Shown here in pieces: positions 1 through 42,102 of a stretch of 42,102 nt of DNA (positions are counted from its first letter, which is position 1; each line of letters starts with the position of its first letter). Below the pieces are notes generated by a model. That model ran no database searches and had not been told where the DNA came from. It saw only the letters and a program-made list of their open reading frames with translations. A program made the position numbers and the translations under genes. Source of the DNA: Puia dinghuensis (GTDB lineage: Bacteria; Bacteroidota; Bacteroidia; Chitinophagales; Chitinophagaceae). The stretch lies in contig JAMFSL010000213.1 in NCBI GenBank assembly GCA_026225275.1, positions 1 through 42,102 on the forward strand, given 5' to 3'.

Positions 1-377
1 ACCCATTGGCTTCGCCAGGCCGGCGCCTCGAATGGATCTGCGAAATACTGTGTTTCGTGCACGACCTTACCGTTGTGAAATTCCATAATGCTGACTGTAT
101 AGGCTGGTCGTCCCTGGTAGGTGATGGTGTATTCGGTGATCCAGAGGTCGTCTTTCCCAAGCATTCGCCTGACATTGAAGCCAGACGGCTTACCGGGATG
201 ATGACTGCGCAGTGCCTGTAAATTATTTCGCCCAAGAATACGTTCGCCCGATTGCGGGTAATCACAGATGGCATTGTCATCGTAAATATCATGTTCTGCG
301 TTGGCGTCGCCGATTGCCGATGCGTGCCAGTGTGCATTCAGGGCTTCGCGGATTTGAGCTTCGTTATTTTCTGCCAT
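1..377 (-). CDS. SnoaL/NTF2-like protein, C-terminus cut off by window edge
   Basis: Reading from the ATG at 377 gives 125 residues without a stop before the window begins. The N-terminus (MAENNEAQIREALNAHW, then a short helix and NAICDYPQSGERILGR) and the later GKVVHETQYFADPFEAPAWR stretch are typical of the SnoaL-like branch of the NTF2 superfamily, small cone-shaped alpha+beta proteins that often act as cyclases or isomerases or bind small molecules. No signal peptide is seen, so it should be cytoplasmic. It is transcribed away from the LuxR-type gene at 519, and the 140-bp gap presumably holds both promoters. The substrate cannot be told from sequence. The family call is fairly secure; the end of the protein is not in the window. 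Confidence 0.75.
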   Translation of the reverse strand, partial: MAENNEAQIREALNAHWHASAIGDANAEHDIYDDNAICDYPQSGERILGRNNLQALRSHHPGKPSGFNVRRMLGKDDLWITEYTITYQGRPAYTVSIMEFHNGKVVHETQYFADPFEAPAWRSQW

Positions 378-518
378 CGTGTATGTTTTATGATGTTTAT
401 TTGTGGATCGGGTCGCCCGAAGGTAAGCCGACTAATCGAGCCAATCTATATGGCGGTTTCACACCCATCTGCCGATAGATAAATGAATAGATTTCCTGAA
501 ATTTGGTAAATTGGGGCT

Positions 519-1064
519 ATGATCCAGCGTTTTCTAGCCCGGCACAGACATATCATCCTGTACGGCCTCAGCCTTGCGCTGCTTTTAGTCCTGCTCAAAT
601 GGCTCGAATGGCGATTCATCGTAATAGACCGCGCCATCGAGATTTATAGCGGTGCGATTGCAGTCGTGTTTACCGGCCTGGGTATCTGGCTGGCGTTGAA
701 GCTAGGCCGCCCGAAATGGAAGACGGTGATCGTCGAAAAGGAAGTATACGTCACCCGGGAAACCAGCATTGCCTCTTCCATCGCCGTCGATGAGAGGGAA
801 CTGGCCCGGCTTGGTATCAGTCCCCGGGAATTGGAAGTGCTGCAACTGATGGCCGAAGGGCTGAGTAACCAGGAAATTGCGACCCGGCTCTTTGTTTCCC
901 TCAATACGATCAAGACGCATACCGGCAATATTTTTGCCAAGCTCGATGTCCGCCGCCGGACCCAGGCGGTCGAACAAGCCAGGAAACTGAACCTCATCCA
1001 CCAAAAAGGATCCCCCGAAAGCAGGATTTTTGCTGTTCCAAGCCAAAATCACCCGAAAGTATGA
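519..1064 (+). CDS. Membrane-anchored LuxR-type transcriptional regulator
   Basis: The 181-residue protein has two hydrophobic segments (about residues 12-28 and 41-60), a short linker, and a LuxR/GerE helix-turn-helix at about 95-160 (SPRELEVLQLMAEGLSNQEI, followed by LNTIKTHTGNIFAKLDV). There is no receiver domain, so it should be a DNA-binding domain tethered to the inner membrane rather than a phospho-regulated NarL protein. This architecture directly upstream of a DUF4199 membrane protein is common in Bacteroidota; here the partner follows after about 50 bp. The ATG at 519 is preceded by TAAATTGG at 508-515, one mismatch from the TAnnTTTG -7 box, so the transcript may have a very short leader. 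Targets are unknown. Confidence 0.85.
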   Translation: MIQRFLARHRHIILYGLSLALLLVLLKWLEWRFIVIDRAIEIYSGAIAVVFTGLGIWLALKLGRPKWKTVIVEKEVYVTRETSIASSIAVDERELARLGISPRELEVLQLMAEGLSNQEIATRLFVSLNTIKTHTGNIFAKLDVRRRTQAVEQARKLNLIHQKGSPESRIFAVPSQNHPKV

Positions 1065-1113
1065 CTCAAATGATCAAGCAATCCCGGATTTTTAGGGTAT
1101 AAATTCTTTGGTT

Positions 1114-1647
1114 ATGAAAAGGACAATTTTTGTCTTCGGTTCGATTTCCGGCGTGCTCGTCGGTATTTTCCTGGTCGCCCTTACCACGTGGGGAAGCACC
1201 AGTACCTCCAGCGAGTGGCTCGGCTATGCCTCCATGATCCTCGCCCTTTCATTAGTCTATGTCGGGGTGCGAAATTTCCGGGATAAGTATAACGGCGGGC
1301 TCATCAGCTTTGGTAATGCCTTGCGGATCGGGCTGGGTATCATGCTGATAGCCTCCACGTTCTATGTGGGGGTCTGGTTGGTTGAGTTTTATTGCTTTCT
1401 GCCGGATTTCATGGAAAAATATGCCGCGGCCATGGTACGGCATGCAAAGAGCAGCGGCCTGATTGGTGATGCGTTGCAAAAACGACTTGCGGAGATCGAG
1501 AGCATGCGGACCGGCTATCGCAACCCTATCAGGGTGATCCTTTACTCGTACCTGGAGATCCTACCTGTCGGGATCGTTATTTCTCTGCTGACGGCGTTGC
1601 TGGTTAAGCGGAAGGGGGTGCCTGTTGCTGTGCCTGCCGCGGGTTAG
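1114..1647 (+). CDS. DUF4199 family membrane protein
   Basis: This 177-residue protein has four hydrophobic stretches: about residues 5-25, 37-52, 73-92 and 144-164. Between the last two lies a soluble loop (FMEKYAAAMVRHAKSSG, then an acidic helix). That is the DUF4199 pattern, an uncharacterised inner-membrane family of Bacteroidota. An in-frame TTG lies six bases further upstream, but the ATG at 1114 with the sequence MKRTIFVFGS is the natural start. It follows the membrane-bound LuxR gene by about 50 bp in the same direction and probably shares its transcript, so the two may work together as a membrane signalling pair. That functional link is inferred from context only. Confidence 0.75.
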   Translation: MKRTIFVFGSISGVLVGIFLVALTTWGSTSTSSEWLGYASMILALSLVYVGVRNFRDKYNGGLISFGNALRIGLGIMLIASTFYVGVWLVEFYCFLPDFMEKYAAAMVRHAKSSGLIGDALQKRLAEIESMRTGYRNPIRVILYSYLEILPVGIVISLLTALLVKRKGVPVAVPAAG

Positions 1648-1722
1648 TGGGGCGGCCGTTGCGGGCTAGTGGGGAGATCAAGATATTGGAGTATCCAGAT
1701 ATATAATAAAAAACAATAAAAA

Positions 1723-2094
1723 ATGAAAAAAGTAACTGGCATTGGTGGCATTCTTTTCAAGTGCAAAGACCCAAAAAAAATGACAGCATGGTATGAAAAA
1801 AATCTTGGTTTAACCACCAATCCTTATGGGGCGACTTTTGAGTGGTATGAAGCTGCTGACAACACAAAGAAAGGACAAACACAATGGACACCGTTTTCCG
1901 AAACGTCGAAATACTTTGAAACAGACTTTATGATCAATTACAGGGTTGACAACCTGGAAGCTCTTGTCGAGGAACTAAAAGAGAATGGGGTGACTATTGT
2001 GGATGCTATCGAAACCGTCGATTTCGGTAAGTTTGTACATATCCTTGACGCAGAAGGGAACAAAGTTCAATTGTGGGAGCCTATAGACGCTTGA
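1723..2094 (+). CDS. VOC (glyoxalase-like) family protein
   Basis: The 123-residue protein carries the paired beta-alpha-beta-beta-beta modules of the vicinal oxygen chelate fold. GIGGILFKCKDPKKMTAWYEKNLGL opens module one. LEALVEELKENGVTIV and HILDAEGNKVQLWEP close module two, with the usual terminal Glu in the last strand. The His/Gln that opens the metal site in true glyoxalase I is not obvious, so a bound metal and the reaction are uncertain. Codons are more A+T-rich than in the two genes before it. It stands alone: the previous gene ends 75 bp upstream and the sigma factor begins 190 bp downstream. An AT-rich run (1690-1722) is the likely promoter and leader region. Confidence 0.8.
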   Translation: MKKVTGIGGILFKCKDPKKMTAWYEKNLGLTTNPYGATFEWYEAADNTKKGQTQWTPFSETSKYFETDFMINYRVDNLEALVEELKENGVTIVDAIETVDFGKFVHILDAEGNKVQLWEPIDA

Positions 2095-2115
2095 GCCCGT
2101 CAAAATGATAAGGGA

Positions 2116-2149
2116 ATGGAAGCCAGCTGCTAATGCGGTCGGCTTTCAT
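2116..2149 (+). terminator. Possible weak terminator after the VOC gene
   Basis: ATGGAAGCC (2116-2124) can pair with GGCTTTCAT (2141-2149) as a nine-pair stem with one G-U pair and a 16-base loop. Only a loose T/C-rich run follows. It lies 20 bases after the VOC stop codon. The position is right but the U-tract is poor. Confidence 0.3.
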
Positions 2150-2286
2150 CTATTTCTTCCAGGTAATGGGAGTAATATTATCAAATATTTATTTTTTATT
2201 TACGCAGTGATCGATCAGTCCTTATTTATATACATTCGCGGCAGAATAGAATAATTTATATATCAACTTGAATAAATTTACTACAG

Positions 2287-2808
2287 TTGCTTAGTGTAAA
2301 GGAATTAAAGGATGGTAATGAATTTTACTTCAAACAAGTATTTGAACAATACCATCAAAAGCTTTATTTCTTCATCCTAAACAAAACTAAGTCGGAATAT
2401 ATAACAGAGGAGGTTGTGCAGATGGCATTTACGAAACTTTGGCAATGCCGACAAACCTTGCAGGAGGAATACACTATTTCCACACAGTTGTTCAGGATCG
2501 CCACTACCACACTTATTGATTATTTGCGAAAGTATAATAATAAGGAGGCGATAACTGGTCGTCTCGATGGGGTAAATATTGAAAAAGGGGTTGACAGTAC
2601 AAATGAAAAAATGAGCGGAGCCGAATTACAAAAGAGAATATCGGAAGCCGTTAATGATCTGCCCCCGGTAAGAAAGCAGGTATTTGAGATGAGCCGCGAG
2701 CAAGGTATGTCATATAGAGAAATCGCTGAAACCTTATCTGTTTCTTCCAGGACGGTGGAAACGCATATTTACAAGGCGCTGAAGCAGATAAAAAAACATA
2801 TAATTTGA
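2287..2808 (+). CDS. ECF RNA polymerase sigma factor, FecI-like
   Basis: The product is 173 residues. Region 2 is at about 15-85 (FKQVFEQYHQKLYFFILNKT, then EEVVQMAFTKLW and a DYLRKY helix) and region 4 at about 110-170 (LPPVRKQVFEMSREQGMSYR, then EIAETLSVSSRTVETHIYKAL). It belongs to the Bacteroidota sigma-70 family that pairs with FecR-type anti-sigma factors, and the next gene is exactly that. The only plausible start is the TTG at 2287, because an in-frame stop lies at 2269 and no ATG occurs before region 2. TACATTCG at 2231-2238 resembles a -7 box with one mismatch. Its stop overlaps the start of the anti-sigma gene (TTGA), so translation is coupled. It presumably activates the TonB receptor downstream. 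Confidence 0.85.
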   Translation: MLSVKELKDGNEFYFKQVFEQYHQKLYFFILNKTKSEYITEEVVQMAFTKLWQCRQTLQEEYTISTQLFRIATTTLIDYLRKYNNKEAITGRLDGVNIEKGVDSTNEKMSGAELQKRISEAVNDLPPVRKQVFEMSREQGMSYREIAETLSVSSRTVETHIYKALKQIKKHII

Positions 2809-3776
2809 TAACAGAGGAAACCATAAAAAACATAGACGTAGAAGAATGGGAGAATTTCCAACCTCCACATGATCTATCCGCCGATATATCCAGCAAGCTG
2901 TGGAATAACGTAAATAAAAATATTGCTTTTCCCGCAATACATTATGCTTATTTGAGATGGATCGCAGTGGCGGCATCGGTTTTATTGGTTATAGGCCTTT
3001 CCTGGCGTGCTACTTTGAAAAAACAAAAGACAAGCGTACCCAGTGTTGAAACTGTTGCGACTGTTGGGACAACAAAGAAAATCTTCAATAATAGGACTCA
3101 AAAAATGATGCTGACGCTAGGCGACGGTTCTACAGTAGAACTTTCACCTAACAGTACGCTGTCTTATCCCGAAAACTTCAACGTTTCAAAGAGGGATGTA
3201 ACATTGGATGGCGAAGCAACTTTCGATGTAGCTAAAGATGCAGCTAAAATCTTTTCCGTGCAAGGCCATTCTCTTTTAATCACTGTTTTAGGCACGCGTT
3301 TTACGGTAAGAACTTATGAGGCGAATAGTGCCGCAAAAGTAATTTTGCATGAAGGAAGGATAATGGTAAAGATCTTCGATTCCTCTTCCCTGCACAATAA
3401 AAACGGCTATTACCTCACTGCCGGCGATATTTTTATATTAAAAAAGGTAAATCTGCCTTCTCGTATCAACAATGCAGAGCGTATTGCAACTCCGTCGACT
3501 ATTTCGGCCGATTCCCTGTCGGTTCGAATCTTACACCTTGAAAAAGATAAAGATGATTGCTACGTATTCAACAACCCCCCTCTCGATGTAGTATTTGACC
3601 AATTACAGATTATCTATAATACAAAGATCATCTATAATAAAGCAGAACTAGGCAATCGGACGTTTATCGGGAAAATAGATAGAAAAGATTCGCTCTATCA
3701 TATATTGAAAAGCATTTCCCTGCTCGATAACTTTACTTTACGTCAACAAGGCGACAGCTTCGTCATAGGCAATTAA
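2805..3776 (+). CDS. FecR-like anti-sigma factor
   Basis: The product is 323 residues: a short cytoplasmic N-terminus, one membrane span at about 48-64 (RWIAVAASVLLVIGLSW), a FecR domain at about 95-195 (LGDGSTVELSPNSTLSYPEN, FDVAKDAAKIFSVQGHS, LGTRFTVRTY), and a C-terminal secretin/TonB-short-N-type module (DUF4974-like) at about 250-320 (FNNPPLDVVFDQLQIIYNTK). It should hold the sigma factor at the inner membrane and read the state of the outer-membrane receptor through its periplasmic part. The start is a TTG inside the sigma stop (TTGA, 2805-2808), which makes this a coupled pair. There is no ATG near the N-terminus that keeps the cytoplasmic sigma-binding part. Confidence 0.85.
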   Translation: MITEETIKNIDVEEWENFQPPHDLSADISSKLWNNVNKNIAFPAIHYAYLRWIAVAASVLLVIGLSWRATLKKQKTSVPSVETVATVGTTKKIFNNRTQKMMLTLGDGSTVELSPNSTLSYPENFNVSKRDVTLDGEATFDVAKDAAKIFSVQGHSLLITVLGTRFTVRTYEANSAAKVILHEGRIMVKIFDSSSLHNKNGYYLTAGDIFILKKVNLPSRINNAERIATPSTISADSLSVRILHLEKDKDDCYVFNNPPLDVVFDQLQIIYNTKIIYNKAELGNRTFIGKIDRKDSLYHILKSISLLDNFTLRQQGDSFVIGN

Positions 3777-3903
3777 TCAAGTCCAGATCATTTTAATAGT
3801 TATTGGCACTCTCCTTATTAAGTTAATATTAACAGTCAGGGTAAGCTCCAACTACTGCGTATAATAAAGAAATAAAATCTTTATAACGTAGAATAAGTCT
3901 ATT

Positions 3904-6636
3904 ATGATCAGATCAATAACCAAAATCCGACTGCTCCTTTCCATTCTATTTTTGGGCCTCTGCTGTCATATTCAGTTGATTGCCAATGCGCAAAAAATCA
4001 ATGAAATAAAGGGGCAGGTGTTTGACGAGAGCGGACAGCCTGTTGCTTACGCGTCTGTCGTTGCCAAAAACCAAAGTACCGGCCAAAGTGCAAGCACACA
4101 AACAGATTCATTAGGTGTTTTCATTTATCGCAATTTGGCCGCCGGCGGTCCTTATTCCTTTATTGTCTCACACGTAGGTTTTCAAACTCAAACATTAGCC
4201 GGCTATAACATAAAAACCGATGCCGATATAACCTTATTGATCAAGTTAAAAGCGATAGAGAATGGTTTAAATGAAATTATTGTTACCGGCCGTGCAGGTG
4301 CGCTGAATCGCACAAAGCTTCAAACAAGCTATTCAGTCACCAGCATTGGTTATAATGCGCTGAGCTTACAGGAGCCTACAAGTGTTACCGAGAGTCTGAA
4401 ATCAGTACCAGGGTTCTGGGTTGAGGCTTCCGGAGGTGAGGCGAGTGGTAATGTAAGAGCAAGAGGGGTTCCTGTGGATGGTTTCGGATCAATCCAGTTG
4501 TTGGAAGACGGAATTCCTGTACAGCACGACCCGGCCTTAGGCTATCTTAACGCAGACCAAGCCTTTCGTTTCGATGAGACCATTCAATCTATTGAAGTTG
4601 TCCGTGGCGGTCCCTCTTCCGTATTTTATTCCAATGCGCCGGCAGGAGCAGTCAACTATATTCCCCGTGCCGTTGGTGATAAGACAGAGGGGATTTTTAA
4701 GCTGAGCGTAGGAGATGACAATCTTAACAGAGAAGATTTCTGGATAGGAGCTCCTCTCGGTGATGGGTGGAAATTGGCTACCGGCGGGTTTTACCGCACA
4801 GGGACAGGGGCGCGTAATCCTGGTTACACCGGCAATCGTGGTGGGCAGATCAGAGCTACTATCGGCAAGAGCTGGGAAAAAACAAGCGTTAGTATTGACT
4901 ATAAGCAATTGAATGATGATGTGATATTTTATACAGATATGCCCATGACCTATAATAGCAAAGGGAAAATAGTAGCTGTACAGGGTTTTAATGGTAACTA
5001 CGGCGCTATTGCAGGCCCTGAAACCGAAAGAATGAACATGGTTCAAGGGGACAGCAGTCTTTACCATTATGATAATACGGTTGGAACGTCAGTCAACAGA
5101 AGCCAGGTTACGATTAAATTTCAGACCGATCTTGGTGATAATTGGATCCTGAAGAATTCGCTTCGGTACTCCAACACCCAAACCCAACGCAATGGAGTAT
5201 ATGCGCTAAATTTATTAACTGCCGATTCCTTTTATAAGGCTCAATCGAGCCTATTGTCACAAGCCCCTGGTGCCACGAAATTAGGGTTCCAATATGCGAC
5301 TACAGGCACAGCATTCAATAATGCCAATCAAAATGGCAATGGCCTTGTCATTCAAGGCGGATTAAGAGGCATTACCATGCCTCAGACAGAAGCTGACAAC
5401 GATCTTCACCTTTCGCATGTTTTTTATATGGGTTCATCCAAGCATGATTTTAATTTAGGATATTATTATGCTCATTTCAATCAAAACTTCAGCAGATATT
5501 CTTCAGATGTATACCTGGACGTTCAAAATCAGTCAAGATTGTTGAATATCGTAGGCATAGATGGCAATGGAAATGTAGTAAAAACTTTTTCCAGCAATGG
5601 AGTATCCCGATATGGATATGAGTGGGCGGACGCCAATGGTGAACAGACAACGCAGGCACTTTATGTTAGTGATGAATGGCAGATAACACATGCCTTTCGT
5701 ATCGATGGCGGCGTGCGTTGGGAGTATGCGCAAACGGATGGCGTTGTAGAACAATCGCAGACTGTAAACCTGGGTACATACGCCACATCCCAGATAACGA
5801 CAGGAAACGGGGAATGGCTGGGCTATAACCATCATTTTGACTACACTACCTGGACAGTGGGAGCGGATTATCAGCTTTCCCCCAATATGGGTCTTTTCGG
5901 CAGGTATACATCTGCAGCACGCCTTCCCGGATTTGGCACTTACTATACCAATGTCAGCTCGGCAGCCGTTACTCAGACCATGCAACTAGGTGAGCTGGGA
6001 TACAAATATGCCAGCAGTCTATTGTCTTTTTATGGTACCGGATTCTATACAAGGTATAATAACGTCGGCTTTACCAATGAAGTGAGCACCTTGAACGGCT
6101 TCACCCAGGTAAATGCCTTTGCGAATACAAATGCATATGGCCTTGAACTCGAGGGCAGTATATTTCCGGTACAATGGTTCGATGTTACGGCGACAGCGAC
6201 GTTGCAGCATGGGGTATATGAGGGGCTTAAGGCCGAGGCCGTTTCCGGAGGCACGCTGACACAATCATACAATTACAATGGCAATCGGCTGATCAGAGTA
6301 CCGCAAGCCTCTGTCAGAGCCGTTCCGGGATTCAATCTCTTTCGTAACCGCCTTCGTCTGCAATCGGCCATAGAATACGAAGGAAAACGCTACACTGACG
6401 TCGCTAACACTCAGGTTCTTCCCGCCTATACGAAAGTCGATATCGATGCTTCGGTAAAAGTGACCAATGAAATTTCAGTTTTTGGCGTTATTGATAATCT
6501 TACTAATTCCTTAGGACTTACGGAAGGTAATCCACGCCAAGGTGAAATCCAAAGTCAGGAGGCCAACCAATTTTATTTCTTAGCCCGTCCGATATTGGGA
6601 AGAAGTTTCAAAATTTCTATACGGTATAAGTTTTAG
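3904..6636 (+). CDS. TonB-dependent outer-membrane receptor
   Basis: The product is 910 residues. A signal peptide spans about 1-29 (cleavage near NAQ). A CarboxypepD_reg-like beta domain lies at about 34-115 (IKGQVFDESGQPVAYASVVA). The plug covers about 135-255 (TSVTESLKSVPGFWVEASGG, RARGVPVDGFGS, IEVVRGGPSSVFYSNAPAGA), followed by a 22-strand barrel that ends in ISIRYKF with the C-terminal Phe needed for outer-membrane assembly. The layout resembles iron-complex receptors rather than SusC, and no SusD gene follows. The FecA-type STN signalling domain expected for a receptor beside FecI/FecR is missing; its place is taken by the carboxypeptidase-like domain. The ligand is unknown; a siderophore or other chelate is most likely. 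The gene ends in a strong terminator and its transcript probably starts in the 127-bp gap after FecR. Confidence 0.88.
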   Translation: MIRSITKIRLLLSILFLGLCCHIQLIANAQKINEIKGQVFDESGQPVAYASVVAKNQSTGQSASTQTDSLGVFIYRNLAAGGPYSFIVSHVGFQTQTLAGYNIKTDADITLLIKLKAIENGLNEIIVTGRAGALNRTKLQTSYSVTSIGYNALSLQEPTSVTESLKSVPGFWVEASGGEASGNVRARGVPVDGFGSIQLLEDGIPVQHDPALGYLNADQAFRFDETIQSIEVVRGGPSSVFYSNAPAGAVNYIPRAVGDKTEGIFKLSVGDDNLNREDFWIGAPLGDGWKLATGGFYRTGTGARNPGYTGNRGGQIRATIGKSWEKTSVSIDYKQLNDDVIFYTDMPMTYNSKGKIVAVQGFNGNYGAIAGPETERMNMVQGDSSLYHYDNTVGTSVNRSQVTIKFQTDLGDNWILKNSLRYSNTQTQRNGVYALNLLTADSFYKAQSSLLSQAPGATKLGFQYATTGTAFNNANQNGNGLVIQGGLRGITMPQTEADNDLHLSHVFYMGSSKHDFNLGYYYAHFNQNFSRYSSDVYLDVQNQSRLLNIVGIDGNGNVVKTFSSNGVSRYGYEWADANGEQTTQALYVSDEWQITHAFRIDGGVRWEYAQTDGVVEQSQTVNLGTYATSQITTGNGEWLGYNHHFDYTTWTVGADYQLSPNMGLFGRYTSAARLPGFGTYYTNVSSAAVTQTMQLGELGYKYASSLLSFYGTGFYTRYNNVGFTNEVSTLNGFTQVNAFANTNAYGLELEGSIFPVQWFDVTATATLQHGVYEGLKAEAVSGGTLTQSYNYNGNRLIRVPQASVRAVPGFNLFRNRLRLQSAIEYEGKRYTDVANTQVLPAYTKVDIDASVKVTNEISVFGVIDNLTNSLGLTEGNPRQGEIQSQEANQFYFLARPILGRSFKISIRYKF

Positions 6637-6665
6637 TCGATATTTAGGGTTGGGGCCGATCAGTA

Positions 6666-6697
6666 GGTTGAAAACGAATGTTTTCAACCTTTTTTAT
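6666..6697 (+). terminator. Rho-independent terminator of the TonB receptor gene
   Basis: GGTTGAAAAC (6666-6675) and GTTTTCAACC (6680-6689) form a perfect ten-pair stem with a GAAT loop, followed by a run of seven T from 6690. It lies 30 bases after the receptor stop codon. Confidence 0.92.
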
Positions 6698-6717
6698 TTG
6701 TTCGAGGATCCGATTTA

Positions 6718-6837
6718 TCAGGACTTGAAGAAATATTGTTCGAAAACGATTTTCCCGTCGTTAACTTCATAAACAGCGATTTCGTCCATCACAGCAGAAT
6801 GCACCGCTGAAACCTGGGCGGCCCAGTCACTATCTCT
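6718..6837 (-). pseudogene. C-terminal fragment of an NTF2/SnoaL-like gene
   Basis: One minus-strand frame reads RDSDWAAQVSAVHSAVMDEI and then AVYEVNDGKIVFEQYFFKS before a TGA at 6718-6720. The second half is the typical last two strands of an NTF2-like protein (IAVYEVNDGKIVFEQYFF). Upstream of residue RDS the frame runs into unrelated sequence with no start codon, so only the last 40 codons survive. It sits 35 bp beyond the end of the AraC gene on the same strand, as if it had once been the next gene of that unit. Confidence 0.6.
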
Positions 6838-6874
6838 CCGGCAATTTGTTGAATATCCATGATTCTATTTGTTA

Positions 6875-7765
6875 TTAGTTAGGTATATATTTTTTAAACT
6901 GATTAGGAGTCATATCTGTCTCCTTCTTAAAAAGTCTCGAAAAATAGGATAAATCTCCAAACCCAAGTTCATAGGCAATTTCAGAAACCCGCTGATCATT
7001 GCCCCTGAGGCGGTTCTTGGCTTCGTTTATAAGGTAAATATGGATCAATTCCATAGCGGTTTTACCCGTTTCCTGTTTCAGCATATCGCTAAGGTAGCGG
7101 GGTGACAAGTTAAGTTGCGAGGCCAAAGTGCTTACGTTGGGCAACCCCTGATCAAGCAGTAACCCGGTCTCAAAATGAGTAGCCAGAACATCATTAAACT
7201 TTGATACGGTTTTACCGGAAAGTTCGGTACGGTTTATAAACTGGCGTTTATAGAAACGCTGCGAATATTTCAGCATTGAACCAATATGCGCCAGCATTAT
7301 GTCGCGACTATATTCATCATTATTAGCCAGATATTCGGTATCTATCTTGTAAAAAAGATCCCACATGATCTGTTCTTCACGTGGAGAAAGATGTAATGCT
7401 TCGTTTGCCTCATAATCAAAAAAAGCATATTTGCTGATCTCATTGTGCAGAACGTGGCCGTTCAAAAAATCTTCATGAATGAATATGACGAATGAGTCTT
7501 CGTGATATTCCAGGCCTTTAAACTGAATAATTTGCCGGGGTTTGAAAAATATCATGCAGCCGTTGTCATGGTCATATTTAGTACGCCCGTACATAATGAT
7601 GCCAGATATAAGCTTTTTAAGACTGATTATATAGAAATCAGAGGTAAACACTTTTTCACCCAACGAGGTGTTTTTAGGGCACCTATAAACGCTAAAGAGT
7701 GGATTTTCCGGCATCGGGAGGCCATTAAAGCGATGCATCTCGGCCAAACTACTAAAGTGCTGCAT
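6875..7765 (-). CDS. AraC family transcriptional regulator
   Basis: The product is 296 residues. The N-terminal part (about 20-165) looks like an AraC_binding cupin-type sensor (GCMIFFKPRQIIQFKG, FVIFIHEDFLNGH). The C-terminal part (about 195-294) holds two helix-turn-helix motifs (VSTLASQLNLSPRYLSDMLK and VSEIAYELGFGDLSYFSRLF), followed by the family signature KKETDMTPNQFKKY. This type often controls a short-chain dehydrogenase and NTF2-like genes in Bacteroidota; pieces of just such genes lie on both sides (7778-7969 and 6718-6837). The regulator itself looks intact, but its original targets here are broken, so it may be an orphan. The inducer is unknown. Confidence 0.88.
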   Translation of the reverse strand: MQHFSSLAEMHRFNGLPMPENPLFSVYRCPKNTSLGEKVFTSDFYIISLKKLISGIIMYGRTKYDHDNGCMIFFKPRQIIQFKGLEYHEDSFVIFIHEDFLNGHVLHNEISKYAFFDYEANEALHLSPREEQIMWDLFYKIDTEYLANNDEYSRDIMLAHIGSMLKYSQRFYKRQFINRTELSGKTVSKFNDVLATHFETGLLLDQGLPNVSTLASQLNLSPRYLSDMLKQETGKTAMELIHIYLINEAKNRLRGNDQRVSEIAYELGFGDLSYFSRLFKKETDMTPNQFKKYIPN

Positions 7766-7777
7766 GATTTTTTGTTT

Positions 7778-7969
7778 TTATTTGCCTTGTGCTGCTACTG
7801 TCATTTCCTGCCAGCTATTCCAGTCGGCATGCCGGCTGTCATATTCTTTCTTAACCAACAAAGGAGCGTATTTTCCGAGCAGTAAACGCAACGGAGGGTT
7901 TTCGCTATCAATTAATTTCAATATAGCAGCTATCGTGCCGGCCGCAACACCGCGAAAATCAGGCGGCAT
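7778..7969 (-). pseudogene. C-terminal fragment of a short-chain dehydrogenase (SDR)
   Basis: A 63-residue minus-strand frame (MPPDFRGVAAGTIAAILKLI, then DSENPPLRLLLGKYAPLLVK and a basic tail) matches the last 50-60 residues of classical SDR oxidoreductases, where the ESENPPLRLLLG stretch forms the final strand and helix. No Rossmann glycine motif or YxxxK is present. A stop codon (TAA) lies two codons before the apparent start, so the catalytic part is gone and expression is unlikely. The fragment ends 12 bp before the AraC start codon. Confidence 0.65.
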
Positions 7970-8063
7970 CCCTTAAAAAACATTTGCGAAGCCGATTGGC
8001 TGCGCGTATATTCGGCAACCTGGACGAATATTTTCTCGCCCTGGTCGTCAATAAAAAGTGAAA

Positions 8064-8549
8064 ATGGCTGTTACATTAAGAAATATAAAGAAAGAAGATA
8101 ACGACGAGTTAGCGCGCATCATCCGCGCATCGTTGGTTGAGTTTGATGTACCTAAAATCGGCACTGTATATTCTGATCCGGATACCGATCGCTTGTTCCA
8201 ATTGTTTGAAGAGGCGCCCGCCAGTTGCTATTTAGTAGCGGAAGAAGACGGCGCCTTAATTGGCGGCTGCGGCGTATACCCAACACCAGGGTTACCCACC
8301 GGCTATGCCGAACTGGTAAAGCTATACCTCACAAACGCTACGCGCGGCCGGGGCATAGGCAAAATGATGATGGACAAATGTTACGAAGCAGCTAAAGCCA
8401 TGGGCTATACACATTTGTACCTCGAGTCGTTCCCGCAATTAGCAAAAGCAGTAAGCATTTATAAAAAAGCTGGTTTTAAACCTTTGACCGGCGCTTTGGG
8501 TAATTCGGGGCATTTCGCCTGTACTATCTGGATGGTAAAGGAATTGTAA
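8064..8549 (+). CDS. GNAT family N-acetyltransferase
   Basis: The product is 161 residues with the GNAT core: motif C/D at the N-terminus (VTLRNIKKEDNDELARIIRA), strand beta4 (GYAELVKLYLTNATRG), the acetyl-CoA pyrophosphate loop RGRGIGKMMMD (Q/RxxGxG/A) at about 92-103, and motif B (GYTHLYLESFPQLAKAVSIY, then KKAGF). It should be a cytoplasmic acetyltransferase acting on a small amine or a protein N-terminus; the acceptor cannot be predicted. An in-frame GTG lies two codons upstream at 8058, but the ATG at 8064 is the better start. It has no obvious partner: the sequence before it holds gene debris and the ArsB-like gene converges from the right. Confidence 0.85.
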   Translation: MAVTLRNIKKEDNDELARIIRASLVEFDVPKIGTVYSDPDTDRLFQLFEEAPASCYLVAEEDGALIGGCGVYPTPGLPTGYAELVKLYLTNATRGRGIGKMMMDKCYEAAKAMGYTHLYLESFPQLAKAVSIYKKAGFKPLTGALGNSGHFACTIWMVKEL

Positions 8550-8644
8550 AGCTGATCCTAAAGCGACATTTATAATGCGATCTGGCGCTCCCAGGAGTAG
8601 ACGCTAACTTCGGCGACTGTGTTTCAGATAGGCAGTATGTTGGC

Positions 8645-9892
8645 TCATGTGAGCCAGACAGCTCCCAATGCTGCAACCAGCGCCACGGTCATGACGAGTG
8701 CACCGGTCTTTAAAAAGCTCCAGGTGCTGACGGTTTGACCTTCCCGGCGTAACGCGACCAGCCACAGGATGGTGGCCAGCGACCCGGTGATCGATAGGTT
8801 CGGGCCGAGGTCCACGCCGATCAGCACGGCACGTTGGACCATCCCTGGTACATGGCTGGTTTGCAGGACCTGGCCGGAGATCAGGCCAACCGGCAGGTTG
8901 TTCATCAGATTGGAGGCTACGGCTATGCTTGCGCCGCTTGCCCAGGCCGACGCGGCGGTCGATTGGCTGACGCCCCGGTGCAGCCATCCCGACAACGTAT
9001 CAATCAGGCCGGTGTTGCCCAGGGCTTCCACGATTACGAACAGACCTGCCACGAGCGGGATCACGGACCAGGAAATGCCCTTGATGACGGTCCAGGGCGT
9101 CTTTCTTGTTCGGACCAGGACGATGCCGGACGTCAATATACCGGTGATGGCTGTGGGCAGGCCGAGTTTTAGGTCCAAACCTGAAGCGACGAGCAGGGCA
9201 GCGCCCGTTCCGCCGATACCCCATAGCGCGAGTTTTCCGCCGGGTGATAGCACGGGTTGGGGAATATCGGTGGCAATCTCCTGGCGTAGCTGTCTGCGTT
9301 GGGTCCACCGCAGCATCAAAAAAGTGATGACGATGGATAAAATTGATGGTGCCGTGTATTGCATCAGCCAGCGAAGCAACGGCGGCATATGGGTGCCGTA
9401 GATGACCAAGTTGGCGGGGTTGGAAATCGGCAGTACGAAAGATGCCGCATTGGCAATAAAGGCGCAAATCAGGAGGTAAGGCAGGGGCCGCTCGACCTTT
9501 GCCACGCGCATCGCGGCTGCTACGGCAGGCGTTAGTACCACCGCCGTCGCATCGTTGGAGAGGAATATGGTAACGATAGTGCCTACTCCGTAGATCAGCA
9601 GGAATAGTCTTCCGGGGGAACCCTTTGCCCGCCTGGTGGCATGGGCCGCCAGCCAGTCGAATAGTTTTTCCTCTCTGGCCGTCTCGGCGAGCAGCATCAT
9701 GCCGGTCAGGAAAAGATATACGTCCGTTCCTTTGGCTATGCCTTTCAGTTCCTCTGAAGGGGAAAGCAGCCTTAAGACCAGCAGCAATAGCGCGCCGGCC
9801 ACGGCCCAAACAGCTTCGGGTACCCGGAAAGGCCGGATGATGACCGCGCCGATGGATACGATCGAAATGATCCAGATGGTTATTTGCGTCAT
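8645..9892 (-). CDS. ArsB-like arsenite/anion permease of the ion-transporter superfamily
   Basis: The product is 415 residues with about ten to eleven membrane spans in two halves. It has features of the ArsB/NhaD (SLC13-like) superfamily: GTDVYLFLTGMMLLAETARE in the first half, the hairpin FLSNDATAVVLTPAVAAAMR, ISNPANLVIYGTHMPPLLRW, and the second-half equivalent ASNLMNNLPVGLISGQVLQ. These paired SND/SNxxNN hairpins form the substrate site. Family members export arsenite/antimonite or move other anions; no arsR, arsC or arsA is nearby, so substrate identity is inferred. Its ATG overlaps the stop of the 48-residue gene upstream (ATGA), and an MFS gene precedes that, so all three form one operon. 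A matching operator upstream of that operon links it to the two-component system at 11.3-13.4 kb. Confidence 0.8.
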   Translation of the reverse strand: MTQITIWIISIVSIGAVIIRPFRVPEAVWAVAGALLLLVLRLLSPSEELKGIAKGTDVYLFLTGMMLLAETAREEKLFDWLAAHATRRAKGSPGRLFLLIYGVGTIVTIFLSNDATAVVLTPAVAAAMRVAKVERPLPYLLICAFIANAASFVLPISNPANLVIYGTHMPPLLRWLMQYTAPSILSIVITFLMLRWTQRRQLRQEIATDIPQPVLSPGGKLALWGIGGTGAALLVASGLDLKLGLPTAITGILTSGIVLVRTRKTPWTVIKGISWSVIPLVAGLFVIVEALGNTGLIDTLSGWLHRGVSQSTAASAWASGASIAVASNLMNNLPVGLISGQVLQTSHVPGMVQRAVLIGVDLGPNLSITGSLATILWLVALRREGQTVSTWSFLKTGALVMTVALVAALGAVWLT

Positions 9893-10035
9893 GGTTTGCT
9901 CTTCCTGTTGGGGATCAGTACAAAGGGGAAGGGGTCAACTAGTAGTACATCGTGGTCCCTGATCATTGTATTTAACGCTGTTTTCTCTTGCTGCAGGTCT
10001 CCGATATGTGCGAATACCAATGGCTTCTTGTTCAT
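9889..10035 (-). CDS. 48-residue protein of unknown function, coupled to the ArsB-like gene
   Basis: From the ATG at 10035 the frame encodes MNKKPLVFAHIGDLQQEKTA, a middle LNTMIRDHDV segment, and a hydrophobic LLVDPFPFVLIPN before a basic end, stopping at 9889-9891. The stop TGA shares bases with the ATG of the ArsB-like gene, the classic coupled arrangement, and the MFS stop lies 12 bp upstream, so it sits inside one transcript. It has no Cys and no signal peptide. I do not recognise a family. The exact fit between two genes and the sensible composition argue that it is translated. Confidence 0.55.
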   Translation of the reverse strand: MNKKPLVFAHIGDLQQEKTALNTMIRDHDVLLVDPFPFVLIPNRKSKP

Positions 10036-10047
10036 ACTATGTAGGGT

Positions 10048-11262
10048 TTAAAAATGATCACAACTTTTTTTGAGCATGGGTGAGTATAGGCACCAAAGGA
10101 AGATGGATATGAGGGCAAGCGATCCCAGCAAAAGGAAGGTGGACGGGTAACCGATCCCCTGGGCGATCCAGCCGCCGATGGCGGGACTCAAAGAGGCACC
10201 CAAGCCCTGTACGGTCATGACCGCTCCCTGTCCTATGTTGATCCTTCCCGTTCCATTTAAGATCCGGGCCACCAGCCCCGGCACGGCGACGCTTTGCAGT
10301 CCCGCGCCGATCCCATCGAGGATCTGCACCGGGTAGAGGCCGGTATGATTGATCCAATGGGCTGCGATCAGGCCACGGATCGGGAGCGCCAAAAAAGAAA
10401 TGAGCATCACCAGCCAATAACCGCGTTTATCCGCCATCCGCATAGCCACAAGTGATGCCACCACCATCACGAGCTGCGCAATCACAATCGTCATGGCGAC
10501 AAATACAGAGGGGTTTCCCTGGTGATTGCCGGCGGCGGCCAGCCCGTATAATGGCAACATGGCCCCGTTGCCCAGGTGAAAGAAAGCCAGGGCCGCAGCC
10601 AGGATCAGCAGCGGCTTACATTCGACAAGGACCTTCAGACCGCTGGCCTTGCCGCTCCCGTCGTCTTTTTCCAATCCGCGTGCCGCCCGGTCGTCGATGG
10701 CCCTGGCAGGAATCAGCAGCACAGACGCTATGGACAAGACCCCGAAAAATGCCGCCAAAATGAAAATGGCCGGCATCCCGAAGCGGTATCCCAGCCAGCC
10801 CGATAAAGCAGCGCCTGCCACATTACCCGCATGATTATACGCCTGGTTATGCCCGTTCTGCCGGTTGAAGCCTTTTTGCCGGACGATGCCCAGCGTAATC
10901 CCGATCACTGCCGGGCCGATCACAGAGCCCGCAATAGCGGTCGCCACCTGCGAAATGCTGACCAGCCAGAAATTTTGTGAGAAAAGAATGATCGCTGAAG
11001 CGATGGCCGTGAAAATGGCGGAGATCACTACATACATGCGTTTGCGGCAAGTGCCGTCGATCAGTGCGCCGGCCGGGGCCGTCATGAGCATGCCCGCCAC
11101 GCCGCCAATAGTCATCACGGTGCCGATGGGTCCGCTTTCCCAGCCATGGGCCAGCAGGAAGATGCCCAGGAAGGGGCCAATACCCGCTTGCAGGTCGGCC
11201 ATGAAGAAGTTCAGGGCTTCGAGGGATCGAATGGTGGACCGGTTGGTGAGAGCAATGTTCAT
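10048..11262 (-). CDS. Major facilitator superfamily (MFS) transporter
   Basis: The product is 404 residues with twelve predicted spans in two six-helix halves. The conserved loop 2-3 region reads AGALIDGTCRKRMYVVISAI, a variant of GxxxDRxGRR, and the counterpart in the second half is MRMADKRGYWLVMLISFLAL. A soluble loop (RAIDDRAARGLEKDDGSGKA) separates the halves. A TTG start seven codons upstream is possible, but the ATG at 11262 is preferred. It heads the MFS/48-residue/ArsB-like unit, about 70 bp after the histidine kinase. The gap contains a 33-bp sequence that is repeated in front of the operon at 15.5 kb. Export of a toxic ion or compound is likely; the substrate is unknown. Confidence 0.85.
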   Translation of the reverse strand: MNIALTNRSTIRSLEALNFFMADLQAGIGPFLGIFLLAHGWESGPIGTVMTIGGVAGMLMTAPAGALIDGTCRKRMYVVISAIFTAIASAIILFSQNFWLVSISQVATAIAGSVIGPAVIGITLGIVRQKGFNRQNGHNQAYNHAGNVAGAALSGWLGYRFGMPAIFILAAFFGVLSIASVLLIPARAIDDRAARGLEKDDGSGKASGLKVLVECKPLLILAAALAFFHLGNGAMLPLYGLAAAGNHQGNPSVFVAMTIVIAQLVMVVASLVAMRMADKRGYWLVMLISFLALPIRGLIAAHWINHTGLYPVQILDGIGAGLQSVAVPGLVARILNGTGRINIGQGAVMTVQGLGASLSPAIGGWIAQGIGYPSTFLLLGSLALISIFLWCLYSPMLKKSCDHF

Positions 11263-11306
11263 TTGACGTTGATATATACGCAAAGGAAAGACAGAGAGAT
11301 AAAGCT

Positions 11307-11339
11307 GGGATGAAAGTGAAATTAAGTTTCCTTCATGTA
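11307..11339 (-). promoter_or_regulatory. Putative response-regulator operator, copy 2 (before the MFS gene)
   Basis: This 33-base stretch matches 15611-15643 at 27 of 33 positions by hand count. Read on the minus strand, the shared core is TACATGAAG, two bases, CTTAAT, five bases, then TTCAT. CTTAAT and TTTCAT sit eleven bases apart, the direct-repeat spacing typical of OmpR/PhoB-family regulators. It begins inside the last codons and stop of the histidine kinase and ends 44 bases before the MFS start codon. Confidence 0.6.
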
Positions 11340-12676
11340 CGATTCAGTGGTATTTCTACCTGCACCGTAAAAAGATGATGGACGCTGTGCAGGGTAAGAG
11401 TTCCCTTGTGCAGCCGGACGATCTCGCTGCAAAGCCATAGGCCCAGGCCGGCGCCCCGCTGGAGCGTGTCGCCACGGTAAAACGCTTCTTGTAACTGGGC
11501 TGTATCTACTTGTTCTTCGGGTATGCTGTTTTCCATTTCTATGAACATAGTTTGCCTTTCAGCCGGCTTTCGAATGCGGCAGGTGATGGTCGTGCCGGGA
11601 ACTGAATATTTGACGGCATTTTCCAGCAGGTTGAGTAGGACGATGCAGATCTTATCTTCGTCGGCGTCGAGGAAGTAACCGTCGGCTTCGGGATCGAATT
11701 GGATAGAGGGGGTGAGGTGTTTGGCGGTGAGGAAGATCATAAGCTGATTGAAAATGCGAATGATGCAAGTGGATAGGTCGAAGTGGGTGGTTCGGAGCGT
11801 TAGTGTCCCCTCTTTGAGCTGGCTGATGACCAGGAATTCATCGACCCGCTCCTGGAGGCGTTTTATTTCGGCGAGCTGGCTGTGCAGGAGCTGACGGATG
11901 TCTTCGCGGATCCCGGGTTGGTTGAGGTTGAGTTCCAGTTCTGCACGCAGCACGGCCAGCGGAGTCTTTAGTTCATGGGAAGCGGAAGCAAAAAAGTTTT
12001 GTTGTTGACGGAGCGCATCGGCAATGCGGGTTAGCATGGCATTGAGCGTTTCGGTGAGTTCTTGCAGTTCATCACGGGTGTCGCGGACGGGAATGAGATT
12101 GCGGAGACGGTTGGAGGTGATGGACCTGGCCGTTTCGATGATGCGTTGCAGGGGGCGTAGCAGGACCCCTGCCAGCAGATAGGAGACGCAACCTGCGATC
12201 AGTACGCTGAAGAGACTGCTGATAAAAAGGCGGTAAATCAGCGAATGGATGCGTTCGGTGAGGGGTGCGGCGCTGGTGACCAGCAGCAGCTCTGCGGGGT
12301 TGTCCTCTGCATTGGTGCCGGTGTTTCGGACATAGGCGATGCGCATGCCCAGCGTGTCGGAGACGCCGGGTTGCACCGGGACCTGGATACCATCGGGCAG
12401 ACCGGGTGACTCGAAGACAAGCCGGTACTGGGCGTTGAGATGATAGAACACGCGTATATAGTTGCCTTTATCGGGCAGCGGGATGATGGCGGGATTGACT
12501 TCTGTTTTTTCCAGCAGAGAGGCGGCGCGGGCAAGCAGGTAGCGGTCGTTGTCCTCTATTAAAAGGGCGCGGATATGCTGGTAGTTGTCGGCATTGAAGA
12601 TCAGCGCCAGTGCAGTAAAGACGGCGCTGAAGGACAAGGTCATTTTGATCTTTATGCCGATGCGCGCTGGTTGCAT
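11333..12676 (-). CDS. HAMP-domain sensor histidine kinase (OmpR-partner class)
   Basis: The product is 447 residues: span 1 at about 10-28, a periplasmic domain of roughly 120 residues, span 2 at about 149-172 (IYRLFISSLFSVLIAGCVSY), HAMP at about 172-225 (LLRPLQRIIETARSITSNRL), HisKA with phosphoacceptor His234 (FASASHELKTPLAVLRAELE), and a HATPase domain with N box (NLLENAVKYS) and G2 box (GAGLGLWL). The organisation is that of the CusS/QseC-like family, sensors of metals or envelope stress. It starts three bases after the response regulator stop. The periplasmic sensor part shows no recognisable metal-binding cluster, so the signal is unknown. It is followed by a copy of the 33-bp operator that overlaps its own stop codon. 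Confidence 0.9.
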   Translation of the reverse strand: MQPARIGIKIKMTLSFSAVFTALALIFNADNYQHIRALLIEDNDRYLLARAASLLEKTEVNPAIIPLPDKGNYIRVFYHLNAQYRLVFESPGLPDGIQVPVQPGVSDTLGMRIAYVRNTGTNAEDNPAELLLVTSAAPLTERIHSLIYRLFISSLFSVLIAGCVSYLLAGVLLRPLQRIIETARSITSNRLRNLIPVRDTRDELQELTETLNAMLTRIADALRQQQNFFASASHELKTPLAVLRAELELNLNQPGIREDIRQLLHSQLAEIKRLQERVDEFLVISQLKEGTLTLRTTHFDLSTCIIRIFNQLMIFLTAKHLTPSIQFDPEADGYFLDADEDKICIVLLNLLENAVKYSVPGTTITCRIRKPAERQTMFIEMENSIPEEQVDTAQLQEAFYRGDTLQRGAGLGLWLCSEIVRLHKGTLTLHSVHHLFTVQVEIPLNRT

Positions 12677-12679
12677 GGT

Positions 12680-13363
12680 TTATCCTTTTGTGAGGGTGCC
12701 TTTGATGGTGTACCCCCGGCCTACGACGGTCTGGATCAGCGGGGTCTCAAATCCTTTATCAATCTTTTTTCTAAGCTGGTACATATGCACCTCCACCACA
12801 TTGCTGCCGGGGTCGAAGTCAACGTTCCAGACCTTATCGAGGATTTGCGTTTTGGTGATGACCTGGCCCGCACGGCTCATCAGCAGCTCCAGGATACCGA
12901 ATTCCCGATTACTGAGGATGATGGGCTGGCTGTCCCGCGTGGCTTCGCGGGTCAGGACGTTGATCTCAAGGTCGTCGATCCTGAGCAGCGGGGAGAATTG
13001 ATCGGTCTGGCGACGCTGGACGGCGCGGACACGCGCCAGTAGTTCATTGAGGTCGAAGGGCTTTTTGATGTAGTCGATGGCGCCGAGGTCGAGGCCTTTG
13101 ATGATCTGGTCGGTGTCGCTAAGGGCGCTGAGGATGATGACGGGTGTTTTGTTTTTGAAATTTCGCATGTTGCGCAGCACTTCAAAGCCGTCGAGGGTGG
13201 GCAGCATGAGGTCGAGGATGACGAGGTCATATTCGCCGATCATGGCCGCTTCAAGCCCTTGTGATCCATCGCTAAAGTGTTCACAAAGATGGCCTGCCTG
13301 CCGGAGGGCGGAGGCAACAAAGCCGGCCAGTTTTATTTCGTCCTCTATGAGCAATATTTTCAT
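12680..13363 (-). CDS. OmpR/PhoB-family response regulator
   Basis: The product is 227 residues. The receiver domain spans 1-115 with acidic pocket Glu7-Asp8, phosphoacceptor Asp51 (LVILDLMLPTLDGFEV), the conserved switch Ser79 and Lys101 (DYIKKPFDLNELLARV). The winged-helix DNA-binding domain spans about 130-224 (ILSNREFGILELLMSRAGQV, VEVHMYQLRKKID, VVGRGYTIKG). It should be phosphorylated by the kinase encoded three bases downstream and bind 11-bp direct repeats. The shared 33-bp elements at 11307 and 15611 are good candidates. Its ATG overlaps the stop of the membrane-anchored FPPH paralogue (ATGA), which ties the paralogues and the two-component system into one operon. Confidence 0.93.
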   Translation of the reverse strand: MKILLIEDEIKLAGFVASALRQAGHLCEHFSDGSQGLEAAMIGEYDLVILDLMLPTLDGFEVLRNMRNFKNKTPVIILSALSDTDQIIKGLDLGAIDYIKKPFDLNELLARVRAVQRRQTDQFSPLLRIDDLEINVLTREATRDSQPIILSNREFGILELLMSRAGQVITKTQILDKVWNVDFDPGSNVVEVHMYQLRKKIDKGFETPLIQTVVGRGYTIKGTLTKG

Positions 13364-14070
13364 CTGACTAAAAAGGTTTTGTGGTCGATGGTGAGGCTGA
13401 GGACGATATAGACTTTGTCGTGGTTGATGTTGACGAAACCGAAATCTTCGCTGCGGCGGACGGCGCTGAGGGTAATGGTTTTGGCGGATTTGATCAGGCC
13501 GGCAATGTCGTCTACCAGGCCGGGTTTGAAATGGAAGAGCTGGTTGCCATTGCGGATGCCGTCGATGCCGCCGTAAGGATCGGTGAGCAATTGGGGATTG
13601 GCTACGGTAAAGTTCTCCGTGGTGTAATTTAGGGGAACATCGGGCGGCGGGGGCAGGGCGTCGAGGTCGGCATCGTCGTGTGTTCGAAGATTTTTGATGC
13701 GGTGTAATTGATAGACGATATACTCGTCATTGGGATGGGAGCCGGTGACGATCTCGACGGAATCACCGATGGGAGCATGATCCATGACGGTGCGGGCGGT
13801 GTGCGGCCGGAAGTCTGCGGTTATGATGCCTTCCTTTACGGTTTTTAGCTCGATGGCGTTGACATCGAGGTGGGCGTTATACTTGTAACCGAGGACCAGG
13901 CCCTGACGGGTCTTCATGTTTTCGGGAGCTCCGAGATTTTCGGGCGGACCGGATGGTGGATGCATATCAGTGTCAGGAGGCGGGGGTGCAGGCATGGGAC
14001 GGCGGAGCAGGAGAAAACCTACGCCGGCAAGTAGCAGTATGAAGACGATGAGTAGGATGTTTTTTACCAT
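13360..14070 (-). CDS. Membrane-anchored paralogue of an uncharacterised FPPH-motif beta-domain family
   Basis: The product is 236 residues: an N-terminal membrane helix at about 4-22 (NILLIVFILLLAGVGFLLL), a Pro-rich linker (RRPMPAPPPPDTDMHPPSGP), then two related beta-rich modules. Module 1 (about 57-110) reads GLVLGYKYNAHLDVNAIEL and ends FRPHTARTVMDHAPIGDSVE. Module 2 (about 150-236) has FHFKPGLVDDIAGLIKSAKT and ends GFVNINHDKVY with a SLTIDHKTFLVR tail. The PHTAR/GD pattern and the GFVN tail recur in the next gene upstream (14201-14782), and the PH motif also in 14801-15526. The modules look like OB-fold-type barrels; no function is known to me. It overlaps the response regulator start by four bases. 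The side of the membrane on which the modules lie is ambiguous, because the helix has basic residues on both flanks. Confidence 0.7.
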   Translation of the reverse strand: MVKNILLIVFILLLAGVGFLLLRRPMPAPPPPDTDMHPPSGPPENLGAPENMKTRQGLVLGYKYNAHLDVNAIELKTVKEGIITADFRPHTARTVMDHAPIGDSVEIVTGSHPNDEYIVYQLHRIKNLRTHDDADLDALPPPPDVPLNYTTENFTVANPQLLTDPYGGIDGIRNGNQLFHFKPGLVDDIAGLIKSAKTITLSAVRRSEDFGFVNINHDKVYIVLSLTIDHKTFLVR

Positions 14071-14159
14071 TTTTTTAGATCATATAGAGGGAAAATGGGC
14101 TGCCGGAACAGGATGGGTATAGCCAAAGGAATGCCATAACGGACAGGGCCGATGTATTA

Positions 14160-14191
14160 CCTCCGCGTCGGCGGGTAGCACAACGCGGAGG
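14160..14191 (-). other. GC-rich hairpin between two FPPH paralogues
   Basis: CCTCCGCG (14160-14167) and CGCGGAGG (14184-14191) form a perfect eight-pair GC-rich stem with a 16-base loop. No T-run follows on the minus strand. It lies in the 130-bp gap between the cytoplasmic and membrane paralogues and may be a processing or stabilising element in the operon mRNA. Confidence 0.45.
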
Positions 14192-14200
14192 TGTGTGAAC

Positions 14201-14782
14201 TTAATTTTTCCCGATGTGAAGGGAATGGGCATGGTAGACGGAATAGCCTTCGGCATTGACAAAGCCGGCATCGGCGATCCGTTTTTTGGCCTTGACCTGG
14301 AGGACGGCGGCGGACACCAGCGCCTTTTCTCCTTCTTCGTATTCCTCGGGATGGAGGTGGATATACTTGTCTTCAAAGATGACGCCGGTGATCTCGTCGT
14401 GTTTCCCGCCTCGGGTGAACTTGGGTTTGGAAATAGTAAAGGGGACCAGGCGACCGGTCTCGGGGGGATGTGGCGGCTCAACGGATTCGACGCTGAACTG
14501 CTGCCGGGTGCTGGTGTTCTCGATGGAGGCAAGGTGAAGCCTGGGTTTTGTATGGTCGTGTCCGTGATGCGGCGGGTGGGGCTTGTCAAGCAGGACAAGC
14601 TGGACGGTATCGCCTTCAGCGGCTACCTCGCGGACGAACCGGGCGGTATGAGGTGGAAATTTTATGTCCATCAGGTCCCCCTGCTCGTCGATGACCAGGC
14701 CATCGATGTCATTGTGCTTATTGCTGGTGTAGCGCGCGATGGCTCCCCTGACTTCCCGGGTGTGTTGTTTTGCTTTTTTCAT
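14201..14782 (-). CDS. Cytoplasmic, His-rich paralogue of the FPPH-motif family
   Basis: The product is 193 residues with no signal peptide or membrane span. Module 1 (about 10-65) reads GAIARYTSNKHNDIDGLVI and then IKFPPHTARFVREVAAEGDT, with the FPPH motif at 42-45. A His-rich linker (KPHPPHHGHDHTKPRLHL, about 67-84) could bind metal. Module 2 (about 115-193) has EITGVIFEDKYIHLHPEEYE and ends GFVNAEGYSVYHAHSLHIG, the same tail as in the membrane paralogue. It starts 18 bp after the secreted paralogue's stop, so the two are cotranscribed. The paralogy is directly visible in the FPPHTAR/PHTAR and GFVN motifs. Metal binding is inference from the histidines. Confidence 0.7.
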   Translation of the reverse strand: MKKAKQHTREVRGAIARYTSNKHNDIDGLVIDEQGDLMDIKFPPHTARFVREVAAEGDTVQLVLLDKPHPPHHGHDHTKPRLHLASIENTSTRQQFSVESVEPPHPPETGRLVPFTISKPKFTRGGKHDEITGVIFEDKYIHLHPEEYEEGEKALVSAAVLQVKAKKRIADAGFVNAEGYSVYHAHSLHIGKN

Positions 14783-14800
14783 TGTATGATGATTTTGATA

Positions 14801-15526
14801 TTATCGGATTATATAGGTCTGTCCGTTGAGAGTAAGGGTTTGGGGATGGATGATTTGAGCGTTCTGTGCGAGAACGACGCCGGGAGGTGGTGTTAGACGT
14901 GATCCGGAGCCGGAGACTTGTGTGCCTGGTTTCAGATACGCCTGGAGTTGATCGTAGACACCTGGCGGAAGTTCGACGACGCGGCTGCCAGATAATACAA
15001 GGCCGTTGGGTATACCTTGCCTGTCCCGGCGCAGGTCCGTAATGGCGCCGTTAAAGGACTGTATGGTTTCGGCTGGCGGATTGGCAGGCGCCGGGGGTGG
15101 GCCGTCGTAAATGGTTTGGTTGCCCGAAGTGGCATTGACAAGATGGATGACGTTCATGCCTTCGGGGGTGGTTTCATAAAACCCCTGTACGCTGATGGCG
15201 GTCCCGGCTTTGGCTGCGCCCATCATTTGCGCCGCCAGGTGGGGAGCAAATCGGATGTTGAAAGATTGGCCGCCGTTTTGTACGGTGAGACCGTCGTATT
15301 GATTGCTGTCGCTGGCAGTGTAAGCGTTCAGGGTACCCGGAACGGTGATAAGCTGTTGGACAGGGCGGTCTCCGGGACGATCAGGGCCATCGGGTACTCC
15401 GGGAGGCGGTGAGGTTCTGAGGGGACCGGCAAGCTGGGGAGGCGGTGCCGGGGGTTGCGAATAGGCATAAATAGTGGGCAGTGTCACGGAAAGGATAACG
15501 AGGGCGGTTTTAATAAAGCATTTCAT
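14801..15526 (-). CDS. Secreted paralogue of the FPPH-motif beta-domain family
   Basis: The product is 241 residues with a signal peptide (about 1-24, cleavage near YAYSQ) and a Pro-rich linker. Module 1 (about 62-116) reads GTLNAYTASDSNQYDGLTV and then NIRFAPHLAAQMMGAAKAGT. Module 2 (about 158-210) reads NGAITDLRRDRQGIPNGLVL and then VVELPPGVYDQLQAYLKPGT. It ends LTLNGQTYIIR. The repeated G..(Y).. G-L... F-P-P/A-P-H ... GT/D..V pattern shows an internal duplication and matches the two following genes. It should be periplasmic or exported. It is the first gene of the minus-strand operon; a 33-bp putative operator lies 85 bases upstream. No enzymatic motif is seen, so a ligand-binding or scaffolding role is a guess. 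Confidence 0.7.
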   Translation of the reverse strand: MKCFIKTALVILSVTLPTIYAYSQPPAPPPQLAGPLRTSPPPGVPDGPDRPGDRPVQQLITVPGTLNAYTASDSNQYDGLTVQNGGQSFNIRFAPHLAAQMMGAAKAGTAISVQGFYETTPEGMNVIHLVNATSGNQTIYDGPPPAPANPPAETIQSFNGAITDLRRDRQGIPNGLVLSGSRVVELPPGVYDQLQAYLKPGTQVSGSGSRLTPPPGVVLAQNAQIIHPQTLTLNGQTYIIR

Positions 15527-15556
15527 ACTGTTTCTTTTTGTAGATGAATGATTGGC

Positions 15557-15574
15557 GATGGGCGCCGGCCCATC
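15557..15574. repeat. Small inverted repeat in the leader of the FPPH operon
   Basis: GATGGGC (15557-15563) and GCCCATC (15568-15574) pair around GCCG. It lies 31-48 bases before the secreted paralogue's start codon and could be an mRNA hairpin. There is no T-run, so it is not a terminator. Confidence 0.4.
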
Positions 15575-15610
15575 ATTTTCACCACGAAGCTAGAACGTGG
15601 GTATGAGGAG

Positions 15611-15643
15611 GGAATGAAGGTGTGATTAAGATTGCTTCATGTA
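15611..15643 (-). promoter_or_regulatory. Putative response-regulator operator, copy 1 (before the FPPH operon)
   Basis: This is the partner of 11307-11339 (27 of 33 bases shared). On the minus strand it contains TACATGAAG, then CTTAAT, five bases and CTTCAT, an 11-bp direct repeat as bound by OmpR-type regulators. TAGCTTCG on the minus strand about 20 bases downstream resembles the TAnnTTTG -7 box with one mismatch, so the site would overlap the -33 region. The 313-bp divergent gap (15527-15839) also holds the promoter of the receiver gene at 15840; nothing else is visible there. Confidence 0.6.
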
Positions 15644-15839
15644 TCGGGATATAAGGATGGGGAATAAAATCCTCATTTGTCGAACGGAAAGAGGCTGTGA
15701 GCCGCGAAACCGAAACGACAAGGGGAATAGAATTGGCACGTCAATTGGGTTTCTTAATATAGTATATGACGCTGCGACGTAGGCGTGGAATTATCCAAAA
15801 CGATTCGAGAATTGCTTAACCCTGTCAATCTACCTGGCT

Positions 15840-16193
15840 ATGAAACGGATTATGTACGTCGACGATGAGGTGGACCTTTTGGAGGCGATGAAGATTTTCC
15901 TGCGCCGAAAAGGCTTTGAGGTAAGAGTAACAACTTCCTGTAGCGAAGGATTGGAGATCCTTCGTACTTTCAATCCCGATTTGATTTTATTGGATGTTAA
16001 CGTGGGCAGCGAGGACGGACGGGTCATGTGCCGCCAGATAAAGGCGCAGGCGGAGTATAAGCACATTCCGGTGATCCTGATCTCGGCCTACGACGACGCC
16101 CTGAAGACGTACCGCGACTATGGGGCGGATAGTTTTGTGGGGAAGCCCTTCGAGTTTTCGGAGCTTATGGATACCATGAATGTTTATCTCTAA
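15840..16193 (+). CDS. Stand-alone response regulator receiver
   Basis: The product is 117 residues and consists of a CheY-like receiver only: acidic pocket Asp8-Asp9-Glu10 (MYVDDEVDLLEAM), phosphoacceptor Asp52 (LILLDVNVGSEDGRVMCRQI), switch Ser82 and Lys102 (SFVGKPFEFSELM). No output domain is attached. It is followed after ten bases by a PAS histidine kinase, so the two are cotranscribed and should form a phosphorelay, with the receiver acting as a phosphate sink or signalling by protein contact. It is transcribed divergently from the FPPH operon, whose operator lies in the shared gap, so co-regulation is possible but not shown. Confidence 0.92.
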   Translation: MKRIMYVDDEVDLLEAMKIFLRRKGFEVRVTTSCSEGLEILRTFNPDLILLDVNVGSEDGRVMCRQIKAQAEYKHIPVILISAYDDALKTYRDYGADSFVGKPFEFSELMDTMNVYL

Positions 16194-16203
16194 TCCCTAA
16201 CGT

Positions 16204-17763
16204 ATGGTAGAATCGGAAAAACCGGCCCCCGGTGTGCCTGATTTGATGACGGCGATAGTGCAGTCTTCTGAGGATGCGATTATTTCCAAGTCATTGGATA
16301 GTGTGATCACCAGCTGGAACCCGGCTGCGGAGGCGCTTTTCGGTTATACGGCCCAGGAAGCGATCGGGCACGTCATGTCGGAAATGATCCTCCCCGATCA
16401 ATCTGCGGCGGAGGAAAAGGTGATGGACCGGCTCCGGAACGGGGAACGGGTGGCGCACTATGATGCGCGACGGATCACGAAGGAGGGGCGGGTGCTGAAC
16501 TTGTCGCTGACGGCTTCGGCGATCCGGGATGGTGACGGAAACCTGGTGGGGGTGTTGAAGGTGGTCCGGGATGTGACGGAGCGAAAGAAAGCGGAACAGG
16601 CGGCAAAGGAAAACGAGGAAAAATACCGGCTGGCGCTGGCGACGGCGCAAATCGGGACCTGGTCGTACGAGCCGGCTTCTTCAGAGATCGCTGTCTCGGC
16701 TGAGGTTCGGAGGCTTTATGGGCTGCCGGATGGCGTGCGGCTGGATTTGAAAACGATGGAGGGCCGGGTGCATCCGGAGGATGTACACCTGGTTCGGGAA
16801 GCGAGGGCCCGGGCATTCGACCCTGCCAATCAGGGGCACTATGCGGTGGAGCACCGGATTATTACCTATGAAAGTCAGGAGGTCAAGTGGACCAGGGTGA
16901 GGGGAAAGGCCTATTTTGATGCGGCAGGCAGGCCGGAGAAGCTGTTCGGGACGTTTCTGGACGTGACGGACGAAAGGATGGCGAAGGAGGAATTGGAGCG
17001 GAAGGTGGCGGAAAAGACGATGGACCTGCAACAGGCGAACGAGCAATTGCGCCGGTCAAATTTCGACTTGCAACAATTCGCCTATGTGGCCAGCCATGAT
17101 TTGCAGGAGCCTTTGAGACGCATACGCTTGTTTGCCGACCTGTTGCGGAAAAGAGGTGAATTGAAGGAAGATGCGGCTACCTACGTGGACAAGATCAATC
17201 AGCTCTCGGCCCGGACGGCGAATCTGATCCGGGGGGTGCTGGATTATTCCCGGCTGGGGACACAGGGAGAATTGATCGGTGATGTAGACCTTCGGGAATT
17301 GTTAGCAGATGTGTCGGCGGACTACGAGGACATGATCGCGGGTAAAGGAGCCCACATACAGCACGAAGGGTTGAGGATCGTGCCGGGAATTTCTACTCAA
17401 TTGCGGCAGCTATTTTCAAACCTGATTGGTAATTCCCTGAAATTTTGCGGGGAGAAGCCGGAGATCTGGATCCGGGCGCGACCCCTGCCGCTGGAGGAAC
17501 GCGCCCGGTATGGGTCGCTGGATGGGTCGAGGGAATACGTGGAACTGGTGTTTACGGATAACGGCGTGGGATTCGATGAAAGGTTTGCGGAGAGGTTGTT
17601 TGTGATGTTCCAGCGTTTGCACAACGAGGAACAGTATAAGGGGACGGGGATCGGCCTGGCGCTGTGTAAGAAGATCGTGGAGAATCATGGTGGACATATC
17701 AGGGGAGAGGGAAAGGTAGGGAAGGGTGCGATGTTTACGGTGGTGCTGCCGGTGAAGAAGTAG
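16204..17763 (+). CDS. PAS-domain sensor histidine kinase, cytoplasmic
   Basis: The product is 519 residues without membrane spans. PAS 1 lies at about 13-130 (ITSWNPAAEALFGYTAQEAI, ending GVLKVVRDVTERKKAE). PAS 2 with its PAC segment lies at about 138-262 (IGTWSYEPASSEI, ending LFGTFLDVTDER). A coiled coil follows at about 262-290, then HisKA with His298 (FAYVASHDLQEPLRRIRLFA), and a HATPase domain with N box (NLIGNSLKF), G1 (DNGVGFDERFAERLF) and G2 (GTGIGLAL). The DLQEPLR H-box and FVMFQRLH stretch are typical of the phytochrome-related soluble kinase group. Cofactors of the PAS domains cannot be predicted. It lies ten bases after the receiver gene. GC-rich codons match the neighbouring FPPH operon. 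Confidence 0.92.
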   Translation: MVESEKPAPGVPDLMTAIVQSSEDAIISKSLDSVITSWNPAAEALFGYTAQEAIGHVMSEMILPDQSAAEEKVMDRLRNGERVAHYDARRITKEGRVLNLSLTASAIRDGDGNLVGVLKVVRDVTERKKAEQAAKENEEKYRLALATAQIGTWSYEPASSEIAVSAEVRRLYGLPDGVRLDLKTMEGRVHPEDVHLVREARARAFDPANQGHYAVEHRIITYESQEVKWTRVRGKAYFDAAGRPEKLFGTFLDVTDERMAKEELERKVAEKTMDLQQANEQLRRSNFDLQQFAYVASHDLQEPLRRIRLFADLLRKRGELKEDAATYVDKINQLSARTANLIRGVLDYSRLGTQGELIGDVDLRELLADVSADYEDMIAGKGAHIQHEGLRIVPGISTQLRQLFSNLIGNSLKFCGEKPEIWIRARPLPLEERARYGSLDGSREYVELVFTDNGVGFDERFAERLFVMFQRLHNEEQYKGTGIGLALCKKIVENHGGHIRGEGKVGKGAMFTVVLPVKK

Positions 17764-18027
17764 TGGAAGCTGTACAGAGGTAATCATATCAAAATCTCCG
17801 GCTCGCATTTACTCAAATCGTTTGCATTAGTGGCCATAATTATCTGTCAATTAAGTAAATATCGTAGATTCTATTTATTAACAAAGCTGAAAAAAAGCGC
17901 ATATATTTTCAGGGAAAAAGGTGTTTTCATGTACCCTTAAGTATATTGGACATGACGGTGATTTAGCTGGCAAGATCAATCAATTATACCCATTTCTTTT
18001 TGTGAATCCCGTTTGATATTGATCCGG

Positions 18028-18187
18028 CATGGAGAATTGAAGCCAGTTTATGGAGAATTCGAATTAGCCGAAGTTATTCAATATTGCGCTCTTAAGAAGG
18101 CAAGGACCTCATTAAGTAAAGAATCGCCGCTTAATGCTTCAAAGGGAGCCTTAATTTTATATCGCGTACCTCGGCCGGCTCCTTCTG
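18028..18187 (+). repeat. 160-bp direct repeat, left copy (IS-end-like 33-mer plus gene tail)
   Basis: This aligns without gaps to 28273-28432 with about 149 of 160 identities by hand count. It begins with a 33-base unit containing ATGGAGAATT twice, 21 bases apart; the identical unit also stands alone at 28163-28195. The rest is, on the minus strand, the last 36 or so codons of the winged-helix gene fragment described at 28323 (reading EGAGRGTRYKIKAPFEALS and a stop). The repeats bracket a ten-kilobase block. Confidence 0.8.
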
Positions 18188-18189
18188 AT

Positions 18190-18537
18190 AAAAATGTAGA
18201 AAACGGACCAATGTCCAAGTTGTATTCGACATTGTGTCAATTCGCTCATCCAGCGGCACATTCAATACACTTTCAGACAGGTTTTGATGGAGAGAAATAC
18301 CTGTTTCAATACAATAGGGACACCGATAATATTAATATAGAGGAAATACTAAGGGAATATAATAATGAAATTACAGATTCTTTACCCTTTGGATTCAATC
18401 CTGGGCTACTGATTCTAAAGACATTCAATTTCTTTGATTATCAGCTGACCAAGATCCCTTACCTTGAAAAAATCGAATTTGGGACAATGAAAGCTTGGGT
18501 TGACATAAAGACGAAGATTAATCGGCGTTCTGGGTAA
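18190..18537 (+). pseudogene. C-terminal fragment of an unrecognised gene (HEPN-like flavour)
   Basis: From the end of the 160-bp repeat an open frame reads KNVENGPMSKLYSTLCQFAH, then PAAHSIHFQTGFDGEKYLFQ, and ends AWVDIKTKINRRSG. The helix with YSTLCQFAHPAAHS recalls HEPN/AbiV-type or DUF5677-like proteins, but I cannot assign a family. The frame is open upstream only because it runs through the antisense of the repeat (a TTG at 18013), so the true N-terminus has been replaced by the repeat. It is best read as a gene truncated by the same rearrangement that deposited the repeat. An expressed chimera cannot be excluded. Confidence 0.45.
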
Positions 18538-18682
18538 GAGGATATCGATGGATAACCCCAGACTTTAGGGTATTCTTGGTTATCCGTGAAAAGGGAGAGC
18601 TTTAGCTGCGAACCTTCCTGTATTCGAACCATTATTATACTGATAAATAGTAATTTGATTCTTCTTGTAGAATTTATAGAAA

Positions 18683-18710
18683 GGCAAAACCCGCCTTGGT
18701 GACGGGTTTC
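18683..18710 (-). terminator. Hairpin terminator beside a tRNA-Pro 3' scar
   Basis: Read on the minus strand, AAACCCG and CGGGTTT (18687-18693 and 18703-18709 on plus) pair around a nine-base loop and are followed by TTTTG. It lies ten bases past the tRNA-Pro 3' fragment at 18719, exactly where a tRNA terminator would be. Confidence 0.6.
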
Positions 18711-18718
18711 AAAAATTG

Positions 18719-18739
18719 GTCGGGAAGACAGGATTCGAA
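18719..18739 (-). repeat. tRNA-Pro 3'-end scar 1 (putative attachment-site remnant)
   Basis: Twenty-one bases are identical to the 3' end of the intact tRNA-Pro at 35120 (the acceptor strand CTTCCCG and part of the T arm on the minus strand). The match breaks off after GGATTCGAA. Same orientation as the intact tRNA. The rest of 18538-18967 shows no gene. Confidence 0.7.
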
Positions 18740-18967
18740 TTATCCTATAAATAATTTATTTTCAATTAATTGCAAGTCCTAAAATATCGAACTCACCGAT
18801 AAGTTCACTGACAATTAATGTAAAGAACTTCAAAGCAAAGATAAACCTTTTCCGCTTTATCTACAAACCAACCCGCTCAAAAGTCACTGCTATAACGTGC
18901 CGGCGTTGCTCATTTATGGAGAGAAGGATGATACGAAAGACGCTGGAATTCCAGCCTTGATTTCGCT

Positions 18968-19615
18968 TTAATGCTTTTTTTCCTTATGCGACACTATTTC
19001 ATTATATGCCGCATCAAAAGTTGAAATTTTATCCATTTGCCAGCGCCCCGAGAATTTGATTTCTGTGTCTTTCAGTAATTGTATGCATATTTTCTGGTCT
19101 TCAGCATGCATGTCAAAAGTCATCATCTCAACCAATTGCAGAATTCTCACCCTACTCTTTGATAGAACTTTGGAACCTGCCGGCGTAAGATGTAGCCGTT
19201 TTGCCCGTTTATCCTCTTTATCTGCATGTTCGGTGACATACCCCCGTTTTACAAGCCTGTTAACCATATCAGTTCCGCTGGACAGTTCCATCAGATTGTC
19301 GTAAATAACCTCTGTTTTGCGGGGGCTTTTATAAGCGTCTATAGTGACCAGTATGCTAAATTCCTCAATCTGGTTCAGCCCAGTATCTTCAAGGGCCATA
19401 TTTGAATACATACTATGCAAACGAGATATCCTTCCAATTATTTTCAGCAATAATGCTGGCGTGTTAGCAGGCACAAGCCCACCAACCAGCTTGCCATTAT
19501 CAATGTCTTCGCGCGTGCTTACCAATTGATACCTGAAAAAATCCTCAATACTGCCGTTAGGGTATTTGGCTTCGAACATTGCCCAAAGGTTTACTAATTC
19601 AACTGTCTTGTTCAT
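18968..19615 (-). CDS. MarR family transcriptional regulator
   Basis: The product is 215 residues. The winged-helix core lies at about 75-165 (LNQIEEFSILVTIDAYKSPR, LMELSSGTDMVNRLVKRGYV, then DKRAKRLHLTPAGSKVL, the basic wing). It is longer than usual: about 60 extra residues at the N-terminus (including VNLWAMFEAKYPNGSIEDFF) and a long C-terminal helix. It is divergent from the NTF2-like gene at 19758. The shared gap has an inverted repeat AATCC-N11-GGATT (19652-19672) that overlaps the -33 element of that gene's promoter, a plausible operator. MarR proteins usually respond to phenolic or quinone-like compounds, which fits the efflux and azoreductase genes of this block. Confidence 0.85.
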   Translation of the reverse strand: MNKTVELVNLWAMFEAKYPNGSIEDFFRYQLVSTREDIDNGKLVGGLVPANTPALLLKIIGRISRLHSMYSNMALEDTGLNQIEEFSILVTIDAYKSPRKTEVIYDNLMELSSGTDMVNRLVKRGYVTEHADKEDKRAKRLHLTPAGSKVLSKSRVRILQLVEMMTFDMHAEDQKICIQLLKDTEIKFSGRWQMDKISTFDAAYNEIVSHKEKKH

Positions 19616-19664
19616 GGCTATAAACTTCGTAATGGGAGTAAAAGTAGAAATAATCCTTCGAAAA

Positions 19665-19697
19665 TTTGGATTATAATACGGTTTTGATATATATTTG
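19665..19697 (+). promoter_or_regulatory. Bacteroidota-type promoter for the NTF2-like gene, with putative MarR site
   Basis: TTTG (19665-19668), 21 bases, then TATATTTG (19690-19697) is an exact fit to the -33/-7 consensus TTTG-N19/21-TAnnTTTG. Transcription should begin near 19703, about 55 bases before the ATG at 19758. AATCC/GGATT arms at 19652-19656 and 19668-19672 straddle the -33 box, a natural repressor position. Confidence 0.75.
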
Positions 19698-19757
19698 CAC
19701 TATATACTACGTTACCGAAACACATTTTATTATTCCAAAACGTTAAAAACCACAAAC

Positions 19758-20123
19758 ATGAAAGAAGATATTAAGGATGTGATCACTACTTACTTTGAAA
19801 AACTGAAGTATGCTGATTCAGAAAGTATATCATCACTCTATTCGGAAGACGGAGTTATGATGCCTCCAATTTTCCCCACTGTTTCGGGGAGAGAAGAAAT
19901 AAAGAAATTTTATAAAACAGCTCTGGGTAAAAAGAGGTTCAACATGAGTTCTGAAATTGTCGAAATTATAGAAGACACCAATATAGCCGTGGTTCGGACA
20001 TTGTCAAAGGGCACCTCGGAAACCATTGAAACAAAACAAACAATTAATGAAGACAGCAAAGAATTGTTTGTTCTCAAAAAGGCCGGTAATGAATGGAAAA
20101 TTGCGAGATTAATTCTAAACTAG
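19758..20123 (+). CDS. NTF2-like (SgcJ/EcaC-type) protein
   Basis: The product is 121 residues: an N-terminal helix (IKDVITTYFEKLKYADSESI), then SSLYSEDGVMMPPIFPTVSG and REEIKKFYKTAL, then the curved sheet (VRTLSKGTSETIETKQTINE, ELFVLKKAGNEWKIARLILN). This is the standard DUF4440/SgcJ-EcaC layout of the NTF2 superfamily. An upstream in-frame ATG would add 21 residues, but the promoter and the family's usual start favour 19758. It is cytoplasmic, with unknown ligand. It is divergent from MarR and probably repressed by it. The A+T-rich codons differ from the GC-rich genes before 17.8 kb, consistent with an acquired block. Confidence 0.8.
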   Translation: MKEDIKDVITTYFEKLKYADSESISSLYSEDGVMMPPIFPTVSGREEIKKFYKTALGKKRFNMSSEIVEIIEDTNIAVVRTLSKGTSETIETKQTINEDSKELFVLKKAGNEWKIARLILN

Positions 20124-20301
20124 ATGCCGTATTGATCTAGGATCCATTTTTCCAAAGGGCTGCACTTTGGTTAAAGTAACCGGCTCCGAGGAAATCAGAT
20201 TCTTAAAAGTTTGACCTTTTTGCTCTGGTATCAAATTCCTGATGAGTAGTAATACTATCTAGGGTTTGCTAAATTATTAATAAACATTAGAACAAATAAA
20301 A

Positions 20302-20973
20302 ATGAAAAACGCAATCTCCTGGTTTCAGATACCAGTAATCGATTTTGACAGGGCAGTTAAATTTTACAACACTATTTTCGCGACCGAGCTTACGCTTACA
20401 GAAGGATTGGGAAATAAGGTCGCCATGTTTCCATATGAGCGGAGCCCGGATACAGTAGGCGGCGCGCTTTACAAAGGGCCTGGCTTTGAGCCCAGCGACA
20501 AGGGAACACTGGTGTTGCTAAATGCAGGTGACGACCTTGCACCAGTTTTGGAACGTGTAGAAGAAGGCGGAGGTAAGATTACCCTGCCTAAAACTCAAAT
20601 CAGTAGCGAGTTTGGCTATATAGCTCATATCATTGATACAGAAGGCAACAAGGTTGCCTTACACTCAAAAGGGATTGCCCGGAACCCCGTAAGCCAGGCT
20701 GATAGTAAGAACAGAACAGAGGTGATTTTAATACTTGATCAGGAAAACCTTCCCCCCAATTACCAGGACTTGCTACAACAGGAGAGAGAGCTTGTGGGCA
20801 AATTGAGAGCGGCTGGGACTATAGTACATGTATTTTTGAAACAACATGGCACTGGTGCTATTCTGATTTTTAAGGAGGCCGATGTAGAGAAAGTAAAAGC
20901 ATTGATGGAAACTTTCCCTTTGTTTAAATTTTTAAAAAGCGTTGAATATCAGAGCTTGACACAAAATTTTTAA
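20302..20973 (+). CDS. VOC-domain protein fused to a ferredoxin-like (YCII/muconolactone-isomerase-type) domain
   Basis: The product is 223 residues. Residues 1-125 are a complete VOC domain (AISWFQIPVIDFDRAVKFYN, then GGALYKGPGFEPSDKGTLVL and AHIIDTEGNKVALHS). After a short linker, residues 138-217 form a second domain: EVILILDQENLPPNYQDLLQ, QERELVGKLRAAGTIVHVFL, then GTGAILIFKEADVEKVKALM. That beta-alpha-beta pattern with one acidic helix looks like the dimeric alpha/beta barrel group (YCII or muconolactone isomerase). The VOC half alone resembles many Bacteroidota proteins of about 125 residues. The fusion suggests two steps on one small aromatic or carbonyl compound, or a substrate-binding accessory. 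Role inferred only. Confidence 0.75.
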   Translation: MKNAISWFQIPVIDFDRAVKFYNTIFATELTLTEGLGNKVAMFPYERSPDTVGGALYKGPGFEPSDKGTLVLLNAGDDLAPVLERVEEGGGKITLPKTQISSEFGYIAHIIDTEGNKVALHSKGIARNPVSQADSKNRTEVILILDQENLPPNYQDLLQQERELVGKLRAAGTIVHVFLKQHGTGAILIFKEADVEKVKALMETFPLFKFLKSVEYQSLTQNF

Positions 20974-21036
20974 GCTTAAAATATCTCGAAATAGTTACCG
21001 GACAAATGAAAAGTGTCTAATTTTTTTGCCCTTAAA

Positions 21037-21052
21037 TTGAACAAATGTTCAA
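21037..21052. promoter_or_regulatory. TetR-type palindromic operator before the efflux operon
   Basis: TTGAACAAATGTTCAA is a palindrome of two seven-base arms (TTGAACA/TGTTCAA) around AA. It lies 230 bases before the TolC-like start. Its exact reverse complement occurs at 28137-28152, just past the other end of the cassette. The rest of 20974-21283 contains no gene. Confidence 0.6.
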
Positions 21053-21283
21053 AACACTTTATTAAAACAGATTTACAATTCTGTCTTGGTAACCGTACAA
21101 GAAAGTGGAAAGAGACTAGCGAAAAGCTACAAGCAGTAGCAAATCGACGAATCCGGGAGAAAAATATTACGCGCTGATTTGCGACAGGACAGTCGCTGCC
21201 ATCTCAGCTTGCAAAAAAAATTAATGCAACCTATCAAAATTTGTGAAGCAGATCTTCCAGTCATATTAACACCGTATAGGAAC

Positions 21284-22621
21284 ATGAAAGTAGCCATCAC
21301 AATCATCAGCATGCTGCTTTTCCTTGGAAAAGTTCAAAGCCAGGATAGCCTACAACTTTCCCTTCAGCAAGCCATAAAGGCAGGCCTTGTCAATAATAAA
21401 AATATCCAGGCATCTGCCCTTGAAAGCGCTTTGACGGAGTATAAGATCAAAGAATATAAAGCCGGGTTCTATCCTACGGTAACTGGAAATGCGGGGATCC
21501 TCCATTATTTCGATGTCCCGGTTCAGTATGCTCCTGCCAATACCTTTGATCCGACAGCTCCGGCGAACAAGTACGTCGGCCTTAAGTTGCTGTTGCCGAA
21601 TGCGGCAATTACGGGAATATCAGCCAACTGGACGCTATATGACCAGGCGATCTACTCCGCCTTGAAGCTTGCCAAAGAAACAGGAAGATTGACTGATGTC
21701 CAGATTGAAAAAGACAGAAGCGACCTGGCATTTTCTATCAGCCAGTTGTATTACGGTATCGTCTTCGCGAGAAAACAGCAGTCGAGCCTTTTAAAAGAGG
21801 ACTCCAACACAGCCAGTCTGGTAGACATCCTGCAGGCCCAGGCAGATAACGGCGTTATCAAAAGGTCGGATGTAGACAAAGTAAAAGTCAATAAAATCAA
21901 TATCGAATCCCGTATCGATCAGTTGAACACGGTAGCTCAAACGCAAATAAATCTTTTGAAAGTGTTGCTATCGCTGCCTGAAGACACACGCATCAAATTA
22001 ACTGAACCCGAAGTCGACCAATTGCTGGTCCCGCTGCCGGAAACTTCTGATGCTGAAAACAACTTCGACCTCCGGTTGCTGAAGGAACAGATAAGTATCG
22101 AAAAGCTGGAACGCAAGACCATTACAGCAGGATATTATCCTTCTGTTAGCGCCAACTACAACTACAGCTATAATTGGGTAAGCACCGATTTCAGCAAAAC
22201 CCTCGGGTCGAACCTGAGATTCCCGCAACAATATCTCGGACTGAACGTCGCCATCCCCATCTTCGACGGTAACAGGAAACTCTATCAAACCAGGCAAAAT
22301 GAAGTGACCACAAAGGAGCTGGAACTGAAGTCAGCATACCTGCTGGACAAGACCCGCATCGATATCGTCAACGCAAAATTAAGTTACAATACCAGCCTCC
22401 GGAATATGAATGCCAGCGACTCAAATGTAAAACTGGGTGAACAAATTTACATCGAAAATCTTTATGAATACCAGCAGGGCACCGTCTTCCTGAATGATGT
22501 CATTACCACAGAAAATACCTTACAGCAGGCATTGAATGAATACTTCGGCTCGGTATCAAACGCTTTCGAGTCCCTGCTTGAATATAAAAGAGCTACCAAC
22601 ACAATATTGACCCCCCAATAA
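21284..22621 (+). CDS. TolC-family outer-membrane efflux protein
   Basis: The product is 445 residues from the ATG at 21284, which begins a clear signal peptide (MKVAITIISMLLFLGKVQSQ). A longer frame upstream adds a non-signal N-terminus and is unlikely. Two outer-membrane-factor repeats are visible (LSLQQAIKAGLVNNKNIQAS and a second set near residues 245-430), rich in long helices (ESALTEYKIKEYKAGFYPTV; KERKT, GLNVAIPIFDGNRKLYQTRQ). It forms the trimeric exit duct of a tripartite pump. The adaptor gene follows after 12 bases and the RND permease next, so the order is outer duct, adaptor, pump. It is the first gene of the operon and lies behind the palindromic operator. Confidence 0.88.
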   Translation: MKVAITIISMLLFLGKVQSQDSLQLSLQQAIKAGLVNNKNIQASALESALTEYKIKEYKAGFYPTVTGNAGILHYFDVPVQYAPANTFDPTAPANKYVGLKLLLPNAAITGISANWTLYDQAIYSALKLAKETGRLTDVQIEKDRSDLAFSISQLYYGIVFARKQQSSLLKEDSNTASLVDILQAQADNGVIKRSDVDKVKVNKINIESRIDQLNTVAQTQINLLKVLLSLPEDTRIKLTEPEVDQLLVPLPETSDAENNFDLRLLKEQISIEKLERKTITAGYYPSVSANYNYSYNWVSTDFSKTLGSNLRFPQQYLGLNVAIPIFDGNRKLYQTRQNEVTTKELELKSAYLLDKTRIDIVNAKLSYNTSLRNMNASDSNVKLGEQIYIENLYEYQQGTVFLNDVITTENTLQQALNEYFGSVSNAFESLLEYKRATNTILTPQ

Positions 22622-22633
22622 ATTTAGCACGAT

Positions 22634-23698
22634 ATGGTAAAGAAATTAATTATTTCAATTGTAGCCATTGGGCTGATTGTATCAGCGGTTGTAAAACTCG
22701 CTCATAATAAAGCCGAGATCAACAAACAAACGACTTATACAGAGATCGTTTCAAATGTTCCGGTAAAGGTAATTACCGCGCAGCAGGTCACACTGGATGA
22801 CCCGCTAAATTTTGTCGGTGTGTTCAAGCCGTCCAGGGAGGCTACCGTCTCTGCGGAGATCGCGGGAAAGATAGTACGCGTTTTTGTGGAAGAAGGAAAC
22901 TTTGTACATGAAGGACAGGTAATTGCTGAACTGGATACAACCTTGCTGGCACTGCAATTGCAGACCGATGTAGCCCAGCTCGCACACTCGCAGGAAGACC
23001 TTGCCAGGTATGAAAACCTGATCAAACGTGACGCAACTACCGATGTTACGCTGAAACAGGCGCGCCTGACCAATAGATTGAATGAGATTGCCGTAAAGAA
23101 CACCGGAGAGCAGATCATAAAATCCACCATCAAAGCACCGATCAGCGGGTATCTTTCCAGCAAGAATTTTGAGAACGGTACCGTTGTGTCAGCCGGATTG
23201 AGCATAGCGGAAATAGTAAACGTTAACGTCCTGAAATTTACCGCTGCGGTACCCGAATACCAGGTGGTTAAACTCGTGCCCGGCCAAAAAGTTAAAGTAA
23301 GCGCAGATGTCTATCCTAACATACAATTCACCGGAACCATCACGCAGATCGCTGAAAAAGGCGATGAGAACCATATCTACAAGGTGGAAGTGACCGTCAG
23401 TAATGACAAAAAGGGCAGTCCTTTAAGGGCAGCAATGAACGGAACGGTAAAAGCGGAAGGGAACACTAAGTCAACGGGCATCTTTATTCCCCGTGAAGCG
23501 CTTACCGGAACTACTGACAAACCACAGGTGTACCTGGCGATTTCAGGCAAAGCGCAACTGAAAGACGTGTCAACGGGAAGGGCCATCGGTAATATAATTC
23601 AAATTGCCACCGGGCTGACAGTTGGCGATAAGATCATCGTGTCCGGGTTAAACAACATTAAAAATGGCGTCAGCATTTCGATTGCAGACGCGAATTAA
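22634..23698 (+). CDS. RND efflux periplasmic adaptor (membrane fusion protein)
   Basis: The product is 354 residues: an N-terminal hydrophobic anchor at about 3-20 (KKLIISIVAIGLIVSAVVKL, no lipobox Cys), barrel-sandwich halves (EATVSAEIAGKIVRVFVEEG with VHEGQVIAELD, and KSTIKAPISGYLSSKNFENG), a helical hairpin between them (LQTDVAQLAHSQEDLARYEN), a beta barrel (AAVPEYQVVKLVPGQKVKVS) and a membrane-proximal end (IIQIATGLTVGDKIIVSGLN). It links the pump to the outer duct. Spacing of 12 bases before and 21 after shows tight cotranscription. The substrate class cannot be inferred from the adaptor. Confidence 0.9.
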   Translation: MVKKLIISIVAIGLIVSAVVKLAHNKAEINKQTTYTEIVSNVPVKVITAQQVTLDDPLNFVGVFKPSREATVSAEIAGKIVRVFVEEGNFVHEGQVIAELDTTLLALQLQTDVAQLAHSQEDLARYENLIKRDATTDVTLKQARLTNRLNEIAVKNTGEQIIKSTIKAPISGYLSSKNFENGTVVSAGLSIAEIVNVNVLKFTAAVPEYQVVKLVPGQKVKVSADVYPNIQFTGTITQIAEKGDENHIYKVEVTVSNDKKGSPLRAAMNGTVKAEGNTKSTGIFIPREALTGTTDKPQVYLAISGKAQLKDVSTGRAIGNIIQIATGLTVGDKIIVSGLNNIKNGVSISIADAN

Positions 23699-23719
23699 AG
23701 CAGATTAAAGAAAAAAAGT

Positions 23720-26700
23720 ATGACCATAACAGAACTCGCCGTAAAAAAGCCGACAGTGATCGCGGTGATTTTTATCGTACTTGCCATATTCGGCATTGTA
23801 TCTTACAATAAGCTAAGCTATGAATTGCTGCCGACATTCGAAGTGCCCTTACTGGTAATCAACACTGCCTATCCCGGCGCTTCCCCGGAAGCCATTGAGA
23901 CGGAAGTGACAAAAAAAATAGAGGATAAGATCTCTTCTTTGCAACATATTAAACGCATTCGTTCCACCTCCTATGAAAGCCTTAGCGTGATTGCTGTGGA
24001 ACTGGTTTCCGGAACGGATGCGGACGTGTCCCTTGAAGACTGCCAGCGAAAGGTCAACACGGTTATTGCCGACCTGCCGGGCGGCGCGCGTACACCGACC
24101 ATTGCCAAGGTTTCCACTGACGGGTTCCCCGTCTTAAAATACAGCATCTCCTCAAATTTCGCGTCAAATGTAGAATTAACACAGTTCCTGAAAGATAAGA
24201 TCGAACCGCAGGTTGCCAGCGCAAAAGATGTTGCTGACGTCTCGTTGGTGGGTGGTGAAGACAAAGCGATCAGGGTAAATGTAGATGCCGGGAAATTAAA
24301 AGGATTTAACCTTTCCATCTTAAATGTATCGCAGGCCATCAGTGCCAACAACCTTGATTTCCCGACCGGAAAGGTGGAGGATGCCACCAACAGTCTCAGC
24401 ATTAAGCTTACAGGGAAATACAACTCCGTAGATGCTTTGGAAGACCTGGTTGTAGTTCATACGGTCAATGGTGCAGATGTGAAGCTTAGAGATATCGCAA
24501 CGGTGGTCGAAGACAAGAAAACGGTGGAGACCATCAGCAGGATAAACGGCAATCCCTCAGTTGAACTAATCATTACCAAACAGAGCAATGCGAATGCTGT
24601 GATCATGGCGGACCTGGTAAAAAAGAACCTGGCCGGATTGGAGAAAATTTACGCGGCCCGCAATTTGAAGTTTAATCTGATCATCGATACCACGCAGTTT
24701 ACTTTGGAGGCGGCGGAAGACGTACAACATGACCTGGGCTTTGCGCTTATCCTCGTGGCTTTAGTGATTTTGCTTTTCCTGCATAGTGTCCGCGACAGCT
24801 TTATTGTGATGCTGGCGATCCCTTCCTCATTTTTAGGGACACTCATAGCGGTTCACATTTTCGGCTATTCACTTAACCTGATGACGCTGCTTGGCCTGAC
24901 CCTGGTGGTGGGCATTTTAGTGGACGACAGCATCGTAGTGCTTGAAAACATCCACCGGCATTTGCGTATGGGTAAAAATAAAGTTCAGGCGGCTATCGAC
25001 GGCAGGAATGAGATAGGGCCTACCGCGGTGGCGATAACCATGGTGGATGTTATCGTGTTTTTACCCCTGGCGCTATCCAATTCGGGGATCACAAGCTCGA
25101 TCTTACGGCCATTTTGCTGGGTGATCATCATTTCCACGGTGCTGAGCCTTTTTGTGTCATTTACCTTGACCCCTCTGCTGGCTTCACGATTTGCCGGGCA
25201 CGTAGATCTCAATAAAAGAACGCCGTGGATACGTTTTAACAAGTTCATAGAAGATGAAATGGAATCGCTTACCCGCTGGTACAGCAGGCGATTACATTGG
25301 ATATTAAAGCATAAACGGATAACTATTTTCAGCATTTTCATACTTTTTGTCGCAGCTATGTCGCTTGTGGCCAATGGTTTTATCGCTAACACGTTCGTTG
25401 AGCAGGGACAACACCATGAAGCTATTTTTTATTTAGAGGCGAACAAAGGAAGCACACTTAAAAATACCGACAGCCTGACCAAAATCGCGGAAGCCAAGTT
25501 ACTCGGGCTTCCTGAAGTGAACAGGGTGATCGCCGATGTCGGCGTCAGCGAGGGCTTTTTCTTTTCTGGTGACATTCCGGCGTACAGATCACAATTCAGG
25601 GTACAATTCAAAGGCGATGCGAGTTACAAGGATGAGATATTTGTAGCTAAAGCAAAGAATCTGTTGAGTACCATACCGGGCGCGACCATTTCAAATTCAC
25701 TCATAGATATTACCGGGGGGCCTGTAGATAAACCGGTTCAGTTGGTTGTCAGCAGTGATAATGCGGATTCTGTTCGTTTTTACAGCGATAAGGTCAAGGC
25801 CATTCTTGCCAGAACTTACGGCACCTCAAACATCAAATCGGGCATCGATCAGGTTGCCCCGGAAGTGAAGATCATTATTGATAAGAGAAAGATGGTAGCG
25901 CTTGGACTGGACGTGGCTACGGTTGGTTCGACTATGGCAACTGCATTCCATGGCAGCGACGACAGGCTGGATGATGCTAAATTTAACCAGGGCAGTATAC
26001 AAATTCCGATCATAGTGCAACTCAATGAATTTGACCGCCGAAACCCGGACGATATCGGCAGGTTAGAATTCTCCAACAAAAGCGGTGCTTTGATAGAACT
26101 TAACCAGTTCGCCGAAATTAAACCGGCGGTAGGGTTAACCGAGCTGCAACGTACCAACAGGCTTACATCAACTTTGGTTGAGGCTTCCCTTATCGGAAGA
26201 GTTTCAGGCGATGTAGGTCCTGAAATTGACAAACAGATTGCTGCCGCCAAATTCCCCGCTAATGTGAAGATCGCCTGGATCGGTGAATATGAAAACCAAC
26301 AGGAAAGCGGTGCGGTTATCGGCGGCGCTTTTGGTATCAGCATTTTGCTGATCTATTTCCTGATGGTGATACTTTACAACAACTTCCTGTATCCCCTAGT
26401 GGTACTATTTGCTATACCGATGAGCTTTATCGGGGCATTCCTGGCACTCGCGCTGGCAAAAAGCTCATTTAGTGTTTTTACACTAATGGGCCTGATCGTG
26501 ATGATGGGGTTAGTTTGTAAGAATTCGATATTGATTGTTGACTTTGCCAATAAAGAAAAGGAACACGGCAAGACCTCTTTCGAGGCGCTCATCGCGGCCG
26601 GTACAGAACGGCTGCGGCCGATACTGATGACGACGATGGCCATGGTACTCGGGATGTTACCGATTGCAGTAGCGAGCGGTGCCGGTTCGGAATGGAAAAA

Positions 26701-26854
26701 TGGAATGGGTTGGTGCCTTGTCGGGGGTTTGACAAGTTCAATGTGCCTAACCCTTTTTATCGTTCCCGCTGTTTACCTGGTAGCCGATACCATCAAATTG
26801 AAATTGAGCAACAAAAAATCGGCAAAAGCAATGCAAAAAGCTAAGTTGACATAG
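23720..26854 (+). CDS. RND family efflux pump permease
   Basis: The product is 1044 residues, the usual AcrB-type length, with span 1 at the N-terminus (VIAVIFIVLAIFGIVSYNKL), the first large periplasmic loop, spans 2-6 from about residue 335 (GFALILVALVILLFLHSV), then the second loop and spans 7-12. The proton-relay aspartates are present in span 4 (VVGILVDDSIVVLENIHRHL), and the relay lysine in span 10 (GLVCKNSILIVDFANKEKEH). The protein belongs to the hydrophobe/amphiphile efflux (HAE1) branch. With the preceding duct and adaptor it makes a complete tripartite pump expelling hydrophobic compounds from the periplasm or inner membrane. Nearby DoxX and azoreductase suggest quinones, azo compounds or aromatic toxins as inducers; that is inference. 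Confidence 0.93.
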   Translation: MTITELAVKKPTVIAVIFIVLAIFGIVSYNKLSYELLPTFEVPLLVINTAYPGASPEAIETEVTKKIEDKISSLQHIKRIRSTSYESLSVIAVELVSGTDADVSLEDCQRKVNTVIADLPGGARTPTIAKVSTDGFPVLKYSISSNFASNVELTQFLKDKIEPQVASAKDVADVSLVGGEDKAIRVNVDAGKLKGFNLSILNVSQAISANNLDFPTGKVEDATNSLSIKLTGKYNSVDALEDLVVVHTVNGADVKLRDIATVVEDKKTVETISRINGNPSVELIITKQSNANAVIMADLVKKNLAGLEKIYAARNLKFNLIIDTTQFTLEAAEDVQHDLGFALILVALVILLFLHSVRDSFIVMLAIPSSFLGTLIAVHIFGYSLNLMTLLGLTLVVGILVDDSIVVLENIHRHLRMGKNKVQAAIDGRNEIGPTAVAITMVDVIVFLPLALSNSGITSSILRPFCWVIIISTVLSLFVSFTLTPLLASRFAGHVDLNKRTPWIRFNKFIEDEMESLTRWYSRRLHWILKHKRITIFSIFILFVAAMSLVANGFIANTFVEQGQHHEAIFYLEANKGSTLKNTDSLTKIAEAKLLGLPEVNRVIADVGVSEGFFFSGDIPAYRSQFRVQFKGDASYKDEIFVAKAKNLLSTIPGATISNSLIDITGGPVDKPVQLVVSSDNADSVRFYSDKVKAILARTYGTSNIKSGIDQVAPEVKIIIDKRKMVALGLDVATVGSTMATAFHGSDDRLDDAKFNQGSIQIPIIVQLNEFDRRNPDDIGRLEFSNKSGALIELNQFAEIKPAVGLTELQRTNRLTSTLVEASLIGRVSGDVGPEIDKQIAAAKFPANVKIAWIGEYENQQESGAVIGGAFGISILLIYFLMVILYNNFLYPLVVLFAIPMSFIGAFLALALAKSSFSVFTLMGLIVMMGLVCKNSILIVDFANKEKEHGKTSFEALIAAGTERLRPILMTTMAMVLGMLPIAVASGAGSEWKNGMGWCLVGGLTSSMCLTLFIVPAVYLVADTIKLKLSNKKSAKAMQKAKLT

Positions 26855-26921
26855 CAAAATGGCCGAGCAAATACGGTCAGCCAAGTATCGCGAGTTTGTA
26901 AATCACTAAATTAAATAAGCA

Positions 26922-27314
26922 ATGAAAAAAGTAAAAATCACATTTTATGTCACTACCGGCATAATCTCGGCAATGATGTTGTTTTCGGCCTTTGCATACC
27001 TGACGCAGCCGGCTATGCAACAAACCTTCCAGCACCTGGGCTATCCGGGATATTTCCGTATCGAACTGGCCATCGCCAAAGTAATTGGGGTCGTTTTATT
27101 ACTAGCGCCGGTACAGCGCCGGTTTAAAGACTTGGCCTATGCTGGTTTTGCATTAGCGTTTATTTCGGCCTCTATTGCACATATTTGTTCGGGGGATCCG
27201 ATGCCCGAACCAATAATCCCTCTTATCATCTTAGCCATACTGGCGGGTTCTTTTTGGGGCTATAATAAATGGCAGGACCTCAAAAACCTGCCTCTGGCCA
27301 AACAAACCTTTTAA
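26922..27314 (+). CDS. DoxX-like membrane protein
   Basis: The product is 130 residues with four membrane helices: about 7-27, 46-65, 71-90 and 97-115. Characteristic segments are HLGYPGYFRIELAIAKVIGV, the GVVLLLAP turn, and FKDLAYAGFALAFISASIAH. This is the DoxX-like (DUF4870-unrelated) group that is often encoded beside azoreductases and other oxidoreductases and is thought to help handle reactive sulfur or quinone stress at the membrane. It follows the RND permease after 67 bp and precedes the azoreductase by 22 bp, so it is probably part of the same transcript. Exact activity is unknown. Confidence 0.75.
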   Translation: MKKVKITFYVTTGIISAMMLFSAFAYLTQPAMQQTFQHLGYPGYFRIELAIAKVIGVVLLLAPVQRRFKDLAYAGFALAFISASIAHICSGDPMPEPIIPLIILAILAGSFWGYNKWQDLKNLPLAKQTF

Positions 27315-27336
27315 AAACAGTATACCAAATTACATT

Positions 27337-27939
27337 ATGAACATACTGCATGTTATTTCAAGTCCGAGGGGTGAAAAATCCGTAAGCATAAAACTGGGCA
27401 ATGCGATCATTGGCAAGTTAAAGGCGGCCCACCCGGATAGCGTAGTTAAAGAAAGAAACCTGGTCAAAAATCTTTTCCCGCATCTGGAGGAAGTTCATAT
27501 TAACTCATTTTTTACGCCGTTGGAAAATCAAACGGCGGAGCAACAGGTGGCCATTCACCATTCCGACGAGGTTATCGCCGAACTCTGGGAAGCCGACGTG
27601 ATCGTTATTGACGCACCTGTTTACAATTTGAATATTCATTCCACGCTCAAAGCTTACTTTGATCACATCTCCCGCGCCGGCGTTACTTTTCGCTATACGG
27701 AAAGCGGTCCGGAAGGCCTGTTAAAAAACAAGAAGGTTTATGTTGCTATCGCCTCCGGCGGCATCTATTCCGAGGGACCGATGCAGTCTTACGATTTTGT
27801 CGCTCCTTATTTAACGGCGTTCCTTAGTTTTATCGGTCTTACCGATATAAGTTTTGTGCGCGCAGAAGGCACCGCCTTACCAGGTATACAGGATACTGCC
27901 CTGGAAAAGGGTATTGAAAGTATCGTCATTTCCGGATAA
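27337..27939 (+). CDS. azoR: FMN-dependent NADH:quinone oxidoreductase / azoreductase
   Basis: The product is 200 residues with a flavodoxin-like fold. The FMN phosphate loop is near the N-terminus (ILHVISSPRGEKSVSIKLGN), the second flavin contact is APVYNLNIHSTLKAYFDHIS, and the third is VYVAIASGGIYSEGPMQSYD. FDHISRAGVTFRYTESGPEG is a hallmark of the AzoR family. These soluble homodimers reduce quinones and azo dyes by two electrons with NADH, avoiding semiquinone radicals. It is the last gene of the efflux cassette, followed 20 bp later by a hairpin terminator. The pairing with a pump and a MarR regulator fits a quinone or electrophile defence unit. Confidence 0.9.
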   Translation: MNILHVISSPRGEKSVSIKLGNAIIGKLKAAHPDSVVKERNLVKNLFPHLEEVHINSFFTPLENQTAEQQVAIHHSDEVIAELWEADVIVIDAPVYNLNIHSTLKAYFDHISRAGVTFRYTESGPEGLLKNKKVYVAIASGGIYSEGPMQSYDFVAPYLTAFLSFIGLTDISFVRAEGTALPGIQDTALEKGIESIVISG

Positions 27940-27958
27940 CCTGTTGCCGCTTATATTA

Positions 27959-27996
27959 GGCCGCTGTGCTTCAAATGGTAGCACGCGGCCTTTCTT
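27959..27996 (+). terminator. Rho-independent terminator of the efflux/azoR operon
   Basis: GGCCGC and GCGGCC, then TGTGCT/AGCAC with one bulged T, form an eleven-pair stem (27959-27990) followed by TTTCTT. It lies 20 bases after the azoR stop codon. The remaining sequence to 28322 holds only the operator and repeats listed below. Confidence 0.75.
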
Positions 27997-28136
27997 GATC
28001 GTATCAATAAGTTCAAATAGTTGCCCTAAACACATTAATAGAAGCAACCAAGCTCGAAGGCGTGATTTACAGTAAAATAGTCGGCGGACATTTTAAGAGC
28101 ATGATCGTCTGTTTGTAAATGACCTATCCTGAATGA

Positions 28137-28152
28137 TTGAACATTTGTTCAA
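28137..28152. promoter_or_regulatory. Second copy of the TetR-type palindrome
   Basis: TTGAACATTTGTTCAA is the exact reverse complement of 21037-21052. A further half-site (TGTTCA) lies at 28159-28164. No gene begins downstream; instead the IS-end-like 33-mer starts at 28163, so the gene once controlled from here appears to have been removed. Confidence 0.55.
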
Positions 28153-28162
28153 AACGACTGTT

Positions 28163-28195
28163 CATGGAGAATTGAAGCCAGTTTATGGAGAATTC
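28163..28195 (+). repeat. 33-bp IS-end-like unit, solitary copy
   Basis: Identical in all 33 positions to 18028-18060 and 29 of 33 to 28273-28305. ATGGAGAATT occurs twice, 21 bases apart, a pattern reminiscent of the multiple internal repeats at ends of some insertion sequences. It lies 110 bases before the next copy in the same orientation. No transposase is present. Confidence 0.7.
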
Positions 28196-28272
28196 GGAAC
28201 CGATTGTCATGACCCTATAACCTCTTGATTATAATTGAATTAATTAGCAACGCGGTTAGGTATCTGCACTGA

Positions 28273-28432
28273 TATGGAGAATTAAAGCCAACTTATGGAG
28301 AATTCGGTTTAGCCGAAATTATTCAATATTGCGACCTTAAGAAGGCAAGGACCTCATTAAGTAATGAATCGCCGCTTAATGCTTCAAAGGGAGCCTTAAT
28401 TTTATATCGGGTACCTCGGCCGGCTCCTTCTG
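28273..28432 (+). repeat. 160-bp direct repeat, right copy
   Basis: Gap-free match to 18028-18187. It starts with the 33-bp unit and runs into the 3' end of the minus-strand winged-helix fragment (28323-28628). Homology stops at the sequence CCTTCTG, after which the right copy continues the gene and the left copy enters unrelated sequence, so the right copy is the original. Confidence 0.8.
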
Positions 28433-28628
28433 CAGCAATTATATTATCTTCTAATAATTTGGTAATCAAATATTTAATTTGATTACGATTGAGTACCTGG
28501 ATCAGCTTTGCCTCAAGTTCGCCGATTTTTAGCGTTTTCCCTTGCATTGCCTTTAGTATCTGGTCCACTTCTGCAATAAGATAACGGTTGCCAATCCGCT
28601 GTTCCCAGTCTGCTAAAGCAGAATATGT
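28323..28628 (-). pseudogene. C-terminal winged-helix fragment of a larger gene
   Basis: The minus-strand frame reads TYSALADWEQRIGNRYLIAE, then LKAMQGKTLKIGELEAKLIQ, LNRNQIKYLITKLLEDNIIA, and AEGAGRGTRYKIKAPFEALS, ending near RSQY. The middle is a winged helix with a GRGTRYKI wing, as seen at the C-terminus of Fic proteins, ATP-binding proteins and other multi-domain proteins. The frame continues upstream only through the tRNA-Pro fragment (28629-28675), which encodes nothing sensible, so the gene was cut exactly at that junction. A functional short protein is unlikely. The parent family is not certain. Confidence 0.5.
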
Positions 28629-28675
28629 GTCGGCAAGACAGGATTCGAACCTGCGACCCCCTGGTCCCAAACCAG
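28629..28675 (-). repeat. tRNA-Pro 3'-half scar 2 (putative attachment site)
   Basis: Forty-seven bases match the 3' half of tRNA-Pro at 35119-35165, from anticodon loop to acceptor end, with one mismatch (C for G at 28634). The 5' half is absent, so it cannot be a working tRNA. The segment from anticodon loop to 3' end is the classic crossover region of tyrosine-recombinase elements. Confidence 0.8.
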
Positions 28676-28704
28676 ATAGCAATCATGTGGCTTGTGAAAT
28701 AGTA

Positions 28705-28899
28705 TTAAAAAAAGCTCTTTGTCTCCGACTCCAGGTTGGACAGTTTGAAATTCTGACTTCTGTCAACGACAAGAGCAGACGACCAGAATTGAAGCAATTG
28801 ACCGTTGGTTTCCAATGTTTGCTTGAGCCTTTCCATGGGAGATTTGGAAAGCCATATCTTTAACTGTAATTCTTTAATATGCTGCGGTGTATCTGTCAT
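28705..28899 (-). CDS. Small partner protein of the nucleotidyltransferase
   Basis: The product is 64 residues: MTDTPQHIKELQLKIWLSKS, PMERLKQTLETNGQLL, then a basic/polar tail. Its ATG overlaps the stop of the nucleotidyltransferase gene by four bases (ATGA), so translation is coupled. Short proteins beginning with an xxHIKELQLKIWLSKSPxERL-like segment behind such nucleotidyltransferases recur in Bacteroidota as I recall. They may form a toxin-antitoxin-like pair, but which member is toxic cannot be decided here. The last 20 residues may have been altered, because the tRNA-Pro scar begins only 30 bases past the stop. Confidence 0.6.
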   Translation of the reverse strand: MTDTPQHIKELQLKIWLSKSPMERLKQTLETNGQLLQFWSSALVVDRSQNFKLSNLESETKSFF

Positions 28900-29429
28900 C
28901 TGTTTATTAGATCAAAAGTATGCAATTTCAATTGCTTAATCCATTTTGATATATAGATCCAGTCCAGGTTGTCCACAACAACCAGGCTTTTAATATCTTC
29001 TATCTGTACGGCGGATTGAAAATCTTGTATCCAAATGAGCTTCGATATTAAAAGGTCTTCCGGGGATACGACGTAGACGGTTTTTCCGAAATAGCTGACT
29101 TTTAACCTCCGCTTAAATTCTTCAAGCCTAAATGGGTCATCTTTTAAGACAACGAAATCCGCCTTGTAGCCAGTTGCATGGTCAATAATATTGAACAGCT
29201 TGATCGGGCCCGTTATTGCATCATTAACAGCATCGCGGTCGCAATAGAACCCATCGCTAAAGCTATTTATAAAGAAATCTAAATTTTTAGCTTCGAGATG
29301 GATAATGAAATCTATGTCTCTGGTCATCCTTGGAACAGTATATAATCCCAGTGCTATACTTCCGGAAAGCATATACGGTATCTGATATTGATCAAGAACG
29401 TCCGTGATCTTTTGAAAAAAAGAAAGCAT
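28896..29429 (-). CDS. MNT/AbiEii-type nucleotidyltransferase
   Basis: The product is 177 residues. The catalytic core of the minimal polymerase-beta superfamily is visible: YMLSGSIALGLYTVPRMTRD with Gly23-Ser24, then Asp38 and Asp40 (RDIDFIIHLE), and a third acidic strand further on (YKADFVVLKDDPFR). The C-terminal half has VVSPEDLLISKLIWIQDFQS, a helix typical of DUF6036/AbiEii-like proteins. Such enzymes transfer nucleotides to tRNA or to partner proteins and often act in toxin-antitoxin or phage-defence pairs. It is coupled by four bases to the 64-residue gene downstream. Both genes lie between two tRNA-Pro scars, suggesting a small mobile passenger. Confidence 0.78.
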   Translation of the reverse strand: MLSFFQKITDVLDQYQIPYMLSGSIALGLYTVPRMTRDIDFIIHLEAKNLDFFINSFSDGFYCDRDAVNDAITGPIKLFNIIDHATGYKADFVVLKDDPFRLEEFKRRLKVSYFGKTVYVVSPEDLLISKLIWIQDFQSAVQIEDIKSLVVVDNLDWIYISKWIKQLKLHTFDLINR

Positions 29430-29518
29430 ACAGAAGTCAAGTTACTTTAAAATTTGTAGCCATAAGGAAAGGGGCAAATCGTCTGATCAATTCTTCGACC
29501 TAAATTGTGTGGGGAGGG

Positions 29519-29553
29519 TAAAAACAAAAAAGCGAGTTAGTTTATAACTCGCT
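29519..29553 (-). terminator. Hairpin terminator beside tRNA-Pro scar 3
   Basis: On the minus strand AGCGAGTTA and TAACTCGCT (29531-29539, 29545-29553 on plus) form a perfect nine-pair stem with a five-base loop, followed by TTTTTTGTTTTT. It lies ten bases past the tRNA-Pro fragment at 29563. Confidence 0.75.
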
Positions 29554-29562
29554 GATTTTCAA

Positions 29563-29577
29563 GTCGGGAAGACAGGA
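29563..29577 (-). repeat. tRNA-Pro 3'-end scar 3
   Basis: Fifteen bases (GTCGGGAAGACAGGA on plus) match the tRNA-Pro 3' end; after a short insertion, TTCTCGAA resumes a partial match. Same orientation as the intact tRNA. Short, but supported by the adjacent terminator in the same relative position as in scar 1 and the intact gene. The rest of 29430-29768 shows no gene. Confidence 0.55.
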
Positions 29578-29768
29578 CAATTCTCGAATCTTTTCGCAGT
29601 GGATTTACAGCGATTAGCGAGTTTATAGATTTAAATATCAGTGTGTTAAGAGATAATCTAACAATCACTTTTTACGTCCGGAAGTGTGAAGGATAAGTTA
29701 AGATAAAAAGGTGTGAATAGTAGAAAGGTTATCTGATCAACAAAATAAAAGGCTGTGTTTGCAAAATA

Positions 29769-29796
29769 GTACGTATTTTCGTACTTAAATAAGTAC
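29769..29796 (+). promoter_or_regulatory. YefM-type operator: three GTAC cores at 12-bp spacing
   Basis: GTAC occurs at 29769, 29781 and 29793, exactly 12 bases apart, just before the yefM ATG at 29801. The last two sit in inverted arms (CGTACTTAA / TTAAGTACG-like). YefM-YoeB operators of other bacteria use palindromes with TGTACA cores at 12-bp centre spacing, so this should be the autoregulatory site. TATTTTCG at 29774-29781 is a possible -7 box inside it. Confidence 0.6.
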
Positions 29797-29800
29797 TTAT

Positions 29801-30055
29801 ATGCGCGTATTAAATTACTCCGATTTTCGCAATAACTTGGCTCAAAGCCTGAATGCGGTGAATGACGACCGGGAAATTGTGGTGGTTTCCCGTACCAAAG
29901 GGAAAAATGTGGTGGTGATGGACCTGGATGAATACAATGCTATCCAGGAGACCCTTCATCTGACCAGTAATGCAACAAACCGCCAGCGACTGACGGAATC
30001 TCTGCAGGAAATGCATGCCGGCATTTTCAAAGCGCACAAACTAATAGAAAAGTAA
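29801..30055 (+). CDS. yefM: YefM-family antitoxin (type II)
   Basis: The product is 84 residues of the Phd/YefM family. The N-terminal DNA-binding fold is MRVLNYSDFRNNLAQSLNAV, then DDREIVVVSRTKGKNVVVMD and LDEYNAIQETLHLTSN. The C-terminal part (NRQRLTESLQEMHAGIF) is the flexible toxin-neutralising tail. It binds its own promoter with the toxin; the operator with three GTAC cores sits directly upstream. The toxin gene starts two bases after its stop, as usual. The family assignment is secure and the protein looks intact. Confidence 0.9.
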   Translation: MRVLNYSDFRNNLAQSLNAVNDDREIVVVSRTKGKNVVVMDLDEYNAIQETLHLTSNATNRQRLTESLQEMHAGIFKAHKLIEK

Positions 30056-30057
30056 GC

Positions 30058-30339
30058 ATGGAATTGGTATTTCAAACCCATGGTTGGGAGGACTATTTAT
30101 ACTGGCAGCAGCAGGATAAAAAGATCCTTCAGCGCATTAATGAGCTCATTAAAGATATGCTACGATCTCCTTTTAAAGGCATTGGTAAACCGGAGCCGCT
30201 GAAAGGCGATCTTGCCGGTTGTTGGAGCCGACGGATTACCGATGAACACCGATTGGTGTATGCTATAAGGGAAAAAAGGCTACATATTCTGCAGTGCAGG
30301 TTTCATTTTACAATACCGAAGTCCATTATGACCCGCTGA
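30058..30339 (+). CDS. yoeB: YoeB-family mRNA interferase with an altered C-terminus
   Basis: The product is 93 residues. Residues 1-83 are a normal YoeB: WEDYLYWQQQDKKILQRINE, then PFKGIGKPEPLKGDLAGCWS and RRITDEHRLVYAI, with the catalytic positions Glu46, Arg65 and His83 in place. YoeB normally ends with His83-Tyr84. Here residue 84 is Phe and the stop is lost, so the frame runs on for nine foreign residues (TIPKSIMTR). Downstream sequence in another frame encodes the tail of a different gene, so a deletion or recombination junction lies at about 30300. The toxin, a ribosome-dependent RNase in its family, may be weakened or inactive. Confidence 0.85.
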   Translation: MELVFQTHGWEDYLYWQQQDKKILQRINELIKDMLRSPFKGIGKPEPLKGDLAGCWSRRITDEHRLVYAIREKRLHILQCRFHFTIPKSIMTR

Positions 30340-30452
30340 ACGATATCTTCTATATCCGTTCGCAGAATAGTGATGGCGCCGGTGCCTACGATGTTGTTTG
30401 GCGCGTCGTCAAAGGCATTTACACCGACCGAGATATCGAATATGGGTTTTGA
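30300..30452 (+). pseudogene. C-terminal gene fragment fused behind yoeB
   Basis: In the frame that starts at 30300 the sequence reads VSFYNTEVHYDPLNDIFYIR, then SQNSDGAGAYDVVWRVVKGI, and ends RDIEYGF with a TGA at 30450-30452. The composition is protein-like and has no start codon. HYDPLNDIFYIR faintly recalls DUF2283-type strands, but I do not assign a family. It abuts the end of the YoeB-homologous region. Confidence 0.35.
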
Positions 30453-30578
30453 ACAAGCTTTAGGATGATGGCAGGGTTGAACCTTATCAACACTGAATGA
30501 CAATGAATTGGATCAAGGAACCTTTTCGTAAGCGATTTAGCTCGTTTAGCCAAGGTTCTCTAGTCGTAAGCAGCAGTC

Positions 30579-30711
30579 TCACTTGCTCATAAATTCGACA
30601 AATTCTTGAAATTTATCAAAAGTCAAGTCATTCACGCTTAATGCATTAATAGATTGACGTCTCCTCATAGTAGAGTTTCAGACCTGAAAGAATTTCTGAT
30701 CCTCCTTGCAT
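30579..30711 (-). other. Two overlapping micro-frames, possibly one frameshifted small gene
   Basis: On the minus strand the frame from ATG 30711 reads MQGGSEILSGLKLYYEETS and stops at 30646. A second frame from ATG 30668 reads MRRRQSINALSVNDLTFDKF, then QEFVEFMSK, and stops at 30579. Both have protein-like composition and overlap by 23 bases in different phases, as if a single gene of about 45 codons had taken a frameshift. An AGGAGG lies just inside the first frame. No family recognised. Confidence 0.25.
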
Positions 30712-31215
30712 GAATGGTGAATTAAGTAGGAAGCTCACAGTATTAATTTGATTCTCCCTTCTTTAATTACTTGTCTATGGGCGTTAAGGCCAATTTCCCT
30801 TTGGGGAACACCGGTTAAACGGTCGCATTCAATCAACCAATATCTCACCCCGGCGATTACCTCCGCTAAAGTCAGGATTGGCTACAGGCATGACCTTGGA
30901 CAGGACATTTACAATGAACATTTTTATCGATTCTTTGATTGAATTCTTCTCCTTAATAGGACCGCGCTTTCGCTCGCGGAAAATTGATTGTAAACTGAGA
31001 CTGGCAAGATCTGTCTTGTTTATCGGAAAAGATAGTACAAATCATCTATAGGTTTAACACTTCGCTGGATATCCTTTTATCCAATAGTTGATCCTTCTTG
31101 CCTTTCCCTCTGACTCCGGAGTAAGGGTCGCCGGACCCCGTTGTACGACGTGATAGGTACTGCAACCGCCAATGATATAGCGGTCCTGCAATATAGTTAA
31201 AAGGAAAAAACTGAT
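30712..31215. other. About 500 bp without a supportable gene
   Basis: All frames here are short and interrupted. The longest (30748-30942, plus) has no start context or domain and a composition unlike its neighbours. The stretch is A+T-rich and probably gene debris between the toxin-antitoxin pair and the two-component system. Confidence 0.5.
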
Positions 31216-31839
31216 TCACCGCTTACCGAATACCTTGTTCAATGCTTCAGTCCTGCTTTGAACCTGCAATTTCTCGTAAATGTGCCTGGTATGGGTCCTG
31301 ACAGTCTCCATGCCGACGTGCATCTCCGCAGCTATTTCCTTGAGCCGCAGACCCTGCGAAAGGGCTTTCAATATTTCTTTCTCCTTCTGGGTCAATATGT
31401 TCACCTTATTCAAAGGATCATTCATCCGAAAGCTTGAAATTACCCTTCTCGCAATGTTCGTACTCATCGGACTGCCGCCTTTATATACTTCCGTAATGGC
31501 TTCCAACAATTTATCCGGGGTGGTCTTCTTTACCAAATAGCCCGATGCCCCGGCTTTCAGCGAGTCAAAGATCTTGGAGTCATCTTCATAGACGGTGCTC
31601 ATGATGAATTGAATGCCCGGGCATTTATCCTTTAACTGGCCCACCGCCTCTATGCCGCTCAAGCCGGGGAGATTAATATCCATCAATACTACATCAGGAA
31701 TGCTTCGCTGAAGACCGATAATGGCATCTTCAGCATTGCCATAAGCGTCCAAACAGGAGAATCCGGTGCTGCTGTCGATAAGGAGTTGCAATCCCTCACG
31801 GATCTCCTTTAAATCATCAACAATTGCAACGGTTATCAT
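31216..31839 (-). CDS. NarL/LuxR-family response regulator
   Basis: The product is 207 residues. The receiver (1-120) has the acidic pocket Asp8-Asp9, phosphoacceptor Asp54 (DVVLMDINLPGLSGIEAV), Thr/Ser82 region (QFIMSTVYEDDSKIF) and Lys104 (YLVKKTTPDKLLEAI). The LuxR helix-turn-helix lies at about 143-205 (NILTQKEKEILKALSQGLRL, KEIAAEMHVGMETVRTHTRH). It is encoded 38 bp after the histidine kinase on the same strand, forming an operon. It should activate targets after phosphorylation; the neighbouring NHL-repeat lipoprotein, transcribed divergently from the kinase, is one candidate. Confidence 0.93.
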   Translation of the reverse strand: MITVAIVDDLKEIREGLQLLIDSSTGFSCLDAYGNAEDAIIGLQRSIPDVVLMDINLPGLSGIEAVGQLKDKCPGIQFIMSTVYEDDSKIFDSLKAGASGYLVKKTTPDKLLEAITEVYKGGSPMSTNIARRVISSFRMNDPLNKVNILTQKEKEILKALSQGLRLKEIAAEMHVGMETVRTHTRHIYEKLQVQSRTEALNKVFGKR

Positions 31840-31877
31840 CTTAGGTGTTAGTTAGGACAAATTTAATTGTTGCAGGC

Positions 31878-33263
31878 TTACTTTTTATAACAAAAAAAGG
31901 GTAGACGGAAATTTACTTCCGTTCCTATCCCCAAAACAGTTTCAATCTCACAGCTCCCCCCAATCTGGCTGAGCCTTGTCCTCATATTTTTTAAGCCATT
32001 CCCCAAAGGCCGGGAGTTGGCTATTTCGAACCCCCTACCATTGTCCCTGATGGAGATATGCAGGTGCTGTTCGGTTTGCTCCAAACTGATTGCCACCTCA
32101 TTACATCCAGCGTGTTTTGTGATGTTGTTACAGGTTTCTTTGATCACCAGAAACATATTTCGCCTCTGCACCTCTGACAATTGGGTATTTTCGTCCGTCA
32201 GTACGAAATGACAATCTGCCTTAATATTCTCCGTGTCAAAGAAGTTTACCACATACTCCCGCAAATAAGCTGCGAATGCAGCAAGTGTATCATTTTCGGC
32301 ATTGAGCACCCAAATTATATTTTCCAGGTTATCAATAAGCTCTCTGGAATGATTGGCTATGTTTTCCAGATTTGTTCTTGCCTTATCAGGCTCGCCTAAC
32401 TGTGTCTTGGCTATTTCTCCCAGTATCGCAATTTTCGTAAGCCCACTGCCGAGATCATCGTGTATGTCCATCGAAATACGATTGCGCTCTTCAACTCTGG
32501 CGTCCATTATGGCTTTGTTCTTTTCAAACTTCATTTGTTGAACGACGAATTTCTCCTGCTCCGCCTCCAGGACCGCGGCCTGTTTTTCATCAAATATACT
32601 CTTGACCCAATACCCGATGGCTATGGAAAAGAACAAAATATCTCCCATATACCCTACGTCAAGCCATTCAATGGCACCCAGGATTATCGTTTTATTTGCC
32701 CTCGTATTCGCAATAAAACTCATTAGCGTCGTAAGGAAAAAATAAGTGCAGCCCAACAGGACCAACTCCTGGAATCTTGATTTTTTCAGCATGACCAGCC
32801 GGCACAGCAATACCAGGCAAATGCTGAAGATGATAATGCGTATGGCCAAAAAGAAAAAGGATGGTAATCGCCGTCCAATACTATTGAAAACAATGACGAC
32901 TATTGCATAACACAGCATGACCGAGCCAAGGATCAACCAGACTTTGTAATAGCGCTTATTGGCTAAGTGTTGCAGCCCCAACGCGTTTATTCCGAAATTG
33001 ATGTACAAAGTAAAACTGACGATTTGCAAACCTTCATTCAGATATTGATGTAGGTTTTCAGCCCTTAGCGGCCCAACCAGATCAGCAGGTATCTCTCCAC
33101 GCAGCAATACAAAAAGACTCGAAAAGAACAGGTATAACGCGTAATTCAGGATCAATCTGTCCCTGAAAAAAACATACAAAATAGTATGATAGCTCGTAGC
33201 CAAAAGCGAAAACCCAAGGCAGACAAGCGAAAACAGATTTACTATCTTTTCTGAGTCATACAT
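31878..33263 (-). CDS. Multi-span sensor histidine kinase (HisKA_3 class)
   Basis: The product is 461 residues. The N-terminal half has about seven membrane helices (about 9-33, 38-55, 80-95, 108-126, 136-155, 167-184, 205-220), like the 7TM part of 7TMR-DISM sensors but without a recognisable extracellular domain. A coiled-coil linker (EKQAAVLEAEQEKFVVQQMK) leads to the HisKA_3 dimerisation helix with His268 (VEERNRISMDIHDDLGSGLT), and the HATPase domain ends at the C-terminus (VIKETCNNITKHAG, DNGRGFEI, NGLKNMRTRLSQIGGSCEIE). This is the partner class of NarL regulators, matching the next gene. The stimulus is unknown, presumably membrane-borne. Confidence 0.9.
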   Translation of the reverse strand: MYDSEKIVNLFSLVCLGFSLLATSYHTILYVFFRDRLILNYALYLFFSSLFVLLRGEIPADLVGPLRAENLHQYLNEGLQIVSFTLYINFGINALGLQHLANKRYYKVWLILGSVMLCYAIVVIVFNSIGRRLPSFFFLAIRIIIFSICLVLLCRLVMLKKSRFQELVLLGCTYFFLTTLMSFIANTRANKTIILGAIEWLDVGYMGDILFFSIAIGYWVKSIFDEKQAAVLEAEQEKFVVQQMKFEKNKAIMDARVEERNRISMDIHDDLGSGLTKIAILGEIAKTQLGEPDKARTNLENIANHSRELIDNLENIIWVLNAENDTLAAFAAYLREYVVNFFDTENIKADCHFVLTDENTQLSEVQRRNMFLVIKETCNNITKHAGCNEVAISLEQTEQHLHISIRDNGRGFEIANSRPLGNGLKNMRTRLSQIGGSCEIETVLGIGTEVNFRLPFFCYKK

Positions 33264-33432
33264 TGCTTGCTAATGCGTTGGTTAGATTGGCTTATTTACA
33301 GGGCAGCGTATATTGGCCATCCGAAAATAAGATTTAAAGTTGTCTCCTACCCCTTTTTTGGGATTTTTTGAGGGTCATCGGTCGACTATTTTTACACTGT
33401 CTCCTCCTTTTATAAACGCATAATCACAAGTA

Positions 33433-34950
33433 ATGAAAAAGTCTTTTGCCATTGCGGCAGGCATTTCCTGTCTATTGCTTTGCTTATTCATTTTGCAAAG
33501 TTGCAACAAGAAAAACAATATGGGGGTCACGGTAACAGTGACTTCTGTTAGTCCCCGTAGTGGTAATTCAGGAACATTCGTGACGATAACGGGCACCGGT
33601 TTTGTTGCCGATACGACACAGGAAAGTGTTTTGATGGGGCCTATCAATGCGCCGATCATAGCTGCCAGCTCCACCCAGCTCGTTGTGGCTGTTCCGATCA
33701 ACAAGGATTCTGCAAGCGTGGATTCTGTTCTGATCGTGGTAACTGTCCAATCCGTTATCATCGGTTCGGGCTATTTCACCTACAACAATACAAATGTAGG
33801 GGCGGGACAGGTCACTACGTTTGCGGGAAGCGGCCAATCCGGTTCTGCCGACGGCCCGGCGGCCTCGGCTACTTTTAATTCGCCGGAAAATGGTGTATTC
33901 GACAAATCGGGCAATTTATACGTAGCCGATTTCGGGAACAACGAGATACGAAAGGTCACCCCCGACGGAACGGTGTCCACTTTTGCCGGCAGCACAACGG
34001 CGGGCTACCAGGACGGGCCGGCTGCACAAGCGCTGTTCAGTGCGCCTTCCGGCCTTTGTTTTGATACGCAGGGTGATCTATATGTATCCGACGAATTGAA
34101 CAACCGGATCCGAAAGATCGATCCGGCTGGGAATGTGACCACGGTTGCAGGCACAGGGCAGGTCGGTTACATTTACGGCGCCAGGCCCGCGCTGGCCAGC
34201 AGTTTTGACCGGCCCATCGGGATTGCGTACGATTCGATCAGCAATATGCTGATCGTCGCAGACAGCCGCAACAATGTGATCCGGGCCATCAGTCTCGCCG
34301 ACAGTACCTGTACTACAATCGCCGGTCCGATCGATGGGCCCACCGATATAGGTTCCGCCGATGAAACCAACGGAGATGCCACAATAAATGGCGCTACGTT
34401 CAACAGTCCCAGGGGAATTGCGATCTATGCTAACGGAACAAGTGCGAATGAAAACCTGTTTGTGTATGTGGCTGAATATGGTAACAATAAAATCAGAGAG
34501 GTGGTTTCTGTGGGCAACATATACAATAACCTGTTCAACCAGGGCACGGGCGGGCAGGTTGCCAATGTTAATACCTATACGCTAGCCGGAAATGCTGGCA
34601 ATCAATCCGGATTTACCAATGGCACGGGATCTGCCGCCAGTTTTTACGGTCCCAACAGCCTCTGCTTCGGCGCTTCGAGTATCTTTGGCGGCAGCGGTAT
34701 CCCGCTTCTGTTTATAGGCGACGCCAGCAACCACGCGATCCGCTACGCACAGGGAGCAGCCGGCAGCACTTCCGGATCACAAATCAATTTTGAAACGGTG
34801 ACAGGGACAGGATTTCCGGGTCTTGTGAATGGCTCCTACACCCAGGCGCAATTTGAATACCCCGACGGCGTCGCTTATAATCCGGTAGATGGCAATTTGT
34901 ACGTGATCGAATTCGGGAACAACGATATCCGGAAAATACTGCTGCATTGA
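33433..34950 (+). CDS. Lipoprotein with IPT/TIG domain and NHL-type beta-propeller repeats
   Basis: The product is 505 residues. The signal peptide ends in a lipobox (LFILQSCNKK, Cys24 region), so it should be anchored in the outer or inner membrane. Residues about 33-115 form an IPT/TIG immunoglobulin-like domain (VTSVSPRSGNSGTFVTITGT, GFVADTTQESVLMGP). From about 125 onward come NHL repeats of a propeller: VTTFAGSGQSGSADGPAASA, DKSGNLYVADFGNNEIRKVT, SDELNNRIRKIDPAGNVTTV, and VEFGNNDIRKI at the end. Such proteins bind other proteins or polysaccharide at the cell surface in Bacteroidota; the ligand is unknown. It is divergent from the histidine kinase with a 170-bp gap and is the last gene before the tRNA-Pro. 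Confidence 0.88.
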   Translation: MKKSFAIAAGISCLLLCLFILQSCNKKNNMGVTVTVTSVSPRSGNSGTFVTITGTGFVADTTQESVLMGPINAPIIAASSTQLVVAVPINKDSASVDSVLIVVTVQSVIIGSGYFTYNNTNVGAGQVTTFAGSGQSGSADGPAASATFNSPENGVFDKSGNLYVADFGNNEIRKVTPDGTVSTFAGSTTAGYQDGPAAQALFSAPSGLCFDTQGDLYVSDELNNRIRKIDPAGNVTTVAGTGQVGYIYGARPALASSFDRPIGIAYDSISNMLIVADSRNNVIRAISLADSTCTTIAGPIDGPTDIGSADETNGDATINGATFNSPRGIAIYANGTSANENLFVYVAEYGNNKIREVVSVGNIYNNLFNQGTGGQVANVNTYTLAGNAGNQSGFTNGTGSAASFYGPNSLCFGASSIFGGSGIPLLFIGDASNHAIRYAQGAAGSTSGSQINFETVTGTGFPGLVNGSYTQAQFEYPDGVAYNPVDGNLYVIEFGNNDIRKILLH

Positions 34951-35054
34951 AAGGAGCATTGAGCGAACCCGGAATGATGATTATAGATGTCGAAAAACCT
35001 AATATTCTGTACGGTCAAAGTCTGGTTAGATGAAAAAATCCCCCAATTAAATGT

Positions 35055-35091
35055 AAAATAAAAAGCTGTCCGAAATATGTCCGAACAGCTT
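35055..35091 (-). terminator. Terminator of tRNA-Pro
   Basis: On the minus strand AAGCTGTTCGGA and TTCGGACAGCTT pair over twelve positions with two G-U pairs, followed by TTTTTATTTT. It lies about 30 bases after the tRNA 3' end. Confidence 0.8.
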
Positions 35092-35119
35092 CTAATCAAT
35101 TTAAAATCAACTTAAATAG

Positions 35120-35193
35120 TCGGGAAGACAGGATTCGAACCTGCGACCCCCTGGTCCCAAACCAGGTGCGCTACCGGCCTGCGCTACTTCCCG
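35120..35193 (-). tRNA. tRNA-Pro, anticodon TGG
   Basis: Seventy-four bases on the minus strand, beginning CGGGAAG and ending CTTCCCG plus discriminator A, which gives a perfect seven-pair acceptor stem. The D arm contains AGCGCAGGCCGGTAGCGC. The anticodon arm is CCTGG-TTTGGGA-CCAGG with anticodon TGG. The T arm is GCAGG-TTCGAAT-CCTGT. CCA is not encoded. Three partial copies of its 3' end lie to the left in the same orientation (18719, 28629, 29563), marking it as an integration target. Confidence 0.95.
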
Positions 35194-35261
35194 ATCCGCC
35201 ATGCTGGCGCGTCCTTACCGGAAAATGGTGGCCCTGTGAGGGCTTTTTCCCGGCGGGAGTG

Positions 35262-35269
35262 CAAATGTA
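35262..35269 (-). promoter_or_regulatory. Probable -7 box of the tRNA-Pro promoter
   Basis: TACATTTG on the minus strand fits TAnnTTTG exactly and lies about 70 bases before the tRNA 5' end. No good -33 TTTG is seen (a TTAG is in the right place), so transcription from here is likely but not certain. Confidence 0.45.
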
Positions 35270-35289
35270 GGTATTTAATACTGAACCGC

Positions 35290-35757
35290 CTAACTAGGTT
35301 GGGATGTCTTGCGGGGAAACAGCAGTTTTAGGAAAGAATAGACGTAGCAGCCGGCACAAAATCGGACAAAGGCCTCGAGGGAGGCGAAGATCAGCAGGAT
35401 AAATGCCATCACTTCTGCGGCAATATCCAGCCGGAGCAACGATAATACGAGGATTGCTGTGAGGAAAAGGAAGCCTACCCCGGCAGCAAACCGCTTGGGC
35501 GCCCGGTCCACGGGCCGATTGGGGATGGACAGCCGCTTAACCAGGAAACTACTGATGATATTCAACAGGCTGAATTTGCCATAGTTGGCGGCCCGCAACA
35601 AAAAGTCGATGGCCAGACAGGCCGGGATGACCGCAAAACCGGTAAAAAACCATACGAGGACCCATAACAGGGTCTGGAAAGCCGTTAAACGGGCCTGATT
35701 TTCATTGATGGTGACAAAATCCACCGGGCATTCTATGCTGGAGGGGGCGCTGGCCAT
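35290..35757 (-). CDS. DUF4395 family membrane protein
   Basis: The product is 155 residues. It starts with a CPVDFVTINENQARLTAFQT motif, the DUF4395 signature, followed by four hydrophobic helices (about 27-43, 45-55, 91-107, 113-135) and a conserved RAPKRFAAGVGFLFLTAIL. A Cys pair near the end (FCAGCYVY) is notable, because some members are fused or linked to thioredoxin-like proteins. The function is unknown. It is transcribed divergently from the helicase gene. Its promoter box (35762-35769) lies immediately before the ATG, so the mRNA would have almost no leader. Confidence 0.85.
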   Translation of the reverse strand: MASAPSSIECPVDFVTINENQARLTAFQTLLWVLVWFFTGFAVIPACLAIDFLLRAANYGKFSLLNIISSFLVKRLSIPNRPVDRAPKRFAAGVGFLFLTAILVLSLLRLDIAAEVMAFILLIFASLEAFVRFCAGCYVYSFLKLLFPRKTSQPS

Positions 35758-35761
35758 ACAA

Positions 35762-35788
35762 CAAAGATAGGGGTTATTTTTTAGTCAA
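35762..35788 (-). promoter_or_regulatory. Promoter of the DUF4395 gene, near-leaderless
   Basis: On the minus strand TTG (35786-35788), 16 bases, then TATCTTTG (35762-35769), an exact -7 box. The ATG at 35757 begins five bases past the box, so transcription should start at or within a few bases of the start codon. Confidence 0.65.
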
Positions 35789-35820
35789 CTCATTTTGTAG
35801 ACTAATAGAGGGCAGGTTTA

Positions 35821-35890
35821 GGGAGACGGGAGGGTCGGGGAGCCAGGGGCGGGCGGAGACGGGGAAGGTCAGGGGGTCGGAGGGGGGGAC
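35821..35890 (+). other. G-rich tract with G-quadruplex potential
   Basis: The first 20 bases are GGGAGACGGGAGGGTCGGGG, four G-runs of three or more with loops of four, one and two bases, the textbook G4 pattern. Further runs of four, three, four, five and seven G follow to about 35888. It lies between the divergent promoters of DUF4395 and the helicase. No gene fits it. Confidence 0.6.
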
Positions 35891-35931
35891 AGAAGGGCGG
35901 TCATCTGCCCGAACTAGCGTATTTTTGCCGA

Positions 35932-37254
35932 ATGTTAATGAATTCCGACGCCATCGACAAGATGCTGTCTCTCCTCAAGATCGATGAATTGAACGAACTG
36001 CAGTCCGCGGCCATAGAGGCGGCGCAGCAGGAAGGTGACCTGGTCATCTTGTCGGATACAGGCTCGGGGAAGACCCTTGCATTTTTGCTGCCCTTACTGG
36101 CTTTGTTGGACGACCAGACGGCCGGCACCCAGGCCATGATCATTGTACCCTCCCGCGAGTTGGCGATCCAGATCGAACAAGTCTTTAAGACGATGGGAAC
36201 CGGGTGGAAGGTCAGCTGCTGCTACGGCGGCCACCTTCGGGAGACGGAAGAAAATAACCTGATCGAGGCGCCGGCACTGATCGTCGGCACCCCCGGGCGG
36301 CTAGCTGATCACATCCGACGCAACAACATCCACACCGATAGCATCCGCACGCTGGTGCTGGACGAATTCGACAAATCCCTGGAAGCAGGCTTCGAGGAAG
36401 AAATGGCCTTTATCATCGGATCGCTACGATCGCTGACCAAAAGGATCCTCACTTCGGCAACCGCAGCCGTGGAGATCCCGGATTTCGTCGGACTCGGAAC
36501 GGTCCAAACGCTGAACTTTCTCTCCGGCGAGCCGACGGAACGACTCACCCTCCAGCAGGTATTCAGCCCGGACAACGACAAAATCGACACTTTGTTCAGG
36601 CTGATCTGCCGCATCGGCAACCGGTCAGCTGTCGTATTCTGCAATCACCGGGAATCGGTGGAACGGACCAGCACCCTATTGCGGGATAAAGGGATCGTAA
36701 ATGTCTTTTACCATGGCGCTATGGAACAACCTGAACGAGATAGCGCTTTGGCCAAATTTCGCAACGGCAGCGCCGACATTCTGGTCACCACGGACCTCGC
36801 ATCGCGGGGATTGGATGTGCCGAACATCCGCTATATCATCCACTACCACCTCCCCCCCACCCCGGAAGTATTCATCCATCGCAACGGCAGAACGGCCCGC
36901 ATGGATGCCAGCGGAACGGCTATCCTTATCCTGTCCCCGGAAGAAAGACTGCCGTCGTATATCCAGGAAGAGCCGGAGACGATTGAACTACCCGCCACAG
37001 CCACATTGCCGGCCAAACCTAAATGGACCACCCTGTATATTTCCGCCGGTAAGAAAAACAAAGTCAATAAGGTGGACGTCGTAGGATTTTTCACTCATAA
37101 AGGGCAGCTCAAGAAAGAAGATATCGGACTCATCGAGGTAAAGGACTTCTTCTCCTACGTAGCCCTCCGCAAGTCGCAGGTCAGTCATGTCTTACAACTA
37201 ATCAAGGACGAAAAGCTCAAGAATAAAAAATTGAAGATCGACGTAGCCAAATAG
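35932..37254 (+). CDS. DEAD-box RNA helicase, with a DbpA-like C-terminal domain
   Basis: The product is 440 residues. Domain 1 has Q-motif-like LNELQSAAIEAA, motif I DTGSGKT, Ia PSRELAIQ, GG (CCYGGHLRE), Ib TPGRL, II DEFD in place of DEAD, and III TSAT. Domain 2 has IV VVFCNHRESVE, V TTDLASRGLDVP, and VI HRNGRTARM, where the usual final Gly-Arg is altered. Residues about 365-435 (WTTLYISAGKKNKVNKVDVV, LKKEDIGLIEVKDFFSYVAL) form a DbpA/RNA-recognition-like domain, suggesting a ribosome-assembly role. The -7 box TATTTTTG (35920-35927) lies five bases before the ATG. A second ATG two codons later is also possible. A G-quadruplex-prone tract precedes it. Confidence 0.9.
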   Translation: MLMNSDAIDKMLSLLKIDELNELQSAAIEAAQQEGDLVILSDTGSGKTLAFLLPLLALLDDQTAGTQAMIIVPSRELAIQIEQVFKTMGTGWKVSCCYGGHLRETEENNLIEAPALIVGTPGRLADHIRRNNIHTDSIRTLVLDEFDKSLEAGFEEEMAFIIGSLRSLTKRILTSATAAVEIPDFVGLGTVQTLNFLSGEPTERLTLQQVFSPDNDKIDTLFRLICRIGNRSAVVFCNHRESVERTSTLLRDKGIVNVFYHGAMEQPERDSALAKFRNGSADILVTTDLASRGLDVPNIRYIIHYHLPPTPEVFIHRNGRTARMDASGTAILILSPEERLPSYIQEEPETIELPATATLPAKPKWTTLYISAGKKNKVNKVDVVGFFTHKGQLKKEDIGLIEVKDFFSYVALRKSQVSHVLQLIKDEKLKNKKLKIDVAK

Positions 37255-37280
37255 ATCGATTCTGGCGTACTTTAGCGATC

Positions 37281-38540
37281 ATGCGCCTCATCAAGATCAT
37301 CAACGGACGGATCATCACCCCCTACCGCGTTCTCCATAGCGCAACGCTGCTTATCACCGGCGACAAGATCACCGCTCTCGACGAAGGAGATATCGACACT
37401 CCAGACGCGCAGATCATCGATGCGGCAGGGCACTATGTCGCTCCCGGCTTTATCGACATCCATGTGCATGGCGGAGGGGGGCACGATTTTATGGATGGGA
37501 CGGAAGAGGCCTTTTTGGAGATTGCGAAGCTTCACGCCCGCCATGGTACAACGTCCATGACGCCTACCACGCTGAGCAGCGAGAAAGAGGAACTACATCA
37601 AATATTACAGACTTATGAGCGGGTCGCAGGCGGAGCGGCGGGGGTCGGGGGTGCGGCGGGCTCCGGGGGTGCGGCGGGTTCGTTGGGCTCCGGGGGAGCT
37701 GCCTTTATCGGCATGCACCTGGAAGGACCTTACTTCGCGATGAACCAGCGCGGCGCCCAGGATCCGCGTTATATCCGTGACCCAGATCCTGCAGAATATG
37801 AACCATTGCTGACACAGTACCCTTCTATCAGGCGGTGGAGTGCGGCTCCGGAGTTAAAAGGCGCACTTGCATTTGCAGAGTTTGTCCGGTCAAAAGGCGT
37901 ACTGGCGGCCCTGGCTCATACAGATGCTATTTATGAAGAAGTTCTGGAAGGTTTCGAAAAGGGATTTACCCATGCCACTCACCTCTATTCAGCCATGTCG
38001 GGCGTCACCCGGCGCGGCGCCGCCAGGTATGCCGGCGCTATCGAGAGCGCTTTCCTACTCGATGAAATGACCGTCGAGATCATCGCGGATGGCGTGCACC
38101 TCCCTCCTCCCCTGCTGAAGCTGGTCTATAAAATCAAAGGCGCGGACAAGACGGCATTGATAACGGACGCGATGCGCGGCGCAGGCATGCCCCCGGGAGA
38201 AAGCATACTGGGCAGCAAACATAACGGCTTACCAGTAATCATAGAGGATGGGGTGGCGAAACTGCGTGATAGAAGTGCGTTTGCCGGAAGCGTAGCGACG
38301 GCTGACAGACTCGTCAGAAATATGATACAGCTCGCGGATGTGCCTTTGTGCGACGCGGTCCGAATGATGACCTCCACCCCCGCAGCGATCATGGGTGTCG
38401 CGGATCGGAAAGGAACGTTGACGCCAGGTAAAGATGCGGATATCGTCTTCTTTGACGATGCTATTAGTATACAGCTGACGATGGTTGGCGGGAGGATCGT
38501 TTATACAAAAGAAAAGGAAATTCATGCCAGACCACATTAA
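37281..38540 (+). CDS. nagA: N-acetylglucosamine-6-phosphate deacetylase
   Basis: The product is 419 residues of the amidohydrolase superfamily. Metal- and substrate-binding motifs are present: the GFIDIHVHGGGGHDFMDG barrel strand, Glu in MHLEGPYFAMNQRGAQD, His in LAALAHTDA and FTHATHLYSAM, and catalytic Asp in LITDAMRGAG. It removes acetate from GlcNAc-6-phosphate in amino-sugar catabolism. Just before the HLEGPYF motif it carries about 26 extra residues of Gly/Ala/Ser repeats (GGAAGVGGAAGSGGAAGS and onward; 37627-37702), which normal NagA lacks. The next gene, the deaminase, starts 17 bases inside its end, so both steps are coupled. Confidence 0.92.
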   Translation: MRLIKIINGRIITPYRVLHSATLLITGDKITALDEGDIDTPDAQIIDAAGHYVAPGFIDIHVHGGGGHDFMDGTEEAFLEIAKLHARHGTTSMTPTTLSSEKEELHQILQTYERVAGGAAGVGGAAGSGGAAGSLGSGGAAFIGMHLEGPYFAMNQRGAQDPRYIRDPDPAEYEPLLTQYPSIRRWSAAPELKGALAFAEFVRSKGVLAALAHTDAIYEEVLEGFEKGFTHATHLYSAMSGVTRRGAARYAGAIESAFLLDEMTVEIIADGVHLPPPLLKLVYKIKGADKTALITDAMRGAGMPPGESILGSKHNGLPVIIEDGVAKLRDRSAFAGSVATADRLVRNMIQLADVPLCDAVRMMTSTPAAIMGVADRKGTLTPGKDADIVFFDDAISIQLTMVGGRIVYTKEKEIHARPH

Positions 38541-39309
38541 AGTCGACGTCTATGCCGACAGAACGCAGATGGGCGCCGCCGCAGCCCGGAAGACTACGGA
38601 TATCATTCGTGGGTTGTTGAGCTCACAGCCTGTCGTTAACATGATCTTTGCGGCAGCCCCCTCCCAGAACGAATTTCTGGCGAGCTTATCGGAACAGCCG
38701 ATCGAGTGGGAACGCATCAATGCTTTCCATATGGACGAATATATCGGGTTGGATGAAGATTCCCCGCAGTCCTTTGCCTGGTACCTGAAAAAACAGCTTT
38801 TCGATAAGGCGCCTTTCAGACAAGTCCACCTTCTGCATGGCGATGCCGATGATCTCGCGGCTGAATGTAAACGATATACTGATCTGCTGAGGCAACTGCC
38901 ACCCGATATCGTTTGTTTGGGCATTGGCGAAAACAATCATCTTGCTTTTAATGATCCGCCTGTCGCCGATTTCAATGACCGGGAGATGGTGAAGATCGTT
39001 ACGCTGGATGGTGATTGCAGGCAACAGCAGGTGAACGATGGGTGTTTTTCTTCTCTGGCGAATGTTCCTACACAAGCGCTAACCTTGACGATACCCGCCT
39101 TGATGCAGGGCAGGCATATCATCTGCGTGGTACCGGGCGAAAGAAAGGCCCGTGCGGTGTATCATACGCTGCATAGTCCGATTGCTACGACATATCCTTC
39201 GACCATCCTGCGGCGACACCCTGCGGTGGAGATGTACCTTACCAGGGATTCGGCGGATTTTCAGTTTATTGACCAGCAACAGTCTGACGATGGAGTAGAC
39301 GCCGGATGA
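38524..39309 (+). CDS. nagB: Glucosamine-6-phosphate deaminase
   Basis: From the ATG at 38524 the product is 261 residues. An upstream ATG at 38485 lies inside nagA and is less likely. Conserved blocks include NMIFAAAPSQNEFLASL, INAFHMDEYIGLDEDSPQSF with the catalytic Asp of the FxMDEY motif, IVCLGIGENNHLAFNDPP, and LTLTIPALM. The usual GxxDGHIAFNEP is here GENNHLAFNDP: His is kept, and Asp and Glu are replaced by Asn and Asp, a variant also found in related sugar-phosphate isomerases. It converts GlcN-6-phosphate to fructose-6-phosphate and ammonia. It overlaps nagA by 17 bases and runs tail-to-tail into the MFS gene with a 44-base overlap. Confidence 0.85.
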   Translation: MPDHIKVDVYADRTQMGAAAARKTTDIIRGLLSSQPVVNMIFAAAPSQNEFLASLSEQPIEWERINAFHMDEYIGLDEDSPQSFAWYLKKQLFDKAPFRQVHLLHGDADDLAAECKRYTDLLRQLPPDIVCLGIGENNHLAFNDPPVADFNDREMVKIVTLDGDCRQQQVNDGCFSSLANVPTQALTLTIPALMQGRHIICVVPGERKARAVYHTLHSPIATTYPSTILRRHPAVEMYLTRDSADFQFIDQQQSDDGVDAG

Positions 39310-40498
39310 ATGCCAGCCCCAACACGATCGAGATGATTCCTTCGCTAAGCACCGTTGCAGGCGCCCCGACACGCTGCGACACTGCACCTACCAGCAGACT
39401 ACCCAGCGGCACCATCCCGAACATTGCCATCAGCAGAATGCCGATCGCGCGGCCCCGCATGTGAGGCTCGGATTCAGACTGAACGACGATATTGCAGACG
39501 GTGTAGAGAGTCATACCGCCAAATCCGGTCACGATGGCAAACAGCATCGCCACCGGGAAATTCTTTATCAGGGCAAAGCAGATCAGTCCTACCCCCATTA
39601 AGAGGTTACTGAGGAAGAGCAGTCGCCTTAGCCGTGAATCCGGCTTTCGCGACGCCAGGAGGATTGTGCCCAACAATGCTCCCACGCCAACAAAACCCTG
39701 GATATATCCGTATGTCGACGCGCCGCCTTTAAAGATCACTTTGGCAAAGACCGGCAACACCGTATTGTACGGCATCACCAGCAGGCTGGCGATGGCCACC
39801 ATCAGGATCACCTGCGCGATCGCGGGCGTCTTCCGGACATATTCAATACCTTCCGAAAATTCTCCCAGCATGGTTTTTCCCGACTTTTTTGGCTGCAACG
39901 CAGTCAGCTTCATCAGGATCAGCGAGACCATTACACCGCCAAAACTGACCGCATTGATGAGAAAACAGACCGGAGCGCCCCAGACACTCAGCACGATACC
40001 CGCCAACGCCGGCCCCAACAGTTGTGCAAGGCTGGCCGTTGCCGTGGTCAGCGATACCGCGTTGGGCAGGTCAGAGGGATCTGCCACGACCACATGGATC
40101 AGCGACTGTCTCGCCGGAATATCAAAGGCATTGATAATACCCAGAATAGCGCTGAGCGTCAGGATCTCCCACACTACCGTATGTCCGGTATACACCAGCA
40201 GTGCCAGCAATATCGACTGGATCATCGAGGTGATCTGAGTGATCCTGATGATCTTGTACCGGTCATACCGGTCGGCAGCTACGCCGCCGGCAAAGGAGAA
40301 CAGGAAGGAAGGAAACACTTCGGCAAAGATCGTCACCCCGGTCATGAAAGCTGAGTGCGTGATCGAATAGATCACCCAGATCACCGCCGTGCGCTGCATC
40401 CATGTGCCAAATTGAGAGACTGCCCGCCCGAAAAAATAGAGTGAATAATTGCGGCTTCGGAAAGCCCTGAATAAATTCATTTTGCTGAGCTGTTTCAT
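39266..40498 (-). CDS. MFS transporter (EntS-like, DUF894/MFS_3 type)
   Basis: The product is 410 residues with twelve helices. FRAFRSRNYSLYFFGRAVSQ, FGTWMQRTAVIWVIY, and the loop motif AGGVAADRYDRYKIIRITQI mark the MFS_3 (EntS-type) exporters. Later markers are PARQSLIHVVVADPSDLPNA and ARLLGPALAG-like ALAGIVLSVWG. It should be a proton-driven exporter; EntS relatives export siderophores, others drugs. It follows the TetR gene on the same strand by 54 bp. A palindrome matching the one before tetR sits 10-40 bases before its start codon, so it has its own repressed promoter. Its last 44 bases overlap the end of nagB on the other strand. Confidence 0.88.
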   Translation of the reverse strand: MKQLSKMNLFRAFRSRNYSLYFFGRAVSQFGTWMQRTAVIWVIYSITHSAFMTGVTIFAEVFPSFLFSFAGGVAADRYDRYKIIRITQITSMIQSILLALLVYTGHTVVWEILTLSAILGIINAFDIPARQSLIHVVVADPSDLPNAVSLTTATASLAQLLGPALAGIVLSVWGAPVCFLINAVSFGGVMVSLILMKLTALQPKKSGKTMLGEFSEGIEYVRKTPAIAQVILMVAIASLLVMPYNTVLPVFAKVIFKGGASTYGYIQGFVGVGALLGTILLASRKPDSRLRRLLFLSNLLMGVGLICFALIKNFPVAMLFAIVTGFGGMTLYTVCNIVVQSESEPHMRGRAIGILLMAMFGMVPLGSLLVGAVSQRVGAPATVLSEGIISIVLGLAFIRRLLHRQTVAGQ

Positions 40499-40507
40499 TA
40501 CCTATGC

Positions 40508-40537
40508 TATTTGACTTTTTTTATAATTTTGTCGAAA
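40508..40537 (-). promoter_or_regulatory. TetR operator, copy at the MFS promoter
   Basis: TATTTGAC and GTCGAAA arms have the GAC and GTC triplets starting exactly 18 bases apart (40513 and 40531), the same geometry as the palindrome at 41197-41227. The centre is AT-rich. On the minus strand a TTTG lies 20 bases before a TAAAAAAAG, a poor -7 box. Confidence 0.55.
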
Positions 40538-40552
40538 AGTGGGCAAAAAAAT

Positions 40553-41176
40553 TTAATTTTTCAGCCACTTCACCACCATGTCCGTCAGCAGATGAAGTGC
40601 CGCCTTGAGGTCATGTGGGTCGTTGAGTTCGAGGATCTCCCGCCGGAATCCCCGGATGCTGCTGTAAATGAGAAAGACCAAGGTGTCCTGGTCGCCGAGA
40701 GGTATAGCGCGCATCTCCTTCCGCAGGGTCGCGCCCGCGAGGATTTCGTTCAGGATCATACTCTCGTAGTGGATCAGCTTCTTATGCCAGCTATACATCA
40801 CTTCGGCGTGTGTGGATTGTTCCTCCGCGTCCATCGATGACATCATTGCGCTAAAGACCTTCTTCCATTGCTCTGAGGCTTTCAGCTTAGTATGGCAAAA
40901 TGCATAGATCTTATCCTGAAGGGACTCCACGGCGGCTACTGCCTGACGGATCTCGGCGGCCATGTCCCAGGCGATCTTATCCATTACTGCCTGGTAGATC
41001 TCATCCCGGTTTTTATAATAATAGTAGAGGGAAGTCCGGCTGCGGCCTGCGGCGTTGGCCAAGTCATCCATGGTGAATCCGTTGGGCCCAAACTTCTGGT
41101 ACAGCCGTATTGCCGCCTTGAGGATCTCCTGTTGGATAATGTCGTCCTGGGATGCCGGTGTTGTGGGATTCACCAT
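40553..41176 (-). CDS. TetR/AcrR family transcriptional repressor
   Basis: The product is 207 residues. The N-terminal helix-turn-helix is about residues 15-60 (IQQEILKAAIRLYQKFGPNG, FTMDDLANAAGRSRTSLYYY, then YKNRDEIYQAVMDKIAW). The C-terminal ligand domain is helical (SLQDKIYAFCHTKLKASEQW, GFRREILELNDPHDLKAALH). It should repress itself and the MFS gene downstream, through two palindromes of identical geometry (41197-41227 and 40508-40537). The ligand is unknown, probably a substrate of the exporter. The family and the regulatory loop are both well supported by the sequence. Confidence 0.92.
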   Translation of the reverse strand: MVNPTTPASQDDIIQQEILKAAIRLYQKFGPNGFTMDDLANAAGRSRTSLYYYYKNRDEIYQAVMDKIAWDMAAEIRQAVAAVESLQDKIYAFCHTKLKASEQWKKVFSAMMSSMDAEEQSTHAEVMYSWHKKLIHYESMILNEILAGATLRKEMRAIPLGDQDTLVFLIYSSIRGFRREILELNDPHDLKAALHLLTDMVVKWLKN

Positions 41177-41196
41177 TTATTAGTAAAAATAAGAAG

Positions 41197-41227
41197 TATT
41201 TGACAAAATTACAAATTTTGTCAAATA
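41197..41227 (-). promoter_or_regulatory. TetR operator and promoter of the tetR gene
   Basis: Two perfect 14-base arms (TATTTGACAAAATT and its complement) around ACA, 20-50 bases before the tetR ATG. On the minus strand a TTTG within the palindrome lies 20 bases before TATTTTTA, so the palindrome covers the -33 element, as expected of an autorepressor. Confidence 0.75.
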
Positions 41228-41258
41228 ATGCCTGCCTGGTTCACAACACAAGCAGTTA

Positions 41259-41933
41259 TTAGCTGACGAGCCGGCTTTTGGGGTTGCTCACACAATATAA
41301 TACCAGCAAGATACCTGGCAGCATAATTACACTCAGACCGAACTGTTCGGCCAGAATGGCGCCCAGCAGACAACCGGCTAAAAATCCCCCGACGGTAGTC
41401 AGGTTTTTTTTCAGGCTCAGCTTTATGGAGGCATCGCCAAATTTCGACCTGTAAAGGCTGCCTATATCGAGCGCAGCCTGCGTCACATTCCCGGTCATCA
41501 TGGTGGTCGGACCATGGGTTTCTTTGCTGAAGAGTTTACCGAACGCATTTTGCAGTCCCATGGCAAAGACGATGAACATAACCACGGTGTACATCATCCA
41601 TACCGGATGATCAGACATATGGTACGCGAGCGCGGCCAGCCCGCTGAAGGTCAGCAATACGCTCTCCGATAAAAGGAGCAAGTATCTTCCGGACCCCTTA
41701 CTGGCTATCCATCCTCCGGAGACTACTGAAATAATGAATACAGGCAAAGTGATCAACTTTATCCACGAATATTCGGCGGTATGATTTACCAGCTGGTAGG
41801 CGAAGACAATAAAGTTGCCCGTCACGTGGGCAGAAAAGATATGGTCGGCGGCTACAAAAGTCGCCGTATCGCAATACCCTGCGATGAAGGAAAGTAACAG
41901 CGAAATAAGCCACACATTTTGAAGCTGTTTCAT
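41259..41933 (-). CDS. DUF1275 (YoaK-like) membrane protein
   Basis: The product is 224 residues with about six helices. Conserved blocks include YCDTATFVAADHIFSAHVTG (the DUF1275 motif with xxxHxTGN, then NFIVFAYQL), GLQNAFGKLFSKETHGPTTM, and MTGNVTQAALDIGSLYRSKF, a repeat of the HxTGN element in the second half. The family is found in many bacteria; no transport activity is established. TATCTTTG on the minus strand at 41952-41959 is an exact -7 box about 20 bases before the ATG. It stands alone, upstream of the tetR unit and divergent from the partial gene at the right edge. Confidence 0.88.
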   Translation of the reverse strand: MKQLQNVWLISLLLSFIAGYCDTATFVAADHIFSAHVTGNFIVFAYQLVNHTAEYSWIKLITLPVFIISVVSGGWIASKGSGRYLLLLSESVLLTFSGLAALAYHMSDHPVWMMYTVVMFIVFAMGLQNAFGKLFSKETHGPTTMMTGNVTQAALDIGSLYRSKFGDASIKLSLKKNLTTVGGFLAGCLLGAILAEQFGLSVIMLPGILLVLYCVSNPKSRLVS

Positions 41934-42034
41934 GCCAGCGCCTATTTAAAGCAAAGATAACTGTGCAATAGGGTTGTGGAAAGGATATCGGAGAATTTAG
42001 ATTTTTATAATAAAAATGCTTAATTTGTTACTGA

Positions 42035-42102
42035 TTGAAGACTGCTGCTGCCATACTGCTGATGGGGATTCTGCTATTCAACTGGTTAGGTTACCGGGTG
42101 CT
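42035..42102 (+). CDS. Start of an unidentified gene with a hydrophobic N-terminus (cut by window edge)
   Basis: From the TTG at 42035 the frame reads MKTAAAILLMGILLFNWLGY and goes on to the window end, a signal peptide or membrane anchor with LLFNWLGYR, a pattern I associate with Chitinophagaceae surface or hypothetical proteins. A second frame from the ATG at 42016 (MLNLLLIEDCCCHTADGDS) is also open but less protein-like. Nothing beyond 22 residues can be seen, so the family is unknown. Confidence 0.45.
   Translation, partial: MKTAAAILLMGILLFNWLGYRV

What the first reader, a model, noticed from the sequence alone, without database searches (positions are those of the whole stretch)
13360..15526. 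Three paralogous FPPH-motif proteins in three cell compartments, coupled to a two-component system
Seen: three consecutive genes share an internally duplicated module (F-x-PH, then a Gly-Asp/Thr turn; GFVN tails in two of them), yet one has a signal peptide, one a membrane helix and one neither. The last overlaps the response regulator by ATGA. The cytoplasmic member has a His-rich linker. Inference: a sensing or sequestering system that samples the same ligand outside, at and inside the membrane, reporting to the OmpR-type pair. I know this F-P-P-H type of beta domain only as an unnamed family.
Basis: partly seen in the sequence, partly recalled or inferred. Interest (0 to 1): 0.82.

Follow-up and report, generated by a model that had tools for sequence, protein, structure and literature searches.

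The report
Tandem OB-fold proteins with two-component systems
Three sister proteins of a so far unnamed OB-fold family, one exported, one membrane-anchored and one apparently cytoplasmic, sit in one gene cluster with a sensor kinase, its regulator and two transporters; similar clusters occur in several bacterial phyla and look like a stress and export module whose ligand is unknown.

Summary
Genes C (signal peptide), B (no leader, His-rich) and A (membrane helix) are paralogues, and A overlaps the OmpR-type regulator by ATGA. AlphaFold models of C and B show two OB folds each; A was not folded. None passes a Pfam or NCBIfam cut-off.

Relatives found by protein sequence are followed directly by an OmpR-type regulator and kinase in 28 of 31 genome loci. 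In a 395-genome phylum sample, the window's kinase matches eight genomes: the six that carry the family, plus two matched only over the catalytic part. MFS and ArsB-like permeases recur.

New here: (1) an operator-like box, the best site before the first cassette gene in 25 of 27 Bacteroidota loci (held-out test), also lies before the window's MFS gene and, weakly, before C; (2) proteobacterial plasmids carry related cassettes with a NtrC-type regulator and sigma-54-like promoters (12 of 12 tested, plus one Nitrospira locus), 13 of 20 with a secreted and a leaderless member; (3) the leaderless form seems to have arisen twice.

Most likely: ligand-binding stress proteins induced together with exporters, comparable to YgiW/QseBC and SipA/VC1638-39. 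Ligand and direction of signalling are unproven.

The parts
14801..15526 (-). C: exported tandem-OB protein, 241 aa (S-type, signal peptide, Pro-rich linker)
   Evidence: AF2 mean pLDDT 89.0, OB folds about 60-140 and 154-239; on the S side of the tree
14201..14782 (-). B: leaderless, presumably cytoplasmic tandem-OB protein, 193 aa, 8.3% His
   Evidence: AF2 mean pLDDT 90.2; sister of A plus its G004 homologue (96/90, 98/88; long branch, flagged as unsure)
13360..14070 (-). A: membrane-anchored homologue, 236 aa (M-type), overlapping the regulator by 4 bases
   Evidence: 53% identical to the G004 homologue, which has the same overlap; not folded
12680..13363 (-). OmpR-type response regulator
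   Evidence: Pfam Response_reg 1.9e-26 and Trans_reg_C 1.2e-24
11333..12676 (-). Sensor histidine kinase (HAMP, HisKA, HATPase_c) with NPAIIPLP after its first membrane segment (by eye)
10048..11283 (-). MFS transporter, same strand, 49 bases after the kinase
   Evidence: PF07690 1.6e-35
8645..9892 (-). ArsB/CitMHS-type permease, same strand, 155 bases after MFS
   Evidence: CitMHS 4.2e-44, ArsB 1.8e-31; recurs at related loci
11307..11328 (-). Operator-like box before the MFS gene (AACTTAATTTCACTTTCATCCC)
   Evidence: score 24.2 with a matrix trained without the window; best hit of the whole window, 27.0
15611..15632 (-). Weaker operator-like box before C (ATCTTAATCACACCTTCATTCC)
   Evidence: scores 11.6 and 14.5, against 14.3 for an unrelated hit at 22631; repeat pattern visible

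Best explanation
A two-component-controlled ligand-handling and export module. Shown by computation: tandem-OB proteins (C and B folded; A by homology), one exported, one membrane-anchored and one leaderless, lie in one same-strand cluster with an OmpR-type regulator, a kinase, an MFS transporter and an ArsB/CitMHS-type permease; the family goes with this kinase lineage; operator-like boxes precede the MFS gene and, weakly, C. Inferred: the kinase senses exposure of the envelope to a toxic ion or small molecule; the phosphorylated regulator binds the repeated boxes and induces OB proteins and transporters; C captures ligand in the periplasm, A holds it at the membrane and may feed back on the kinase, B buffers what reaches the cytoplasm, and the MFS and ArsB-like proteins export it. 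Anchoring (lipid or helix) and loss of the leader place the same binding domain where the ligand is.
Against: No ligand is known, and OB folds bind many things. The box before C is weak. The two planctomycete loci show no such box (best 6.1 and 3.2), and L044 and L047 fail the held-out test. In G004 the box faces the MFS side, not A. In 4 of 20 plasmid records a leaderless member stands without a two-component pair in the stretch, as does the single member of L095, and a Spirosoma plasmid cassette has no pair in the stretches read. MFS or ArsB-like genes appear in only 13 of 31 loci in the stretch printed. G017 has a kinase fragment at a contig end and no detected family member. Transport direction is unknown.
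Confidence: 0.5

Rival explanations
1. Upstream sensor: the OB proteins are ligand receptors that present the signal to the kinase. The anchored A touches the sensor stretch of the kinase; C and B report outside and inside.
For: Kinase and family co-occur. A overlaps the regulator gene by 4 bases here, in G004 and in L046. The member next to the regulator is anchored in the window and in nine other two-member loci. [ND]P-x2-[ILV]-[PA]-[LI]-P near the sensor stretch is shared by 28 of 33 linked kinases (the search expression was looser than this, was chosen after seeing the alignment, and had no control set).
Against: Of the 31 loci only 8 show a second, anchored member. In the proteobacterial and Nitrospira loci the pair is of another type. 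A leaderless protein cannot reach an extracytoplasmic sensor.
Confidence: 0.25
2. Cell-envelope protection proteins that bind peptidoglycan, peptides or porins, induced by envelope stress; the transporters are co-regulated but functionally separate.
For: YgiW/VisP is reported to bind peptidoglycan, and SipA to bind peptides and OmpA (passages). Pro-rich linkers of the S-type.
Against: Leaderless members seem to have arisen twice and have no envelope target. Transporters recur with the family in both Bacteroidota and Proteobacteria.
Confidence: 0.2
3. A nucleic-acid-binding or other unrelated role; the cluster is a chance gathering of neighbours.
For: Many of the closest solved folds are nucleic-acid-binding OB proteins.
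Against: Most members are exported or anchored, and the association repeats across phyla with different regulator classes and promoter types.
Confidence: 0.05

Closest known systems
YgiW (VisP) with QseBC/PreAB; the ygiW-qseBC operon of Haemophilus
   Same: OB-fold exported protein beside an OmpR-type pair that controls it (PMC2653508 abstract and passages; PMC12737762 passages of a review)
   Different: YgiW is a single-OB BOF protein (recalled); here tandem OB modules without a BOF match, a different regulator subfamily, further copies in other compartments, linked MFS and ArsB-like genes
SipA (VCA0732) with VC1638/VC1639 of Vibrio cholerae
   Same: Two-component-dependent periplasmic OB protein that binds a toxic ligand (peptides); the mutant is sensitive to cadmium and peroxide (PMC6370654 abstract, outline and passages; PMC5636140 passages)
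   Different: One 15 kDa protein; no membrane-bound or cytoplasmic paralogues mentioned in the passages seen
CusF/SilF metal chaperones
   Different: Fold-level likeness only; metal ligands not compared
CzcR/SilR/CopR-type regulators and CzcS/SilS/CopS-type kinases
   Same: Best-scoring NCBIfam models for RR and HK
   Different: Both below the curated cut-offs

Membership tests
BOF (YgiW/YdeI) OB-fold family | Match to the family's Pfam/NCBIfam model | tested here: not met
   No BOF hit listed for A, B, C at E<=1 nor in the family table for 9 members or for 5 further members. That the model is in the libraries is assumed. Weak hits were tRNA_anti-codon, DUF5666 and others; all weak OB-protein hits are below cut-off, one search does not show scores
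BOF (YgiW/YdeI) OB-fold family | Single OB domain behind a signal peptide (recalled) | tested here: not met
   Two OB domains in C and B
OB fold (structural class) | Five-stranded barrel with a helix between strands 3 and 4 | tested here: met
   Secondary-structure order in C and B; PDB matches, VIA rows mostly covering the first domain. A not folded
Heavy-metal regulator subfamily TIGR01387 (CzcR/SilR/CopR) | Score at or above 279.2 bits | tested here: not met
   230.4 bits
Heavy-metal kinase subfamily TIGR01386 | Score at or above 292.55 bits | tested here: not met
   161 bits
QseB (PRK10336) | Score at or above 345 bits | tested here: not met
   159.6 bits
ArsB arsenite efflux (Pfam PF02040; NCBIfam PRK15445) | Curated cut-offs | tested here: inconclusive
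   Pfam ArsB 110.4 over 22.2, but CitMHS scores higher; NCBIfam ArsB 163.1 under 457
CusF/SilF metal chaperones | Conserved metal ligands | not tested
   Only fold likeness seen
QseBC-like ligand sensing by the kinase | Response to an identified ligand | not testable with these tools
   Needs experiment

The most novel reading that the evidence does not exclude
A previously undescribed cross-phylum system: tandem-OB proteins placed in different compartments (exported, anchored, cytoplasmic) handle one ligand on its way through the cell and are wired to MFS, ArsB-like and DMT exporters by whichever two-component class the lineage uses (OmpR-type with a repeated-box operator in Bacteroidota, NtrC-type with a sigma-54 promoter in Proteobacteria), the cytoplasmic His-rich form having evolved at least twice.
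Probability: 0.45. Interest if true: 0.78.

Novelty: new variant of a known kind. Interest (0 to 1): 0.64.

Why it matters
It gives an unnamed protein family a testable place: a kinase lineage, a predicted operator, predicted partner transporters, and a natural experiment in which one binding module was moved between compartments and its regulator class exchanged. It extends the YgiW/SipA theme, whose mechanism one of the papers seen here calls unclear, to members in Bacteroidota, Planctomycetota, Nitrospirota and Proteobacteria, and the regulon could reveal the ligand.

Tried and rejected
Viral contigs gave no match with C, phage records none with the L083 secreted member, PADLOC no hit for five proteins; nothing here points to a phage-borne or defence system. 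The solved-structure sequence search had best E 0.46, chance. Papers: the searches on this cassette were (others were on YgiW/QseBC and DUF486). No paper held 4 of the 5 cassette terms; 'FPPH' gave 17 papers, 12 listed, none on this family by title; the listings showed nothing on this cassette by title and start of abstract. So 'not in print' means only these searches of open-licence papers.

The third exact genome match of the relaxed box (L096, inside a fabF-like frame) is probably chance; with one mismatch allowed the pattern gave 11 hits against 6 for the reversed control. That pattern was drawn after seeing both window sites. Exact 6-mer direct repeats were inconclusive and suggested the TTCAT core used. 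In one search (27 upstream stretches: the window's C, L009 and 25 other loci) the core pair with at most one mismatch was found in 16 at period 11, but also in 13 at period 10; shuffled means 0.9 and 1.2, maxima 4 and 5. In one search (the 27 Bacteroidota loci L024-L050) the first cassette gene of L035 and L050 is a gene before the OB gene, chosen; counted strictly from the OB gene the result is 23 of 27. For L038, L040 and L048 the site touches the start of the longest frame. The 77-aa L009 frame at 7614-7847 (E 0.0042) was not treated as a member.

Rows dropped: one search left out L019, L021, L023 and L053. One search left out seven near-duplicates and plasmid loci L085, L086, L089, L090, L091, and used the last 230 residues of the long L081 frame; L080 is a Bacteroidota row under the label sec_prot there. 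One search was given 12 plasmid loci plus L054 and L051; L085, L086, L089 and L095 were not given; L051 gave no site and was left out of the count because its regulator is OmpR-type; the start used for L093 is approximate. Four orphan leaderless loci and L080, tried in the same call, gave no good sigma-54 site. Structure job A6 had 33 and A7 32 sequences. The three weak hits (G070, G091, G122) were not followed. In some searches only part of the first-look candidates were scored (up to 51 and 4 per genome), so kinases may be missed. The 464-aa regulator-like frame of L054 was seen by its N-terminus only.
Full report
What is there. On the minus strand the window carries, in order, C (15526-14801), B (14782-14201), A (14070-13360), an OmpR-type regulator (13363-12680), a sensor kinase (12676-11333), an MFS transporter (11283-10048) and an ArsB/CitMHS-type permease (9892-8645). 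The gaps are 18, 130, -4, 3, 49 and 155 bases. Regulator and kinase domains are clear. Their best NCBIfam subfamilies are the heavy-metal types, but both score below the curated cut-offs.

Relatives. A profile search of 395 genomes of the phylum found the family in 6, the window's own included. In the other five (G151, G202, G222, G305, G419) the gene stands directly before an OmpR-type regulator and a kinase. A deeper profile found the same six plus three weak hits, not followed. In the window's genus 2 of 33 genomes have it; in a sample of the order, 1 of 396, the own genome. The second genus genome, G004, keeps A with the same ATGA overlap onto the regulator, followed by the kinase, with the MFS and permease genes divergent. 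A scan of named genomes gave 31 loci. In 28 of 31 the family member is followed on the same strand by regulator and kinase. Of the other three, L032 ends 456 bases after the gene; L053 lies divergently beside a kinase and a sigma-54-type regulator; L054 has MFS, a DUF486-type gene and a kinase downstream, then a regulator-like frame. MFS or ArsB-like genes were seen in 13 of 31 in the stretch printed.

Reverse test. The window's kinase was searched in the same 395 genomes. At E<=1e-40 eight match: the six with the family (G202 up to residue 359, where its contig ends) and two, G092 and G315, that align only from residues 127 and 132 on. Hypergeometric p is 5.5e-12, or 2.7e-10 without the own genome; genomes are related, so this is a guide only. 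In the genus the kinase is found in the two genomes with the family and as a fragment at a contig end of G017, where no family member was detected.

Compartments and history. By eye, single members mostly begin with a signal peptide. Where a locus has two members, the one next to the regulator is anchored: by a lipobox in six Chryseobacterium-type loci (L021, L031, L033, L034, L039, L043) and by a hydrophobic helix in L046, L047 and L050, as in the window's A; in G004 the anchored one is the only member found. In L046 it overlaps the regulator by 4 bases too. The anchored members with the window's A and B form one side of a branch, support 97/94; B is sister to A plus its G004 homologue (96/90), but on a long branch that the program flags as unsure. 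So B most likely came from the anchored lineage by loss of the anchor.

Proteobacterial cassettes. All 20 plasmid records were opened, and one Spirosoma plasmid. 13 of 20 carry a secreted or lipoprotein-like member plus a leaderless one; 3 only the former (L076, L079, L095); 4 only the latter (L087, L090, L091, L094). A sigma-54-type regulator is in the stretch in 15 of 20, with a kinase match or annotation in 13 of these; in L077 and L086 the stretch ends at or before it. By similarity an MFS gene is there in 12 of 20 and an 'arsenic transporter' type gene in 11 of 20; metallophosphoesterase genes were matched in L082, L083 and L080, DMT genes are annotated in a few. Five of the 20 records have no gene annotation. 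In the second tree the leaderless proteobacterial members are one clade (100/94), apart from the window's B, so the leaderless form arose at least twice on this tree. His content is 3.4-7.9% in these and 8.3% in B, against 0.4-4.4% in the secreted plasmid members and 0.7-4.2% in the Bacteroidota exported and anchored members; the ranges overlap slightly and the His clusters lie at different places, so this may be convergence or coincidence.

Regulation. Upstream of the first cassette gene, Bacteroidota loci share AAATTAATTTCnnnTTCA[T/G], part of repeated half-sites about 11 bases apart that stand just before a TTTG-type promoter element (the promoter type is recalled). With at most one mismatch the two-repeat core was found in 16 of 27 upstream stretches at period 11 (shuffled mean 0.9, maximum 4), but also in 13 of 27 at period 10, so the exact period is not settled. 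Training on other groups and scanning whole loci, the single best site lay at most 120 bases upstream of the first cassette gene in 25 of 27; L044 and L047 failed; counted from the OB gene itself it is 23 of 27. The window was never in training: its best site is before the MFS gene (27.0), its second before C (14.5), the latter barely above an unrelated hit (14.3). L020 and L022, not in that training set either, score 24.7 and 23.0 before their OB genes. In G004 the site (25.8) faces the MFS side; L051 and L052 have none. In the NtrC-type loci a -24/-12 sigma-54-like promoter precedes the secreted member in 13 of 13 counted (12 plasmid loci and L054), shuffled mean 0.085, maximum 1. These are sequence matches, not proof of binding, but they make the OB genes look like outputs of the neighbouring two-component system.

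Reading. Known single-OB proteins are also outputs of two-component systems: ygiW rises 355-fold when PreA is overexpressed (PMC2653508, abstract and passages), ygiW-qseBC is autoregulated and responds to ferrous iron and, less, zinc in Haemophilus (PMC12737762, passages of a review), and SipA depends on VC1638/39 and binds antimicrobial peptides (PMC6370654, abstract, outline and passages; PMC5636140, passages). By this analogy, and with recurring transporters, the best explanation is an induced ligand-binding and export module. The sensor reading remains possible and would explain the tight coupling of A to the regulator and the shared kinase motif (28 of 33, no control).

Limits. Ligand, transport direction, operon structure and localisation are inferred. 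Flanks were about 5 kb, so transporters further away were missed. The 31 loci include close relatives. The search patterns came from three loci that already had the neighbouring pair, though selection was by protein sequence only.

Noticed in passing
L009:7135-7563 (-) and L050:4239-4661 (+): A small protein of about 140 aa with a shared G-P-x-H-K-Q-L stretch is the first gene behind the operator-like box in these two loci; no Pfam hit for the L009 copy.
   Followed up: partly
L047:5810-6241, L054:6855-7301, L020:7123-7494: DUF486 (DMT_6) small transporters recur beside the family; Pfam-confirmed for L047 and L054 only, L020 by eye.
   Followed up: partly
L080 and L107 (Spirosoma oryzicola plasmid): Cassette DMT, metallophosphoesterase, arsenic transporter and OB protein without a two-component pair in the stretches read; an MFS gene lies further upstream.
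   Followed up: partly
L087, L090, L091, L094: Leaderless family members without a neighbouring pair in Caballeronia and Paraburkholderia plasmids, three of them between a FadR-type regulator and an amidohydrolase gene.
   Followed up: no
L053:4566-5555: Member from a cyanobacterial MAG with about 75 N-terminal residues before a hydrophobic stretch and the tandem modules: possibly another way of anchoring (by eye).
   Followed up: no
L030:2324-3568 and L050:5737-6314: ArsB-like and MFS genes appear in two frames each, so they are broken or mis-sequenced.
   Followed up: no
L023:1779-2981: A 400-aa more distant relative before the same kind of regulator and kinase in G202.
   Followed up: no
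window 2805-6636: A FecR-like frame followed by a TonB-dependent-receptor-like frame (by eye).
   Followed up: no
window 15840-17763: A receiver-only protein followed by a PAS-type kinase-like frame on the plus strand, divergent from the OB cluster (by eye).
   Followed up: no
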